From positions 1 to 41,891 of the forward strand of contig SUVR01000016.1 of NCBI GenBank assembly GCA_015061915.1: a DNA stretch of 41,891 nucleotides, read 5' to 3'. This document shows, piece by piece, positions 1 through 41,891 of this stretch (positions are counted from its first letter, which is position 1; every line of letters begins with the position of its first letter). The stretch is from Lentisphaerota bacterium (lineage in GTDB: Bacteria; Verrucomicrobiota; Lentisphaeria; Victivallales; UBA1829). The position numbers were made by a program, and so were the translations under genes. The notes under the pieces are model-generated. The model saw only the letters and a program-made list of their open reading frames with translations. It was not told the DNA's origin and did no database searches.

Positions 1-10
1 CCCTGAAACA

Positions 11-124
11 TGATTTTTCGTGACTTTTTCAAGAAAAAATCACAGCCGATGCGTCAAAATTGGTTTGACGCTGAAAAAATCAACTTTTTAACAAGATGAG
101 CCAAAACGTTTTGAAATTGGCTCA
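11..124. repeat. Three consecutive palindromes upstream of mraZ
   Basis: Three inverted repeats lie in a row in this AT-rich leader. TGATTTTT (11-18) pairs with AAAAATCA (35-42). GCGTCAAA (51-58) pairs with TTTGACGC (64-71) around a 5-base centre. TGAGCCAA (97-104) pairs with TTGGCTCA (117-124). No coding region is seen in 1-214. They could be operators, or terminators of a gene left of the window; none has a clean GC stem plus long T-run, so a regulatory or structural role is as likely. Confidence 0.5.
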
Positions 125-143
125 AAATATTTTCAAAAAGGGC

Positions 144-171
144 TTGATTTTTTTGAAAAGTGGGGTATAAT
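144..171 (+). promoter_or_regulatory. Sigma70-type promoter of the mraZ operon
   Basis: TTGATT (144-149), a 16-base spacer and a perfect TATAAT (166-171). Transcription would start near 178, leaving a leader of about 37 bases. The -10 element sits inside the first TGG box of the MraZ-box array, which is what autoregulation by MraZ would need. Confidence 0.7.
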
Positions 172-220
172 GGTCATAGATGGAATAAAATGGAATAAAA
201 TGGAATAATTTGGAATGATT
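161..220 (+). promoter_or_regulatory. Array of six 10-bp-phased TGG boxes (MraZ operator)
   Basis: TGG occurs at 161, 171, 181, 191, 201 and 211, exactly one per 10 bp; the last four units all begin TGGAAT. MraZ proteins are known to bind short TGG/GTG-type direct repeats of about 10-bp period in front of their own operon. The array covers the -10 element, the whole leader and the mraZ start codon (215), so binding should block both initiation and early elongation. The period and position are visible; the binding is inferred. Confidence 0.8.
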
Positions 221-709
221 GCTTTTTGCGGATACGACAGATGTTCGATCGACTCCAGCGGACGCCTCAAGCTCAGCCCCGCTGTCCTCGCCGATTTCGG
301 CGGGACCGGTGCGGGATTGGTCGCACGGTGTCTGCCGGAAGGATGCATTGCCGTTTATCCCGAAGCATATTTTCAGAAAATGCGTCAGGCGGGAAGCGAA
401 AATTCTGCAGTTCTGGCGGCATCCAGTGCATTATACCGCAGAAATTTGCGTATGCTGAACGCTATGAGTTCGCCCGTGACCATTTCGCCCCAGGGGCGGA
501 TCACTCTGCCTGCTGATTTCCGGAAACTTGCCGGAATCGATCAGACGCCGGACGTGGTGGTCGTCGGGGTGGAAGTCGGGGTGGAGATCTGGTCGTTGCA
601 GCGTTGGAACGAAGAGCAGACCCGGATTGATGATCACATGGCGCTGCGGGATGAGTTGGAAATGAAAAGAGATCTTGAAGATCTGAATAAAAATGATGAA
701 AAAAAGTGA
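215..709 (+). CDS. mraZ: MraZ-like transcriptional regulator
   Basis: A 164-residue protein with the two SpoVT/AbrB-like halves of MraZ. The first begins at GYDRCSIDSSGRLKLS (residues 6-21). The second is ITISPQGRITLPADFRKL-like in the middle of the protein (around residues 88-106), followed by the characteristic VEIWSLQRWNEE. MraZ forms a ring that binds repeats in front of division/cell-wall genes and represses its own operon. The start at 215 matches the usual MraZ N-terminus, although it lies in the last TGG box and has no Shine-Dalgarno, so translation may be nearly leader-independent. The C-terminal 30 residues are a charged tail. The usual next gene, rsmH (mraW), is absent; the operon goes straight to three membrane proteins of division type. 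Confidence 0.85.
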   Translation: MIAFCGYDRCSIDSSGRLKLSPAVLADFGGTGAGLVARCLPEGCIAVYPEAYFQKMRQAGSENSAVLAASSALYRRNLRMLNAMSSPVTISPQGRITLPADFRKLAGIDQTPDVVVVGVEVGVEIWSLQRWNEEQTRIDDHMALRDELEMKRDLEDLNKNDEKK

Positions 710-716
710 GGAACGG

Positions 717-980
717 ATGAAAAATACAATTTGGAAAAAGATCGGGGGCGGCGTGATCCTGGGTGGCGCCTTGCTGTTGATCGGGGCAACAAGCCTGAAA
801 AATAGATCGTTGATTGAGAAGAAGCAGCTGGAACAGGATCGGTGCCGGGAAGCTGCGGTGCAGTTGGAAGGAATCGCTCCCGGTTCAAATTGGAAAGAAA
901 TGGCGCTCCGGAATCCGGAATTTTGTATCCGGGCGGGGCATACGGTATTACGCGGAACCAACGGAAAGGTGACGGAATGA
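717..980 (+). CDS. Small bitopic membrane protein in FtsL/DivIC position
   Basis: An 87-residue protein. The start at 717 is preferred over ATG 693 because GAGGA (708-712) precedes it at suitable spacing and the mraZ stop is at 707-709. Layout: short basic N-terminus (MKNTIWKK), one membrane helix (about residues 9-27), then a charged stretch rich in E, K, Q and R that could form a coiled coil (about 30-50), and a polar C-terminus. This is the size and topology of FtsL/DivIC, and it sits where ftsL sits in division clusters, directly before a class B PBP gene. Sequence similarity to FtsL cannot be claimed by eye. It overlaps a second ATG by ATGA at 977-980. Confidence 0.6.
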   Translation: MKNTIWKKIGGGVILGGALLLIGATSLKNRSLIEKKQLEQDRCREAAVQLEGIAPGSNWKEMALRNPEFCIRAGHTVLRGTNGKVTE

Positions 981-990
981 AAGGCTGGGT

Positions 991-1698
991 ATGGAATTTC
1001 GTTTCAGGTCTGCTGTTCTTCTGACCTTTTTTGTCCTGTGGGCAGTCATTGCGGCTTTTACTCTTTACCGCAGAACAGTAGCAGAAGGAGAGCGTCTCTC
1101 GGAACGCAGCGAGTCTTTCGCCCGGAAGGAGGGCGTTCTTCCCGCAGCCAGAGGAAGGATCCTGGATGCAAACGGTGTGCCGCTTGCGTGGACCGGACTT
1201 CATTTTTCCCTTTATCTTTACAACTCTCCGAATGGTATCAGCGGTAATTTGAAAGATTTTCTTGCAACCCGTTTCAAGATTACTGAGATCCCGGAATTTC
1301 TGCCGGGTCAGGAAGAAATCTTACTTTTGGATGAGCTGCCCGTTCTCTCGGAAGCGGAACTGACATCCCTTTTTTCCATACCGGAACAATACCCTTTGCT
1401 TCACATCCGCACAACTCACCGCCGGATCAATGTCGATTATCCGCAGCTTGCTGTTTTGCTCGGTGAATGTGCTGCGGATGAGGATGGGGTCCCCCATGGC
1501 GTCAGCGGTTGGGAACTGGAGTTCGATCAAGCTCTCTCCGGTACACCCGGTACTTTTACTGTGATGCGTGACCGGAACGGAAAGTGGATGCCGGGAACTT
1601 TGAAGATGATCACGATGCCGGTTCCCGGAAAAGATGTGCGGTTGAAGGTGACTCTGGAGGAACTGATCGGGAAAGAAGGTGAAGCATGGAAAAAATAA
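991..1698 (+). CDS. Class B PBP pedestal domain without transpeptidase
   Basis: A 235-residue protein. Residues 8-26 are a membrane anchor. RGRILDANGVPLA (54-66) is the hallmark start of the PBP dimerisation (pedestal) domain. GVSGWELEFDQALSG (170-184) and VPGKDVRLKV (211-220) are the motifs that end it. In PBP2/FtsI the transpeptidase domain (SxxK, SxN, KTG) starts just there; this protein instead stops after 15 more residues, and its end overlaps the start of the SEDS gene (1686). There is no frameshifted continuation: the next frame holds ftsW. In SEDS-PBP pairs the pedestal is known to contact and activate the polymerase, so a regulator-only role is a reasonable inference. A clear ribosome site for 991 is lacking; a 15-codon frame from ATG 977 runs across the start and may couple translation. 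Confidence 0.75.
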   Translation: MEFRFRSAVLLTFFVLWAVIAAFTLYRRTVAEGERLSERSESFARKEGVLPAARGRILDANGVPLAWTGLHFSLYLYNSPNGISGNLKDFLATRFKITEIPEFLPGQEEILLLDELPVLSEAELTSLFSIPEQYPLLHIRTTHRRINVDYPQLAVLLGECAADEDGVPHGVSGWELEFDQALSGTPGTFTVMRDRNGKWMPGTLKMITMPVPGKDVRLKVTLEELIGKEGEAWKK

Positions 1699-2831
1699 AA
1701 CGGCTTCTTTCCATGATCCAGCATCCTCCGCTGGCGCCTCTGGCGGCAATTACGCTGTTTGCCCTGTGGGGATGTCTTTTGATTTATACCGCCAAAGCCT
1801 TCGGAAACAATCCCGCATATTTTGCCGGAAGACAACTGATCTGGCTTGGCATCGGGATCGCTGTTTTCTGTATTACGGTCATGATCCCCTTTTATTATTA
1901 TGAAAAATGGGCATCATGGATCTACTGTTTTGCTGTTCTTGTTCTGGTCGGCGTTCTGATTTTCGGGAAAAAGATCAATGGCATGACCGGCTGGTTTGAA
2001 CTGGGGGATGATATTCTGTTTCAGCCATCGGAATTCGCAAAAGGTGCAATGATCCTCTTTTTAAGTTCTCTTGCCGGAAAAGATGAATGGAATGGCAGGC
2101 ACGGTCGCAGCTTCGTGAAAGTTCTGCTTCCTGCACTGATTTGCTGCGGACTCGTAATGCTGGAGCCGGATCTGGGGTCCGCACTGGTTATTTCCGGCGC
2201 TTTTCTGATCGTCTTTTTTATTGCCGGTGGTGATTTGAAGTATATTTTACTTTGCATCGCCGGTGTCGGTGCAGCTGCAATCACGTTCCTTTTTATGCGT
2301 CCTTACGCGATGAAACGGATCACAGATTTTTTCAGCAGCGATGGCGAAATGTGGCATCTGAAACAGTTTCTCTACACGCTGGCACGGGGCGGGTGGACCG
2401 GCAGCAGCGAAGGCGGCGCTCTCTGGGCAAATTCTTATCTGCCGCTGCCTCATACCGATTCCCTTTACGCTACGATCGTGGAGGCAGCCGGATTCGTGGG
2501 CGGATTGATCGTACTTGGATTGTTTGTTCTGCTCGGAATTTTGTTCAGTTGTATGGCACAACGGGACAATATCAGCCGGTCAGCCGCAATCTATGTCAGC
2601 ACGATCGGGATGCTTTATCTGATGCAGGCACTGCTCCATATCAGCGTCAATCTCGTGATGGTGCCGACAACCGGAATCACCTTGCCGCTCCTCAGCTACG
2701 GCGGCAGCTCCCTGATCTCAACAATGATCGCATTCGGTGTCGCTTTTTCTGCGATCCGCAGCCATAAACCAACGGTCACGCAGAGCGCCGCCGGGGACGC
2801 AGCGCCGGAGCCTGGCTCCGGCAGCCGCTGA
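1686..2831 (+). CDS. ftsW: FtsW/RodA (SEDS) peptidoglycan glycosyltransferase
   Basis: A 381-residue polytopic inner-membrane protein of normal SEDS length. It polymerises lipid II into glycan strands. Visible family motifs are QPSEFAK (113-119), EPDLGSALV (160-168), LPLPHTDSLYATIVEAAG (252-269; D258 aligns with the essential Asp of RodA), VPTTGITLP and LSYGGSS near the end. TTGITLP-LLSYGGSS is closer to FtsW than to RodA, but the split is not certain by eye. It overlaps the headless PBP gene by 13 bases, so the two are surely co-translated. The last residues (SAAGDAAPEPGSGSR) are encoded by the left arm of a long inverted repeat and look like repeat-derived read-through. Confidence 0.9.
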   Translation: MEKIKRLLSMIQHPPLAPLAAITLFALWGCLLIYTAKAFGNNPAYFAGRQLIWLGIGIAVFCITVMIPFYYYEKWASWIYCFAVLVLVGVLIFGKKINGMTGWFELGDDILFQPSEFAKGAMILFLSSLAGKDEWNGRHGRSFVKVLLPALICCGLVMLEPDLGSALVISGAFLIVFFIAGGDLKYILLCIAGVGAAAITFLFMRPYAMKRITDFFSSDGEMWHLKQFLYTLARGGWTGSSEGGALWANSYLPLPHTDSLYATIVEAAGFVGGLIVLGLFVLLGILFSCMAQRDNISRSAAIYVSTIGMLYLMQALLHISVNLVMVPTTGITLPLLSYGGSSLISTMIAFGVAFSAIRSHKPTVTQSAAGDAAPEPGSGSR

Positions 2832-2857
2832 AAAAAGCCCGATTCCGGGCTTTTTTC
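2830..2857 (+). terminator. Rho-independent terminator of the ftsW operon
   Basis: A 12-bp stem, GAAAAAAGCCCG / CGGGCTTTTTTC, around ATTC. It overlaps the ftsW stop codon region. The T-run forms part of the stem. Confidence 0.85.
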
Positions 2858-2867
2858 AACGGCTTAT

Positions 2868-2906
2868 AAAAAATGCAGACCGCTTTTTTGCGGTCTGCAT
2901 TTTTTA
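2868..2906. terminator. Second terminator, likely bidirectional (ftsW and miaB)
   Basis: AAAAAATGCAGACCGC pairs with GCGGTCTGCATTTTT around six T. A-run and T-run flank the stem, so it should stop transcription from both sides, serving ftsW from the left and the convergent miaB (stop at 2946) from the right. Confidence 0.85.
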
Positions 2907-2945
2907 TTGCTGCGTCCCCGGCGACACTCTGCGTGGTGTGTGAGT

Positions 2946-4289
2946 TTACTCAACGACTTCGCCGTAGAGGGTCATAGGGGTTGCCCGGACGATTTTTACT
3001 TTAACCAGATCGCCTGCTTTGATTTCCTGTTTCGGTTCAAAGACTGCCAGTTTGAATGTATCAGTTCTTCCGGACCAGCGTTTGGGATTCCGTTTACTGG
3101 GACCGTCCACGAGCAGGACATATTCTTTTCCAACGAGGCTGGCATTTTTACTGCACTGCCGTTCTTCCAGATCTTTCAGCAGGATCTGATTCCGTTCTTC
3201 CTTGACGTCCTGCGGCACATCGTCATCCATCCGGGCGGAGACGGTCCCCTGTCGCGGGGAGTATTTGAAGATGAACGCATTATCGAAACCGACATCGTTC
3301 ATGACCTGTCGTGTCATGTTGAATTCTTCATCGGTTTCGGTGGGAAAACCCACGATCACGTCGGTGGAGAATGTGATTTCCGGCACCAGAGCCCGCAGGC
3401 TGTTGACAATGTGCATATATTTTGCCACATCGTACGGACGGTTCATCTTTTTGAGGACCCGGTCTGAACCGGATTGCAGGGGCAGGTGGATGCTTTTGCA
3501 GATCTTCGGTTCGGCGGCGATGGTCTCGATGAGCTTTTTATTGAAGTATGCGGGATGGGGTGAGGTGAAACGGATCCGTTCCAGACCGTCGATCTTTGCG
3601 ATTTCTTTCAGCAGGTCGGCGAAGGGGGAGAGATCGTCCGGCAGATTGGGTGCATGGCGACCCAGACCGAATGCCGCCACATTCTGACCGAGAAGCATAA
3701 TCTCTTTCACGCCGTGCCGTACCAGTTCCCGTGCTTCCTCCACAATGCTTTCCGGGTTCCGGCTCCGTTCGTGTCCGCGCACATATGGAACGATACAGTA
3801 ACTGCAGTAGCGGTCACAACCGCGCATGATGGAGATGAAGGCATTGTGCTTGATCGTATCGGTCCGGTGCATATCGATTCCGGGGGTGTCGGCGCCGCAG
3901 CGTTCCCGCAGGTCAAGCTTGCTGCCGGTTCCGTTCAGGATCTGTTCCACGGCATCGGGGATGCTGTGGATCTGATCGGTCCCGATCACAAAATCCAGAT
4001 GGGGGATCGTCTTGAGCAGTTCTTCGCCCCGGCTCTGCGCCATACAGCCCATCAAGCCGAAGATCATGTGCTTCCGTTCGGCTTTGATCCGTTTCATGAT
4101 CCCCAGCTTCCCGATGGCTTTCCGTTCTGCCTGATCCCGCACGCTGCAGGTGTTCAGGATCACGATATCGGCTTCATTTTCATCTTCGGTGGGCAGGTAA
4201 CCGTGTGCAATGAGCAGGGCGGATGCGGAATCCGAATCCCGCTCGTTCATCTGACACCCGTATGTCTTGATATGAAATTTCAGTGCCAT
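2946..4289 (-). CDS. miaB: tRNA-2-methylthio-N6-dimethylallyladenosine synthase
   Basis: A 447-residue radical-SAM methylthiotransferase that adds the 2-methylthio group to i6A37 of tRNAs reading UNN codons. The N-terminal UPF0004 domain carries the cluster cysteines in KTYGCQMN (C12), NTCSVRDQAE (C48) and GLMGCMAQ. The radical-SAM motif is RGCDRYCSYCIVPYVRG. A TRAM domain closes the C-terminus. The length is that of MiaB rather than MtaB or RimO, and CQMNERDSD is MiaB-typical. The ATG overlaps the proB stop (TGATG), so it is translationally coupled to proB. Confidence 0.95.
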   Translation of the reverse strand: MALKFHIKTYGCQMNERDSDSASALLIAHGYLPTEDENEADIVILNTCSVRDQAERKAIGKLGIMKRIKAERKHMIFGLMGCMAQSRGEELLKTIPHLDFVIGTDQIHSIPDAVEQILNGTGSKLDLRERCGADTPGIDMHRTDTIKHNAFISIMRGCDRYCSYCIVPYVRGHERSRNPESIVEEARELVRHGVKEIMLLGQNVAAFGLGRHAPNLPDDLSPFADLLKEIAKIDGLERIRFTSPHPAYFNKKLIETIAAEPKICKSIHLPLQSGSDRVLKKMNRPYDVAKYMHIVNSLRALVPEITFSTDVIVGFPTETDEEFNMTRQVMNDVGFDNAFIFKYSPRQGTVSARMDDDVPQDVKEERNQILLKDLEERQCSKNASLVGKEYVLLVDGPSKRNPKRWSGRTDTFKLAVFEPKQEIKAGDLVKVKIVRATPMTLYGEVVE

Positions 4290-5419
4290 CAGAGAACCAC
4301 CAGATTGTTGCGGTGAATGATCTCTTCTTCCGTGGCGCTGCCGATGGCGTTCCGGATGTCAGCGGTCTGTTTCCCGACCAATTTCCGGCAATCGGACGAG
4401 CTGAAATTCGTTTTCCCCTTGGCGATGACTTTGCCATCCAGTGCGCAGATCTCCACAATATCGCCCCGTTTGAACGAGCCTTTTACGCCCACCAGACCGG
4501 CAGGAAGCAGGCTGCACGCTGTCTTCCGGAGTGCCCGGACTGCCCCGTTATCCACCACCACTTTTCCTTTGACGGTGGAGAAGGTATTGATCCAACGTTT
4601 TTTCGATTCCATTTTATGTTTCATGCCTTCCGCCGGGATGAAGATCGTACCTACATCCTCGCCGTTGAAGATCTTTTCCAGGATCCGTTCCTCTCTGCCG
4701 TCTGCGATCCAGAGCGCTTCACCGGCGCTGTTCAGGATCTCGGCAGCTTTCAGCTTGCTGGTCATACCGCCGATGGAGAAGTTGCCGTCATCGGTTCCGG
4801 ACGCCATATCGTGCTGTTCTTTGGTCACGCCCTGAACTACGCTGATGCGATCGCCGAGAGAGCCGTCTTCGTTAGGCTTGAGCAGCCCGTTCACGGTGGT
4901 CAGAATCACGGTCAGGTCGGCGCGGGTCATGGAACCCATAAGGGATGCGAGGGAGTCGTTATCGCCGAACTTGAGTTCATCCACGGAAACCGGGTCGTTT
5001 TCGTTGAGGATCGGCAGGACATTCCGGGAGAGCAACGCTTCAATACAGTTTTCCAGATTGAGATGCCGTTCCCGGGCGCGCAGATCGTCTGCAGTCAGCA
5101 GCAGCTGGGCGGCGTGAAAGCCCCGTTTCTGACATTCTGCCTGATAAAGGGACATCAGCTTGACCTGTCCGATCGCCGCCAGCGCCTGGACTTCGGAAAG
5201 GTGCGACGGTCTTTTTTTCAGTTTCAGCATCTTCATTGCCGTACCAACGGCGCCGGAGGAGACAAAGATAACCTGTCTGCCCGTGCTGCGAATCCATGCG
5301 ATCTGGTCCACCAGCTGCGGGATCGCCTGCGGATCGGTCAGCAGGCGGGTGCCTGCCTTGATGACGATCCGGTGACAGCGTTCGATCAGGTCTTTGCGTA
5401 ATTTTACAGCGTTATTCAT
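4289..5419 (-). CDS. proB: Glutamate 5-kinase
   Basis: A 376-residue enzyme that phosphorylates glutamate in the first step of proline synthesis. The N-terminal amino-acid-kinase domain shows VIKAGTRLL (19-27), FVSSGAVG, LNENDPVSVDELKFGDND (substrate and Mg site) and GGMTSKLKAAE. A C-terminal PUA domain covers about residues 280-365. proA, usually adjacent, is not in the window. It starts 18 bases after the 5'-nucleotidase stop and lacks a clear Shine-Dalgarno, so coupling to upstream translation is likely. Confidence 0.93.
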   Translation of the reverse strand: MNNAVKLRKDLIERCHRIVIKAGTRLLTDPQAIPQLVDQIAWIRSTGRQVIFVSSGAVGTAMKMLKLKKRPSHLSEVQALAAIGQVKLMSLYQAECQKRGFHAAQLLLTADDLRARERHLNLENCIEALLSRNVLPILNENDPVSVDELKFGDNDSLASLMGSMTRADLTVILTTVNGLLKPNEDGSLGDRISVVQGVTKEQHDMASGTDDGNFSIGGMTSKLKAAEILNSAGEALWIADGREERILEKIFNGEDVGTIFIPAEGMKHKMESKKRWINTFSTVKGKVVVDNGAVRALRKTACSLLPAGLVGVKGSFKRGDIVEICALDGKVIAKGKTNFSSSDCRKLVGKQTADIRNAIGSATEEEIIHRNNLVVL

Positions 5420-5437
5420 AAGGATTGACTTTCTGAT

Positions 5438-6364
5438 TTACTTGTTGATCGTGCCGAAAGGGATATGTACGCTGGGCGTGTACGGCGAGGAGGATTCCAG
5501 GTGCGGGTAGCGCTGGTCGTCAAAGAAAATATGGGGCTTGAGAATAGAAAGCGCCCGACCTTTTTCGATCCCGCCGAGCAGGAATGTCTGATCTACCGTA
5601 ATATCCCAGCTCCGGAGAGTGGAAACGATCCGCTGGTCTGCCGGTGCGCTGCGCGCAGTCACGATCGCCGTCTTGAGGAACCGTTTGTATGCGGGATCTT
5701 TTTCCTGCAGAGCGTCTTCCATTTTCCGGATGGATGCCAGTTTGGAGAGCAATGCGGCAAGCGGTCCCTGGGGAAGGGGATTGGCAGCGTTGGCGTTTTC
5801 CGTCATCTGGAAAAGTTTAAGCCCGCCGGCTTTGTAAACGATTTCTGCCGAGTCATCGGCAAGAACACCGTCGAAGTCGAACGCGATCCGCAGTTCATCG
5901 TCATTTTCGTCATCGGTTGCGGCGCTGTCCAGCACCTGACCGGCTGCGTACCCCTGCGCTGCCGCCTGCCGTACATCGTCTTCATTGGCAGAGAGGAACA
6001 GCGCCACATTGTAAGCGGGGATATAGGCATAGGGGGAAGCACCGGTGGTGAATGCGGCAAGCTGGATCGGCAGTTTATAGTGACGGATACTGTGCATAAC
6101 GCGTGCGCCGGTATCCGGGTCATTGTGGGAAAGCAGAACCACTTCCACCGGGTGTTCTTCCGGGAAAAGTTCGTTCAGATGCAGAAAACGCTTGATGAAA
6201 GGATATGCGATCCCGGTCTGTAAAACATCCTGCTGATGCGCACGTTGATACTCCCGGTATGCGGCAATCCCGTTGCTGCGGAAGATCGTGTCGGCTTCGT
6301 CCAGACGGAATAATGCGCTGGAGGCAACGCCGATCACGAGCTTTTCTTCAATGTTGTAAGCCAT
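5438..6364 (-). CDS. Cytosolic 5'-nucleotidase (cN-I family)
   Basis: About 308 residues from the ATG at 6364 (MAYNIEEKLVIGVASSALF), chosen over an ATG 30 bases upstream because AAGGA precedes only the inner one. The protein matches the PF06189 cytosolic 5'-nucleotidase family, a HAD-type fold. Landmarks are DTGARVMHSIRHYKL, the nucleophile motif FDFDGVLADD, TARSAPA and FFDDQRYPH. It should dephosphorylate nucleoside monophosphates. It forms an operon with proB and miaB, without an obvious functional link. An acidic insert (ATDDENDDE) precedes the nucleophile motif. Confidence 0.8.
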   Translation of the reverse strand: MAYNIEEKLVIGVASSALFRLDEADTIFRSNGIAAYREYQRAHQQDVLQTGIAYPFIKRFLHLNELFPEEHPVEVVLLSHNDPDTGARVMHSIRHYKLPIQLAAFTTGASPYAYIPAYNVALFLSANEDDVRQAAAQGYAAGQVLDSAATDDENDDELRIAFDFDGVLADDSAEIVYKAGGLKLFQMTENANAANPLPQGPLAALLSKLASIRKMEDALQEKDPAYKRFLKTAIVTARSAPADQRIVSTLRSWDITVDQTFLLGGIEKGRALSILKPHIFFDDQRYPHLESSSPYTPSVHIPFGTINK

Positions 6365-6412
6365 CGTTTGCCGGTCCTTCTTTATGCAGTACATTTTTTG
6401 ATATATTTATAT

Positions 6413-6441
6413 AAAATACACCCGCGCGTACTGCTTTGCAA
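6413..6441 (-). promoter_or_regulatory. Promoter of the nucleotidase-proB-miaB operon
   Basis: Read on the minus strand: TTGCAA (6441-6436), 17 bases, TATTTT (6418-6413). The -35 box overlaps a 17-bp sequence (6438-6454) nearly identical to one at 40749-40765, which contains the AAGTCCTTG motif. Confidence 0.55.
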
Positions 6442-6456
6442 GGACTTTTTTGCAAA

Positions 6457-8676
6457 TTATGACTTTTTCTTGCGCACGCCCGCCTGTTTGATCGTTTCCG
6501 CCGGATCCGGGAAGTTGACTTTCCGCAGCGGTGAATCCTTTTTCAGACGGAAATCCCGCTTTTCAAGATCCATAAAGCCGGGATCGCCGTATCTGGTGTA
6601 AATATCGTGTCCGAAGGTTTCCCGCCACTCCTTGAATGTGATCATCTTTTTGTTCGCATTCCAGGTATCGATCAGGGCAAAATTCTTTTTGCTTTTGCCG
6701 GAGATGTCAAAATAGAAATTCATGTCGCAGAACAGCTGTTCCGGCGTTGCGATCTCTTTTGCCGCAATCGTGAAGAAGGGCTTGTTGTCCACCACGACCA
6801 CATTCTGATGGAAGTTGTAGTTATGGCTGAAGTTCTGACCGGGGAACACATATCCGCGCGGGTGGGAGTTCCCTCTGCTCAATGCCACACCGTGATGAGC
6901 ATTGAACACGGCGATATTGTGGCGCACCTGATTCTCACGCCCGAAATGCTGGTGGAAGCCTTCACAGGAGCAGTCGTGGCAGATATTGTTCTCAATGACA
7001 ATGTGGGAAGATCCTTCATCCGTGTAGTATCCCCAGCCGCCGTACTGGTTGCAACTGATGTTGTATGCGTAGTTGTTGTAGAGGCGTGTTCCCGGCTGGA
7101 TCCCCAGCAGGTAGATCCCTCCCATATCGCACAGCACTTTCTTGCCCAGATCGTGAATCCGGTTGAAGCCGATCCGGTTTTCCCGGCAGGTGGCGTAACC
7201 GTAACCCCAGTTCCAGCCGCAGGAGATCCCTGTGTAGTAGAGGTCGTGGATGTCGTTATGTTCCACCAGGCAGCCCCACGCCTGACCGATAATGATCCCG
7301 CAGGCACTCAGGTAGAGGTTGCCGCAGTGATGGATCTTGTTGTCTGTGATCGAGATATTGTGCGTGCCTTCTTCCGGCTGATGCTGATTCCGGCTGAGGT
7401 TCATCATACCGAGCGGCATACCCGTATCATCCACCTGTGCCGCAACGGCGGTGCTGACAGTGCTGATCACGTCTCCGCCGTTCACCAGAATACCGCCGCC
7501 GCCCAGATTCGCCAGTTCGCAGTGTGAGACTTCGATATTGGCACAGCCGCCGGATATGGCGATCCCGTACCAGTTGGAAAATTCGATCTTGCAGTCTTTC
7601 AACGCACAGTCCACTGCCCGGTTCAGGAAGATCACACCGGGAAGATGGATGGCAGATTGGGGCGCGTTGCTGCACTTGTATCCGAACTCAAAACGGCGCC
7701 AGCTGTCCTTGATAAAGTAATTTTTCAGCTCATACGGTGTGTCGTAATTTATTCCCAGATACGGGTGCTTTGCGCCGCCGTGACGGAAGGTGATCCCTTC
7801 CAGTGTGATGTTCGAGCAATCCTGCATCAGCACCAGCATGGAAACCACCGGAACGAACGCCTTGAGCGTGGCGGATTTTTCGCCTTTCCGGGGAATATAA
7901 TAGACCTTGTTTTCGGTGTTATCGAAGTAAAACTCGCCCGGTTCCAGCAATGCTTCCCGCACATTCTTCCAGAAATAGCGGTTGCTCTGCCAGCTCCAGC
8001 TGAAATCAAAACGGCTGCTGGAGAGAGAGAAACGCACTTCCCCATCCTGTTTCAAAACCGGCGACGGCATGAAGCTGTCTGCCCACTGCTGAATCACGAC
8101 TGCTTCGATCCCCGGCTGATTGTACCAGTTTTTATCAAAATCCTCTTCGTGGATGTAGAACCCATCCCGGTTGACCACAAGGGCGTTTTGTGGGGCCGCC
8201 TGAGAATTTTTTTTATCAGTTTGCGTATTCTGCACTTCCGGATCGGTCGAGGGAAGCGGCAGAACGCCCTTGAAACGGAGTCCGCCGGTCATATCTTTGG
8301 GGAACGAAGCCCGGATCGCATACTTCCCGTTGACCACCATAGCACGCAGAAAACCGTCGGTCACTGCTTCTGCCGGAACAGAGGCGCAGAGGGCTTTTTT
8401 GCCGTTGACTTTGACTTCCTGCCAGCCGGTCAGTTCACAGCCGCCGTCAAAGATGACTTCCGCTCCGTCCTGCGCCTTTACGGTAACCGGAACGGGGAAA
8501 TTGCCCCGCAGTTCCAGCGTCTTTTTCAGGGGATAAACACCGCCTGCGCACAGAATCGTTGCCGGATCTTTGAGTTTACCGGCATCGCAGCGTTTTTTCA
8601 GCTCGTCAAACGCCTGCTCAAGAGAGTGAAACTTTCCTTTTGTGCCCGGAGGGGTGATCTTGATTTCAGCAGTCAT
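6457..8676 (-). CDS. Right-handed beta-helix protein, possible GH141-like
   Basis: A 739-residue protein. An N-terminal segment (HSLEQAFDELKKRC, then TILCAGGVYPL) is the usual entry of pectate-lyase-like beta-helices. LRAMVVNGKYAIRASFP (about residues 110-126) resembles the loop seen in GH141-type glycosidases. A long beta-helix (about 270-620) follows, with repeated N-H-I and S/C-E-I turns such as ITDNKIHHCGNLY, VEHNDIHDLYYTGIS and IENNICHDCSCEGF. No signal peptide is visible, which is unusual for a polysaccharide-active enzyme and suggests action on imported oligosaccharides or a missed start. GAAGGA precedes the ATG. The fold is confident; the GH141 assignment is tentative. Confidence 0.65.
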   Translation of the reverse strand: MTAEIKITPPGTKGKFHSLEQAFDELKKRCDAGKLKDPATILCAGGVYPLKKTLELRGNFPVPVTVKAQDGAEVIFDGGCELTGWQEVKVNGKKALCASVPAEAVTDGFLRAMVVNGKYAIRASFPKDMTGGLRFKGVLPLPSTDPEVQNTQTDKKNSQAAPQNALVVNRDGFYIHEEDFDKNWYNQPGIEAVVIQQWADSFMPSPVLKQDGEVRFSLSSSRFDFSWSWQSNRYFWKNVREALLEPGEFYFDNTENKVYYIPRKGEKSATLKAFVPVVSMLVLMQDCSNITLEGITFRHGGAKHPYLGINYDTPYELKNYFIKDSWRRFEFGYKCSNAPQSAIHLPGVIFLNRAVDCALKDCKIEFSNWYGIAISGGCANIEVSHCELANLGGGGILVNGGDVISTVSTAVAAQVDDTGMPLGMMNLSRNQHQPEEGTHNISITDNKIHHCGNLYLSACGIIIGQAWGCLVEHNDIHDLYYTGISCGWNWGYGYATCRENRIGFNRIHDLGKKVLCDMGGIYLLGIQPGTRLYNNYAYNISCNQYGGWGYYTDEGSSHIVIENNICHDCSCEGFHQHFGRENQVRHNIAVFNAHHGVALSRGNSHPRGYVFPGQNFSHNYNFHQNVVVVDNKPFFTIAAKEIATPEQLFCDMNFYFDISGKSKKNFALIDTWNANKKMITFKEWRETFGHDIYTRYGDPGFMDLEKRDFRLKKDSPLRKVNFPDPAETIKQAGVRKKKS

Positions 8677-8723
8677 AAAAAATCCTTCGTTTTTATGTTT
8701 TCGATAAAGTATATATCTGGGAA

Positions 8724-8751
8724 AATATAGTTTTTTTCAAAGAGATTTCAA
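8724..8751 (-). promoter_or_regulatory. Promoter of the beta-helix gene
   Basis: On the minus strand: TTGAAA (8751-8746), 16 bases, TATATT (8729-8724), about 50 bases before the ATG. The 121-base gap holds nothing else but AT-rich sequence. Confidence 0.6.
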
Positions 8752-8797
8752 CCGTGAAAAAACGGAAAAAAGAGATGTAAATACAGAAAAAAGAGAT

Positions 8798-10279
8798 TTA
8801 TTTTGAAGTTTTCGCAAAGGATACGGTGAATTTTGAGCCGATCCCTTCTTTGCTGATAAATGTGATCTCACCGCGGTTCAGTGCCGCCAGACGCCGGCTC
8901 AATGCCAGACCGATCCCAACACCTTCCACCGCATTGATGTCTGCACTTTCCACCCGGTAGAAATCCTGAAACAGTTTTGGCTGGTCTTTTTCCGGGATCC
9001 CGATCCCCGTATCTTCGATCTCAAGGAGCAGTGCGGACTCCCGTTCCCGAACCCGGACCGTGACACTGCCCTGTTCCGTGTATTTTACCGCATTGGAGAA
9101 CAGATTGATAAAGATCTGCCGCACCATCCGGGCATCTGCTGTGATGTGCAATCCGGGTGTGATTTCCTGTTTGACTTCCAGTTTTTTCCGTTCTGCCAGG
9201 GGCGTGAGGATATCGCACATCTCCAGAATCGTTTGAGAGAGATCCAGCTCCACGGGGGAGGGAACCAGTTTTCCTGCGCCGGACTTTGCCAGATCCAGCA
9301 GAGCCGTGATCAGATCCAGCAGGTGTCCGGCGGCAGTCAGGATCCGTTTGGCGTATGCCTCCTGTTTTTCCGGCGGCAGTTTCCCGGCGCGAGCCTCCAA
9401 CAGTTCGGAAAAACCGATGATCGAGTTGAGCGGCGTCCGCAGCTCATGACTCATATTGGAAAGAAAACGGTCTTTGTGCCGGTGTGCTTCCTGCAGATTT
9501 TTTGTTTGTTTCCGCAACTCCCGGTTGACTTGCTGCAGTTCTTCCGATTGTTTCTGCAGTTGGCGTGCCATGACATTGAAATCGAATTTCAGCTGCCCCA
9601 TTTCATCCGGCGTGATGTCTTTGAACCGGTACTCCAGATCGCCCCGGCTCAAGGCTTTGGTCCCTTCACACATCGTCCGGAGTGTTTCCTGCTGCAATTT
9701 ACCCAACCGCCAATGACCGGCGAGGATGATACATACGGCAACAAGCAAACCGCCGATCAGGATCAGATTCTCCCGTGTTGCAGTTGCTTCTGCATAAGCC
9801 TTTGCGGTATCCTGACGGAGAAGTTCCGATTCCCCGTCAAGATCTGTTTCCAACTGCAAACGCAGTTTGAAAAAACTTGCCAGCAGTTCCTGTTTCCCTT
9901 CCTGCGACTGCTCCGGATCACGGATCCGTTTGAAAATCGGGGCGTAGGCAAGAAGAAGTTTTGCGTCGCTGCGGGTCGGGCTGTTGTATGCCAGGGTATC
10001 TGCTGCCCGTTTCAGGTCACCCAACTGCTGATAGAGCAGAGAAAGTTCCACGGAACCCGGTCGGGAAAGAAAGTCCGCCAGTGCCCGGTCGGCGTCGTAA
10101 AGGGCGTCCCGGACTTCTTTGTGCCGGAGGAGGATTTCTGCGTTATCCGCTGCCCGTTGATCCAGTGTTTTATCCCGCAGCCGGGAGAGTGTAAAGAATG
10201 TGGCAAAAGTCAACAGCAGAACGATTGCTGCTGTCAGCCACATCAGGATTCTGGTTGTTCGGATATCCGGCGATCTCAT
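8798..10279 (-). CDS. Membrane sensor histidine kinase (HAMP-HisKA-HATPase)
   Basis: 493 residues from ATG 10279 (MRSPDIRTTR), five bases past the regulator stop; a longer frame from 10324 overlaps the regulator and is less likely. Order: membrane helix 1 (about 12-32), a helical periplasmic sensor region of about 150 residues, membrane helix 2 (LILIGGLLVAVCIIL), HAMP, and a coiled coil. The dimerisation domain has H278 in MSHELRTPLN. The ATPase domain follows, with N-box NLFSNAVKYT, G1 DTGIGIPEKD and G2 GVGIGLALS. It is the obvious partner of the adjacent HTH-receiver protein. The ligand is unknown; the all-helical sensor recalls four-helix-bundle periplasmic domains. Confidence 0.9.
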   Translation of the reverse strand: MRSPDIRTTRILMWLTAAIVLLLTFATFFTLSRLRDKTLDQRAADNAEILLRHKEVRDALYDADRALADFLSRPGSVELSLLYQQLGDLKRAADTLAYNSPTRSDAKLLLAYAPIFKRIRDPEQSQEGKQELLASFFKLRLQLETDLDGESELLRQDTAKAYAEATATRENLILIGGLLVAVCIILAGHWRLGKLQQETLRTMCEGTKALSRGDLEYRFKDITPDEMGQLKFDFNVMARQLQKQSEELQQVNRELRKQTKNLQEAHRHKDRFLSNMSHELRTPLNSIIGFSELLEARAGKLPPEKQEAYAKRILTAAGHLLDLITALLDLAKSGAGKLVPSPVELDLSQTILEMCDILTPLAERKKLEVKQEITPGLHITADARMVRQIFINLFSNAVKYTEQGSVTVRVRERESALLLEIEDTGIGIPEKDQPKLFQDFYRVESADINAVEGVGIGLALSRRLAALNRGEITFISKEGIGSKFTVSFAKTSK

Positions 10280-10283
10280 AACA

Positions 10284-10853
10284 TCACGCAAAGGGCAGAT
10301 CCAGCAGTTTCTGGATCGTGGCAATGAATTTTGCCAGCCGGACCGGTTTTTCCAGAATCGCCTGCGGGGAGAGTTTTTCCAGTTCGGCGGTCAGTTCCGG
10401 CGAGAGGTGTGCGCTGGCGATAACGACACAGGAATCGGCAGACTCCGGATTTTCCCGGATCAGAGCCAGCAGTTCCTGACCGTTCATCTGGGGCATACGG
10501 ATATCCAGCACGATCAAATCCGGTTTCCAGGAGCCGATGAGCAGTGCGCCTTTCATACCATCGGGAGCGGTTCTCAGTTCATAGCCGGTGAAATCGGTGA
10601 GTGCATCCGTCACAAATTCCCGGAACGCCTCATCGTCATCGATCACAAGGATCCGTGAGTTTTCCCGTGTTGCCGGGAGCAGTCCGCGTTTTTTGGCAAA
10701 TTCATCCAGTTCTTCTGTCGTAAAACGGTAATGTCCGCCGGGTGTCACGCCACCATTGAGCTGTCCCTGACGGATCCAGTTGGAGAGACTGGAGCGGGAG
10801 ACTCCCAGATATTTTGCCGCTTCATTCGTTGTCAGTAATTTTTGATTTTCCAC
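10284..10853 (-). CDS. HTH (MerR/excisionase-type) - receiver regulator
   Basis: 189 residues. An N-terminal helix-turn-helix of the MerR/excisionase type spans residues 5-55 (LTTNEAAKYLGVSRSSLSNW, then GGHYRFTTEELDEF). A C-terminal receiver domain spans about 67-188, with acidic pocket D72-D74, phosphoacceptor D117 (LIVLDIRMP), S147 and K169 (LEKPV). This reverses the usual receiver-then-output order of response regulators. It should bind DNA as a dimer controlled by phosphorylation from the kinase immediately downstream. It lies 22 bases after uppP, so the pair may be co-transcribed with the undecaprenyl phosphate recycling gene. Confidence 0.88.
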   Translation of the reverse strand: MENQKLLTTNEAAKYLGVSRSSLSNWIRQGQLNGGVTPGGHYRFTTEELDEFAKKRGLLPATRENSRILVIDDDEAFREFVTDALTDFTGYELRTAPDGMKGALLIGSWKPDLIVLDIRMPQMNGQELLALIRENPESADSCVVIASAHLSPELTAELEKLSPQAILEKPVRLAKFIATIQKLLDLPFA

Positions 10854-10875
10854 AGTTCCGGCTCCTGTTATCCGG

Positions 10876-11712
10876 TCATTTCAGCCAAAAGTAAAGAAGA
10901 ACGGCGATCCCGAGAATGATCCGGTAGTATCCGAACCCACGGAAATCGTGATTCTTGATAAAACGCATAAAAACAGCGATCACTGCCCATGCCACGAAGA
11001 ATGCCGTAACAAATCCGATCCCCAAAGCGATCCATTGGGTACATTCCAGATCCAGCCCGCTTTTGAGCATACTGTATGCTGAAGCTGCAAACATCGTTGG
11101 AATCGCAAGAAAAAATGAAAATTCCGCTGCCAGTTCCCGGCTGCAGCCCAGCCCCATTCCTCCCACGATCGTTGCTGCACTGCGGGAAGTGCCGGGGATC
11201 ATCGCAACGCATTGGGCAAGTCCGATCCCGAATGCCCGTTTGTAAGATAATTGATCGATCGAGCCGATCCGGACAGCATCTTTTTTCGATTGTGCCGGTC
11301 GGTCCACCAGAATCAGGGCAATACCGCCGAGAACAAGCATCACTGCCACGGTGACCGGATTGAACAGTTTATCCTGGATCCAGCCGCCGAACAGCGCTCC
11401 GAGAACCAGCGCCGGAACCAGCGCCGGAAGGACTTTCAGCCAGAGACGCCATCCCGGTGTGCCGAAATCGATCCCGAACTTGCCGGACCGGGTGATGAAC
11501 ACGCCGTCAAATACTTTTTTCCGGAAGTACACCAACACGGAAAGGATGGCTCCCAACTGAATGACGATCTCAAATACTCTGGTGAAATCTTCATCCATTT
11601 TCAATACGGTTTCATCCAGCAGGATCATGTGTCCGGTACTGCTGACCGGCAGAAATTCCGTGATCCCTTCCACGATCCCCTGGATCAGGGCCTTCAAGTA
11701 TAAAAAATCCAC
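10876..11712 (-). CDS. uppP: Undecaprenyl-diphosphatase
   Basis: A 278-residue polytopic inner-membrane enzyme (BacA/UppP) that converts undecaprenyl diphosphate to the monophosphate for reuse in peptidoglycan and glycan synthesis. Diagnostic motifs are QGIVEGITEFLPVSSTGH (residues 11-28) and MIPGTSRSAATIVGG (around residues 169-183). The predicted hydrophobic helices and length are normal. It has its own promoter and leads the regulator-kinase pair, which invites the inference that the two-component system senses envelope state. Confidence 0.95.
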   Translation of the reverse strand: MDFLYLKALIQGIVEGITEFLPVSSTGHMILLDETVLKMDEDFTRVFEIVIQLGAILSVLVYFRKKVFDGVFITRSGKFGIDFGTPGWRLWLKVLPALVPALVLGALFGGWIQDKLFNPVTVAVMLVLGGIALILVDRPAQSKKDAVRIGSIDQLSYKRAFGIGLAQCVAMIPGTSRSAATIVGGMGLGCSRELAAEFSFFLAIPTMFAASAYSMLKSGLDLECTQWIALGIGFVTAFFVAWAVIAVFMRFIKNHDFRGFGYYRIILGIAVLLYFWLK

Positions 11713-11752
11713 AAAAATACCTTTCGTAAAAAAATAAATGGCTGTTCCGGTG

Positions 11753-11781
11753 AATATACTTTAACAAGAACGATTTTGCAA
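11753..11781 (-). promoter_or_regulatory. Promoter of uppP
   Basis: On the minus strand: TTGCAA (11781-11776), 17 bases, TATATT (11758-11753). It sits in the 97-base gap between the binding-protein gene and uppP. Confidence 0.65.
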
Positions 11782-11809
11782 GTAAAAATACAAGAATTTA
11801 TACAACTTT

Positions 11810-13600
11810 TCAGCGCAGCCCGGAAAGCGGAAGCGGTGTAAATGCTTTCCGCTTTTCCTCCCGTTCACGGGCAGGGGCGGAAAAATATTTCCAGCGGTTG
11901 TAGGCAAAATCGTGGACACGGTAATTTTTCATCCAGGAATGGGTTACGACAAACGCCATCGTATGCGTTTCAAAGATCCACGGAACCTGCTCCTGAAGAT
12001 AACGTGCCATCGCCTGATATTTCGCTGTTCGTGCCGGACTGTCCTCCATAAATTCAATTTCCCGGTACATCCGGTCGTATGCTTCATCCTTGAAACACGC
12101 CCGGTTGCAGCCGCCGGCATTGCCCGAATAGAACAGCTGCAGAAAGTTCTGTCCGTCCGGATAATCGGCGCACCAGGAGTACCGGAAAAGCTGCACGTCC
12201 CCGGACGCAAGTTTTGCCTGAAAACGGGGGCGGGTGTTCAAGTTTGCCCGGACTTCGATCCCGATGGCACGCAGGTCGTTGGCAAGCAGTTCGGCGATTT
12301 GTTGAAATGCCACATCGGTTCCCGCCTGATCAAACGTCAGCACCAACGGCTTTCCCGTCGCCGGATCAATTCCCCCCGGGTAGCCAGCTTTGGCAAGATA
12401 TTCTTTGGCAAGAGCGATATTTTTCTCTCCGAATCTGCCCTTTTCGCCGGTAAGATGCCCGGCGGTCCCCGGAGGAATGGGGGCAAATGCCGCCGTATAA
12501 CGCCCGCCGGATTGCAGGATCCGCAGATCCTTGTCAAACGCCAGAGAAACAGCCCGCCGCAGATCGGTATTCCTGCCGAGAAGAGGATCGGAAAAATGGA
12601 AGCCGATATAATTCGTCTCCTGCAATGGCGCCCGGAGCAGCCGGATCCCGCGCTCCTGCAAGGCGGTGGCGAGTTCCCCGTTTTCTTTCACAAGAGCCTG
12701 GAACTGATCGCCGTCCAGCGTGTAGAAATCCAGTTCCCCCTGCAGGAACATCAGCCAGGAGGAAACGTTCTGGCGCACAAGATAGCAGGTGATCCTGTCC
12801 GCCAGCGGAAGGCGCTTTTGCCGGTCCGCCGGATTTTCTGCCGATGTATAATATTCTTCCCGGTAGTCCGGATTGCGTACCAGATGAATGGAGTGATCCT
12901 TTTTCCATTCCTGCAGTCGGTAAGGTCCGGATCCGCAGGGCTGTTCCGCGAAATCGCCAGCACCGTAATATTCCACGGCACGACGGGAAACGATCGCGCA
13001 GTTGGGCAGGGCGAGCAGATAACACAGACGGGGATTTTTTGTCTTTCCCGTGATGAGGAATTGTTTTTCATTCAGGATCTTCAACCCGCTGATCCCCTGA
13101 TCGTAAGGACGGAGATCTCCGGCTGCGGCTTTTGCCGTGAGAGACCGGAATATCTCTGCCCCTTCCACGTTATCCCGCAGGATCCAGTATGCCGGGGAAT
13201 TCAATCTGCCATCTGCAAGACGGAGCAGGGAGAAGACCGCATCTCTGCTGGTGACTTTCCGTGAAATCTTATCCGGAAAACAGGGGGCATCCTGAAAATA
13301 CAGATCGTCCCGCAGGGTGCAAAGATAACTTTTTCCATCTTCCTGCAGGACCGGCATTTCCCGGAGCATGGCAGGTTCCAGCTTGTATTCACCGGAACCG
13401 TACTGGTACTGAACAAGCGTGTCATAAAATGCCGCACATACGCCCAGTGTGGGGGAATCGGCGGCAAGGGCTGGGTCAAGGGTCGTGACCATTCTGCCGA
13501 GACTCATAACAACATGGTTTTCAACGATTTCTTTTCTTTTGCTGCAAGCACAGAGGCAGAGGGCGAGCAGAAGCAGGAAAAGATTTCGGAAATGTGTCAT
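11810..13600 (-). CDS. Oligopeptide-type ABC substrate-binding lipoprotein
   Basis: 596 residues from ATG 13600, chosen because it gives a classic lipoprotein signal: MTHFRN, a leucine-rich helix and the lipobox LCAC at about residues 16-19. The body is an SBP family 5 (DppA/OppA/NikA) protein. DPALAADSPTLGVCAAFYDTLV follows the signal in the usual place, and LRRAVSLAFDKDLR and AKEYLAKAGYPGGID are typical. It binds peptides or similar solutes in the periplasm for ABC import. No permease or ATPase gene is adjacent, so it is an orphan binding protein here. It overlaps no usable ribosome site and runs close behind recX (stop 13620). Confidence 0.85.
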   Translation of the reverse strand: MTHFRNLFLLLLALCLCACSKRKEIVENHVVMSLGRMVTTLDPALAADSPTLGVCAAFYDTLVQYQYGSGEYKLEPAMLREMPVLQEDGKSYLCTLRDDLYFQDAPCFPDKISRKVTSRDAVFSLLRLADGRLNSPAYWILRDNVEGAEIFRSLTAKAAAGDLRPYDQGISGLKILNEKQFLITGKTKNPRLCYLLALPNCAIVSRRAVEYYGAGDFAEQPCGSGPYRLQEWKKDHSIHLVRNPDYREEYYTSAENPADRQKRLPLADRITCYLVRQNVSSWLMFLQGELDFYTLDGDQFQALVKENGELATALQERGIRLLRAPLQETNYIGFHFSDPLLGRNTDLRRAVSLAFDKDLRILQSGGRYTAAFAPIPPGTAGHLTGEKGRFGEKNIALAKEYLAKAGYPGGIDPATGKPLVLTFDQAGTDVAFQQIAELLANDLRAIGIEVRANLNTRPRFQAKLASGDVQLFRYSWCADYPDGQNFLQLFYSGNAGGCNRACFKDEAYDRMYREIEFMEDSPARTAKYQAMARYLQEQVPWIFETHTMAFVVTHSWMKNYRVHDFAYNRWKYFSAPAREREEKRKAFTPLPLSGLR

Positions 13601-13619
13601 TTGCCCCGGCATTCTTTGA

Positions 13620-14174
13620 TCAATCGTCTTGTTCGTCCGAATCCGGATCATCAAAATCCGGATCATCAAAATCCGGTGCTGCTGCAAACTGATCTTTCGG
13701 GCGGCTCTGCCATTCGGCGATCGCCTTGTTGATCACGTCGGCGGAAAATCCGCGTCCTGCCAGCATACACATGATCCTGTGATTCAGTTTCGCCGGATCC
13801 GGAATGGAGTTCAAACGGCGTGCCCGGTGTTCCAGGAGTGCCATCGCATCGTCCAGCGGGGTACGCCGGCGATTCTCCGTGTTGGCAAGGATCTCCCGTG
13901 CAAGCGCAGGGGCGATCCCTTTGTACGTCATTTTTTCATAGATCCTTCTGTCTCCATAGGATCGATCCCGCATAACGCGGACAAAGTCTTCCGCGAACTT
14001 GCGGTCGGAGAGATACCCCATCTCTTCCAGTCGGGTGAGGGTGTCCTCGATTTCCTGGGGATCGGCATCACTTTTGCGATAGAGCTTTTTACGCAGTTCC
14101 ATTTTCGTCTGGCTGCGTCTGCTCAGCATCCCTGCTGCCAACTCCAGTAACGATTTCTTTTGCGGTTGCGGCAT
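13620..14174 (-). CDS. recX: RecX-family regulator of RecA
   Basis: 184 residues from ATG 14174 (MPQPQKKSLLELAAGML), which has CGAGGA at proper spacing; a longer upstream frame overlaps lptE and lacks a site. RecX three-helix repeats are evident: SRRSQTKMELRKKLYRK, LTRLEEMGYLSDRKFAEDFV and RSYGDRRIYEKMTYKGI. RecX binds RecA filaments and limits recombination. The C-terminus carries an extra acidic tail (FDDPDFDDPDSDEQDD) encoded by a 15-bp tandem repeat. recA is not in the window. Confidence 0.85.
   Translation of the reverse strand: MPQPQKKSLLELAAGMLSRRSQTKMELRKKLYRKSDADPQEIEDTLTRLEEMGYLSDRKFAEDFVRVMRDRSYGDRRIYEKMTYKGIAPALAREILANTENRRRTPLDDAMALLEHRARRLNSIPDPAKLNHRIMCMLAGRGFSADVINKAIAEWQSRPKDQFAAAPDFDDPDFDDPDSDEQDD
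13641..13676. repeat. 15-bp tandem repeat in the recX 3' end
   Basis: ATCCGGATCATCAAA occurs twice in tandem (13641-13655, 13656-13670), followed by a partial third copy ATCCGG. It stays in frame and encodes repeating FDDPD, giving the acidic RecX tail. Copy number could vary without breaking the gene. Confidence 0.9.
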
Positions 14175-14250
14175 TGTGTTTTCCTCGTTTCTCTGCTTGT
14201 TGCCTGTACTTTGAATGATGATTGTTGCAATGTGTTTAACCGCTCTCTTT

Positions 14251-14775
14251 TTACCAAGCCTCTGTTGTATACTGAACTGCACGCCGGGCAAAATTCATAC
14301 AAGCCTGTTTCAGACCGCTGAATTTCGCAAGCTGCGGGTCAGATTCGTACTGATAACGGGAGGTGCCGGAGATACTGCGCATAGGGATCAGATCCTCATG
14401 ACGCCCCGGTATCTTTACCACAAAATTGCCGCTGACGGTAATGCTGAATTCCGTCGGGCGGTACGTTTCCTGACCATCATCGCTGTCATCGCGCGTGTTG
14501 ATCTGGGTAACATTTTTGATGTGGCAGTACAGCACACAATCCGCTTTTTCCTTGCTGACAAGTTTCAGAGAGCCGTCCACCATGATCTGTTCGGCGAGCT
14601 GCCCCCGCATAATTTCCGTCAGCAACGGTTCTTTCGTATCGTTTTTGATGTCTGCAATGGCGATCGTCTTGATCTGCGGGTGCATCATGGAACCCATATG
14701 GTAGCCGCAGCCCGTAGTGATCAGAACAAGAACAACAAATGCCGCCAATGCACAGAGTTTCTTAAATGTCTTCAT
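14251..14775 (-). CDS. lptE: LptE-like outer-membrane lipoprotein
   Basis: About 174 residues from ATG 14775 (MKTFKKLCALAAF). A lipoprotein signal ends in TTGCGYHMG; C-G-Y at the mature N-terminus is typical of LptE. The rest fits the LPS-assembly lipoprotein family: IKTIAIADIKNDTKEP, then a beta-rich body and a C-terminal helix. LptE plugs the LptD barrel that inserts lipopolysaccharide. It overlaps the BamD-like gene by 14 bases, so two outer-membrane assembly lipoprotein-type genes are coupled. The protein is more diverged from the E. coli form than from other PVC types would be expected, so the name rests on the signature and context. Confidence 0.75.
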   Translation of the reverse strand: MKTFKKLCALAAFVVLVLITTGCGYHMGSMMHPQIKTIAIADIKNDTKEPLLTEIMRGQLAEQIMVDGSLKLVSKEKADCVLYCHIKNVTQINTRDDSDDGQETYRPTEFSITVSGNFVVKIPGRHEDLIPMRSISGTSRYQYESDPQLAKFSGLKQACMNFARRAVQYTTEAW

Positions 14776-15883
14776 CGGTAGTATTCCTTTCGGGGAGGGT
14801 GTCGCGGGAGTCACGGACCCGGTTCAGCTCCAGGTCACGGACCGGCAGCAGAAATCTGCCATCGCTGTTTTCCGGCACGATCATGATCCGGGAGCGTTCC
14901 TCCGGAATCGTGTTTTTCTCAATTTTGATCCGGTATTCCGGTTTCCGGGGGGCGTTCTTTTCCGGCGGCGTGTAAGTGGAATCCAGCTTTGCCAACAGTT
15001 TTTCTGCCGGGATCGCATCTTTACTGGTTCCATAGTCACGGATGATCTGACCGAGATATCCTTTGGCGGCTTCATCATTGCCCTTCCGGTGATAATATTC
15101 CGCCAGACCGTAAAGACGTTTCACATTGATGCTGTCCACCAGTTCCCGCTGTTTCTTCGCCCAGGGGATCTGCCGGTCGTCGGGATACTTCTCGATAAAG
15201 GCGTCCAGCTGTTCTGCTGCCAGTGTCGCCCACTTGCCGTCACCATCGCCATTTTCGGCAAGTTTTGTGTAGAGATATGCCAGCTGAATGTAGGCGTTCC
15301 GTGCAGCATCGGTATCCGGATGCAGCTTCATGATCGTCCGCAGTTCGTCCACTGCTGACACGGGATTTCTGCCGTCCATATGGGTAATGGCAAGCCGCAG
15401 CCGTGCCACCGGCGCTTCCGGCGCGCTGGGCGCAAGTTTCAGGGCAAGACGGTAAGCATCTTCCATACGGTTTTTGTCGTGAATGAACGGCAGCCAGGAG
15501 ATCGCCGCATCCTTGTGTCCGTCAAAAAACGCATCTCCGATCTGGTACATACGGGTCACAACACGAGCGTAATCAATACGGTTGATATGTTCATCCGCCA
15601 ATCGTTCCAGACAATCCAGTTCTTTGCCGAAGAAGCCGGCTTTCCGGTAGTTCCTGGCAGCACCGATCAGGGCATTGGTTTTCGGAACCGGATCTGAAGC
15701 GTAAAGTTCCACTGCCATATATTTTTCTGCAGCATCGTAGTAATCTGCTTCCTTTTCATACTGTTCTGCGTCACGGAGTGCATCCAGCGCTTCCCGTTCA
15801 TACGCAAACAGCGAAAGGGAAATGCAGAAAAGGAATCCTGCGGTCACGCGGATCAACTTCTTTACATTTTGTAATGTTTTCAT
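14762..15883 (-). CDS. BamD/YfiO-like TPR protein
   Basis: About 373 residues from ATG 15883 (MKTLQNVKKLIR), with AAGGA upstream. Signal peptide to about residue 28 (ending SLSLFA). Then TPR-type helices: ALRDAEQYEKEADYYDAAEK, LIGAARNYRKAGFFGKE, AVDELRTIMKLHPDTDAARN and AEQLDAFIEKYPDDRQIP. The last resembles BamD's FIRLYP repeats. The C-terminal 60 residues are charged and probably disordered. BamD is normally a lipoprotein; no lipobox cysteine is seen at the cleavage site, so this may be a soluble periplasmic relative. Coupled to lptE. Confidence 0.65.
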   Translation of the reverse strand: MKTLQNVKKLIRVTAGFLFCISLSLFAYEREALDALRDAEQYEKEADYYDAAEKYMAVELYASDPVPKTNALIGAARNYRKAGFFGKELDCLERLADEHINRIDYARVVTRMYQIGDAFFDGHKDAAISWLPFIHDKNRMEDAYRLALKLAPSAPEAPVARLRLAITHMDGRNPVSAVDELRTIMKLHPDTDAARNAYIQLAYLYTKLAENGDGDGKWATLAAEQLDAFIEKYPDDRQIPWAKKQRELVDSINVKRLYGLAEYYHRKGNDEAAKGYLGQIIRDYGTSKDAIPAEKLLAKLDSTYTPPEKNAPRKPEYRIKIEKNTIPEERSRIMIVPENSDGRFLLPVRDLELNRVRDSRDTLPERNTTDEDI

Positions 15884-15976
15884 ATAAATTGTTTTCCTTA
15901 ATATACCGATATTTGAGAAATTCAGGAAATATAACATAAAAAATCAAGATAGCAAGCAAAAAATCTGAAAAGTTAC

Positions 15977-16004
15977 TTGTTTTTTTAAAAATATGGTCTA
16001 TGAT
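15977..16004 (+). promoter_or_regulatory. Promoter of the glycosyltransferase-plsC operon
   Basis: TTGTTT (15977-15982), 16 bases, TATGAT (15999-16004). A small perfect hairpin, TCCGGAG/CTCCGGA (16033-16049), lies between it and the ATG at 16065 and could affect ribosome access. Confidence 0.5.
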
Positions 16005-16064
16005 AAAACGGTATTAAACACGAACACCGGAATCCGGAGCAACTCCGGAGTGGATGTGCATCCT

Positions 16065-17177
16065 ATGAAAATTTTACAGATCATTACAGAACTTGGCGGC
16101 GGCGGTGCGGAAAAGATCATTGCTATGCTGTCGGAGGGGCTTGCGGCGGCGGGTGATACTCTGACCGTTGTTTCTCTGTTGAAAGAGCCTCCGGACACAA
16201 CGATCCCGGACCGGCTCCGGTCTGCGGGGATCGAAGTGATCTTCTTGAACGGGAAGAAGTTGGATCCTTTTCTGCTGCTGCGTCTCCGTCGGATCATCAA
16301 ACGGATTTCTCCGGATGTTATTCATGCTCACCTGATGCACCCGAACCTGCTTTCCCGTCTGGCGTCTGTCGGACTTGGTATTCCGCTGGTGAATACGATT
16401 CATACCGCTGAAAAACGGGCGGGGAAAAAGAAATATTTTCTGTTGGACAGATTGACATGGCATCTGGCAGACTGTGTTACGGCTGTTTCGGCATCGGCGG
16501 CGACATTCCACCGTCAGGCGTGCGGTTTGAAAAAGACGGTCAATATCCGGATCATTCCCAATGCCGTGGAGCCGGTCGTTCCTGCGCCTGAAGAGCTTTG
16601 CCGCAGCTTGCGCGATCAGTGGTGTGCCGGAGCGGATAAGATCATCGGCTGTGTGGGCAGGCTGGATGCCATGAAGGGGTTTGATGTGATGCTGGATCGT
16701 CTGGAGCCGCTGTCCCGTCTGATCCCCGATGGTGAAAAATGGCTTCTGCTGGTCCTCGGTGATGGACCGGACCGGGAAAAACTGGAGCGGAAGGCTGCCG
16801 GTTTGAGGTATGAGAACCTCAAAATCGTTTTTGCCGGATTCCGTAACGATGCCGCATCGTTGATGAATCTCTTTGATGTGTTCCTTTCTCCTTCATTTTG
16901 TGAGGGATATGGTCTTGCGGCTGCCGAGGCGATGACCCTCGGTCTTCCGGTAGTTTGCAACCGGATCGATGCCCTGCCGGAACTTTGTCAGGCTTACAAT
17001 GGTGATTCCTTTCTTTTCAGTATGGAGGAGGATGTGGAAGGAACGGAAATGGCAGTTCAGCTCCTCTCTGCCAGTGAATGTGAGCGGTCCGGAGGAATGG
17101 TCCTGATGGATAAGGGAAAAATGGTGCAGATGTACCGGCGTCTTTATGAAGCGTTATTCAGACGCAGAAAAAATTGA
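16065..17177 (+). CDS. Glycosyltransferase, GT4 family
   Basis: 370 residues from ATG 16065 (MKILQIITELGGGGAE); the upstream extension lies in the promoter leader. GT-B fold: N-terminal GGGGAEKII loop; HAHLMHPNLLSRLA; NTIHTAEK; acceptor-side VSASAA; then CVGRLDAMKGFD, the nucleotide-sugar domain VLGDGPDREKLE and FAGFRNDA. The E-x7-E motif lies in SFCEGYGLAAAEAM. It transfers a sugar from a nucleotide donor, probably to a lipid or envelope glycan. It sits 17 bases before plsC, which suggests a glycolipid or LPS-core role, but the acceptor cannot be told. Confidence 0.85.
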   Translation: MKILQIITELGGGGAEKIIAMLSEGLAAAGDTLTVVSLLKEPPDTTIPDRLRSAGIEVIFLNGKKLDPFLLLRLRRIIKRISPDVIHAHLMHPNLLSRLASVGLGIPLVNTIHTAEKRAGKKKYFLLDRLTWHLADCVTAVSASAATFHRQACGLKKTVNIRIIPNAVEPVVPAPEELCRSLRDQWCAGADKIIGCVGRLDAMKGFDVMLDRLEPLSRLIPDGEKWLLLVLGDGPDREKLERKAAGLRYENLKIVFAGFRNDAASLMNLFDVFLSPSFCEGYGLAAAEAMTLGLPVVCNRIDALPELCQAYNGDSFLFSMEEDVEGTEMAVQLLSASECERSGGMVLMDKGKMVQMYRRLYEALFRRRKN

Positions 17178-17194
17178 AAACAAGGAGGTTGTGT

Positions 17195-17986
17195 ATGTAT
17201 TGTCTGCTTCGTGGGTTTCGCCGGTACTGGCGGCTTCACGCAATTGTCTATTATCTTCTTTCTCAAATCGTTGTGGTTCTTTGGCAGCGGCGAAAAATGC
17301 CGTCTGATCCCGCCGCCGCAGCAAGAATGGTCGTGGAGCAGACCCGGAACTGGGCAAGAGGCTTGATCCGCATCCTCGGAATCGAAATTTCTGTGGAGGG
17401 AGAAGGCACACTCGTGCCGGAGAACGGAGGTCTTGTGATCTCCAACCATCAAAGCTATCTGGATATTCTGGTTCATGCCGCTGCCGGTGGGATGTGTTTT
17501 ACGCCAAACTCCGGCATCCGCAAGTGGTTCTTTTTCGGCTGGTATGTCAATATGTCCAATCCGGTTTGGATCGACCGGACTTCACCGGCAAAGTCAAAGA
17601 AGACTCTGGAGGAATTCCGGCGTGTCATCGGCGAAGGTTCAGTCCTGATGCTGTATCCGGAGGGAACAACGACACGGGGCGATGTGCCGCTGCTGAATTT
17701 CAAGTCCACTGCTTTCGAGGCTGTCGCCGGGACAGATAAGCCGGTAACAATGTTTCTCACCTTTTACCGGAAGACAGATCCCCGGGACGCCGAAATCCAG
17801 TGGTACGATCATACCGGCTTTGCCAGACACGTCTGGCGCATCCTCGGCAACGGAACGATCCGGGCGACCCTCGTTCCCCTGCCGCCAATGATCCCCGATA
17901 AAGGCGCATCCCGGAAGGAACTGGCAGAAAAAGCTCACGATCTGATGCAGCAGGCACATACCGCTTATCTGCAGAAAATAAAATGA
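17195..17986 (+). CDS. plsC: 1-acyl-sn-glycerol-3-phosphate acyltransferase family
   Basis: About 263 residues from ATG 17195, with a strong AAGGAGG (17182-17188). N-terminal membrane helix (IVYYLLSQIVVVLW). The acyltransferase HX4D motif is in ISNHQSYLD; WIDRTSPAKS and LYPEGTTTRG are motifs II and III. It acylates lysophosphatidate in phospholipid synthesis, or a related lipid acceptor, at the inner membrane. It is followed by terminator-type hairpins. The partner gene is a GT4 glycosyltransferase. Confidence 0.85.
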   Translation: MYCLLRGFRRYWRLHAIVYYLLSQIVVVLWQRRKMPSDPAAAARMVVEQTRNWARGLIRILGIEISVEGEGTLVPENGGLVISNHQSYLDILVHAAAGGMCFTPNSGIRKWFFFGWYVNMSNPVWIDRTSPAKSKKTLEEFRRVIGEGSVLMLYPEGTTTRGDVPLLNFKSTAFEAVAGTDKPVTMFLTFYRKTDPRDAEIQWYDHTGFARHVWRILGNGTIRATLVPLPPMIPDKGASRKELAEKAHDLMQQAHTAYLQKIK

Positions 17987-17998
17987 CCGGGAGCAGAG

Positions 17999-18122
17999 CG
18001 GCAGGGCGGCGGCGCACCACCGGCGTGATTAACGCCGGTGGTTTTCTTTTTTTCCGGGGCGCGGTGCCGCGCCCCGGAAAAAAAGAATGCCGGACTGAGT
18101 CCGGCGCGCCGCCGCCCTGCCG
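17999..18122. repeat. Composite palindromic element after plsC
   Basis: A perfect 17-bp inverted repeat (17999-18015 and 18106-18122) encloses three hairpins: 18016-18042 (11-bp stem), 18047-18084 (perfect 18-bp stem with a 2-base loop, ending in seven A/T pairs) and 18089-18105 (7-bp stem). Nothing coding is seen. The plan matches 2777-2935. Confidence 0.8.
18016..18053 (+). terminator. Terminator of the GT4-plsC operon
   Basis: ACCACCGGCGT pairs with ACGCCGGTGGT around a 5-base loop, followed by TTTTCTTTTTTT. It is the first inner hairpin of the composite palindrome. Confidence 0.8.
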
Positions 18123-18162
18123 TCCCGTATCGCATCTCTGCTTATTTTTTTCGGATTGGAGC

Positions 18163-18191
18163 TTGCACTTTTCCGCATACGGGTGTATATT
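18163..18191 (+). promoter_or_regulatory. Promoter of the FMN-riboswitch operon
   Basis: TTGCAC (18163-18168), 17 bases, TATATT (18186-18191). Transcription would begin about 13-20 bases before the riboswitch. A second TATAAT lies at 18197-18202 but without a properly spaced -35. Confidence 0.6.
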
Positions 18192-18210
18192 ATGTATATA
18201 ATGCAGTTTT

Positions 18211-18340
18211 CAGGGCGTGGTGAGATCGCTTTTTTGATCAATTCCCGACCGGCGGTAAAGTCCGCGACTCCCTTTCAAGGGATTGACATGGTGTGATTCC
18301 ATGACCGACGGTAAAGTCCGGATGGAAGACGGCTGCGTGC
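18211..18340 (+). promoter_or_regulatory. FMN riboswitch (RFN element)
   Basis: The conserved RFN blocks appear in order: AGGGCGTGGTGAGAT; CCGACCGGCGGTAAAGTCCG; GACATGGTGTGATTCCATG; GACCGACGGTAAAGTCCGGA; TGGAAGA. FMN binding turns off riboflavin synthesis genes. The 85 bases to the ribBA ATG hold the expression platform. No clear terminator with a T-run is seen there, so control is more likely at translation of ribBA. Confidence 0.95.
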
Positions 18341-18424
18341 GGCGTTGAAATCATTGTCCGTACCGTATACCGGCTCTGCAGACAGCAGAACGTGAACACA
18401 ACAAACGGAACCATGGAGAACAAA

Positions 18425-19627
18425 ATGGAAGAACTGATCTTTGATTCAGTGGAGAGCGTACTGGAAGATGTACGCGCCGGAAAACTGGTCATTGTCACGG
18501 ACGATGAGAACAGAGAAAACGAAGGTGACCTTGTCTGCGCGGCGGACAGAGTTACGCCGGACATCATCAATTTTATGATCACTCATGCCCGCGGGCTTGT
18601 CTGTGCTCCCATTACGGAAGCGCGCGCCCGGGAGTTGGAAATCTACCGCAAGCCTTCTACCGACCACTTCAATACTGCTTTTACGGACAGTGTCGATGCA
18701 CTCACCGGATCCACCGGGATCAGCACCTTTGACCGCTGTAACACGGTCAAGGCGCTTCTCAATCCTGCTACACGCCGCAGTGACTTCGGCATCCCCGGGC
18801 ACATCTTCCCCATTGCTGCCCGTCCGGGCGGTGTCCTTCAGCGGACCGGTCACACGGAAGCGGCGGTTGACCTTGCCCGTTTGGCGGGGCTGGCTCCTGC
18901 CGGGGTGATCTGCGAGATCACGAAAGATGACGGCAATATGGCGCGTATGGATGACCTGATGGTCTTCAAAAAGAAATTCGGTCTGAAACTTTGCACCATT
19001 GCTGATATCATTGCATACCGCAGAAAGACGGAAAAGCTTATCGAGTGCGTGGAATCGGTCAATCTGCCTACGGATTACGGCGATTTCAAACTGCATCTCT
19101 ACCAGTCTAAAGTGGACGATCAGGTGCATCTGGCGCTGACGATGGGCGATGTTTCCGGCAAGGATTCCGTGCTGACCCGTGTCCACAGTGAATGTCTGAC
19201 CGGCGATGTGTTCGGTTCCCGCCGTTGCGATTGCGGCGATCAGCTCCATCAGGCAATGAAGATGATCGCACAGGAAGGTGCCGGAGTCATCGTCTATATG
19301 CGTCAGGAAGGACGCGGGATCGGTCTTGCCAACAAGATCAAGGCGTACAAGCTGCAGGAACAGGGGCTGGATACAGTGGAAGCCAACATTCAGCTCGGTT
19401 TTGAACCGGACCTGCGGGAGTATGGTCTGGGCGCCCAGATCCTGCTGGATCTCGGTGTCAAAGGTGTTCGCCTCATTACGAACAATCCGAAGAAGCTGGT
19501 CGGCATTGATGGTTACGGCTTGAAGATCGGTGAGCGTGTCCCCTGTGAGATCGCTCCTCAGGAACACGACCACTACTATCTGGAAACGAAAAAGAACAAA
19601 ATGGGGCATCTGCTCCATCTGGATTAA
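18425..19627 (+). CDS. ribBA: DHBP synthase / GTP cyclohydrolase II
   Basis: 400 residues from ATG 18425; GGAG at 18415-18418 decides this over GTG 18392 and ATG 18413. The N-terminal half makes 3,4-dihydroxy-2-butanone 4-phosphate from ribulose 5-phosphate (DDENRENEGDL, THARGLVC, GHTEAAVDLA). The C-terminal half opens GTP to the pyrimidine precursor, with zinc ligands in HSECLTGDVFGSRRCDCG and the nucleotide loop YMRQEGRGIGLANK. Both active sites are intact. It is the first gene after the FMN riboswitch and feeds ribD and ribH further along. Confidence 0.96.
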   Translation: MEELIFDSVESVLEDVRAGKLVIVTDDENRENEGDLVCAADRVTPDIINFMITHARGLVCAPITEARARELEIYRKPSTDHFNTAFTDSVDALTGSTGISTFDRCNTVKALLNPATRRSDFGIPGHIFPIAARPGGVLQRTGHTEAAVDLARLAGLAPAGVICEITKDDGNMARMDDLMVFKKKFGLKLCTIADIIAYRRKTEKLIECVESVNLPTDYGDFKLHLYQSKVDDQVHLALTMGDVSGKDSVLTRVHSECLTGDVFGSRRCDCGDQLHQAMKMIAQEGAGVIVYMRQEGRGIGLANKIKAYKLQEQGLDTVEANIQLGFEPDLREYGLGAQILLDLGVKGVRLITNNPKKLVGIDGYGLKIGERVPCEIAPQEHDHYYLETKKNKMGHLLHLD

Positions 19628-19663
19628 GCAAAACATAAAACAAAAATAGAAGGATCAGAAAAG

Positions 19664-20143
19664 ATGGACAAAACAGTGAAAAATGTGATGGAAGGCAAAC
19701 TGACTTCCTCCGGTCTGAAAATCGGTGTGGTCTGCGCCCGTTTCAATGCGTTCTTTGTGGAAAAACTGCTGGAAGGCGCAGTGGATGCTTTTGTGCGTCA
19801 CGGCGGCAATGCTGATGACCTTGCTGTGGCATGGGTCCCCGGTTCCTACGAACTGCCTTTCGTCTGCTCCAAAATGGCGAAGAGCGGCAAGTATGATGCG
19901 ATCATGTGTCTCGGCGTTGTGATCCAGGGTGCCACGACTCACGCTGCCCAGATCAATGGTCAGGTCTCCAAAGCCATTGCCCAGATCGGTCTGGAATCCG
20001 GTATCCCGGTCCTCTACGGTCTGGTCACTACGGAAAACATTGATCAGGCGATCGAACGCAGCGGCACGAAAGCGGGCAACCGCGGTGCCGATGTGATGAT
20101 GGCTGCTGTTGAAATGGCAAACCTGAACCGCGATTGTCTGTGA
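19664..20143 (+). CDS. ribH: 6,7-dimethyl-8-ribityllumazine synthase
   Basis: 159 residues. It joins the butanone phosphate from RibBA with the pyrimidine from RibD. Motifs: VVCARFNAFFVEKLLEGA (substrate entry), WVPGSYELPF, GVVIQGATTHAAQINGQV (catalytic His in ATTH) and GLVTTENIDQAIERSG. The stretch after ATTH differs from the common HFDYV but is seen in diverged members. It probably assembles into pentamers or icosahedral capsids as the family does. Confidence 0.93.
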   Translation: MDKTVKNVMEGKLTSSGLKIGVVCARFNAFFVEKLLEGAVDAFVRHGGNADDLAVAWVPGSYELPFVCSKMAKSGKYDAIMCLGVVIQGATTHAAQINGQVSKAIAQIGLESGIPVLYGLVTTENIDQAIERSGTKAGNRGADVMMAAVEMANLNRDCL

Positions 20144-20153
20144 GGTTGCTGCC

Positions 20154-20732
20154 ATGAATCAGGAAGACAGCTTCAACATGGAAGAACTGAGTAAAGAGGT
20201 CTTGCCCGGTCATAAGCAGCTTCTCCACTTCAAACGTATGGGGCGTGAACTGGCGATGCAGTATCTTTTTCAGTGCGACCTGGCGGGCGAAGGGGAATCG
20301 GAAGAATCCATGGAATGTTTCTGGGAGCAGGCGGAGGAATCCGGCGAGTTTCCCAATAATCGGGTATTCCGGAAAGCCCGTACATACGCCGAAAAACTGA
20401 TCCTGGGTGTTCAGGCGAACGAGTTTGAGATCAACGATATGCTGGAAAATGCCTCCAAGCGCTGGAACCTGGGCAGAATGTCTGCCGTCGACCGTAACAT
20501 TATGCGGATTGCGATCTATGAACTCAAATTCTGCCCGGATATTCCGCCGGTTGTCAGCATTGACGAAGCCATTGAGATCGGTAAGGATTTCAGCGGTGAA
20601 AATTCCGGTGTGTTCATCAATGGTCTGCTGAACGGGATCAAAAATCAGCTTTATCCCGAACTCAAGAGCAGCCGTCCTCCCCGCCGCAAGGCAAAGGAAG
20701 AATCGGAAAAGACGGCAGAAGATGGAGAATAA
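20154..20732 (+). CDS. nusB: Transcription antitermination protein NusB
   Basis: 192 residues, longer than usual by an N-terminal 25 and a basic/acidic C-terminal 20. NusB helices are visible: RMGRELAMQYLFQCDL (about 29-44), NASKRWNLGRMSAVDRNIMR, and the closing SIDEAIEIGKDFSGENSGVFINGLLNGI. With NusE it supports rRNA antitermination. The order ribH-nusB is widespread in bacteria, ten bases apart here. Confidence 0.93.
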   Translation: MNQEDSFNMEELSKEVLPGHKQLLHFKRMGRELAMQYLFQCDLAGEGESEESMECFWEQAEESGEFPNNRVFRKARTYAEKLILGVQANEFEINDMLENASKRWNLGRMSAVDRNIMRIAIYELKFCPDIPPVVSIDEAIEIGKDFSGENSGVFINGLLNGIKNQLYPELKSSRPPRRKAKEESEKTAEDGE

Positions 20733-20738
20733 AACGCC

Positions 20739-21656
20739 ATGTCTCTTTTTGAAAAGTTCAAAAACGGGTTGCAGAAAACAGCGGTTGCGCTGAAACGCTC
20801 TGTGGGTGGTATCTTCTCCGATACGAAGAAGTGGGATGATGCCGCATTTGCGGAGATGGAAAATGCGCTGATCGCTGCGGATCTGGGCGTGAAGGGCGCA
20901 AAGCAGATCGTGGCGACCTTGCGGGAGGAATATGCCCTCGGTCATCTGAACGGCAGCGACGATATCCGTGCCTGCACGGAAGCCGGGATCGTGAAGATCC
21001 TTTCCGAAAGCGGCAGAAAACTGAATGTGAATACTGCCGGCGGACCGACTGTCCTTCTGGTGGTCGGGGTCAACGGCAGCGGCAAGACGACCAGCATTGG
21101 AAAACTTGCGTGCCGTCTCCGGGATCAGGGGAAAAAAGTTATGCTGGCGGCGTGCGATACCTTCCGTGCGGCAGCTGTGGAGCAGCTGAAGCTCTGGGGC
21201 GAACGCTCCGGGGCGGCGGTTGTTGCGTCCAAACAGGGTGCGGATCCTGCTGCAGTGGCGTTTGATGCTGTAAAATCTGCCATTGCCAAAGATGTGGACT
21301 TCCTGATCATTGATACAGCCGGGCGTCAGCAGAACCGGAAAAATCTGATGGATGAGCTGGCAAAACTCCGCCGGATCATCGAAAAACAGCTCCCCGGTGC
21401 GCCTCACGAAACATTGATGACGGTGGATGCCAGCCTCGGAACAAATGCGCTTTCACAAGCCCGTGAGTTTCTGGCGGTCTGCGGGGCAAGTGCGTTGATC
21501 CTGACCAAACTGGATGGTACCGGAAAAGGCGGTGCCGCCTGTGCAGTCCAACAGGAATTCAAATTGCCGGTCCTGTATATCGGGCTGGGGGAAGCTCCGG
21601 ACGATCTGCAGGAATTTTCCGCAGAAGATTATGCGAAAGCGTTGCTGGAGGATTGA
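20739..21656 (+). CDS. ftsY: Signal recognition particle receptor FtsY
   Basis: 305 residues, NG domains only, without the acidic A domain of E. coli FtsY. N-domain (MSLFEKFKNGLQKT to about residue 95). G-domain: GVNGSGKTTS (G1), ACDTFRAAAVEQL, DTAGRQQNRKNLMDEL (G3), TKLDGTGKGGAA (G4), and the closing GLGEAPDDLQEFSAEDYAKAL. It receives ribosome-SRP complexes at the membrane. Here it is co-directional with riboflavin genes and directly precedes a secreted protein gene. Confidence 0.95.
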   Translation: MSLFEKFKNGLQKTAVALKRSVGGIFSDTKKWDDAAFAEMENALIAADLGVKGAKQIVATLREEYALGHLNGSDDIRACTEAGIVKILSESGRKLNVNTAGGPTVLLVVGVNGSGKTTSIGKLACRLRDQGKKVMLAACDTFRAAAVEQLKLWGERSGAAVVASKQGADPAAVAFDAVKSAIAKDVDFLIIDTAGRQQNRKNLMDELAKLRRIIEKQLPGAPHETLMTVDASLGTNALSQAREFLAVCGASALILTKLDGTGKGGAACAVQQEFKLPVLYIGLGEAPDDLQEFSAEDYAKALLED

Positions 21657-21685
21657 AAGATTCTCTTTGACGGAGGACATCGCCG

Positions 21686-23053
21686 ATGAAAAAAATCATA
21701 TCCTTTCTTCTTTTGATCCTGCTCTCCACCCCGGTGTGGGGCAGGCGCAGTCCGTTTCCGGACAAGATCGATTATGTGAATGTCATCGGCAAGGACTGTT
21801 CTGCATACTTCAATGCGGCAGCTCCGGATTTCTTTCTCCGGCAGGCGGCAGACAATCTGAATTATCCGCTGTTCCGCTGGACCAGTGATAAACAGACCGA
21901 TGCCCGCTATCCCGGCTACGCCAATTCACCGGAACTGAGTTTCTTCGGTGTCAAGGTCGTGGAGATGATCGTCCGGTTTGAAGATGACCGCCTGCATCAG
22001 CTTTACATTGTCTTTTACAGCCGGGGCGATGCAAAAACACCCCTGCGTATGACGGAATTCAACAAGCTGCGCTCGACATTGGAAAAAAAACTGACGGAAT
22101 ATACCGGCGATAACGGTAAACAGGTCGCCGGAAATCTGACGAAGAATGACCGCCTGTTCAACCGTGTTTATGTGAAAAGAGATTTTGTTTTTGAACTGAA
22201 ATCCAGCATCCGGACCGAAAAAAATACGAAGTCCGGCGAGTTTATCCAACTGGAAATCAGCCGTTTTGATCCGGAAAACGATCCCCGGCGTCAGCGGGTC
22301 GCACAATCTCATACCACGGTCCGGCGGGTGGAGTTGGAAAAGAATCTCAAACGGGCAGATAACGGGGATGTCTGGCTGGACAATGTGCCGATGGTCGATC
22401 AGGGGTTGAAAGGCTATTGTGTTCCTGCGGTTCTGGAGCGGATCCTGCGCTATTACGGCAATGAAAATGTGACGCAGCACACACTTGCTCAAGTGGCGGG
22501 AAGCCGGGCGGACAAAGGTACTTCCGTAGAAAGTATGGTGGAGGTTGTCCGGCAGATCGGTGGAAAATTCGGCGTGAAAGTCTCGCCGGTCTACTTGCGG
22601 GGAAATGGTGTCAGGGATCTGGAGAAAGTTGTCCGTGATTACAACAAAACAGCCAAGCGGATGAAAAAACGGCAAATTTCCATTGTAACGCAGAAAAAAG
22701 GCAATACAACTTACTATATGGTGGCAGAAACTCTTGCGAAAATGCAGCCGGAGGTGGAACTGGAATTCTGGACATCCCGCAAGATGGAATATAACGAATT
22801 TCAAAATACGATCCGGAAGAATATTGACAAAGGGATCCCCGTGATCTGGAGTGTGCAGCTGGGGAAGTTCAAGGAGGAAAAAATCCCTTCCCAGACTGCC
22901 GGCGGTCATATGCGGTTGATCATTGGATACAACAAAAAAAATAATACCGTGATCTATACCGACACCTGGGGCAGCGGACACGAGAAAAAATCAATGTCCG
23001 CCGCGCAGGCATGGACGATCACAACTGCCTATTTTTCCGTATTGCCATGGTGA
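21686..23053 (+). CDS. Secreted C39-like cysteine protease
   Basis: 455 residues. Signal peptide (MKKIISFLLLILLSTPVWG). An N-terminal domain of about 200 residues is unrecognised. A peptidase C39-like papain fold follows, with Q239 and C245 in MVDQGLKGYCVPAVLERI, H408 in GGHMRLIIGYN and D426 in YTDTWGSG. All four catalytic positions are present in order, so it should be active. The usual role of C39 domains is leader-peptide cleavage in bacteriocin exporters, but free secreted C39-like proteins of unknown substrate are common in environmental bacteria. Ten bases separate it from ribD. The substrate is unknown. Confidence 0.75.
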   Translation: MKKIISFLLLILLSTPVWGRRSPFPDKIDYVNVIGKDCSAYFNAAAPDFFLRQAADNLNYPLFRWTSDKQTDARYPGYANSPELSFFGVKVVEMIVRFEDDRLHQLYIVFYSRGDAKTPLRMTEFNKLRSTLEKKLTEYTGDNGKQVAGNLTKNDRLFNRVYVKRDFVFELKSSIRTEKNTKSGEFIQLEISRFDPENDPRRQRVAQSHTTVRRVELEKNLKRADNGDVWLDNVPMVDQGLKGYCVPAVLERILRYYGNENVTQHTLAQVAGSRADKGTSVESMVEVVRQIGGKFGVKVSPVYLRGNGVRDLEKVVRDYNKTAKRMKKRQISIVTQKKGNTTYYMVAETLAKMQPEVELEFWTSRKMEYNEFQNTIRKNIDKGIPVIWSVQLGKFKEEKIPSQTAGGHMRLIIGYNKKNNTVIYTDTWGSGHEKKSMSAAQAWTITTAYFSVLPW

Positions 23054-23063
23054 GGAACTGGAT

Positions 23064-24083
23064 ATGACGCAGAAAACAGACAATTTTTATATGAAGCGGG
23101 CGATCCGGCTGGCGAAGCGGGCATTTGGTATGACCAGCCCCAATCCGCTGGTGGGCGCTGTGATCGTGAAGAACGGCAGGATCATCGGGGAAGGGTGGCA
23201 CAAACGCTGCGGCGGTCCCCATGCTGAAGTGGAAGCGATCCGATCTTTGCGGGATCCGGCAAAGGCAGAAGGAGCCACGATCTATGTGACCCTGGAGCCC
23301 TGTTCCACCTTCGGGCGTACGCCCCCCTGCTGCGAGGCGATCATTGAACGGAAATTCAAACGTGTGGTGATCGGCGGGATCGATCCCAACCCGAAACACG
23401 CCGGTGCGGCGGTGACCCGTCTGCAGGAATGCGGGATCGAAGTCGTGACCGGGGTTGAGCAGAAAGCCTGTGAAGCGCTGAATACGGCGTTCTTTCATTG
23501 GATCACCACAAAACGCCCCTTTGTTCTGCTGAAAATGGCGGAAACGCTGGATGGCAAGATTGCTACGGCGTCCGGTTCATCCCAGTGGATCACCGGCGAT
23601 GATGCCGCCCGGAAACGGGTCCGGGAACTGCGCCTGTGGTGTGATGCCATTGCCGCCGGTGCGGAAACGTTCCGGCTGGATCATCCTGCACTGACTGCCC
23701 GGGATGCGGCTGGAAATGTGTTGAAAACACCGCGCCGTTTCATTGCGACTCATCAGAATATCACGCCGGAAGGTTTTGAAACATTTGCTGCGGATACGGC
23801 AGATGAATGGAATACTTTTCTTGACCGGCTCGGTGCTGAAAATATGACAGCACTGCTGATCGAAGGCGGCGGGGAACTGGCGGCATCTGCGCTCAAGGCG
23901 GGGATCGTGGATCAAATTGAATTCCACATTGCTCCGAAACTGCTGGGCGGCAGAAACAGCCGGACCGGCGTCGCGGGAGATGATCCTGCAAGCGTTGCCG
24001 AAGCGATGATGCTGGACAATATGAAGGTCCGGAAGCTCGGCGGAAATCTGCTTATAACTGCAACTCCACGGAAGGAGAAATAA
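23064..24083 (+). CDS. ribD: Riboflavin deaminase/reductase RibD
   Basis: 339 residues. The deaminase domain (1-145) has zinc ligands H53 (HAEVEA, with E55 as acid/base), C80 and C89 (LEPCSTFGRTPPC). The reductase domain (146 to end) has KMAETLDGKIATASGSSQWITG and the NADPH-site segment LIEGGGELAASAL. It carries out steps two and three of the pyrimidine branch. It is separated from ribBA-ribH by nusB, ftsY and the protease but on the same strand with short gaps. Confidence 0.96.
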   Translation: MTQKTDNFYMKRAIRLAKRAFGMTSPNPLVGAVIVKNGRIIGEGWHKRCGGPHAEVEAIRSLRDPAKAEGATIYVTLEPCSTFGRTPPCCEAIIERKFKRVVIGGIDPNPKHAGAAVTRLQECGIEVVTGVEQKACEALNTAFFHWITTKRPFVLLKMAETLDGKIATASGSSQWITGDDAARKRVRELRLWCDAIAAGAETFRLDHPALTARDAAGNVLKTPRRFIATHQNITPEGFETFAADTADEWNTFLDRLGAENMTALLIEGGGELAASALKAGIVDQIEFHIAPKLLGGRNSRTGVAGDDPASVAEAMMLDNMKVRKLGGNLLITATPRKEK

Positions 24084-24088
24084 GACTC

Positions 24089-24739
24089 ATGTTTACCGGA
24101 TTGATCCAGCAGACCGGCACGATCGCTGCCCGTTCCATGAACGGAAAAGCCGGAAAATTGACCATCCGCCTGAAAAAGCCTCTCGAAAAACCGGAAATGG
24201 GGGAAAGTATTGCGGTCAACGGTGCCTGCCTCACGCTGGAACAGGCGAACGGCACAGAACTGGTCTTTCATGTGATGGAAGAAACATTCAACAAGACCAA
24301 TCTGGGCAGCCTTCCTGCGGGGGCGGAAGTGAATCTGGAACGGGCGCTCCGGGTGGGCGACCGGCTGGGCGGACATTTTGTCAGCGGTCATGTGGATGGT
24401 ACCGGAAAGATCCTTTCCTTTGAACGGGTGGGAGATGATATGGAGTTGCGGGTGGAGCTCCCTCCGCATATTGCCGGATTTCTGGTGCCGAAGGGCAGCA
24501 TTGCCATTGACGGCATTTCTCTCACCATTGCATCCCTTTCCGGCAGCGATTTTACCGTCCGGATCATTCCGACGACCTGGAATGAAACCAATCTTTCCAG
24601 CCGCAGGGGGGGCGATCTGCTCAATCTGGAAGCGGATATGCTTGGAAAACAGATCCGTTATCAACTGGAAGCCATGCTCGGTTCCGGCACGAAAAAGAAG
24701 GAACTGACTATGGATGATCTGATCAGGGCAGGGTTCTGA
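24089..24739 (+). CDS. ribE: Riboflavin synthase, alpha chain
   Basis: 216 residues with two lumazine-binding repeats: MFTGLIQQTGTI-AVNGACLTL (1-95) and LGGHFVSGHVDGTG to IDGISLTIASL (96-190). It dismutates two molecules of RibH product into riboflavin. A basic tail of about 20 residues follows. It completes the riboflavin pathway in this operon. Five bases from ribD and two from the next gene, so the three are one translation unit. Confidence 0.95.
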   Translation: MFTGLIQQTGTIAARSMNGKAGKLTIRLKKPLEKPEMGESIAVNGACLTLEQANGTELVFHVMEETFNKTNLGSLPAGAEVNLERALRVGDRLGGHFVSGHVDGTGKILSFERVGDDMELRVELPPHIAGFLVPKGSIAIDGISLTIASLSGSDFTVRIIPTTWNETNLSSRRGGDLLNLEADMLGKQIRYQLEAMLGSGTKKKELTMDDLIRAGF

Positions 24740-24741
24740 CA

Positions 24742-25554
24742 ATGTTTGCAGATTATGAAATAATGACATTCGGAGTGGCATTTTCCCGGATCGGTATGAC
24801 TCCGGCAGAAATCCGGGATTATCTGGATTTTTCCGCTTTCACCGCTATGGAACTGCCCTGGGAAATTTTTGCGGAACCCACGGATCAGGAGATCATAAAG
24901 CTGCGGAAAGATGCGGTCCGCAGCGGAAAAAATATCATCTGCGGCTCCCTTATGGATTCCAGACTTTCCCGCGGGATCATTTTTGCTGAAGACAAATTTC
25001 AGAAGGATTTTGCCAGTCAGCTCGCCAATGCCCTCCAGTTTCTTGCATCCTGCGGGATCCGGACTGCTACTCTGGATTGCCCGTTGGAAAACCTCCTTTC
25101 CAGTGAAGATGCCCAGAAAGATATGCAGCAGATCCTGTTGACGGCTGCACCGGTTCTGGTCCGGGAGAAAATGACGCTTCTTCTGCCGTGTACCATCCCT
25201 GCTGCAAGTCCGCTTTCCAATGCGTTGCGTTTTATGCGGAATACGCTGATCCCCGGAGTGAAATTGAAACTGGAAGTGATGCCGTGGCATCCGGATTTTG
25301 CAAAAACACCCGCAGCGGATTTGTTGGGGAATTTGCTGTTTGAGGCAGGCAGTGTGGTATTCCGTTATGATGCAGACTGCGGAAACCGCATTATGAAAGA
25401 ACAGGTCAAACCGGTCATCGCAGCGTTGAAAAGAGTGAATTTTACGGGAACGGTACTGCTGGCTCCCATGTCGCAAAGGAACCGTATGGCATACCCGGAA
25501 GCGTGCCAGTTTTCCGGAATACTGGAAGAATTGAAGGATTTTATCCTTTCCTGA
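24742..25554 (+). CDS. TIM-barrel-like protein of unknown function
   Basis: 270 residues, no family recognised with certainty. Alternating predicted strands and helices (ELPWEIF, IICGSLMD, TATLDCPLENL, LLLPCTIPA, KLKLEVMPWHP, VFRYDADCG, TVLLAPM) fit a sugar-isomerase/AP-endonuclease-2-like TIM barrel. Acidic residues at strand ends (E, D, E, D) could hold a metal, but the classic His ligands are only partly present. No signal peptide. It follows ribE by two bases, so it is co-translated with the riboflavin genes; a link to flavin chemistry is possible but not shown. Confidence 0.5.
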   Translation: MFADYEIMTFGVAFSRIGMTPAEIRDYLDFSAFTAMELPWEIFAEPTDQEIIKLRKDAVRSGKNIICGSLMDSRLSRGIIFAEDKFQKDFASQLANALQFLASCGIRTATLDCPLENLLSSEDAQKDMQQILLTAAPVLVREKMTLLLPCTIPAASPLSNALRFMRNTLIPGVKLKLEVMPWHPDFAKTPAADLLGNLLFEAGSVVFRYDADCGNRIMKEQVKPVIAALKRVNFTGTVLLAPMSQRNRMAYPEACQFSGILEELKDFILS

Positions 25555-25556
25555 AC

Positions 25557-25585
25557 TTGACAAGGGCAGCTCTGCGGTCTAAATT
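25557..25585 (+). promoter_or_regulatory. Internal promoter before mcsA
   Basis: TTGACA (25557-25562, overlapping the end of the previous gene), 17 bases, TAAATT (25580-25585). It could drive mcsA, the mcsB-like gene and the kinase independently of FMN. Confidence 0.65.
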
Positions 25586-25614
25586 GCGTTCAGATCATCA
25601 GGAGAAACAGATTT

Positions 25615-26208
25615 ATGTTGTGTCAGATTTGTAATAAAAATACCGCCACGATCCACATTCAGGAAGTGGTGAACGGAAAAAAACAATCGCTTCATCTTTG
25701 CCTGACCTGCGCCGGTAAGCGGTCTTTCGACCATGCTGCACTGGATGGCATGGATCTGGCGGAACTGATGAATTCTTTGGAACAGAGCATCTCCGAAATG
25801 GGCTTGATCCCGTTTAAGGAAATCGGAAAAAGTATGCCGGATGATGCCGCAACTCTGCCGGATCTGCAATGCTCTTCCTGCAGTTGGACTTCGGCACAAT
25901 TCGCCAAAACCGGAAAATTGGGCTGTGAAAATTGTTATGAAGTTTTTGCGGACTTCCTTCTGCCCAAGCTCCTGGAGTATCACCGTTCTGCTGTTCACAC
26001 CGGTAAACTGCCGGAGTTTGATCCTGCCGGCAGCCGGTTTTCCATCCCGAAAATTTTGTCCGGAAAAACGGTCGCAGATGAGGAGGAGACAGAACTTGCT
26101 GCTCTGGAACGGGATTTGAAGCAATCGATCCTCCGGGAGGAATACGAACTGGCTGCACAGATCCGTGACCGGATCAATGTGCTTCGTGCCGGAAAGGATA
26201 ACTGCTGA
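25615..26208 (+). CDS. mcsA: McsA-like zinc-finger protein with UVR motif
   Basis: 197 residues. Two pairs of zinc CxxC: C3/C6 with C29/C32 (LCQIC, CLTCAG), then CSSC with CENC in the middle. A linker leads to a C-terminal UvrB/UvrC motif (LERDLKQSILREEYELAAQIRDRI). This is the McsA architecture: an activator/adaptor of the McsB protein-arginine kinase in Bacillus. AGGAG at 25600-25604 precedes the ATG. The next gene overlaps it by one base and is McsB-like, which supports the call. Confidence 0.88.
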   Translation: MLCQICNKNTATIHIQEVVNGKKQSLHLCLTCAGKRSFDHAALDGMDLAELMNSLEQSISEMGLIPFKEIGKSMPDDAATLPDLQCSSCSWTSAQFAKTGKLGCENCYEVFADFLLPKLLEYHRSAVHTGKLPEFDPAGSRFSIPKILSGKTVADEEETELAALERDLKQSILREEYELAAQIRDRINVLRAGKDNC

Positions 26209-27281
26209 TGAAGCCCTTGTCTTTTCCCTGGTCTTCTGCGGATGCGCCCCGGGGCAATGGGGATCCGGTCGTTCTGGCATCGGTTCTCCGGTTGTACCGG
26301 AATCTGCATGATGCACCGTTTCCGGAGCGTGCCGGAAAAGCGGAACAGCTTGCCGTTTCTGAAACCGTGAGTTTGACGCTGGAGCAACTGCTGCCCGGAT
26401 TTTGTGAGATCCCGGAATTTGCGGTCCCCGTTCCGAAGAACGAGTGTGCCTGTATGGTGGAGCAGCGTCTTGTTACGCCCGATTTCGCAAAAATGCGTTT
26501 TTGCGGTCAGAAGGTACGGTTTTCATCTGCCGGAAATGAATCAATCCAGATCAATGGCGGAGACCACCTTGTGTTGAGTGCCTGCGGTGCCGGATTGACT
26601 TTGCCTGTGCTGTGGGAGCGGCTGAACACGATGGATGATCTGCTGTCAAAAAAATTACATTTTGCTTTTCATCCCAAATACGGCTATCTTTCGCCGGATC
26701 CGGAAAATGCCGGAACGGGTCTGGAGATCTCTCTGATCCTTCATCTGCCCGGACTTGCTCTGATGGATGAAATCAAGCCGATGCTGACTGCATTCCTCCG
26801 GCTTGGTTTGAAATGTTACGGGATTTCAGATGCGGAGAACAAGTTTCCCGGAAACATTTATGTCATTTCCAACCGATCCAAAATGGGGGAAACGGAAGCG
26901 CAGCTTCTTGCTCGTCTGGAAAAAACGGTGCTGCATATCGTGGACGAGGAACTGGATGCCCGGGAACGGTTGTTCCGGAAAACACCAATGAAAGCGGAAG
27001 ATTTCTGTTACCGGTCCCTTGCTGTACTGACTCATGCCCGGATGATCTCCACGGTGGAGGCTCTCAATGCGCTGTCCGGCTTGAAACTGGCGCAGGACCG
27101 GTCCATCGCGCAGGAGCTTATCCCTGCTGATCTGCCCCGTTGGGACGATTTGCTGCTGCAGGTTATGCCGGGTCATGTTGCCGCAAAATTCCCGGATCCG
27201 GAAGTGGTGACCAAGGAACAGCGTGCGGTCTGCCGGGCGGAGATCCTGCGGCGCTTCTTCGGAGGAAAGAGCGCTTTATGA
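26208..27281 (+). CDS. Degenerate McsB (protein-arginine kinase) homologue
   Basis: 357 residues in the position and of the length of McsB, with the frame of the phosphagen-kinase fold intact: VLRLYRNLHDAPFP (26-39), GDHLVLSA (118-125), YGYLSPDPENAGTGLE (158-173), LHLPGLALMD and GNIYVISNRSKMGETE. The chemistry looks lost. The first Arg of the SSRIR motif is V26. The catalytic Glu of NEEDH is a glycine (NGGDH, 116-120) and its following Arg is Val. The active-site Cys of TACP is D164, and the nucleotide-binding Arg after GTGL is E173. It is therefore probably a pseudokinase acting with McsA, as an adaptor or phosphoarginine binder. It overlaps the kinase gene by ATGA. Confidence 0.8.
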   Translation: MKPLSFPWSSADAPRGNGDPVVLASVLRLYRNLHDAPFPERAGKAEQLAVSETVSLTLEQLLPGFCEIPEFAVPVPKNECACMVEQRLVTPDFAKMRFCGQKVRFSSAGNESIQINGGDHLVLSACGAGLTLPVLWERLNTMDDLLSKKLHFAFHPKYGYLSPDPENAGTGLEISLILHLPGLALMDEIKPMLTAFLRLGLKCYGISDAENKFPGNIYVISNRSKMGETEAQLLARLEKTVLHIVDEELDARERLFRKTPMKAEDFCYRSLAVLTHARMISTVEALNALSGLKLAQDRSIAQELIPADLPRWDDLLLQVMPGHVAAKFPDPEVVTKEQRAVCRAEILRRFFGGKSAL

Positions 27282-29176
27282 GTATCCTTTACGCCAGCCT
27301 TCTGACTTTTCTCGCTATGACTTTTGTTTATGCCGGCTTGCTGTTGCTGCATGGCTTGAGAAAAGTCATCGGAACGGCGGCGTTCTGCATCGCTCTCGGT
27401 TTGTTATTTGTTTTTATGGAGCTGGTTGGAGCGGCTGGCTTCCGGATCGTTACTGAACTGCCGGGGCTGAACTTCAACCTGATGTCGCCCGGTCTGCTGC
27501 TGCCGTTCCTCGGTGCGATCATGGTCGTTTATATTACTGATGGCACACTTGCCACTCAACGGATGATGATCGGGATGATCTTTTCGCTGATCCTTTATCT
27601 GTATCTGGCGAATCTGGCAAAGCAGTTGGTCGGTGCCATGAGCGAAGAAAAGGCGTTCGCTCTCAGTGAACTGCTGACCCTTTCCCTGCGCTCTATGACG
27701 GCAACGGTGGTTTCGTTTGCTGTGGATATTTTTCTCCTGCCGATCCTGTATCAGTGGTTCCGCAATAAAAAATGCCGTCTGGTCATTGCTATGATCGGGG
27801 CTTTGGCGCTTGTTCAGTTCCTGGATGGTCTGCTGTTTGTCATCATCAATCATCTGGGGGATAACAACTGGTGGCGTCCTCTGGCGGAATCCTATCTCGC
27901 CAATATGCTCGCTGTGGTGTGGATCGGGATCATGACCGGGATCTATCTCAGCCGGATCGATCAGGAAGAACCCGGTACCGGCAGACGGGCGCTGGATATT
28001 CTGTTCGCCTTTTTCGGAAATTATGGAAAGACCAAAGCGTTGGAAGCGGACCTGCGACGGTCCGAAGAACGCTATAAACTGCTTTTTGAACGGGCGGGCG
28101 ATATGGTCCTTGTCATCAACAGCGAGGGCATGATCCTCAATGCAAACCATGCCGCACACGAGATCGCCGGTATGACGGATGGCAAAGATTTTCAAATCCT
28201 TTCCGGACTTGCACCCGAAACATGGCAGAATGAGACACCCGGTCCTGTTACTGTTGTGTTGCCCGGTTCAGAACGGGTGCTGGAACTTACGTTTACGCCT
28301 TTCCGGGCACAGGAGGAGGCTCCGCCGGAATATATTATTTTCGGTCGTGACATTACCCGCCGTACCCGTTTGGAGAAAGAATTGGAAGAATGGCGTACCC
28401 GTACGGAACACAACCAGCGCCTGCAGTCCATCGGGCGTCTGGCTGGCGGTATCGCACACGATTTCAATAACTTCCTGCACGCCATTCAAGGGCATTTGGA
28501 TATTATCCTTTATATGCACCCGGTTGACGATGAAAATGTGACCCGGCATCTGCAGAAAGTGGAGGACATCACCGATAAAGCCGCCACCCTGACCAGACAG
28601 CTCCTCGGTTTTGCCCGGAAGGGAACCTATGCACGCACGGTATGCGATCCTGCTGAGTTAATCCGGTCCACATTGGAACTTTTTTTGCCCGATGACAGCG
28701 AAGCTGCCGCCGTTCAAATCGATGCCTCCGCAGTTCCCGCAAGTGCCGGGTTCCGGATCAATGCCGATGCAATGCAGATCCAGCAGACACTCCTGAACAT
28801 CCTGATCAATGCCAGAGATGCAATGAAAAATATTCCCCAGCCGGATCGCAGGATCACCATCGCAACCGGAAAAACAACCCTGTTGCCTGCTTTTCAGATG
28901 TTGCCTCCGCCAGAAGCCGACTTTAACGCAGCGTTGGAGTATGGCGTGATCCGTATCTCCGATAACGGTCCCGGGATCAGCGATGCCATCCGTAACCGGA
29001 TCTTTGAGCCGTTCTTTACCACAAAACCCGTGGGACAGGGAACCGGTATGGGGCTTTCCATGGCGTACGGGACCATGCTCTCCCACAAAGGCTGGCTTCA
29101 GTGCGGAAATATTGCGGATGGCGGCGCTGTTTTTGAACTTGTCTTCCCCATCGTCTCCGATCCGAAGGATATTTGA
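27278..29176 (+). CDS. Polytopic membrane PAS histidine kinase
   Basis: 632 residues from ATG 27278, which overlaps the mcsB-like stop. The N-terminal 230 residues form six or seven membrane helices, family not recognised. Then a PAS domain (ERYKLLFERAGDMVLVINSE, about 265-380). The phosphoacceptor domain is of the NtrB/PAS-type, RLAGGIAHDFNNFLHAI with H394. The ATPase domain shows LLNILINARDAM, ISDNGPGISD and GQGTGMGLSMAYG. No receiver domain is fused, and no regulator gene follows, so its partner is elsewhere. The coupling to mcsA/mcsB suggests shared expression, perhaps in stress sensing. Confidence 0.85.
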   Translation: MSILYASLLTFLAMTFVYAGLLLLHGLRKVIGTAAFCIALGLLFVFMELVGAAGFRIVTELPGLNFNLMSPGLLLPFLGAIMVVYITDGTLATQRMMIGMIFSLILYLYLANLAKQLVGAMSEEKAFALSELLTLSLRSMTATVVSFAVDIFLLPILYQWFRNKKCRLVIAMIGALALVQFLDGLLFVIINHLGDNNWWRPLAESYLANMLAVVWIGIMTGIYLSRIDQEEPGTGRRALDILFAFFGNYGKTKALEADLRRSEERYKLLFERAGDMVLVINSEGMILNANHAAHEIAGMTDGKDFQILSGLAPETWQNETPGPVTVVLPGSERVLELTFTPFRAQEEAPPEYIIFGRDITRRTRLEKELEEWRTRTEHNQRLQSIGRLAGGIAHDFNNFLHAIQGHLDIILYMHPVDDENVTRHLQKVEDITDKAATLTRQLLGFARKGTYARTVCDPAELIRSTLELFLPDDSEAAAVQIDASAVPASAGFRINADAMQIQQTLLNILINARDAMKNIPQPDRRITIATGKTTLLPAFQMLPPPEADFNAALEYGVIRISDNGPGISDAIRNRIFEPFFTTKPVGQGTGMGLSMAYGTMLSHKGWLQCGNIADGGAVFELVFPIVSDPKDI

Positions 29177-29196
29177 CGCTTTTTCACGCTTTGCAG

Positions 29197-29224
29197 TTGA
29201 AAATTTCGATTTCTGCGCTATCTT
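29197..29224 (+). promoter_or_regulatory. Promoter of purL
   Basis: TTGAAA (29197-29202), 16 bases, TATCTT (29219-29224). It lies just after the histidine kinase stop. GAAGGAA precedes the ATG at 29275. Confidence 0.5.
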
Positions 29225-29274
29225 ATAGAGTAATGTTTTTTATCGTAGATAAAATAGATAACGAAGGAATCGCT

Positions 29275-32244
29275 ATGGACTACAGAATTGAGATCGCTGT
29301 CCGTCAGAAATGGACGGACGCCCGGGCAGAATCCGTCAAGCGCGGTATTCAGAACATCCTTGCCATCACCGGCGTGGAAGAAATCCGCACAAGAGACGTC
29401 TTTACCATCTCTGCCGACATTAACGAGGAACAGGCAAAAAAGATCGCGCAGGAACTGGCGAACCCCGTTACCCAACAGTGGACCGTCGGACAGAGTGCCG
29501 CTGCTGACAATATCGACTTCGATTTCATTATCGCTGTCGGTTACAGACCCGGCGTGACGGACAACGTTGCCCGTACTGCTCATGAAGCCATCGGCGACAT
29601 CATCGGCAGAAAGCTCAGCAAGGCGGAACAGGTCTTCAGCTCTGTGGAATATCTGGTCAAGGCTGCCACGCTGAACCGTGCCGACATGGAAAAGATCGGC
29701 AAAGGTCTCCTCGCAAACGAACTCATCGAAACCGTCCGCGTCTTCGATAAGGCGGAGATCGCCGCTGCTCCCATCCCCCTGAACAAGCCCGTTATCGAAG
29801 GTGTTACTTCCGGCGTTGTCCGCAAGTTCGACCTCAATGTGAGCGATGAAGGTCTGGTGGAGATCAGCAAGAAGGGCACGCTTGCACTCAGCCTCGAAGA
29901 AATGAAGTCCATTCAGAATTACTTCCGTACGGCGAAGGATCGTGAAAAATACGGTCTGGATCAGAATCCCACGGACGTGGAACTGGAAGTCCTCGCCCAG
30001 ACCTGGTCTGAACACTGCAAGCACAAAATCTTTGCCGCCGATGTGGAATATGATGACGGCACCGGCAAGACCGAAAAGATCAGTAACCTCTACAAGAGCT
30101 ACATCAAGAAATCCACCAAGGAAATCGGCGAAAAAGTTGACTGGCTCGTGTCTGTCTTCACCGACAACGCCGGTGTGATCAAGTTCAACGACCGCTTCGA
30201 CCTGGTGTATAAAGTTGAAACCCACAACAGCCCCTCCGCGCTCGACCCCTACGGCGGCGCCATGACCGGGATCGTTGGCGTCAACCGCGACCCCATGGGT
30301 ACGGGGCAGGGCGCAAACCTGCTGCTGAACGTCTGGGGCTACTGCCTCGGTTCTCCGTTCACTGCGCAGGAAAATGTGCCGGAAGGTCTGCTCCACCCCC
30401 GCCGTCTCCGTGATGGCGTCCACAAGGGCGTGATCGACGGCGGTAACCAGAGCGGCATCCCCTACGGTGTGGGCTGGGAATATTTTGACGACCGTTACAT
30501 CGGCAAACCGCTGGTTTATTGCGGTACGGTCGGTACGCTCCCCCGCAAGGTGGGCGATCGCAACGGCTGGGAAAAATCCATCGAACCCGGCGATGTGATC
30601 GTGATGACCGGCGGCAGAATCGGTAAAGACGGTATCCACGGCGCCACTTTCTCCAGTGAAGAATTGCACAAGGACAGCCCCGTTCAGGCGGTTCAGATCG
30701 GTGACCCCATCACCCAGAAGCGTATGAGCGACTTCATGTACGAAGCCCGTGACCGTCAGCTCTACCGGTTTGTGACCGACAACGGCGCAGGCGGTCTTTC
30801 CAGCAGCGTCGGTGAAATGGCGGATCTCTGCGGCGGTTGCTGCATGGACCTTGCCAAGGCTCCGCTGAAATACTCCGGTATGCAGCCGTGGGAAATCCTG
30901 ATCTCCGAAGCGCAGGAACGCATGAGCTTTGCTGTCCCGCCCGAAAATCTGGAAGAATTCCTGAAACTCGCCGCTGAACGCGATGTGGAAGCCACGGTCC
31001 TCGGTAACTTCACCAATGATGGCAAATTCCATATTATGTACGGCGATAAGACCGTCTGTCTGCTGGATATCAACTTTATGCACGACGGTCTCCCGAAACT
31101 GCAGCTCAAAGCCACCTGGAAGAAGCCCGAATTCGCCGAACCGGAAACTGCCGGTCGTGATCTTGGCAAAGATGTCTGCGATATGCTCGCACGCCTCAAT
31201 ATCTGCTCCGGTGAGTACAAAGCCCGTCAGTACGACCACGAAGTGAAGGGGCTTTCCGTGCTGAAACCCTACACCGGCAAGATGCGTGACGTGGCTGCCG
31301 ATGCTTCCGTCTTTATGGCAGAACCTCTGGGACGCGAAGGGATCGTTCTTTCCAGTGGTCTGCTCCCCCGTTACAGTGACATCGACACCTATCACATGAT
31401 GGCTTCCACCATTGACCTGGCGGTCCGCCGTTCTGTGGCGATCGGTGCCAACCCGGACCACATCGCCGGTTTGGACAACTTCTGCTGGCCGGACCCGGTC
31501 CAGAGCGAAAAGACGCCGGACGGTGAATACAAGATGGCGCAGCTCGTTCGTGCCAATCAGGCGCTTTACGACTACACCAAAGCGTTCCTCGTTCCCTGTA
31601 TCTCCGGTAAGGACAGTATGAAGAACGACAGTACCCGCGGCGGTCGCAAGATCTCTATTCCGCCCACCGTCCTCTTCAGCACCATTGCCAAGATCGATGA
31701 CATTGCCCACGCGGTTTCCGCCGATGCCAAGTTTGCCGGCGATTGCGTCTATGCGGTCGGTCTGACCAAAAAGGAACTGGGCGGCAGCGAATACTTCGCC
31801 ATGCTGGGTGATGCACACGGTAACGATGTGCCGAAAGTCGATGCCGAAAAGGCCGTGAAACTTTACCATGCAGTTGCCGATATGATCAAGGCGGACATCC
31901 CGTCCTCCGTCGGCACGCCTGCGCTGGGCGGTCTGGCTGTGGCGCTTGCCAAGTGCGCTATGGGTGGTCGTCTGGGGTTGGATATCGACCTGACCAAGGT
32001 TCCTGCAGAAGCCGGTCTTACCGATGCCGAGATCCTCTTCAGCGAATCCAACAGCCGCTTCATTGTCACCTGCAAACCGGAAAAGGCTGCCGAACTGGAA
32101 AAAGCACTTGCCGGATTTGATGTGGCGAAGATCGGTACCGTCACCGCAGACAGCGTTCTCAAGCTGAACGGTGCCAACGGCACGATTGCGATCGAGCTGG
32201 ATCAGATGGTGGAAAGCTACAAGAAGACCCTGGCGGGCGTGTAA
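29275..32244 (+). CDS. purL: Phosphoribosylformylglycinamidine synthase, PurS-PurL fusion
   Basis: 989 residues from ATG 29275. The start codons upstream lie in the promoter. Residues 1-85 are PurS-like (IAVRQKWTDARAESVKRGIQ). A second PurS-like unit follows (VGYRPGVTDNVARTAHEAIG, about 88-165), then the PurL catalytic core with QTWSEHCKHKIF, KVETHNSPSALDPYGGAMTG, GVIDGGNQSGIPYG and ISGKDSMKND. It ends without the glutaminase domain of long PurL, so it should work with a separate PurQ. It makes FGAM in purine synthesis. Arginine codons are mostly CGT/CGC, unlike the CGG-rich neighbours, which suggests high expression. Confidence 0.92.
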   Translation: MDYRIEIAVRQKWTDARAESVKRGIQNILAITGVEEIRTRDVFTISADINEEQAKKIAQELANPVTQQWTVGQSAAADNIDFDFIIAVGYRPGVTDNVARTAHEAIGDIIGRKLSKAEQVFSSVEYLVKAATLNRADMEKIGKGLLANELIETVRVFDKAEIAAAPIPLNKPVIEGVTSGVVRKFDLNVSDEGLVEISKKGTLALSLEEMKSIQNYFRTAKDREKYGLDQNPTDVELEVLAQTWSEHCKHKIFAADVEYDDGTGKTEKISNLYKSYIKKSTKEIGEKVDWLVSVFTDNAGVIKFNDRFDLVYKVETHNSPSALDPYGGAMTGIVGVNRDPMGTGQGANLLLNVWGYCLGSPFTAQENVPEGLLHPRRLRDGVHKGVIDGGNQSGIPYGVGWEYFDDRYIGKPLVYCGTVGTLPRKVGDRNGWEKSIEPGDVIVMTGGRIGKDGIHGATFSSEELHKDSPVQAVQIGDPITQKRMSDFMYEARDRQLYRFVTDNGAGGLSSSVGEMADLCGGCCMDLAKAPLKYSGMQPWEILISEAQERMSFAVPPENLEEFLKLAAERDVEATVLGNFTNDGKFHIMYGDKTVCLLDINFMHDGLPKLQLKATWKKPEFAEPETAGRDLGKDVCDMLARLNICSGEYKARQYDHEVKGLSVLKPYTGKMRDVAADASVFMAEPLGREGIVLSSGLLPRYSDIDTYHMMASTIDLAVRRSVAIGANPDHIAGLDNFCWPDPVQSEKTPDGEYKMAQLVRANQALYDYTKAFLVPCISGKDSMKNDSTRGGRKISIPPTVLFSTIAKIDDIAHAVSADAKFAGDCVYAVGLTKKELGGSEYFAMLGDAHGNDVPKVDAEKAVKLYHAVADMIKADIPSSVGTPALGGLAVALAKCAMGGRLGLDIDLTKVPAEAGLTDAEILFSESNSRFIVTCKPEKAAELEKALAGFDVAKIGTVTADSVLKLNGANGTIAIELDQMVESYKKTLAGV

Positions 32245-32267
32245 GCCATCCCTTTAACGGAACTTTA

Positions 32268-32318
32268 GGGACTGTTGCAAGACCTCAAAAAAGGTGAGCA
32301 ACAGCCCCTTTTTTTTAT
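32268..32318 (+). terminator. Terminator after purL
   Basis: GGGACTGTTGC (32268-32278) pairs with GCAACAGCCCC (32298-32308) with an inner ACCT/AGGT stem; eight T follow. Confidence 0.85.
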
Positions 32319-32349
32319 GTCTTATTTATAATCCATACAATTTTGATAT

Positions 32350-32378
32350 TTGTATTTATATCCGCGACAGTGTATCGT
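32350..32378 (+). promoter_or_regulatory. Possible promoter of pdxST
   Basis: TTGTAT (32350-32355), 17 bases, TATCGT (32373-32378). The match is weak, but it lies in the AT-rich 94-base gap between the purL terminator and pdxS. Confidence 0.35.
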
Positions 32379-32412
32379 AAAAGATAACGCAACTTTCAAA
32401 CAGGAGATAAAT

Positions 32413-33288
32413 ATGAATAACAAACAGTATGAATTGAATTGTGATCTGGCAAAAATGCTCAAAGGCGGCGTGATCATGGATGTGACTACGCCCGAACAGG
32501 CAAAAATCGCAGAAGACGCAGGTGCTTGCGCCGTGATGGCGCTGGAACGGATCCCCGCTGACATCCGGGCGGCAGGCGGCGTTTCCCGCATGAGTGATCC
32601 CGGTATGATCCGGGGAATTCAGGAAGCGGTATCCATTCCGGTCATGGCGAAATGCCGGATCGGACACATTGCCGAAGCCCGGATCCTTGAAGCGATCGGG
32701 ATCGATTATATTGACGAGAGTGAAGTTTTAAGCCCGGCGGATGATATTTATCATATTGACAAACAGGCGTTCAAAGTTCCGTTTGTCTGCGGTGCCCGGG
32801 ATCTGGGGGAGGCGCTGCGCCGGATCGCGGAAGGGGCGGCAATGATCCGGACCAAAGGTGAACCCGGCACCGGCGATGTGGTTCAGGCGGTACGGCATAT
32901 GCGGAAAATGATGCAGGAGATCCGTCGTATCAGTTCTATGGCAGATGATGAACTGTACGAAGCGGCAAAGACCCTGCAGGTACCGCTTCATCTGCTGAAA
33001 GAGGTCCGTACTGCGGGAAAACTGCCGGTCGTCAACTTTGCCGCCGGTGGCGTTGCGACGCCCGCCGATGCTGCTCTGATGATGTTGCTGGGCGCAGAAG
33101 GTGTGTTTGTGGGGTCCGGTATTTTTAAATCCGGTGATCCGGCAAAACGGGCGGCGGCGATCGTCAAGGCGGTGACCAATTATCAGGATTTCCGTATGCT
33201 GGCGGAACTTTCCACCGGTCTCGGCGAGGCGATGGTCGGGATCAATCCGGCTGAGATCAAGGTCATTATGGAAGAACGGGGGATTTGA
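32413..33288 (+). CDS. pdxS: Pyridoxal 5'-phosphate synthase subunit PdxS
   Basis: 291 residues from ATG 32413 (CAGGAG at 32401). TIM-barrel synthase that builds PLP from ribose 5-phosphate, glyceraldehyde 3-phosphate and ammonia. Signature stretches: [70 protein letters not shown] and [17 protein letters not shown]. It overlaps pdxT by one base (TGATG). Confidence 0.97.
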
Positions 33289-33869
33289 TGAACATTGCGA
33301 TTCTTGCCCTGCAGGGCGACTTTGCCGAGCATGAAGCGGTGTTCCGGGCGTTGGGCTGTGACACGTTTCAGATCCGGCAGAAAAATGATCTGCAACTGCA
33401 CGCTGACGCCCTGATCCTGCCCGGCGGGGAAAGTACGGTTCAGGGCAAACTGTTGCGGGAACTGGAACTGATGGAGATTTTACGGGAACGGATCGGAAAC
33501 GGTCTGCCGGTGATGGCGACCTGTGCCGGAACCATCCTGCTTGCACGGCAGCTGTTGGATGATCCCGTATCGCATTTCGGAACTCTGAACGCTGTTGTCC
33601 GCCGCAATGCCTACGGCAGGCAACTGGACAGCTTTTTCATTCACGGTTCCTTTGCCGGTCTGCCGGATGTGCCGATGAGTTTTATCCGGGCGCCTCAATT
33701 TGAATTTTGTGCGCCGGGGACAGAGGTGCTGGCAGAATATCAGGGCAGGATCACGGCTGTTCGACAGGGAAATCAGTTGGCGATGACCTTTCACCCCGAA
33801 TTGTACAGCGATCACCGGGTCGCAAGCTGGTTTCTTTCTGAAATCGTACAGAAAAAACGCCCGGTCTGA
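33288..33869 (+). CDS. pdxT: Pyridoxal 5'-phosphate synthase glutaminase PdxT
   Basis: 193 residues. Class I glutaminase supplying ammonia to PdxS. LALQGDFAEHEAVF at the N-terminus, LPGGEST (oxyanion side), nucleophile Cys in ATCAGTILLA, and the catalytic His-Glu in MTFHPELYSD. ATG 33288 is taken rather than the TTG codon before it, because it overlaps the pdxS stop. It ends two bases from the convergent membrane protein gene, with no terminator between. Confidence 0.95.
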   Translation: MNIAILALQGDFAEHEAVFRALGCDTFQIRQKNDLQLHADALILPGGESTVQGKLLRELELMEILRERIGNGLPVMATCAGTILLARQLLDDPVSHFGTLNAVVRRNAYGRQLDSFFIHGSFAGLPDVPMSFIRAPQFEFCAPGTEVLAEYQGRITAVRQGNQLAMTFHPELYSDHRVASWFLSEIVQKKRPV

Positions 33870-33871
33870 CT

Positions 33872-34525
33872 TTACAAACCGAGGCAGATAGCAATCCCGC
33901 AGAGCATCACGGTTGCGCCCGCCAATTCTGCGGCATATTTTTCCAGCCACGGTAGACGGAATTTATCCAGTCCGTACCGGCAGATCAGAACTGCGCCGAG
34001 CATAGTGAGCAATGTGGTTGCTGTAAAAACCAGCGTGACCAGCACAACACTTACCGGTCCCAGTACAGCCGATGCCGTCAGCAGGGGCAGCAATGCTTCG
34101 CATGGACCCAGCACAAAGATGATGAAGATGACCCAGTAGGAGAGCTTTCCGGAGTTGTGATTGTGGGTGTGCTGTTGTTCCGCCCGGTGTTTCCAACGGC
34201 GGTGCAGGGAATGAAGGATCACGGCGGCGCCCATCCCGATCAGAGCGTATGCGGCAATATCGCCGCGCCAGGTTTCCAGCCACTCAAACTGCGCTTCGGA
34301 AAGCAGATTTGCGGCAAAAAGAAATGCAGTTGCCAGCAGAAACGCGCTGCCCACGTGACCGATCCCGCAGAGGACCGTCCAGAGAATCGTTTTGAACCAT
34401 CCGTAGTTCCGGCTTTTGGAGAGAGCCACAAAGGGCAGATAATGATCCGGACCGGCAATGGTGTGGATCAAACCGTCCAGAAATGCAGCAATGATCAGTG
34501 CGAATAATGTCGTTTCCTGTTCCAT
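33872..34525 (-). CDS. NicO/UreH-like membrane metal transporter
   Basis: 217 residues, about six membrane helices. HTIAGPDHYLPF in helix 1 corresponds to the HxxxPDH-type metal motif of nickel/cobalt (NicO/RcnA) and UreH-like transporters. A His-rich cytoplasmic loop (EQQHTHNHN) and GPCEALLPLL in helix 4 fit too. It probably moves a divalent metal, direction unknown. AAGGAAAG precedes the ATG. It follows the DUF5107 gene by nine bases, so the two form an operon. Confidence 0.7.
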   Translation of the reverse strand: MEQETTLFALIIAAFLDGLIHTIAGPDHYLPFVALSKSRNYGWFKTILWTVLCGIGHVGSAFLLATAFLFAANLLSEAQFEWLETWRGDIAAYALIGMGAAVILHSLHRRWKHRAEQQHTHNHNSGKLSYWVIFIIFVLGPCEALLPLLTASAVLGPVSVVLVTLVFTATTLLTMLGAVLICRYGLDKFRLPWLEKYAAELAGATVMLCGIAICLGL

Positions 34526-34534
34526 ATTCTTTCC

Positions 34535-36535
34535 TTATGCATTGCGTGGATAGCGTGCGCCGTACTTGCCCGGTTCGCCATCGATGTGGCTCATACGGTA
34601 ATCCAGCCGTTCCGGGATCGGTTCGGTTGCGGGATCGATCTCTTTTCCTTCACGGGCGGCCTTTGCTTTCCGGATGGCGAGATAGAGATTGGAAAGAGAG
34701 ACTTCCCCCTCCTGCAGCTGTGGCAGTTCGATCCCGTTGTCCTGCATGAGCAGCACTTCTGCTTCGTCCGGATGTCCCGTTTCGATCAGGGCTTCGATGT
34801 AACAGAGCTGATGAGCCGGAACCGCCTTCAGTTCTTCCGGCAGTGCGGCGTAGGCGGAAAGTACAGCGTCAAACAGTTTGTTGCGGCACATCGCCTGCAG
34901 ACCTTCCCGGACGACCGTCGGATCGCCGCCCGCGAATGCTGAACGGAAATATTCCGCTGCCTTCTCCGGATCTTTCTGACAAAGTGCGGTATTTGCCAGT
35001 GCATACAGTGCCGTGTACCCGGGAACGCTGCGGAACAGGGCTTCCGCCCGTTCAAAGTCTTTCCGGAAGTAATACCCCAAACCCAGTTGAAGGTTGCGCA
35101 AGTCATTTTCCGGAGCCGCCTTGAGCAGTTCAAAATATTCATCCTGAACCATATATGATGGCGGGGGCGTGGTCATATCCAGATCCGGCATAGCGCCGGT
35201 CTTCAATAATTCGTGCCAGATCGCCGGTTCGGGATCGGGTGATGTAAAGTCAAGGTGGGCAGGGAATTCTTTGCCGCATCGTGCCGCCTCCAGCGCACCC
35301 CAGCCGGAGCCGCGGGAAATGATCTCCTCTGCGGGTTGAAGGGCAAACGCCTCTCTGGTCTCAGCCAGAAGGGCATCCATCTTTTCCCGGGGCAGGGCAG
35401 CCTGCAGTTTGGCGGCGACTTCCTGTCCGGCGGCGGTCCAGTCTGAACCGTGTACGATTTCCGGATCGGTTTGAATTGCACCGTATGCTTCCAGCCACTC
35501 CCAGGCGGTACGGGGCGGCATAGGCAGACATTCCATTTGCGTGTGAGCGAGTCCCGCCTGAATTTCCACATACGGTCTGCCTTCGGGGGAGGTGAGCCGT
35601 TTCTGCCAGTTCATACCGCCGGAAGATCTGCCCCAGACAAAAAGTTTGCGTCCTTTGAGACGGTCGGTGGATGTCTGACAAAGCCCCCAGCCGTCGCCGT
35701 AGATAGCGGCTTCAAACTTGCGCTGTTCGGGCAGCAGACGGAAAAAGAGATCTTTGGCGTGGGGAAAGTTTTTCGGATAAGTGCCGTCGTATCCCTCCGG
35801 CAGGACCGGCATTTTGACCTGCGTCAGAATGTGCCCCAGATTGTCCAGATAAGCGTTGGAAAATACTTCCTGTGCCAGCGTGACCACCCGCAGGTCATCC
35901 CCTTCATCCACGGCAATGTTGGACCACCAGTACATGGGAACGACTTTCCGGTGGTGATTGTAGATCCGGGTACGGACAAAGAGAAATCTGGAATCATCCG
36001 GCAGGAAAAATTCCAGCTGATAGCTTACGCCGTTTTCCCGGCTCAATTCGTAAAAACGCAGAACGGGCGTACCGTGAAAGGACTTTGCACGCGCCATAAA
36101 CACGGGGCGGCAGGTACGCACATGGTGCCCGATGGAACCGATATTCCACTCCACACCGCCGGAACACCACGCATTGCAGATCGCCAGATTTCCCGGCTTG
36201 ATCACCGGGTTGTTCGTGACAAGGTCACGTCCGGTATGTTTATCCAGCAGACGGACCAGTTTTCCGCCCAGATCGGGGAGGAAAGTCGCCTTGAGGTGAT
36301 CGTTTTCCAGCACAGCCGTTTTCCAGACCCGGGGCTGCAGATCGGAATCGTATTGATCCTGCAGTTTGGAGGGCATGGCGCAGGAGCGGGAGCCGAAGCC
36401 GATGTAGAGTCCGGCTTCATCTGAAAGTTCATACTTCAATGTTCCGCCGCCATTGGCTTTCATAGCAGGCATTGCAGATTGACCGGAAAGATCCGCACTC
36501 AAAAAAATTTCATCTTCAAAACGCAGTTCAGTCAT
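34535..36535 (-). CDS. DUF5107 domain protein with C-terminal TPR-like repeats
   Basis: 666 residues from ATG 36535 (GGAG upstream). The N-terminal half is DUF5107, a galactose-mutarotase-like carbohydrate-binding fold: LPDLGGKLVRLLDKHTGRDL, WCSGGVEWNIGSIGHH, RTRIYNHHRKVVPMYWWSN and VWGRSSGGMNWQK. The C-terminal half is helical with TPR-like units (LGYYFRKDFERAEALFRSV, ANTALCQKDPEKAAEYFRSA). No signal peptide. Such proteins occur in glycan-degrading Bacteroidetes and PVC bacteria next to sugar genes; the substrate is not known. Here the only operon partner is the NicO-like gene. Confidence 0.85.
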   Translation of the reverse strand: MTELRFEDEIFLSADLSGQSAMPAMKANGGGTLKYELSDEAGLYIGFGSRSCAMPSKLQDQYDSDLQPRVWKTAVLENDHLKATFLPDLGGKLVRLLDKHTGRDLVTNNPVIKPGNLAICNAWCSGGVEWNIGSIGHHVRTCRPVFMARAKSFHGTPVLRFYELSRENGVSYQLEFFLPDDSRFLFVRTRIYNHHRKVVPMYWWSNIAVDEGDDLRVVTLAQEVFSNAYLDNLGHILTQVKMPVLPEGYDGTYPKNFPHAKDLFFRLLPEQRKFEAAIYGDGWGLCQTSTDRLKGRKLFVWGRSSGGMNWQKRLTSPEGRPYVEIQAGLAHTQMECLPMPPRTAWEWLEAYGAIQTDPEIVHGSDWTAAGQEVAAKLQAALPREKMDALLAETREAFALQPAEEIISRGSGWGALEAARCGKEFPAHLDFTSPDPEPAIWHELLKTGAMPDLDMTTPPPSYMVQDEYFELLKAAPENDLRNLQLGLGYYFRKDFERAEALFRSVPGYTALYALANTALCQKDPEKAAEYFRSAFAGGDPTVVREGLQAMCRNKLFDAVLSAYAALPEELKAVPAHQLCYIEALIETGHPDEAEVLLMQDNGIELPQLQEGEVSLSNLYLAIRKAKAAREGKEIDPATEPIPERLDYRMSHIDGEPGKYGARYPRNA

Positions 36536-36583
36536 GATCGTACTCCATCTGTGGAATGATGCTGTTTTCGGGGACTCGTGCAA

Positions 36584-36611
36584 AATATAGCACAGGATTT
36601 TTCTTCTGCAA
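36584..36611 (-). promoter_or_regulatory. Promoter of the DUF5107-NicO operon
   Basis: On the minus strand: TTGCAG (36611-36606), 16 bases, TATATT (36589-36584). Confidence 0.65.
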
Positions 36612-36660
36612 GAGAGAAAGTGTGCTGTCCCGAAAAAACTTTGATCAAAATCACTGCTTT

Positions 36661-37692
36661 TTATTCAGCAGACATTTCCACTTTATCCGGCATGGAAAAA
36701 TTGATAAGCGGCATCCACGGGATCAGGGCATCAGCATTGTGATTGATCAGTCCGAACTGGATACTGCCGTTTGATTTGTTGTACAAACCGATCTGTACTT
36801 TGCTGTTGTCGTGCCCCTGATTGATCAGCCCGATTTGCAGTATACCATTGTCCGCCTCATTGATCAGTCCGACCTGTACGCCGCCGGATTCCTGTTCTGC
36901 GACACCGGTATTGAACAAGCCGATCACCACTCCGTGATTGTCCTGTGTCATCGTGACCGGAGCAATGGTGAGTCCGTTGTTTGTTCCGCTCAACGCAAAA
37001 ACACCGGAAAGATTGATGCCGCAATGATTGCGTGTGCAGCTGAAGAAGGGGGCGAAAGAGATTCCATACGCCTTGTCCTGTATCCTGCCGATCAAGCCGA
37101 GATCCAGTCCGTACACGGAAGTTTTCTGTTCGTGAAACAACGCAAAAGGAAAGCACGATACTTGAAGCGGCGTCCACGAGGGCGAAAATGCGGAGTACCA
37201 GAATGGAAATTCCTCATCCGGAACTTCTGTGACGGCAACATACTCCCGACGGAAGAAGTCCTGCAAATCCCGTACGCACGCAGGATTGGCGAGGATTTTT
37301 TTCAGTGGACCGTGTTGCGGCAGAGTCGTTTTTGCCTGCTTGATAGCCTCAAGGATCAGAGGATTTTTTCCGTTGTAGTCCAGCCACGACCGCCCCGTGA
37401 CCTGTTCCGCAACCAGAACCGCAAGCACCCCGTTAGACGCATTTTCCCAGTTGCAGATGTGGATTTTTGATTCCTTTTTGTCGGGGAAAACGGACAGCAC
37501 TGACTCAAACTTTTCTTCATCGCTTTTGAGCTCTGTAAAAAATGCCTGCCAGTCGCTGTTGCAAAAGATTTTTTCGCCAATGCAGCCGGAGGTGGCGGAT
37601 AAGGTGGTCCATGTTTCAGTATTGTCTGCATCTCCGGCATTTACAGGAGCGGCACAAAATAAGAAAAAGAACGGCAGCAGCAAAATGCTCAT
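36661..37692 (-). CDS. Exported LA_2272-type surface repeat protein
   Basis: 343 residues from ATG 37692, preceded by AGGAGGA; an upstream ATG lacks a site. Signal peptide (SILLLPFFFLFCAAPVNA). The middle (residues 20-220) is unrecognised and has several cysteines. The C-terminal 100 residues contain five degenerate repeats of about 17 residues: VVIGLFN, VQVGLIN, LQIGLIN, VQIGLYN, IQFGLIN. This is the pattern of LA_2272-type surface repeats, likely a beta-solenoid or barrel. Location is periplasmic or outer membrane. It is divergent from the rhodanese pair. Confidence 0.65.
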   Translation of the reverse strand: MSILLLPFFFLFCAAPVNAGDADNTETWTTLSATSGCIGEKIFCNSDWQAFFTELKSDEEKFESVLSVFPDKKESKIHICNWENASNGVLAVLVAEQVTGRSWLDYNGKNPLILEAIKQAKTTLPQHGPLKKILANPACVRDLQDFFRREYVAVTEVPDEEFPFWYSAFSPSWTPLQVSCFPFALFHEQKTSVYGLDLGLIGRIQDKAYGISFAPFFSCTRNHCGINLSGVFALSGTNNGLTIAPVTMTQDNHGVVIGLFNTGVAEQESGGVQVGLINEADNGILQIGLINQGHDNSKVQIGLYNKSNGSIQFGLINHNADALIPWMPLINFSMPDKVEMSAE

Positions 37693-37740
37693 ATTGTTCC
37701 TCCTGTGTTTTTTGATGATCTTCTTCATACCAACAACCGT

Positions 37741-37769
37741 AATTTAGCATGGGAAAAAGATCATTACAA
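37741..37769 (-). promoter_or_regulatory. Promoter of the repeat-protein gene
   Basis: On the minus strand: TTGTAA (37769-37764), 17 bases, TAAATT (37746-37741). It abuts the palindrome at 37769-37784. Confidence 0.55.
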
Positions 37770-37784
37770 GAGACACTTGTCTCT
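37769..37784. promoter_or_regulatory. Palindrome, candidate operator in the divergent gap
   Basis: AGAGACA-CT-TGTCTCT is a perfect 7+7 palindrome with a 2-base centre. It touches the -35 box of the leftward promoter and lies 42 bases before the -35 of the rightward one. A dimeric regulator is inferred; none is encoded nearby. Confidence 0.45.
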
Positions 37785-37825
37785 ATTTTGTTTAAATTTT
37801 TTGGTGAGCAAGTAAAGCCCGGAGT

Positions 37826-37854
37826 TTGACAAATGTCCAAACCTGCGTTATACT
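37826..37854 (+). promoter_or_regulatory. Promoter of the rhodanese pair
   Basis: Perfect TTGACA (37826-37831), 17 bases, TATACT (37849-37854). The leader to the first ATG is about 55 bases. Confidence 0.8.
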
Positions 37855-37915
37855 ACGGGCAGTATATGTGGGTTACCGCAAGCAAATGGAAAAATTAAAC
37901 CGGTCGAGGTGAATT

Positions 37916-38275
37916 ATGAAAAAACTTATCATCATGTTGTGCGGCGTTATGCTGCTTGCCGTCGGTGGATGCTGTTCTCCGGGACAGTGCCGAATCACAA
38001 TGGAAAAGAATGCTGTTCTGCTGGATGTCCGGACACCGACAGAGTATCAGAAAGGATATCTGCAGGGCGCGATCAATCTGCCGCAGGCGGATGTGGACAA
38101 AAAAGCGGCAACAGTTGTTCCCTCCAAAGATACGCCGGTTTATGTTTATTGCCGGGGCGGTCGGGAAGCAACTATGGCAACGGAAAAATTGTTGAAGCAG
38201 GGCTATACCGAAGTTCATAATCTGGGCGCAATGAAAGATGCTCAGAAACGACTCGGATTGCCTGCTGCAAAGTAA
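37916..38275 (+). CDS. Rhodanese-like lipoprotein (first copy)
   Basis: 119 residues. Lipoprotein signal MKKLIIMLCGVMLLAVGGC with the lipobox cysteine at residue 19. A single rhodanese domain follows: VLLDVRTPTEYQKGYLQGAI, then the active-site loop YCRGGREA with its persulfide cysteine, then VHNLGAM. It should transfer sulfane sulfur in the periplasm, like PspE. It is clearly a paralogue of the next gene, 19 bases downstream. Confidence 0.88.
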   Translation: MKKLIIMLCGVMLLAVGGCCSPGQCRITMEKNAVLLDVRTPTEYQKGYLQGAINLPQADVDKKAATVVPSKDTPVYVYCRGGREATMATEKLLKQGYTEVHNLGAMKDAQKRLGLPAAK

Positions 38276-38294
38276 CAGATGAAAGGCTGACAAA

Positions 38295-38651
38295 ATGAAA
38301 ACACTGATTTTGATATTATGTGGAATTGTTTTGCTCGCAATAAGCGGATGTTGTTCAACAGAAAGTAAAATCTCTATGGAAAACAATGCTGTTTTGCTGG
38401 ATGTCCGGACTCCGGAGGAACACAAAAGCGGGTATCTGGAAGGCGCAGTTCTTCTTCCGCTTGCCGAGCTGGAAAGCAAAATCTCCAGTAAAGTTTCCGA
38501 TAAAAATACGCCCGTATACATCTATTGTCGCAGCGGCAGACGGGCAGGAACTGCTGTTGAAACGTTAAAAGCTATGGGCTATACGGATCTCCATAATCTG
38601 GGAGGTCTGAAAGATGCCCGGGAAAAGCTCAATATCCCGATAAAGAAGTAA
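38295..38651 (+). CDS. Rhodanese-like lipoprotein (second copy)
   Basis: 118 residues, a tandem duplicate of the previous gene. Signal MKTLILILCGIVLLAISGCC; rhodanese VLLDVRTPEEHKSGYLEGAV, active-site loop YCRSGRRAG, and LHNLGGLKDAREKL. The loop differs (RSGRR against RGGRE), so substrate or partner may differ. Both keep the catalytic cysteine and a cysteine pair at the mature N-terminus (CC). Confidence 0.88.
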   Translation: MKTLILILCGIVLLAISGCCSTESKISMENNAVLLDVRTPEEHKSGYLEGAVLLPLAELESKISSKVSDKNTPVYIYCRSGRRAGTAVETLKAMGYTDLHNLGGLKDAREKLNIPIKK

Positions 38652-38667
38652 GAACCGTGTCATTATT

Positions 38668-38699
38668 GGCGGCAGGAGAAATCCTGCCGCCTTTTTTTT
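38668..38699 (+). terminator. Terminator of the rhodanese operon
   Basis: GGCGGCAGGA pairs with TCCTGCCGCC around GAAA, followed by eight T. A related GCGGCAGG hairpin lies at 40051-40081. Confidence 0.92.
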
Positions 38700-38704
38700 G
38701 TAAT

Positions 38705-39616
38705 TTACTCTGTTTTGTTTACAATTGTAACAACACGCTGCGGGAAGGGAATATTCAATCCGGCATTTTCAAGCGTGGGCTTTACTGCGGCTTTCACCTG
38801 CCAGTAGGCATCCCAGTAAGTTTCTGTTTTTGCCCAGAAACGGATTGTCAGATTCACAGAACTGTCTGCAAGAGTATCTACATACACTTCATACGCAGGG
38901 TCTTTCAGTACCAGCTCATGATCCTGAAGCATTTGTTTAATGACTTCCACCCCTTTTTCAATATCATCACTGTACGAAACGCCCACACTCAATACAGCGC
39001 GCCGAGTCTCATTCCGGGAATAATTCGTTACCGGAGTGCCGAAGATGACGCTATTGGGAACAGACACATAAATGCCCTCAAATGTCATAACTTCCGTGCA
39101 GAAGACTCCAATTACCTTTATAGTGCCGGTGATTGTTCCGCACTGTACAAAATCTCCTGTTTTATACGGACGCAATATCATAAGCATAAATCCTGCTGCA
39201 ATATTGCTCATAGAATCTTTCATAGCCAATGCAATAGCCAGACCGACAGTACCGAGGACAGTTAGTATGCTTGCTGTATTGACACCAAACAAATCAAGAA
39301 TAATTAAAAGAGCAAGCAGCCAGATAAGGCCTCTTACAAATACAAAAACAATATGACTTACAGAGTCATCGATCGTATTGACTTTTGCACTTGTATTGGT
39401 AATTATTCTTTTCACAATACGGGTAAAAATCCATGCCAGCAAAACGGTAAGCAATACCAAAAGCAGTGTTTTTCCAAAATAGATAAAACTGTCGCCATGG
39501 GTATTCCACAGTTGTTTCACCCATTCCCCGAAATTGCCGGATTGAATCGGTTGTGCAATTTGACTGACGATTGTCTTTGTGTTGGAAACCGTTTGAGTTG
39601 CAACTTCTTCTTTCAT
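38705..39616 (-). CDS. mscS: Small-conductance mechanosensitive channel, MscS family
   Basis: 303 residues from ATG 39616 (AGGAGC upstream); the longer frame runs through the promoter. Three membrane helices: FGKTLLLVLLTVLLAW, ISHIVFVFVRGLIW-like, and the pore helix VLGTVGLAIALAMKDSMSNI. Then the beta domain (GFMLMILRPYKTGDFVQCGT) and the C-terminal cage (LSVGVSYSDDIEKGVEVIKQ). It releases solutes on hypo-osmotic shock. The N-terminal 50 residues are polar and family-variable. Confidence 0.93.
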   Translation of the reverse strand: MKEEVATQTVSNTKTIVSQIAQPIQSGNFGEWVKQLWNTHGDSFIYFGKTLLLVLLTVLLAWIFTRIVKRIITNTSAKVNTIDDSVSHIVFVFVRGLIWLLALLIILDLFGVNTASILTVLGTVGLAIALAMKDSMSNIAAGFMLMILRPYKTGDFVQCGTITGTIKVIGVFCTEVMTFEGIYVSVPNSVIFGTPVTNYSRNETRRAVLSVGVSYSDDIEKGVEVIKQMLQDHELVLKDPAYEVYVDTLADSSVNLTIRFWAKTETYWDAYWQVKAAVKPTLENAGLNIPFPQRVVTIVNKTE

Positions 39617-39677
39617 ATTAGCTCCTATTGTCTGTTGCTGATATAAACGAACTTGTACACTACGTACACCCGATTGT

Positions 39678-39706
39678 AGTATATCATATTTATTGGGCTT
39701 TTGCAA
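39678..39706 (-). promoter_or_regulatory. Promoter of mscS
   Basis: On the minus strand: TTGCAA (39706-39701), 17 bases, TATACT (39683-39678). It is the best match to the promoter form repeated in this window. Confidence 0.75.
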
Positions 39707-40050
39707 ATGCAAAACGGCTTTTTTATTGAAATCCCAAGATAAGGACTTCTCTTTGGCAAAATGAAAGAGGTCGCAGGAGTGGCAGAAAACCAACTTTCGC
39801 ACCGTCTATTTTTTACATCAAGTCCTTGCATTGCCATTTTTTATAAATCGTTGATAATAAGCAACAATGTTCCAAGGACTTGCCTCCAGTGCGTTTTCAG
39901 AGACTTTCGCCGTAAAAGTGGTACAAAATGCCGTTACTGGTATGGTTCAGCGTTGAGAATAACAGTCTCTTGCTCTCCGCAGAAAAGCCGCAAGTGCCTG
40001 CAACTGTAAGGGGTATAAAAAGAAAATTGCCAAGAAGGGGAGATAAACAG
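39707..40050. other. AT-rich gap without convincing gene
   Basis: The open frames here lack ribosome sites, familiar motifs or bias. Three copies of the AAGGACTT/AAGTCCTT motif lie in it (39741-39748, 39819-39828, 39873-39882). Confidence 0.5.
39741..39882. repeat. Left cluster of alternating AAGTCCTTG motifs
   Basis: AAGGACTT at 39741-39748 (minus orientation), CAAGTCCTTG at 39819-39828 (plus), CAAGGACTTG at 39873-39882 (minus). Adjacent copies are inverted, so the second and third could pair as a stem with a 44-base loop. Confidence 0.7.
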
Positions 40051-40081
40051 AAAAGCGGCAGGAGAAACCTTGCCGCTTTTT
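40051..40081. terminator. Terminator after the GNAT gene
   Basis: AAAAGCGGCAGG pairs, with one bulge, with CCTTGCCGCTTTTT. Symmetric A- and T-runs make it usable from both strands; the nearest user is the minus-strand acetyltransferase (stop at 40086). Confidence 0.7.
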
Positions 40082-40085
40082 ACAT

Positions 40086-40553
40086 TTATTTTTGCATGAC
40101 TTTTTCAAAGCGGAAGAAACCATCTCCTCCCGGCATTCCACCATCTCCGTTCTCTATCTCCGTTATATGGGGATCCGGATGCCGTGGATTGAAAAATTCC
40201 ACAATATGAAATCCGCACCGATTGACATAAAAATGGATGTTGCGGGTTTCAAAATAAGGGGTATGGGTTTCCCAGATTTTTGTTTCCGGATATTTTTCTT
40301 CGATCATCTGCCAGACCTTTTGTCCGATACCTTTACTGTGGCAATCAGGATTGATATACAAAAGTTCCAATGCGTTATTCTGCGTTTCTTTATTGATGGA
40401 AACGACCACACCGCCAACGCCATTGCCTTCCACGATGATTCTGAAAGCTTCGGCATTTTTTCCATGCAATGATTTTTCCACATCTTCCCGTGGAATCACC
40501 GTGTCTTTCTGCGGCCCGTATTTTTCAATAACTGCTTTATCAAATGCTGGAGG
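40086..40553 (-). pseudogene. GNAT acetyltransferase, 5'-truncated
   Basis: The frame reads from a stop at 40556-40554 without any ATG. Its only plausible start, GTG 40499, falls inside the domain. The sequence before it (AFDKAVIEKYGPQ) looks like coding GNAT sequence, so roughly the first 20-25 residues are missing. The rest is intact: GGVVVSIN, the acetyl-CoA loop INPDCHSKGIGQKVWQMIE and FYVNRCGFHIVEFF. The break coincides with one copy of an 11-bp direct repeat (40549-40559). If GTG is used it would be 137 residues, probably without full activity. Confidence 0.6.
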
Positions 40554-40851
40554 TTAACAGGTGGCGAAACCGAAAATCTCTGCTTTGGACTCTTATAAGG
40601 GAAAGAAATGGAAGTGAAAAAAGTTGGTTTTTACAGGGCAATGCCTGTCAGGGGAACAGCAGTAAACTCCAATCCTTGATAACGGGAGTTTGCCGCACTT
40701 TTACTGGTATGCAGAGTTGATATTCCGACAAACTTTCTGCTCAAAATATGCAAATAAGTCCTTGCGGAGTTATCCTTTTTCAAGGACTTGACGGTACTTC
40801 CGGAACGCTCTTTTTCAAGTCCTTGCAGTTTTTTTACAAGGGAGGTTAACA
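40549..40851. repeat. 11-bp direct repeat bounding a 281-bp segment
   Basis: GGAGGTTAACA occurs at 40549-40559 and 40841-40851. The left copy holds the stop codon that cuts off the GNAT frame; the right copy lies nine bases past the transposase stop. The segment between has no convincing gene and holds three AAGTCCTTG motifs. It may be an insertion-element end remnant or a small non-autonomous insertion. Confidence 0.6.
40755..40825. repeat. Right cluster of alternating AAGTCCTTG motifs
   Basis: TAAGTCCTTG at 40755-40764 (plus), CAAGGACTTG at 40781-40790 (minus), CAAGTCCTTG at 40816-40825 (plus). The second and third form a perfect 10-bp inverted repeat with a 25-base loop. Confidence 0.75.
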
Positions 40852-40859
40852 AAAATCCT

Positions 40860-41891
40860 TTATGCGGCAATTTTTACCCTCCGGTACGATTTCAAAAGAC
40901 CGCCGAGCCGGGAGAATTCCATAATTTCGCCATCGGCATCCTGGGGATGCGGAGCAATCATTTTACCTCCAAGGGCAGAGTGCGGACGCTCGTGGTTATA
41001 GTATTCCAAAAATTCATTGATGACATATCGCAGTTGGGATTCCGTTGAAAGTATTAAATGATTAAGGCACTCCGTTTTGAAAGTTTTGATAAATGATTCC
41101 ATATAGCCGTTGCACTCCGGGGAGCGTGGCGGAATCGGTTTTGACTGGCAGCCGATGGAAGAGAGCATTGTTTTGAAACGCTGGCAGAAAAGAGGATCAC
41201 GGTCATGTATCAGGTATTTCTGTCCAAGCAACCGTCCGCTCCACATATCACATTGATTTCTGCCGATTTGAGCCATCCAGTTTCCGTTTGGATCATGGGC
41301 AATACCGCCGAGCCAGACTTCCCGGGAGGCAATGTTTTCAAAAAAGAGAATATGCTCTCGTTGCAGTCCGTGGGGCGTCACCAGTTCATAAGTGGCAAAG
41401 TCACACGCCGTGATTACATCTTGGTGCGTATTGAAAAATAAATCCCAGTTGCTGTTGGGGCGGTCATTATCTGCCGGATAGATACCATGTTTGTTCAGAA
41501 TTCGTTTCACCGTCATAAAGGAAACTTCATAGCCGAGGTATTCGGCATAGTCACGGATGCGTTTGTATCCCCAGTGCGGATTCTGCTCTGCCAGACGCAG
41601 TACCAGTTCCTGCAAATCAGTTGATACAGGTTTTCTGCCACGCTTTTTCTGATTTTCGCCGGTGCTGTCATATTTTTCTGCAATGAGTTCCCGATACCAG
41701 TCATGGATTGTTTTCGGAGCAAAGCATTGAGCCACTTGTCCCAGCAGAAACTGATTGAGTTTTTTGCCCCGATGAGCCAACCGCTTTTTCTGGTCATCAG
41801 AAAGCTCCGGTTGGCGATGACCGGTTTTCTCTTCAAGGATTTCACCCTGAATCTCAATAAACTCCATCAGATAATCAATCTGGTCCTGCAT
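40860..41891 (-). mobile_element. Integrase-core (DDE) transposase, at window edge
   Basis: 343 residues visible, beginning with an ATG at the very edge, so the true start may lie outside. N-terminal helix-turn-helix region (QKKRLAHRGKKLNQFL to FAPKTIHDWYREL). HTH_21-like WGYKRIRDYAEYLGYEVS follows. The rve integrase core has its first Asp in TACDFATYE, second in LIHDRDPLFC and Glu in SPECNGYMESFIKTFK, and the closing YYNHERPHSALGGK. This is the IS3/IS481-type core. All three catalytic residues are present, so it may be active. Terminal inverted repeats could not be defined because one end is outside. Confidence 0.85.

Follow-up and report, generated by a model that had tools for sequence, protein, structure and literature searches.

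A conserved class B PBP homologue without a transpeptidase domain, encoded beside a third SEDS protein in Lentisphaeria

The window, the whole stretch of 41,891 nucleotides that was analysed, is one entire contig (G000:C19) of a Lentisphaerota genome of 2.49 Mb that is 97% complete. It carries four consecutive genes, which encode an MraZ, a small membrane protein, a class B PBP homologue devoid of a transpeptidase domain (referred to here as the headless PBP) and a SEDS protein (Table 1). The promoter is the sole promoter-like site in positions 1-3200, where shuffled sequences average 2.4, and is therefore a weak call when taken alone. The terminator was read by eye from the sequence and is absent from the pattern-scan list. 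The reading frames of the headless PBP and the SEDS protein overlap by 13 bp. This overlap, the pedestal domain without a transpeptidase and the mraZ gene ahead of it had all been described in the first-pass annotation, and were confirmed by the open reading frames and Pfam. Further along the window, positions 26208-27281 of the forward strand encode an ATP:guanido phosphotransferase catalytic domain (PF00217, E 3.7e-34), possibly of a McsB-type protein arginine kinase.

Table 1. Features of the module locus (positions in the window)
Feature	Position	Strand	Basis and remarks
Sigma-70-like promoter, TTGATT-16-TATAAT	144..171	+	Pattern scan; overlaps the first MraZ-type box
Six TGG boxes with 10-bp spacing, putative operator of the module MraZ	161..220	+	Repeat scan
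MraZ of the module, the genome's second MraZ paralogue	215..709	+	PF02381, E 3.4e-14
Small bitopic membrane protein, 95 aa, single TM	693..980	+	Conserved family; FtsL-like by position only
Headless class B PBP, 235 aa: TM helix and complete pedestal, transpeptidase absent	991..1698	+	Pfam, AlphaFold2, Foldseek
Third SEDS protein	1686..2831	+	PF01098, E 1.5e-67, residues 20-357
Apparent intrinsic terminator A6-GCCCG-ATTC-CGGGC-T6 at the end of the four-gene operon	2831..2856	+	Read from sequence

The only Pfam domain detected in the headless PBP is PBP_dimer (PF03717), which covers residues 50-198 (profile positions 2-174 of 180, E 2e-7, 32 bits at a cut-off of 24.4). The transpeptidase family PF00905 has no Pfam match in the 235 residues, the SxxK and KTG motifs are also absent, and the protein ends at the point where the transpeptidase would start. 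A transpeptidase concealed downstream in another frame is ruled out, as the SEDS gene begins within the end of the headless PBP gene. The AlphaFold2 model, the input to which included 26 orthologues, has a mean pLDDT of 92.1 and consists of a single N-terminal helix (residues 2-31) followed by the pedestal fold. A Foldseek search of the PDB with this model matched class B PBPs such as the PBP2 chain of RodA-PBP2 (6pl5_B, E 3e-12) and the FtsI chain of FtsWIQBL (8bh1_B, E 1.2e-11), and in a profile search of PDB sequences FtsI and PBP2 align along almost the entire protein. The model and both sets of matches indicate that the domain is a complete pedestal and not a fragment. Of the defining parts of a class B PBP, the N-terminal transmembrane anchor and the PBP_dimer pedestal are present, and the transpeptidase with its SxxK, SxN and KTG motifs is absent. 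Judged by its sequence, the headless PBP is thus a descendant of the class B PBPs and not a functional member of them. Of 71 aligned headless PBPs, 56 have Met where FtsI has Arg210, which has been reported to act in activation (PMC8078798); near FtsI 57-62 and PBP2 61 the alignment is too unreliable to interpret.

The headless form is widespread in the class. Matches were found in 39 of 61 genomes searched, the strong ones being open reading frames of about 210-250 aa, usually with an adjoining SEDS gene. When the profile search was extended to 198 genomes of the class, strong matches were nearly all to short open reading frames, mostly of 190-300 aa, some being longer through upstream extension; most Lentisphaeria genomes searched contain a headless PBP. 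A 666-aa open frame in G165, considered as a fused headless PBP-SEDS protein, was rejected, being two overlapping frames with an upstream extension. The general profile search reached as far as the phylum Verrucomicrobiota (388 genomes), and among the matches listed none outside the class is a headless copy; those listed are weak, to open reading frames of 455-944 aa. In a scan of GTDB genomes with one class-specific peptide pattern, which holders in other phyla could escape, the named holders are all Lentisphaeria. They include the isolate Victivallis vadensis DSM 14823, the headless protein of which carries PBP_dimer only. The first-pass annotation had reasoned that a full-length transpeptidase at this locus in related strains would expose the window's copy as a recent truncation or an assembly error. 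The relatives, compared for gene order and protein length, are headless too, and the SEDS gene usually adjoins.

The presence of the headless PBP is closely tied to that of an additional SEDS protein. According to profile searches within the order, which supplied both the headless PBP calls and the SEDS counts, and among genomes of at least 90% completeness, three or more SEDS proteins are encoded by 45 of 47 that have a headless PBP and by 1 of 20 that lack one (Fisher p 1.7e-13, a value which treats genomes as independent and makes no correction for phylogeny). In the sole genome of this set with three SEDS matches and no headless PBP, G171, the third match is a weak fragment only. Several genera and families have lost the module, namely g6, f8 and parts of both g13 and g30, as have single genomes, and the headless PBP and the third SEDS protein were lost together. 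The headless PBPs of G040, G065 and G118 have no adjoining SEDS gene, and a SEDS protein of the module clade is encoded elsewhere in each of these genomes, which shows that both partners persist where their genes are no longer linked. The principal exceptions are G062, G063 and G064, in which a headless PBP is present and no module SEDS was detected; the last of these is a 3-contig assembly with a single SEDS protein, of the RodA type. The coupling of headless PBP to SEDS polymerase put forward in the first-pass annotation is borne out at the gene level by class-wide adjacency and co-occurrence, but a strict one-to-one relation is not universal. At three loci (L085 and L086 of family f11, and L095 of f10) the headless PBP is accompanied by the small protein and usually by MraZ, and no module SEDS was detected.

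In trees of the SEDS proteins of the class, three groups are each well supported: RodA-like, FtsW-like and the module SEDS. All SEDS proteins adjoining a headless PBP form one clade apart from FtsW and RodA (SH-aLRT 100), which was recovered with other samples, and the module protein is accordingly assigned neither to FtsW nor to RodA. The trees were built by a quick method, with SH-aLRT as the only measure of support and with midpoint rooting; they show the separation of the groups and not the order of their origin. A highly divergent SEDS-like protein with an extremely long branch (L241, G176:C22:14684-15643) is encoded in a genome without the module.

The third SEDS protein contains Asp258 within HTD, QPSE at 113, EPDLG at 160 and SYGG at 337, and Asp258 aligns with D297 of E. 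coli FtsW and D262 of E. coli RodA, the catalytic Asp in ECL4. Aligned to these two proteins, 34 of 36 third-SEDS sequences have the Asp. Trp138 (35), Glu150 (36), Lys153 (34), Tyr379 (35) and Gly380 (36), in E. coli FtsW numbering, are retained in the numbers of the 36 sequences given in parentheses. For the module SEDS proteins of two family f22 loci (L091 and L122), a motif scan gave no match to the usual Asp motif of ECL4, and these may be the two sequences without the Asp. Two other positions differ consistently. Where FtsW and RodA have Arg or Gln, at the position of Arg243, most third SEDS proteins have Ala or Val, and at that of Ala135 the latter mostly have Met. In E. coli FtsW, Arg243 substitutions and A135T are dominant-negative (PMC8765783). 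The changes at both positions may, on the alignment, reflect an altered mechanism or substrate.

The MraZ of the module combines a PF02381 domain with a 10-bp-periodic putative operator upstream. Its six TGG boxes, at 161, 171, 181, 191, 201 and 211, are spaced at exactly 10 bp, the last four reading TGGAAT, and the array runs into the mraZ start codon. None of 300 shuffled sequences contained as many boxes in phase. Arrays of at least three TGG boxes occur at 35 of 44 mraZ loci of the module type and are rarely matched in shuffled sequences. In model bacteria MraZ boxes are TGGGN repeats with an equal 10-bp pitch. The dcw cluster of the same genome has an mraZ gene of its own (locus L036), which is preceded, upstream of 5534, by a different, TTAGGTGAA-type 10-bp repeat and by no TGG array. 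The repeats suggest that two MraZ paralogues with separate operators and divergent specificities may coexist in one cell. In family f4, to which V. vadensis belongs, the loci examined have no detectable mraZ close to the module; in V. vadensis (L112, 5248-7939) the module is preceded instead by two other genes, one histidine-kinase-like and one for a Ser/Thr protein kinase.

The small protein encoded between mraZ and the headless PBP had been annotated in the first pass as an FtsL-like bitopic protein. It has a single transmembrane helix, but resembles FtsL in position only. The class-wide alignment places it in a separate conserved family with about 55 extracytoplasmic residues, the 95-aa protein matches no Pfam or NCBIfam entry and no FtsL model, and it is unlike the FtsL candidate encoded in the dcw cluster, which has 138 aa. 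Judged from its length alone, it lacks a long periplasmic coiled coil.

Elsewhere the genome retains a canonical mraZ-rsmH-FtsL-FtsI cluster. As the first-pass annotation had advised, a full FtsI and a second ftsW were sought elsewhere in the genome; both FtsI and PBP2 are encoded at full length, and an FtsW and a RodA are present apart from the module SEDS. The two PF00905 proteins are a 621-aa FtsI-type protein, which sits in the order mraZ-rsmH-(FtsL candidate)-ftsI, and a 599-aa PBP2-type protein that adjoins MreC; both retain SxxK, SxN and KTG. The SEDS proteins are RodA, an FtsW beside MurG, and the module SEDS. Neither class A PBPs (PF00912) nor YkuD (PF03734) have a match in this genome; among 198 genomes of the class the two families occur in 64 and 160, respectively. 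Any cross-linking of the module's product by these transpeptidase families must therefore come from FtsI or PBP2.

The simplest mechanism, which we consider somewhat probable, is that of a dedicated SEDS polymerase and its pedestal-only activator, with cross-linking outsourced and MraZ control private to the module. The four genes would form one operon for a dedicated glycan polymerase, in which the third SEDS protein would polymerise a lipid-linked precursor, presumably of peptidoglycan. The headless PBP would bind it through the transmembrane helix and the pedestal, as cognate allosteric subunit and recruiter, in parallel to the pedestal of PBP2 for RodA and that of FtsI for FtsW; SEDS activation has been mapped by genetics and structures to the contact between pedestal and ECL4 (PMC8078798). 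Because the transpeptidase of the module's PBP is gone, FtsI or PBP2 would have to cross-link the new strands in trans, or cross-linking would remain sparse. The module's own MraZ would set the dose through the private TGGAA-type operator.

The RodA-PBP2 (MrdB-MrdA) elongation synthase likewise joins a SEDS protein to the pedestal of a single-TM class B PBP, and the fold of its PBP2 (6pl5) is matched by the headless PBP. PBP2, however, has a transpeptidase and the headless PBP none, the module SEDS belongs to a separate clade, and the genome encodes its own RodA and PBP2 as well. The module pedestal also matches FtsI, the partner of FtsW in the divisome synthase, and the arrangement of mraZ, a small bitopic gene and a class B PBP-type gene resembles the mraZ-rsmH-ftsL-ftsI end of the dcw cluster. 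It differs from the latter in having no rsmH and no transpeptidase, in the SEDS gene directly downstream, and in a small protein that is not recognisably FtsL; an intact dcw end is present elsewhere in the genome, and its operator differs from that of the module. B. subtilis PBP2b and C. difficile SpoVD and PBP3 show that catalysis of a class B PBP can be dispensable though the protein is required (PMC12713402). These proteins keep the transpeptidase domain, whereas in the headless PBP it is physically absent throughout the class. RagB of B. subtilis, a single-TM protein without a transpeptidase, stimulates a SEDS protein (RodA), but it is a non-PBP with a largely disordered ectodomain, for which no pedestal is mentioned, and acts beside the cognate class B PBPs of RodA (PMC12457691).

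One alternative, that the headless PBP derives from an ordinary ftsI by recent truncation or frameshift, as a pseudogene, or through an error of assembly, is refuted by the class-wide conservation and retains virtually no probability: no point in its support was found, the length, sequence and gene order are conserved over many families and unrelated assemblies, and the genome has a separate, intact FtsI. A changed substrate is a serious rival because the cavity residues are altered in the third SEDS proteins. The module would then polymerise or ligate another lipid-linked glycan, of the envelope or exopolysaccharide type, having lost a transpeptidase that was not needed and kept the pedestal as a regulatory subunit. 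The class-wide want of a transpeptidase, the changed Arg243 and Ala135 positions beside a kept Asp, the dispensability of the module, which is lost in whole genera and families, and the neighbouring genes of some relatives, which are not peptidoglycan genes, are consistent with such a role. MraZ control and class B PBP ancestry nevertheless favour peptidoglycan, no glycan-specific operon partner recurs among the loci read, and the other cavity residues are canonical; we judge this alternative unlikely.

The tight co-occurrence and usual adjacency of the two proteins, together with the Asp kept in 34 of the 36 SEDS sequences, argue against a regulatory or decoy role, in which the headless PBP would compete with FtsI or PBP2 for FtsW, RodA or divisome partners and the third SEDS protein would be secondary or inactive. 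Such a role would accord with the general class B PBP pedestal fold and with the three genomes in which a headless PBP occurs and no third SEDS protein was detected, and is quite improbable. It is most doubtful that the pair stands in for class A PBPs as a fill-in polymerase. The genome has no PF00912, and within the order this family is absent from 81 of 91 genomes with the module versus 29 of 46 without it (p 5e-4), but at 90% completeness the trend falls short of significance (p 0.16), and one genus confounds it. Moreover, several genomes, G052 and G166 among them, have both module and class A PBP, many others, including most of g30 and f8, have neither, and strict replacement is unsupported at high completeness.

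A bolder form of the dedicated-polymerase mechanism can be entertained only tentatively. It would be a class-wide third SEDS synthase, transpeptidase-free by design, with a pedestal-only subunit, a dedicated SEDS protein with an altered active-site pocket and a private MraZ, which might produce uncross-linked strands or another glycan independently of the divisome and the elongasome.

The first-pass annotation had envisaged a minimal, undescribed glycan-synthesis module. The conserved SEDS-pedestal module without a transpeptidase stands and is probably undescribed; the small protein is FtsL-like by position only. No description of a natural, conserved class B PBP without a transpeptidase was found in the open-licence literature, and the claim to novelty extends as far as that literature and, for the general profile, the Verrucomicrobiota. 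Activation of SEDS proteins by the pedestal of class B PBPs has so far been inferred from mutants of transpeptidase-bearing proteins. Evolution appears to have split pedestal activation from the transpeptidase, the split form being present in the cultured V. vadensis and in many uncultured relatives, and the headless PBP-SEDS pair is thus a natural test of SEDS polymerase activation. If the proposed mechanism is true, the pair would be a minimal system for reconstitution, a SEDS polymerase would need no covalently tied cross-linking activity, and a penicillin-insensitive polymerase unit would be predicted.
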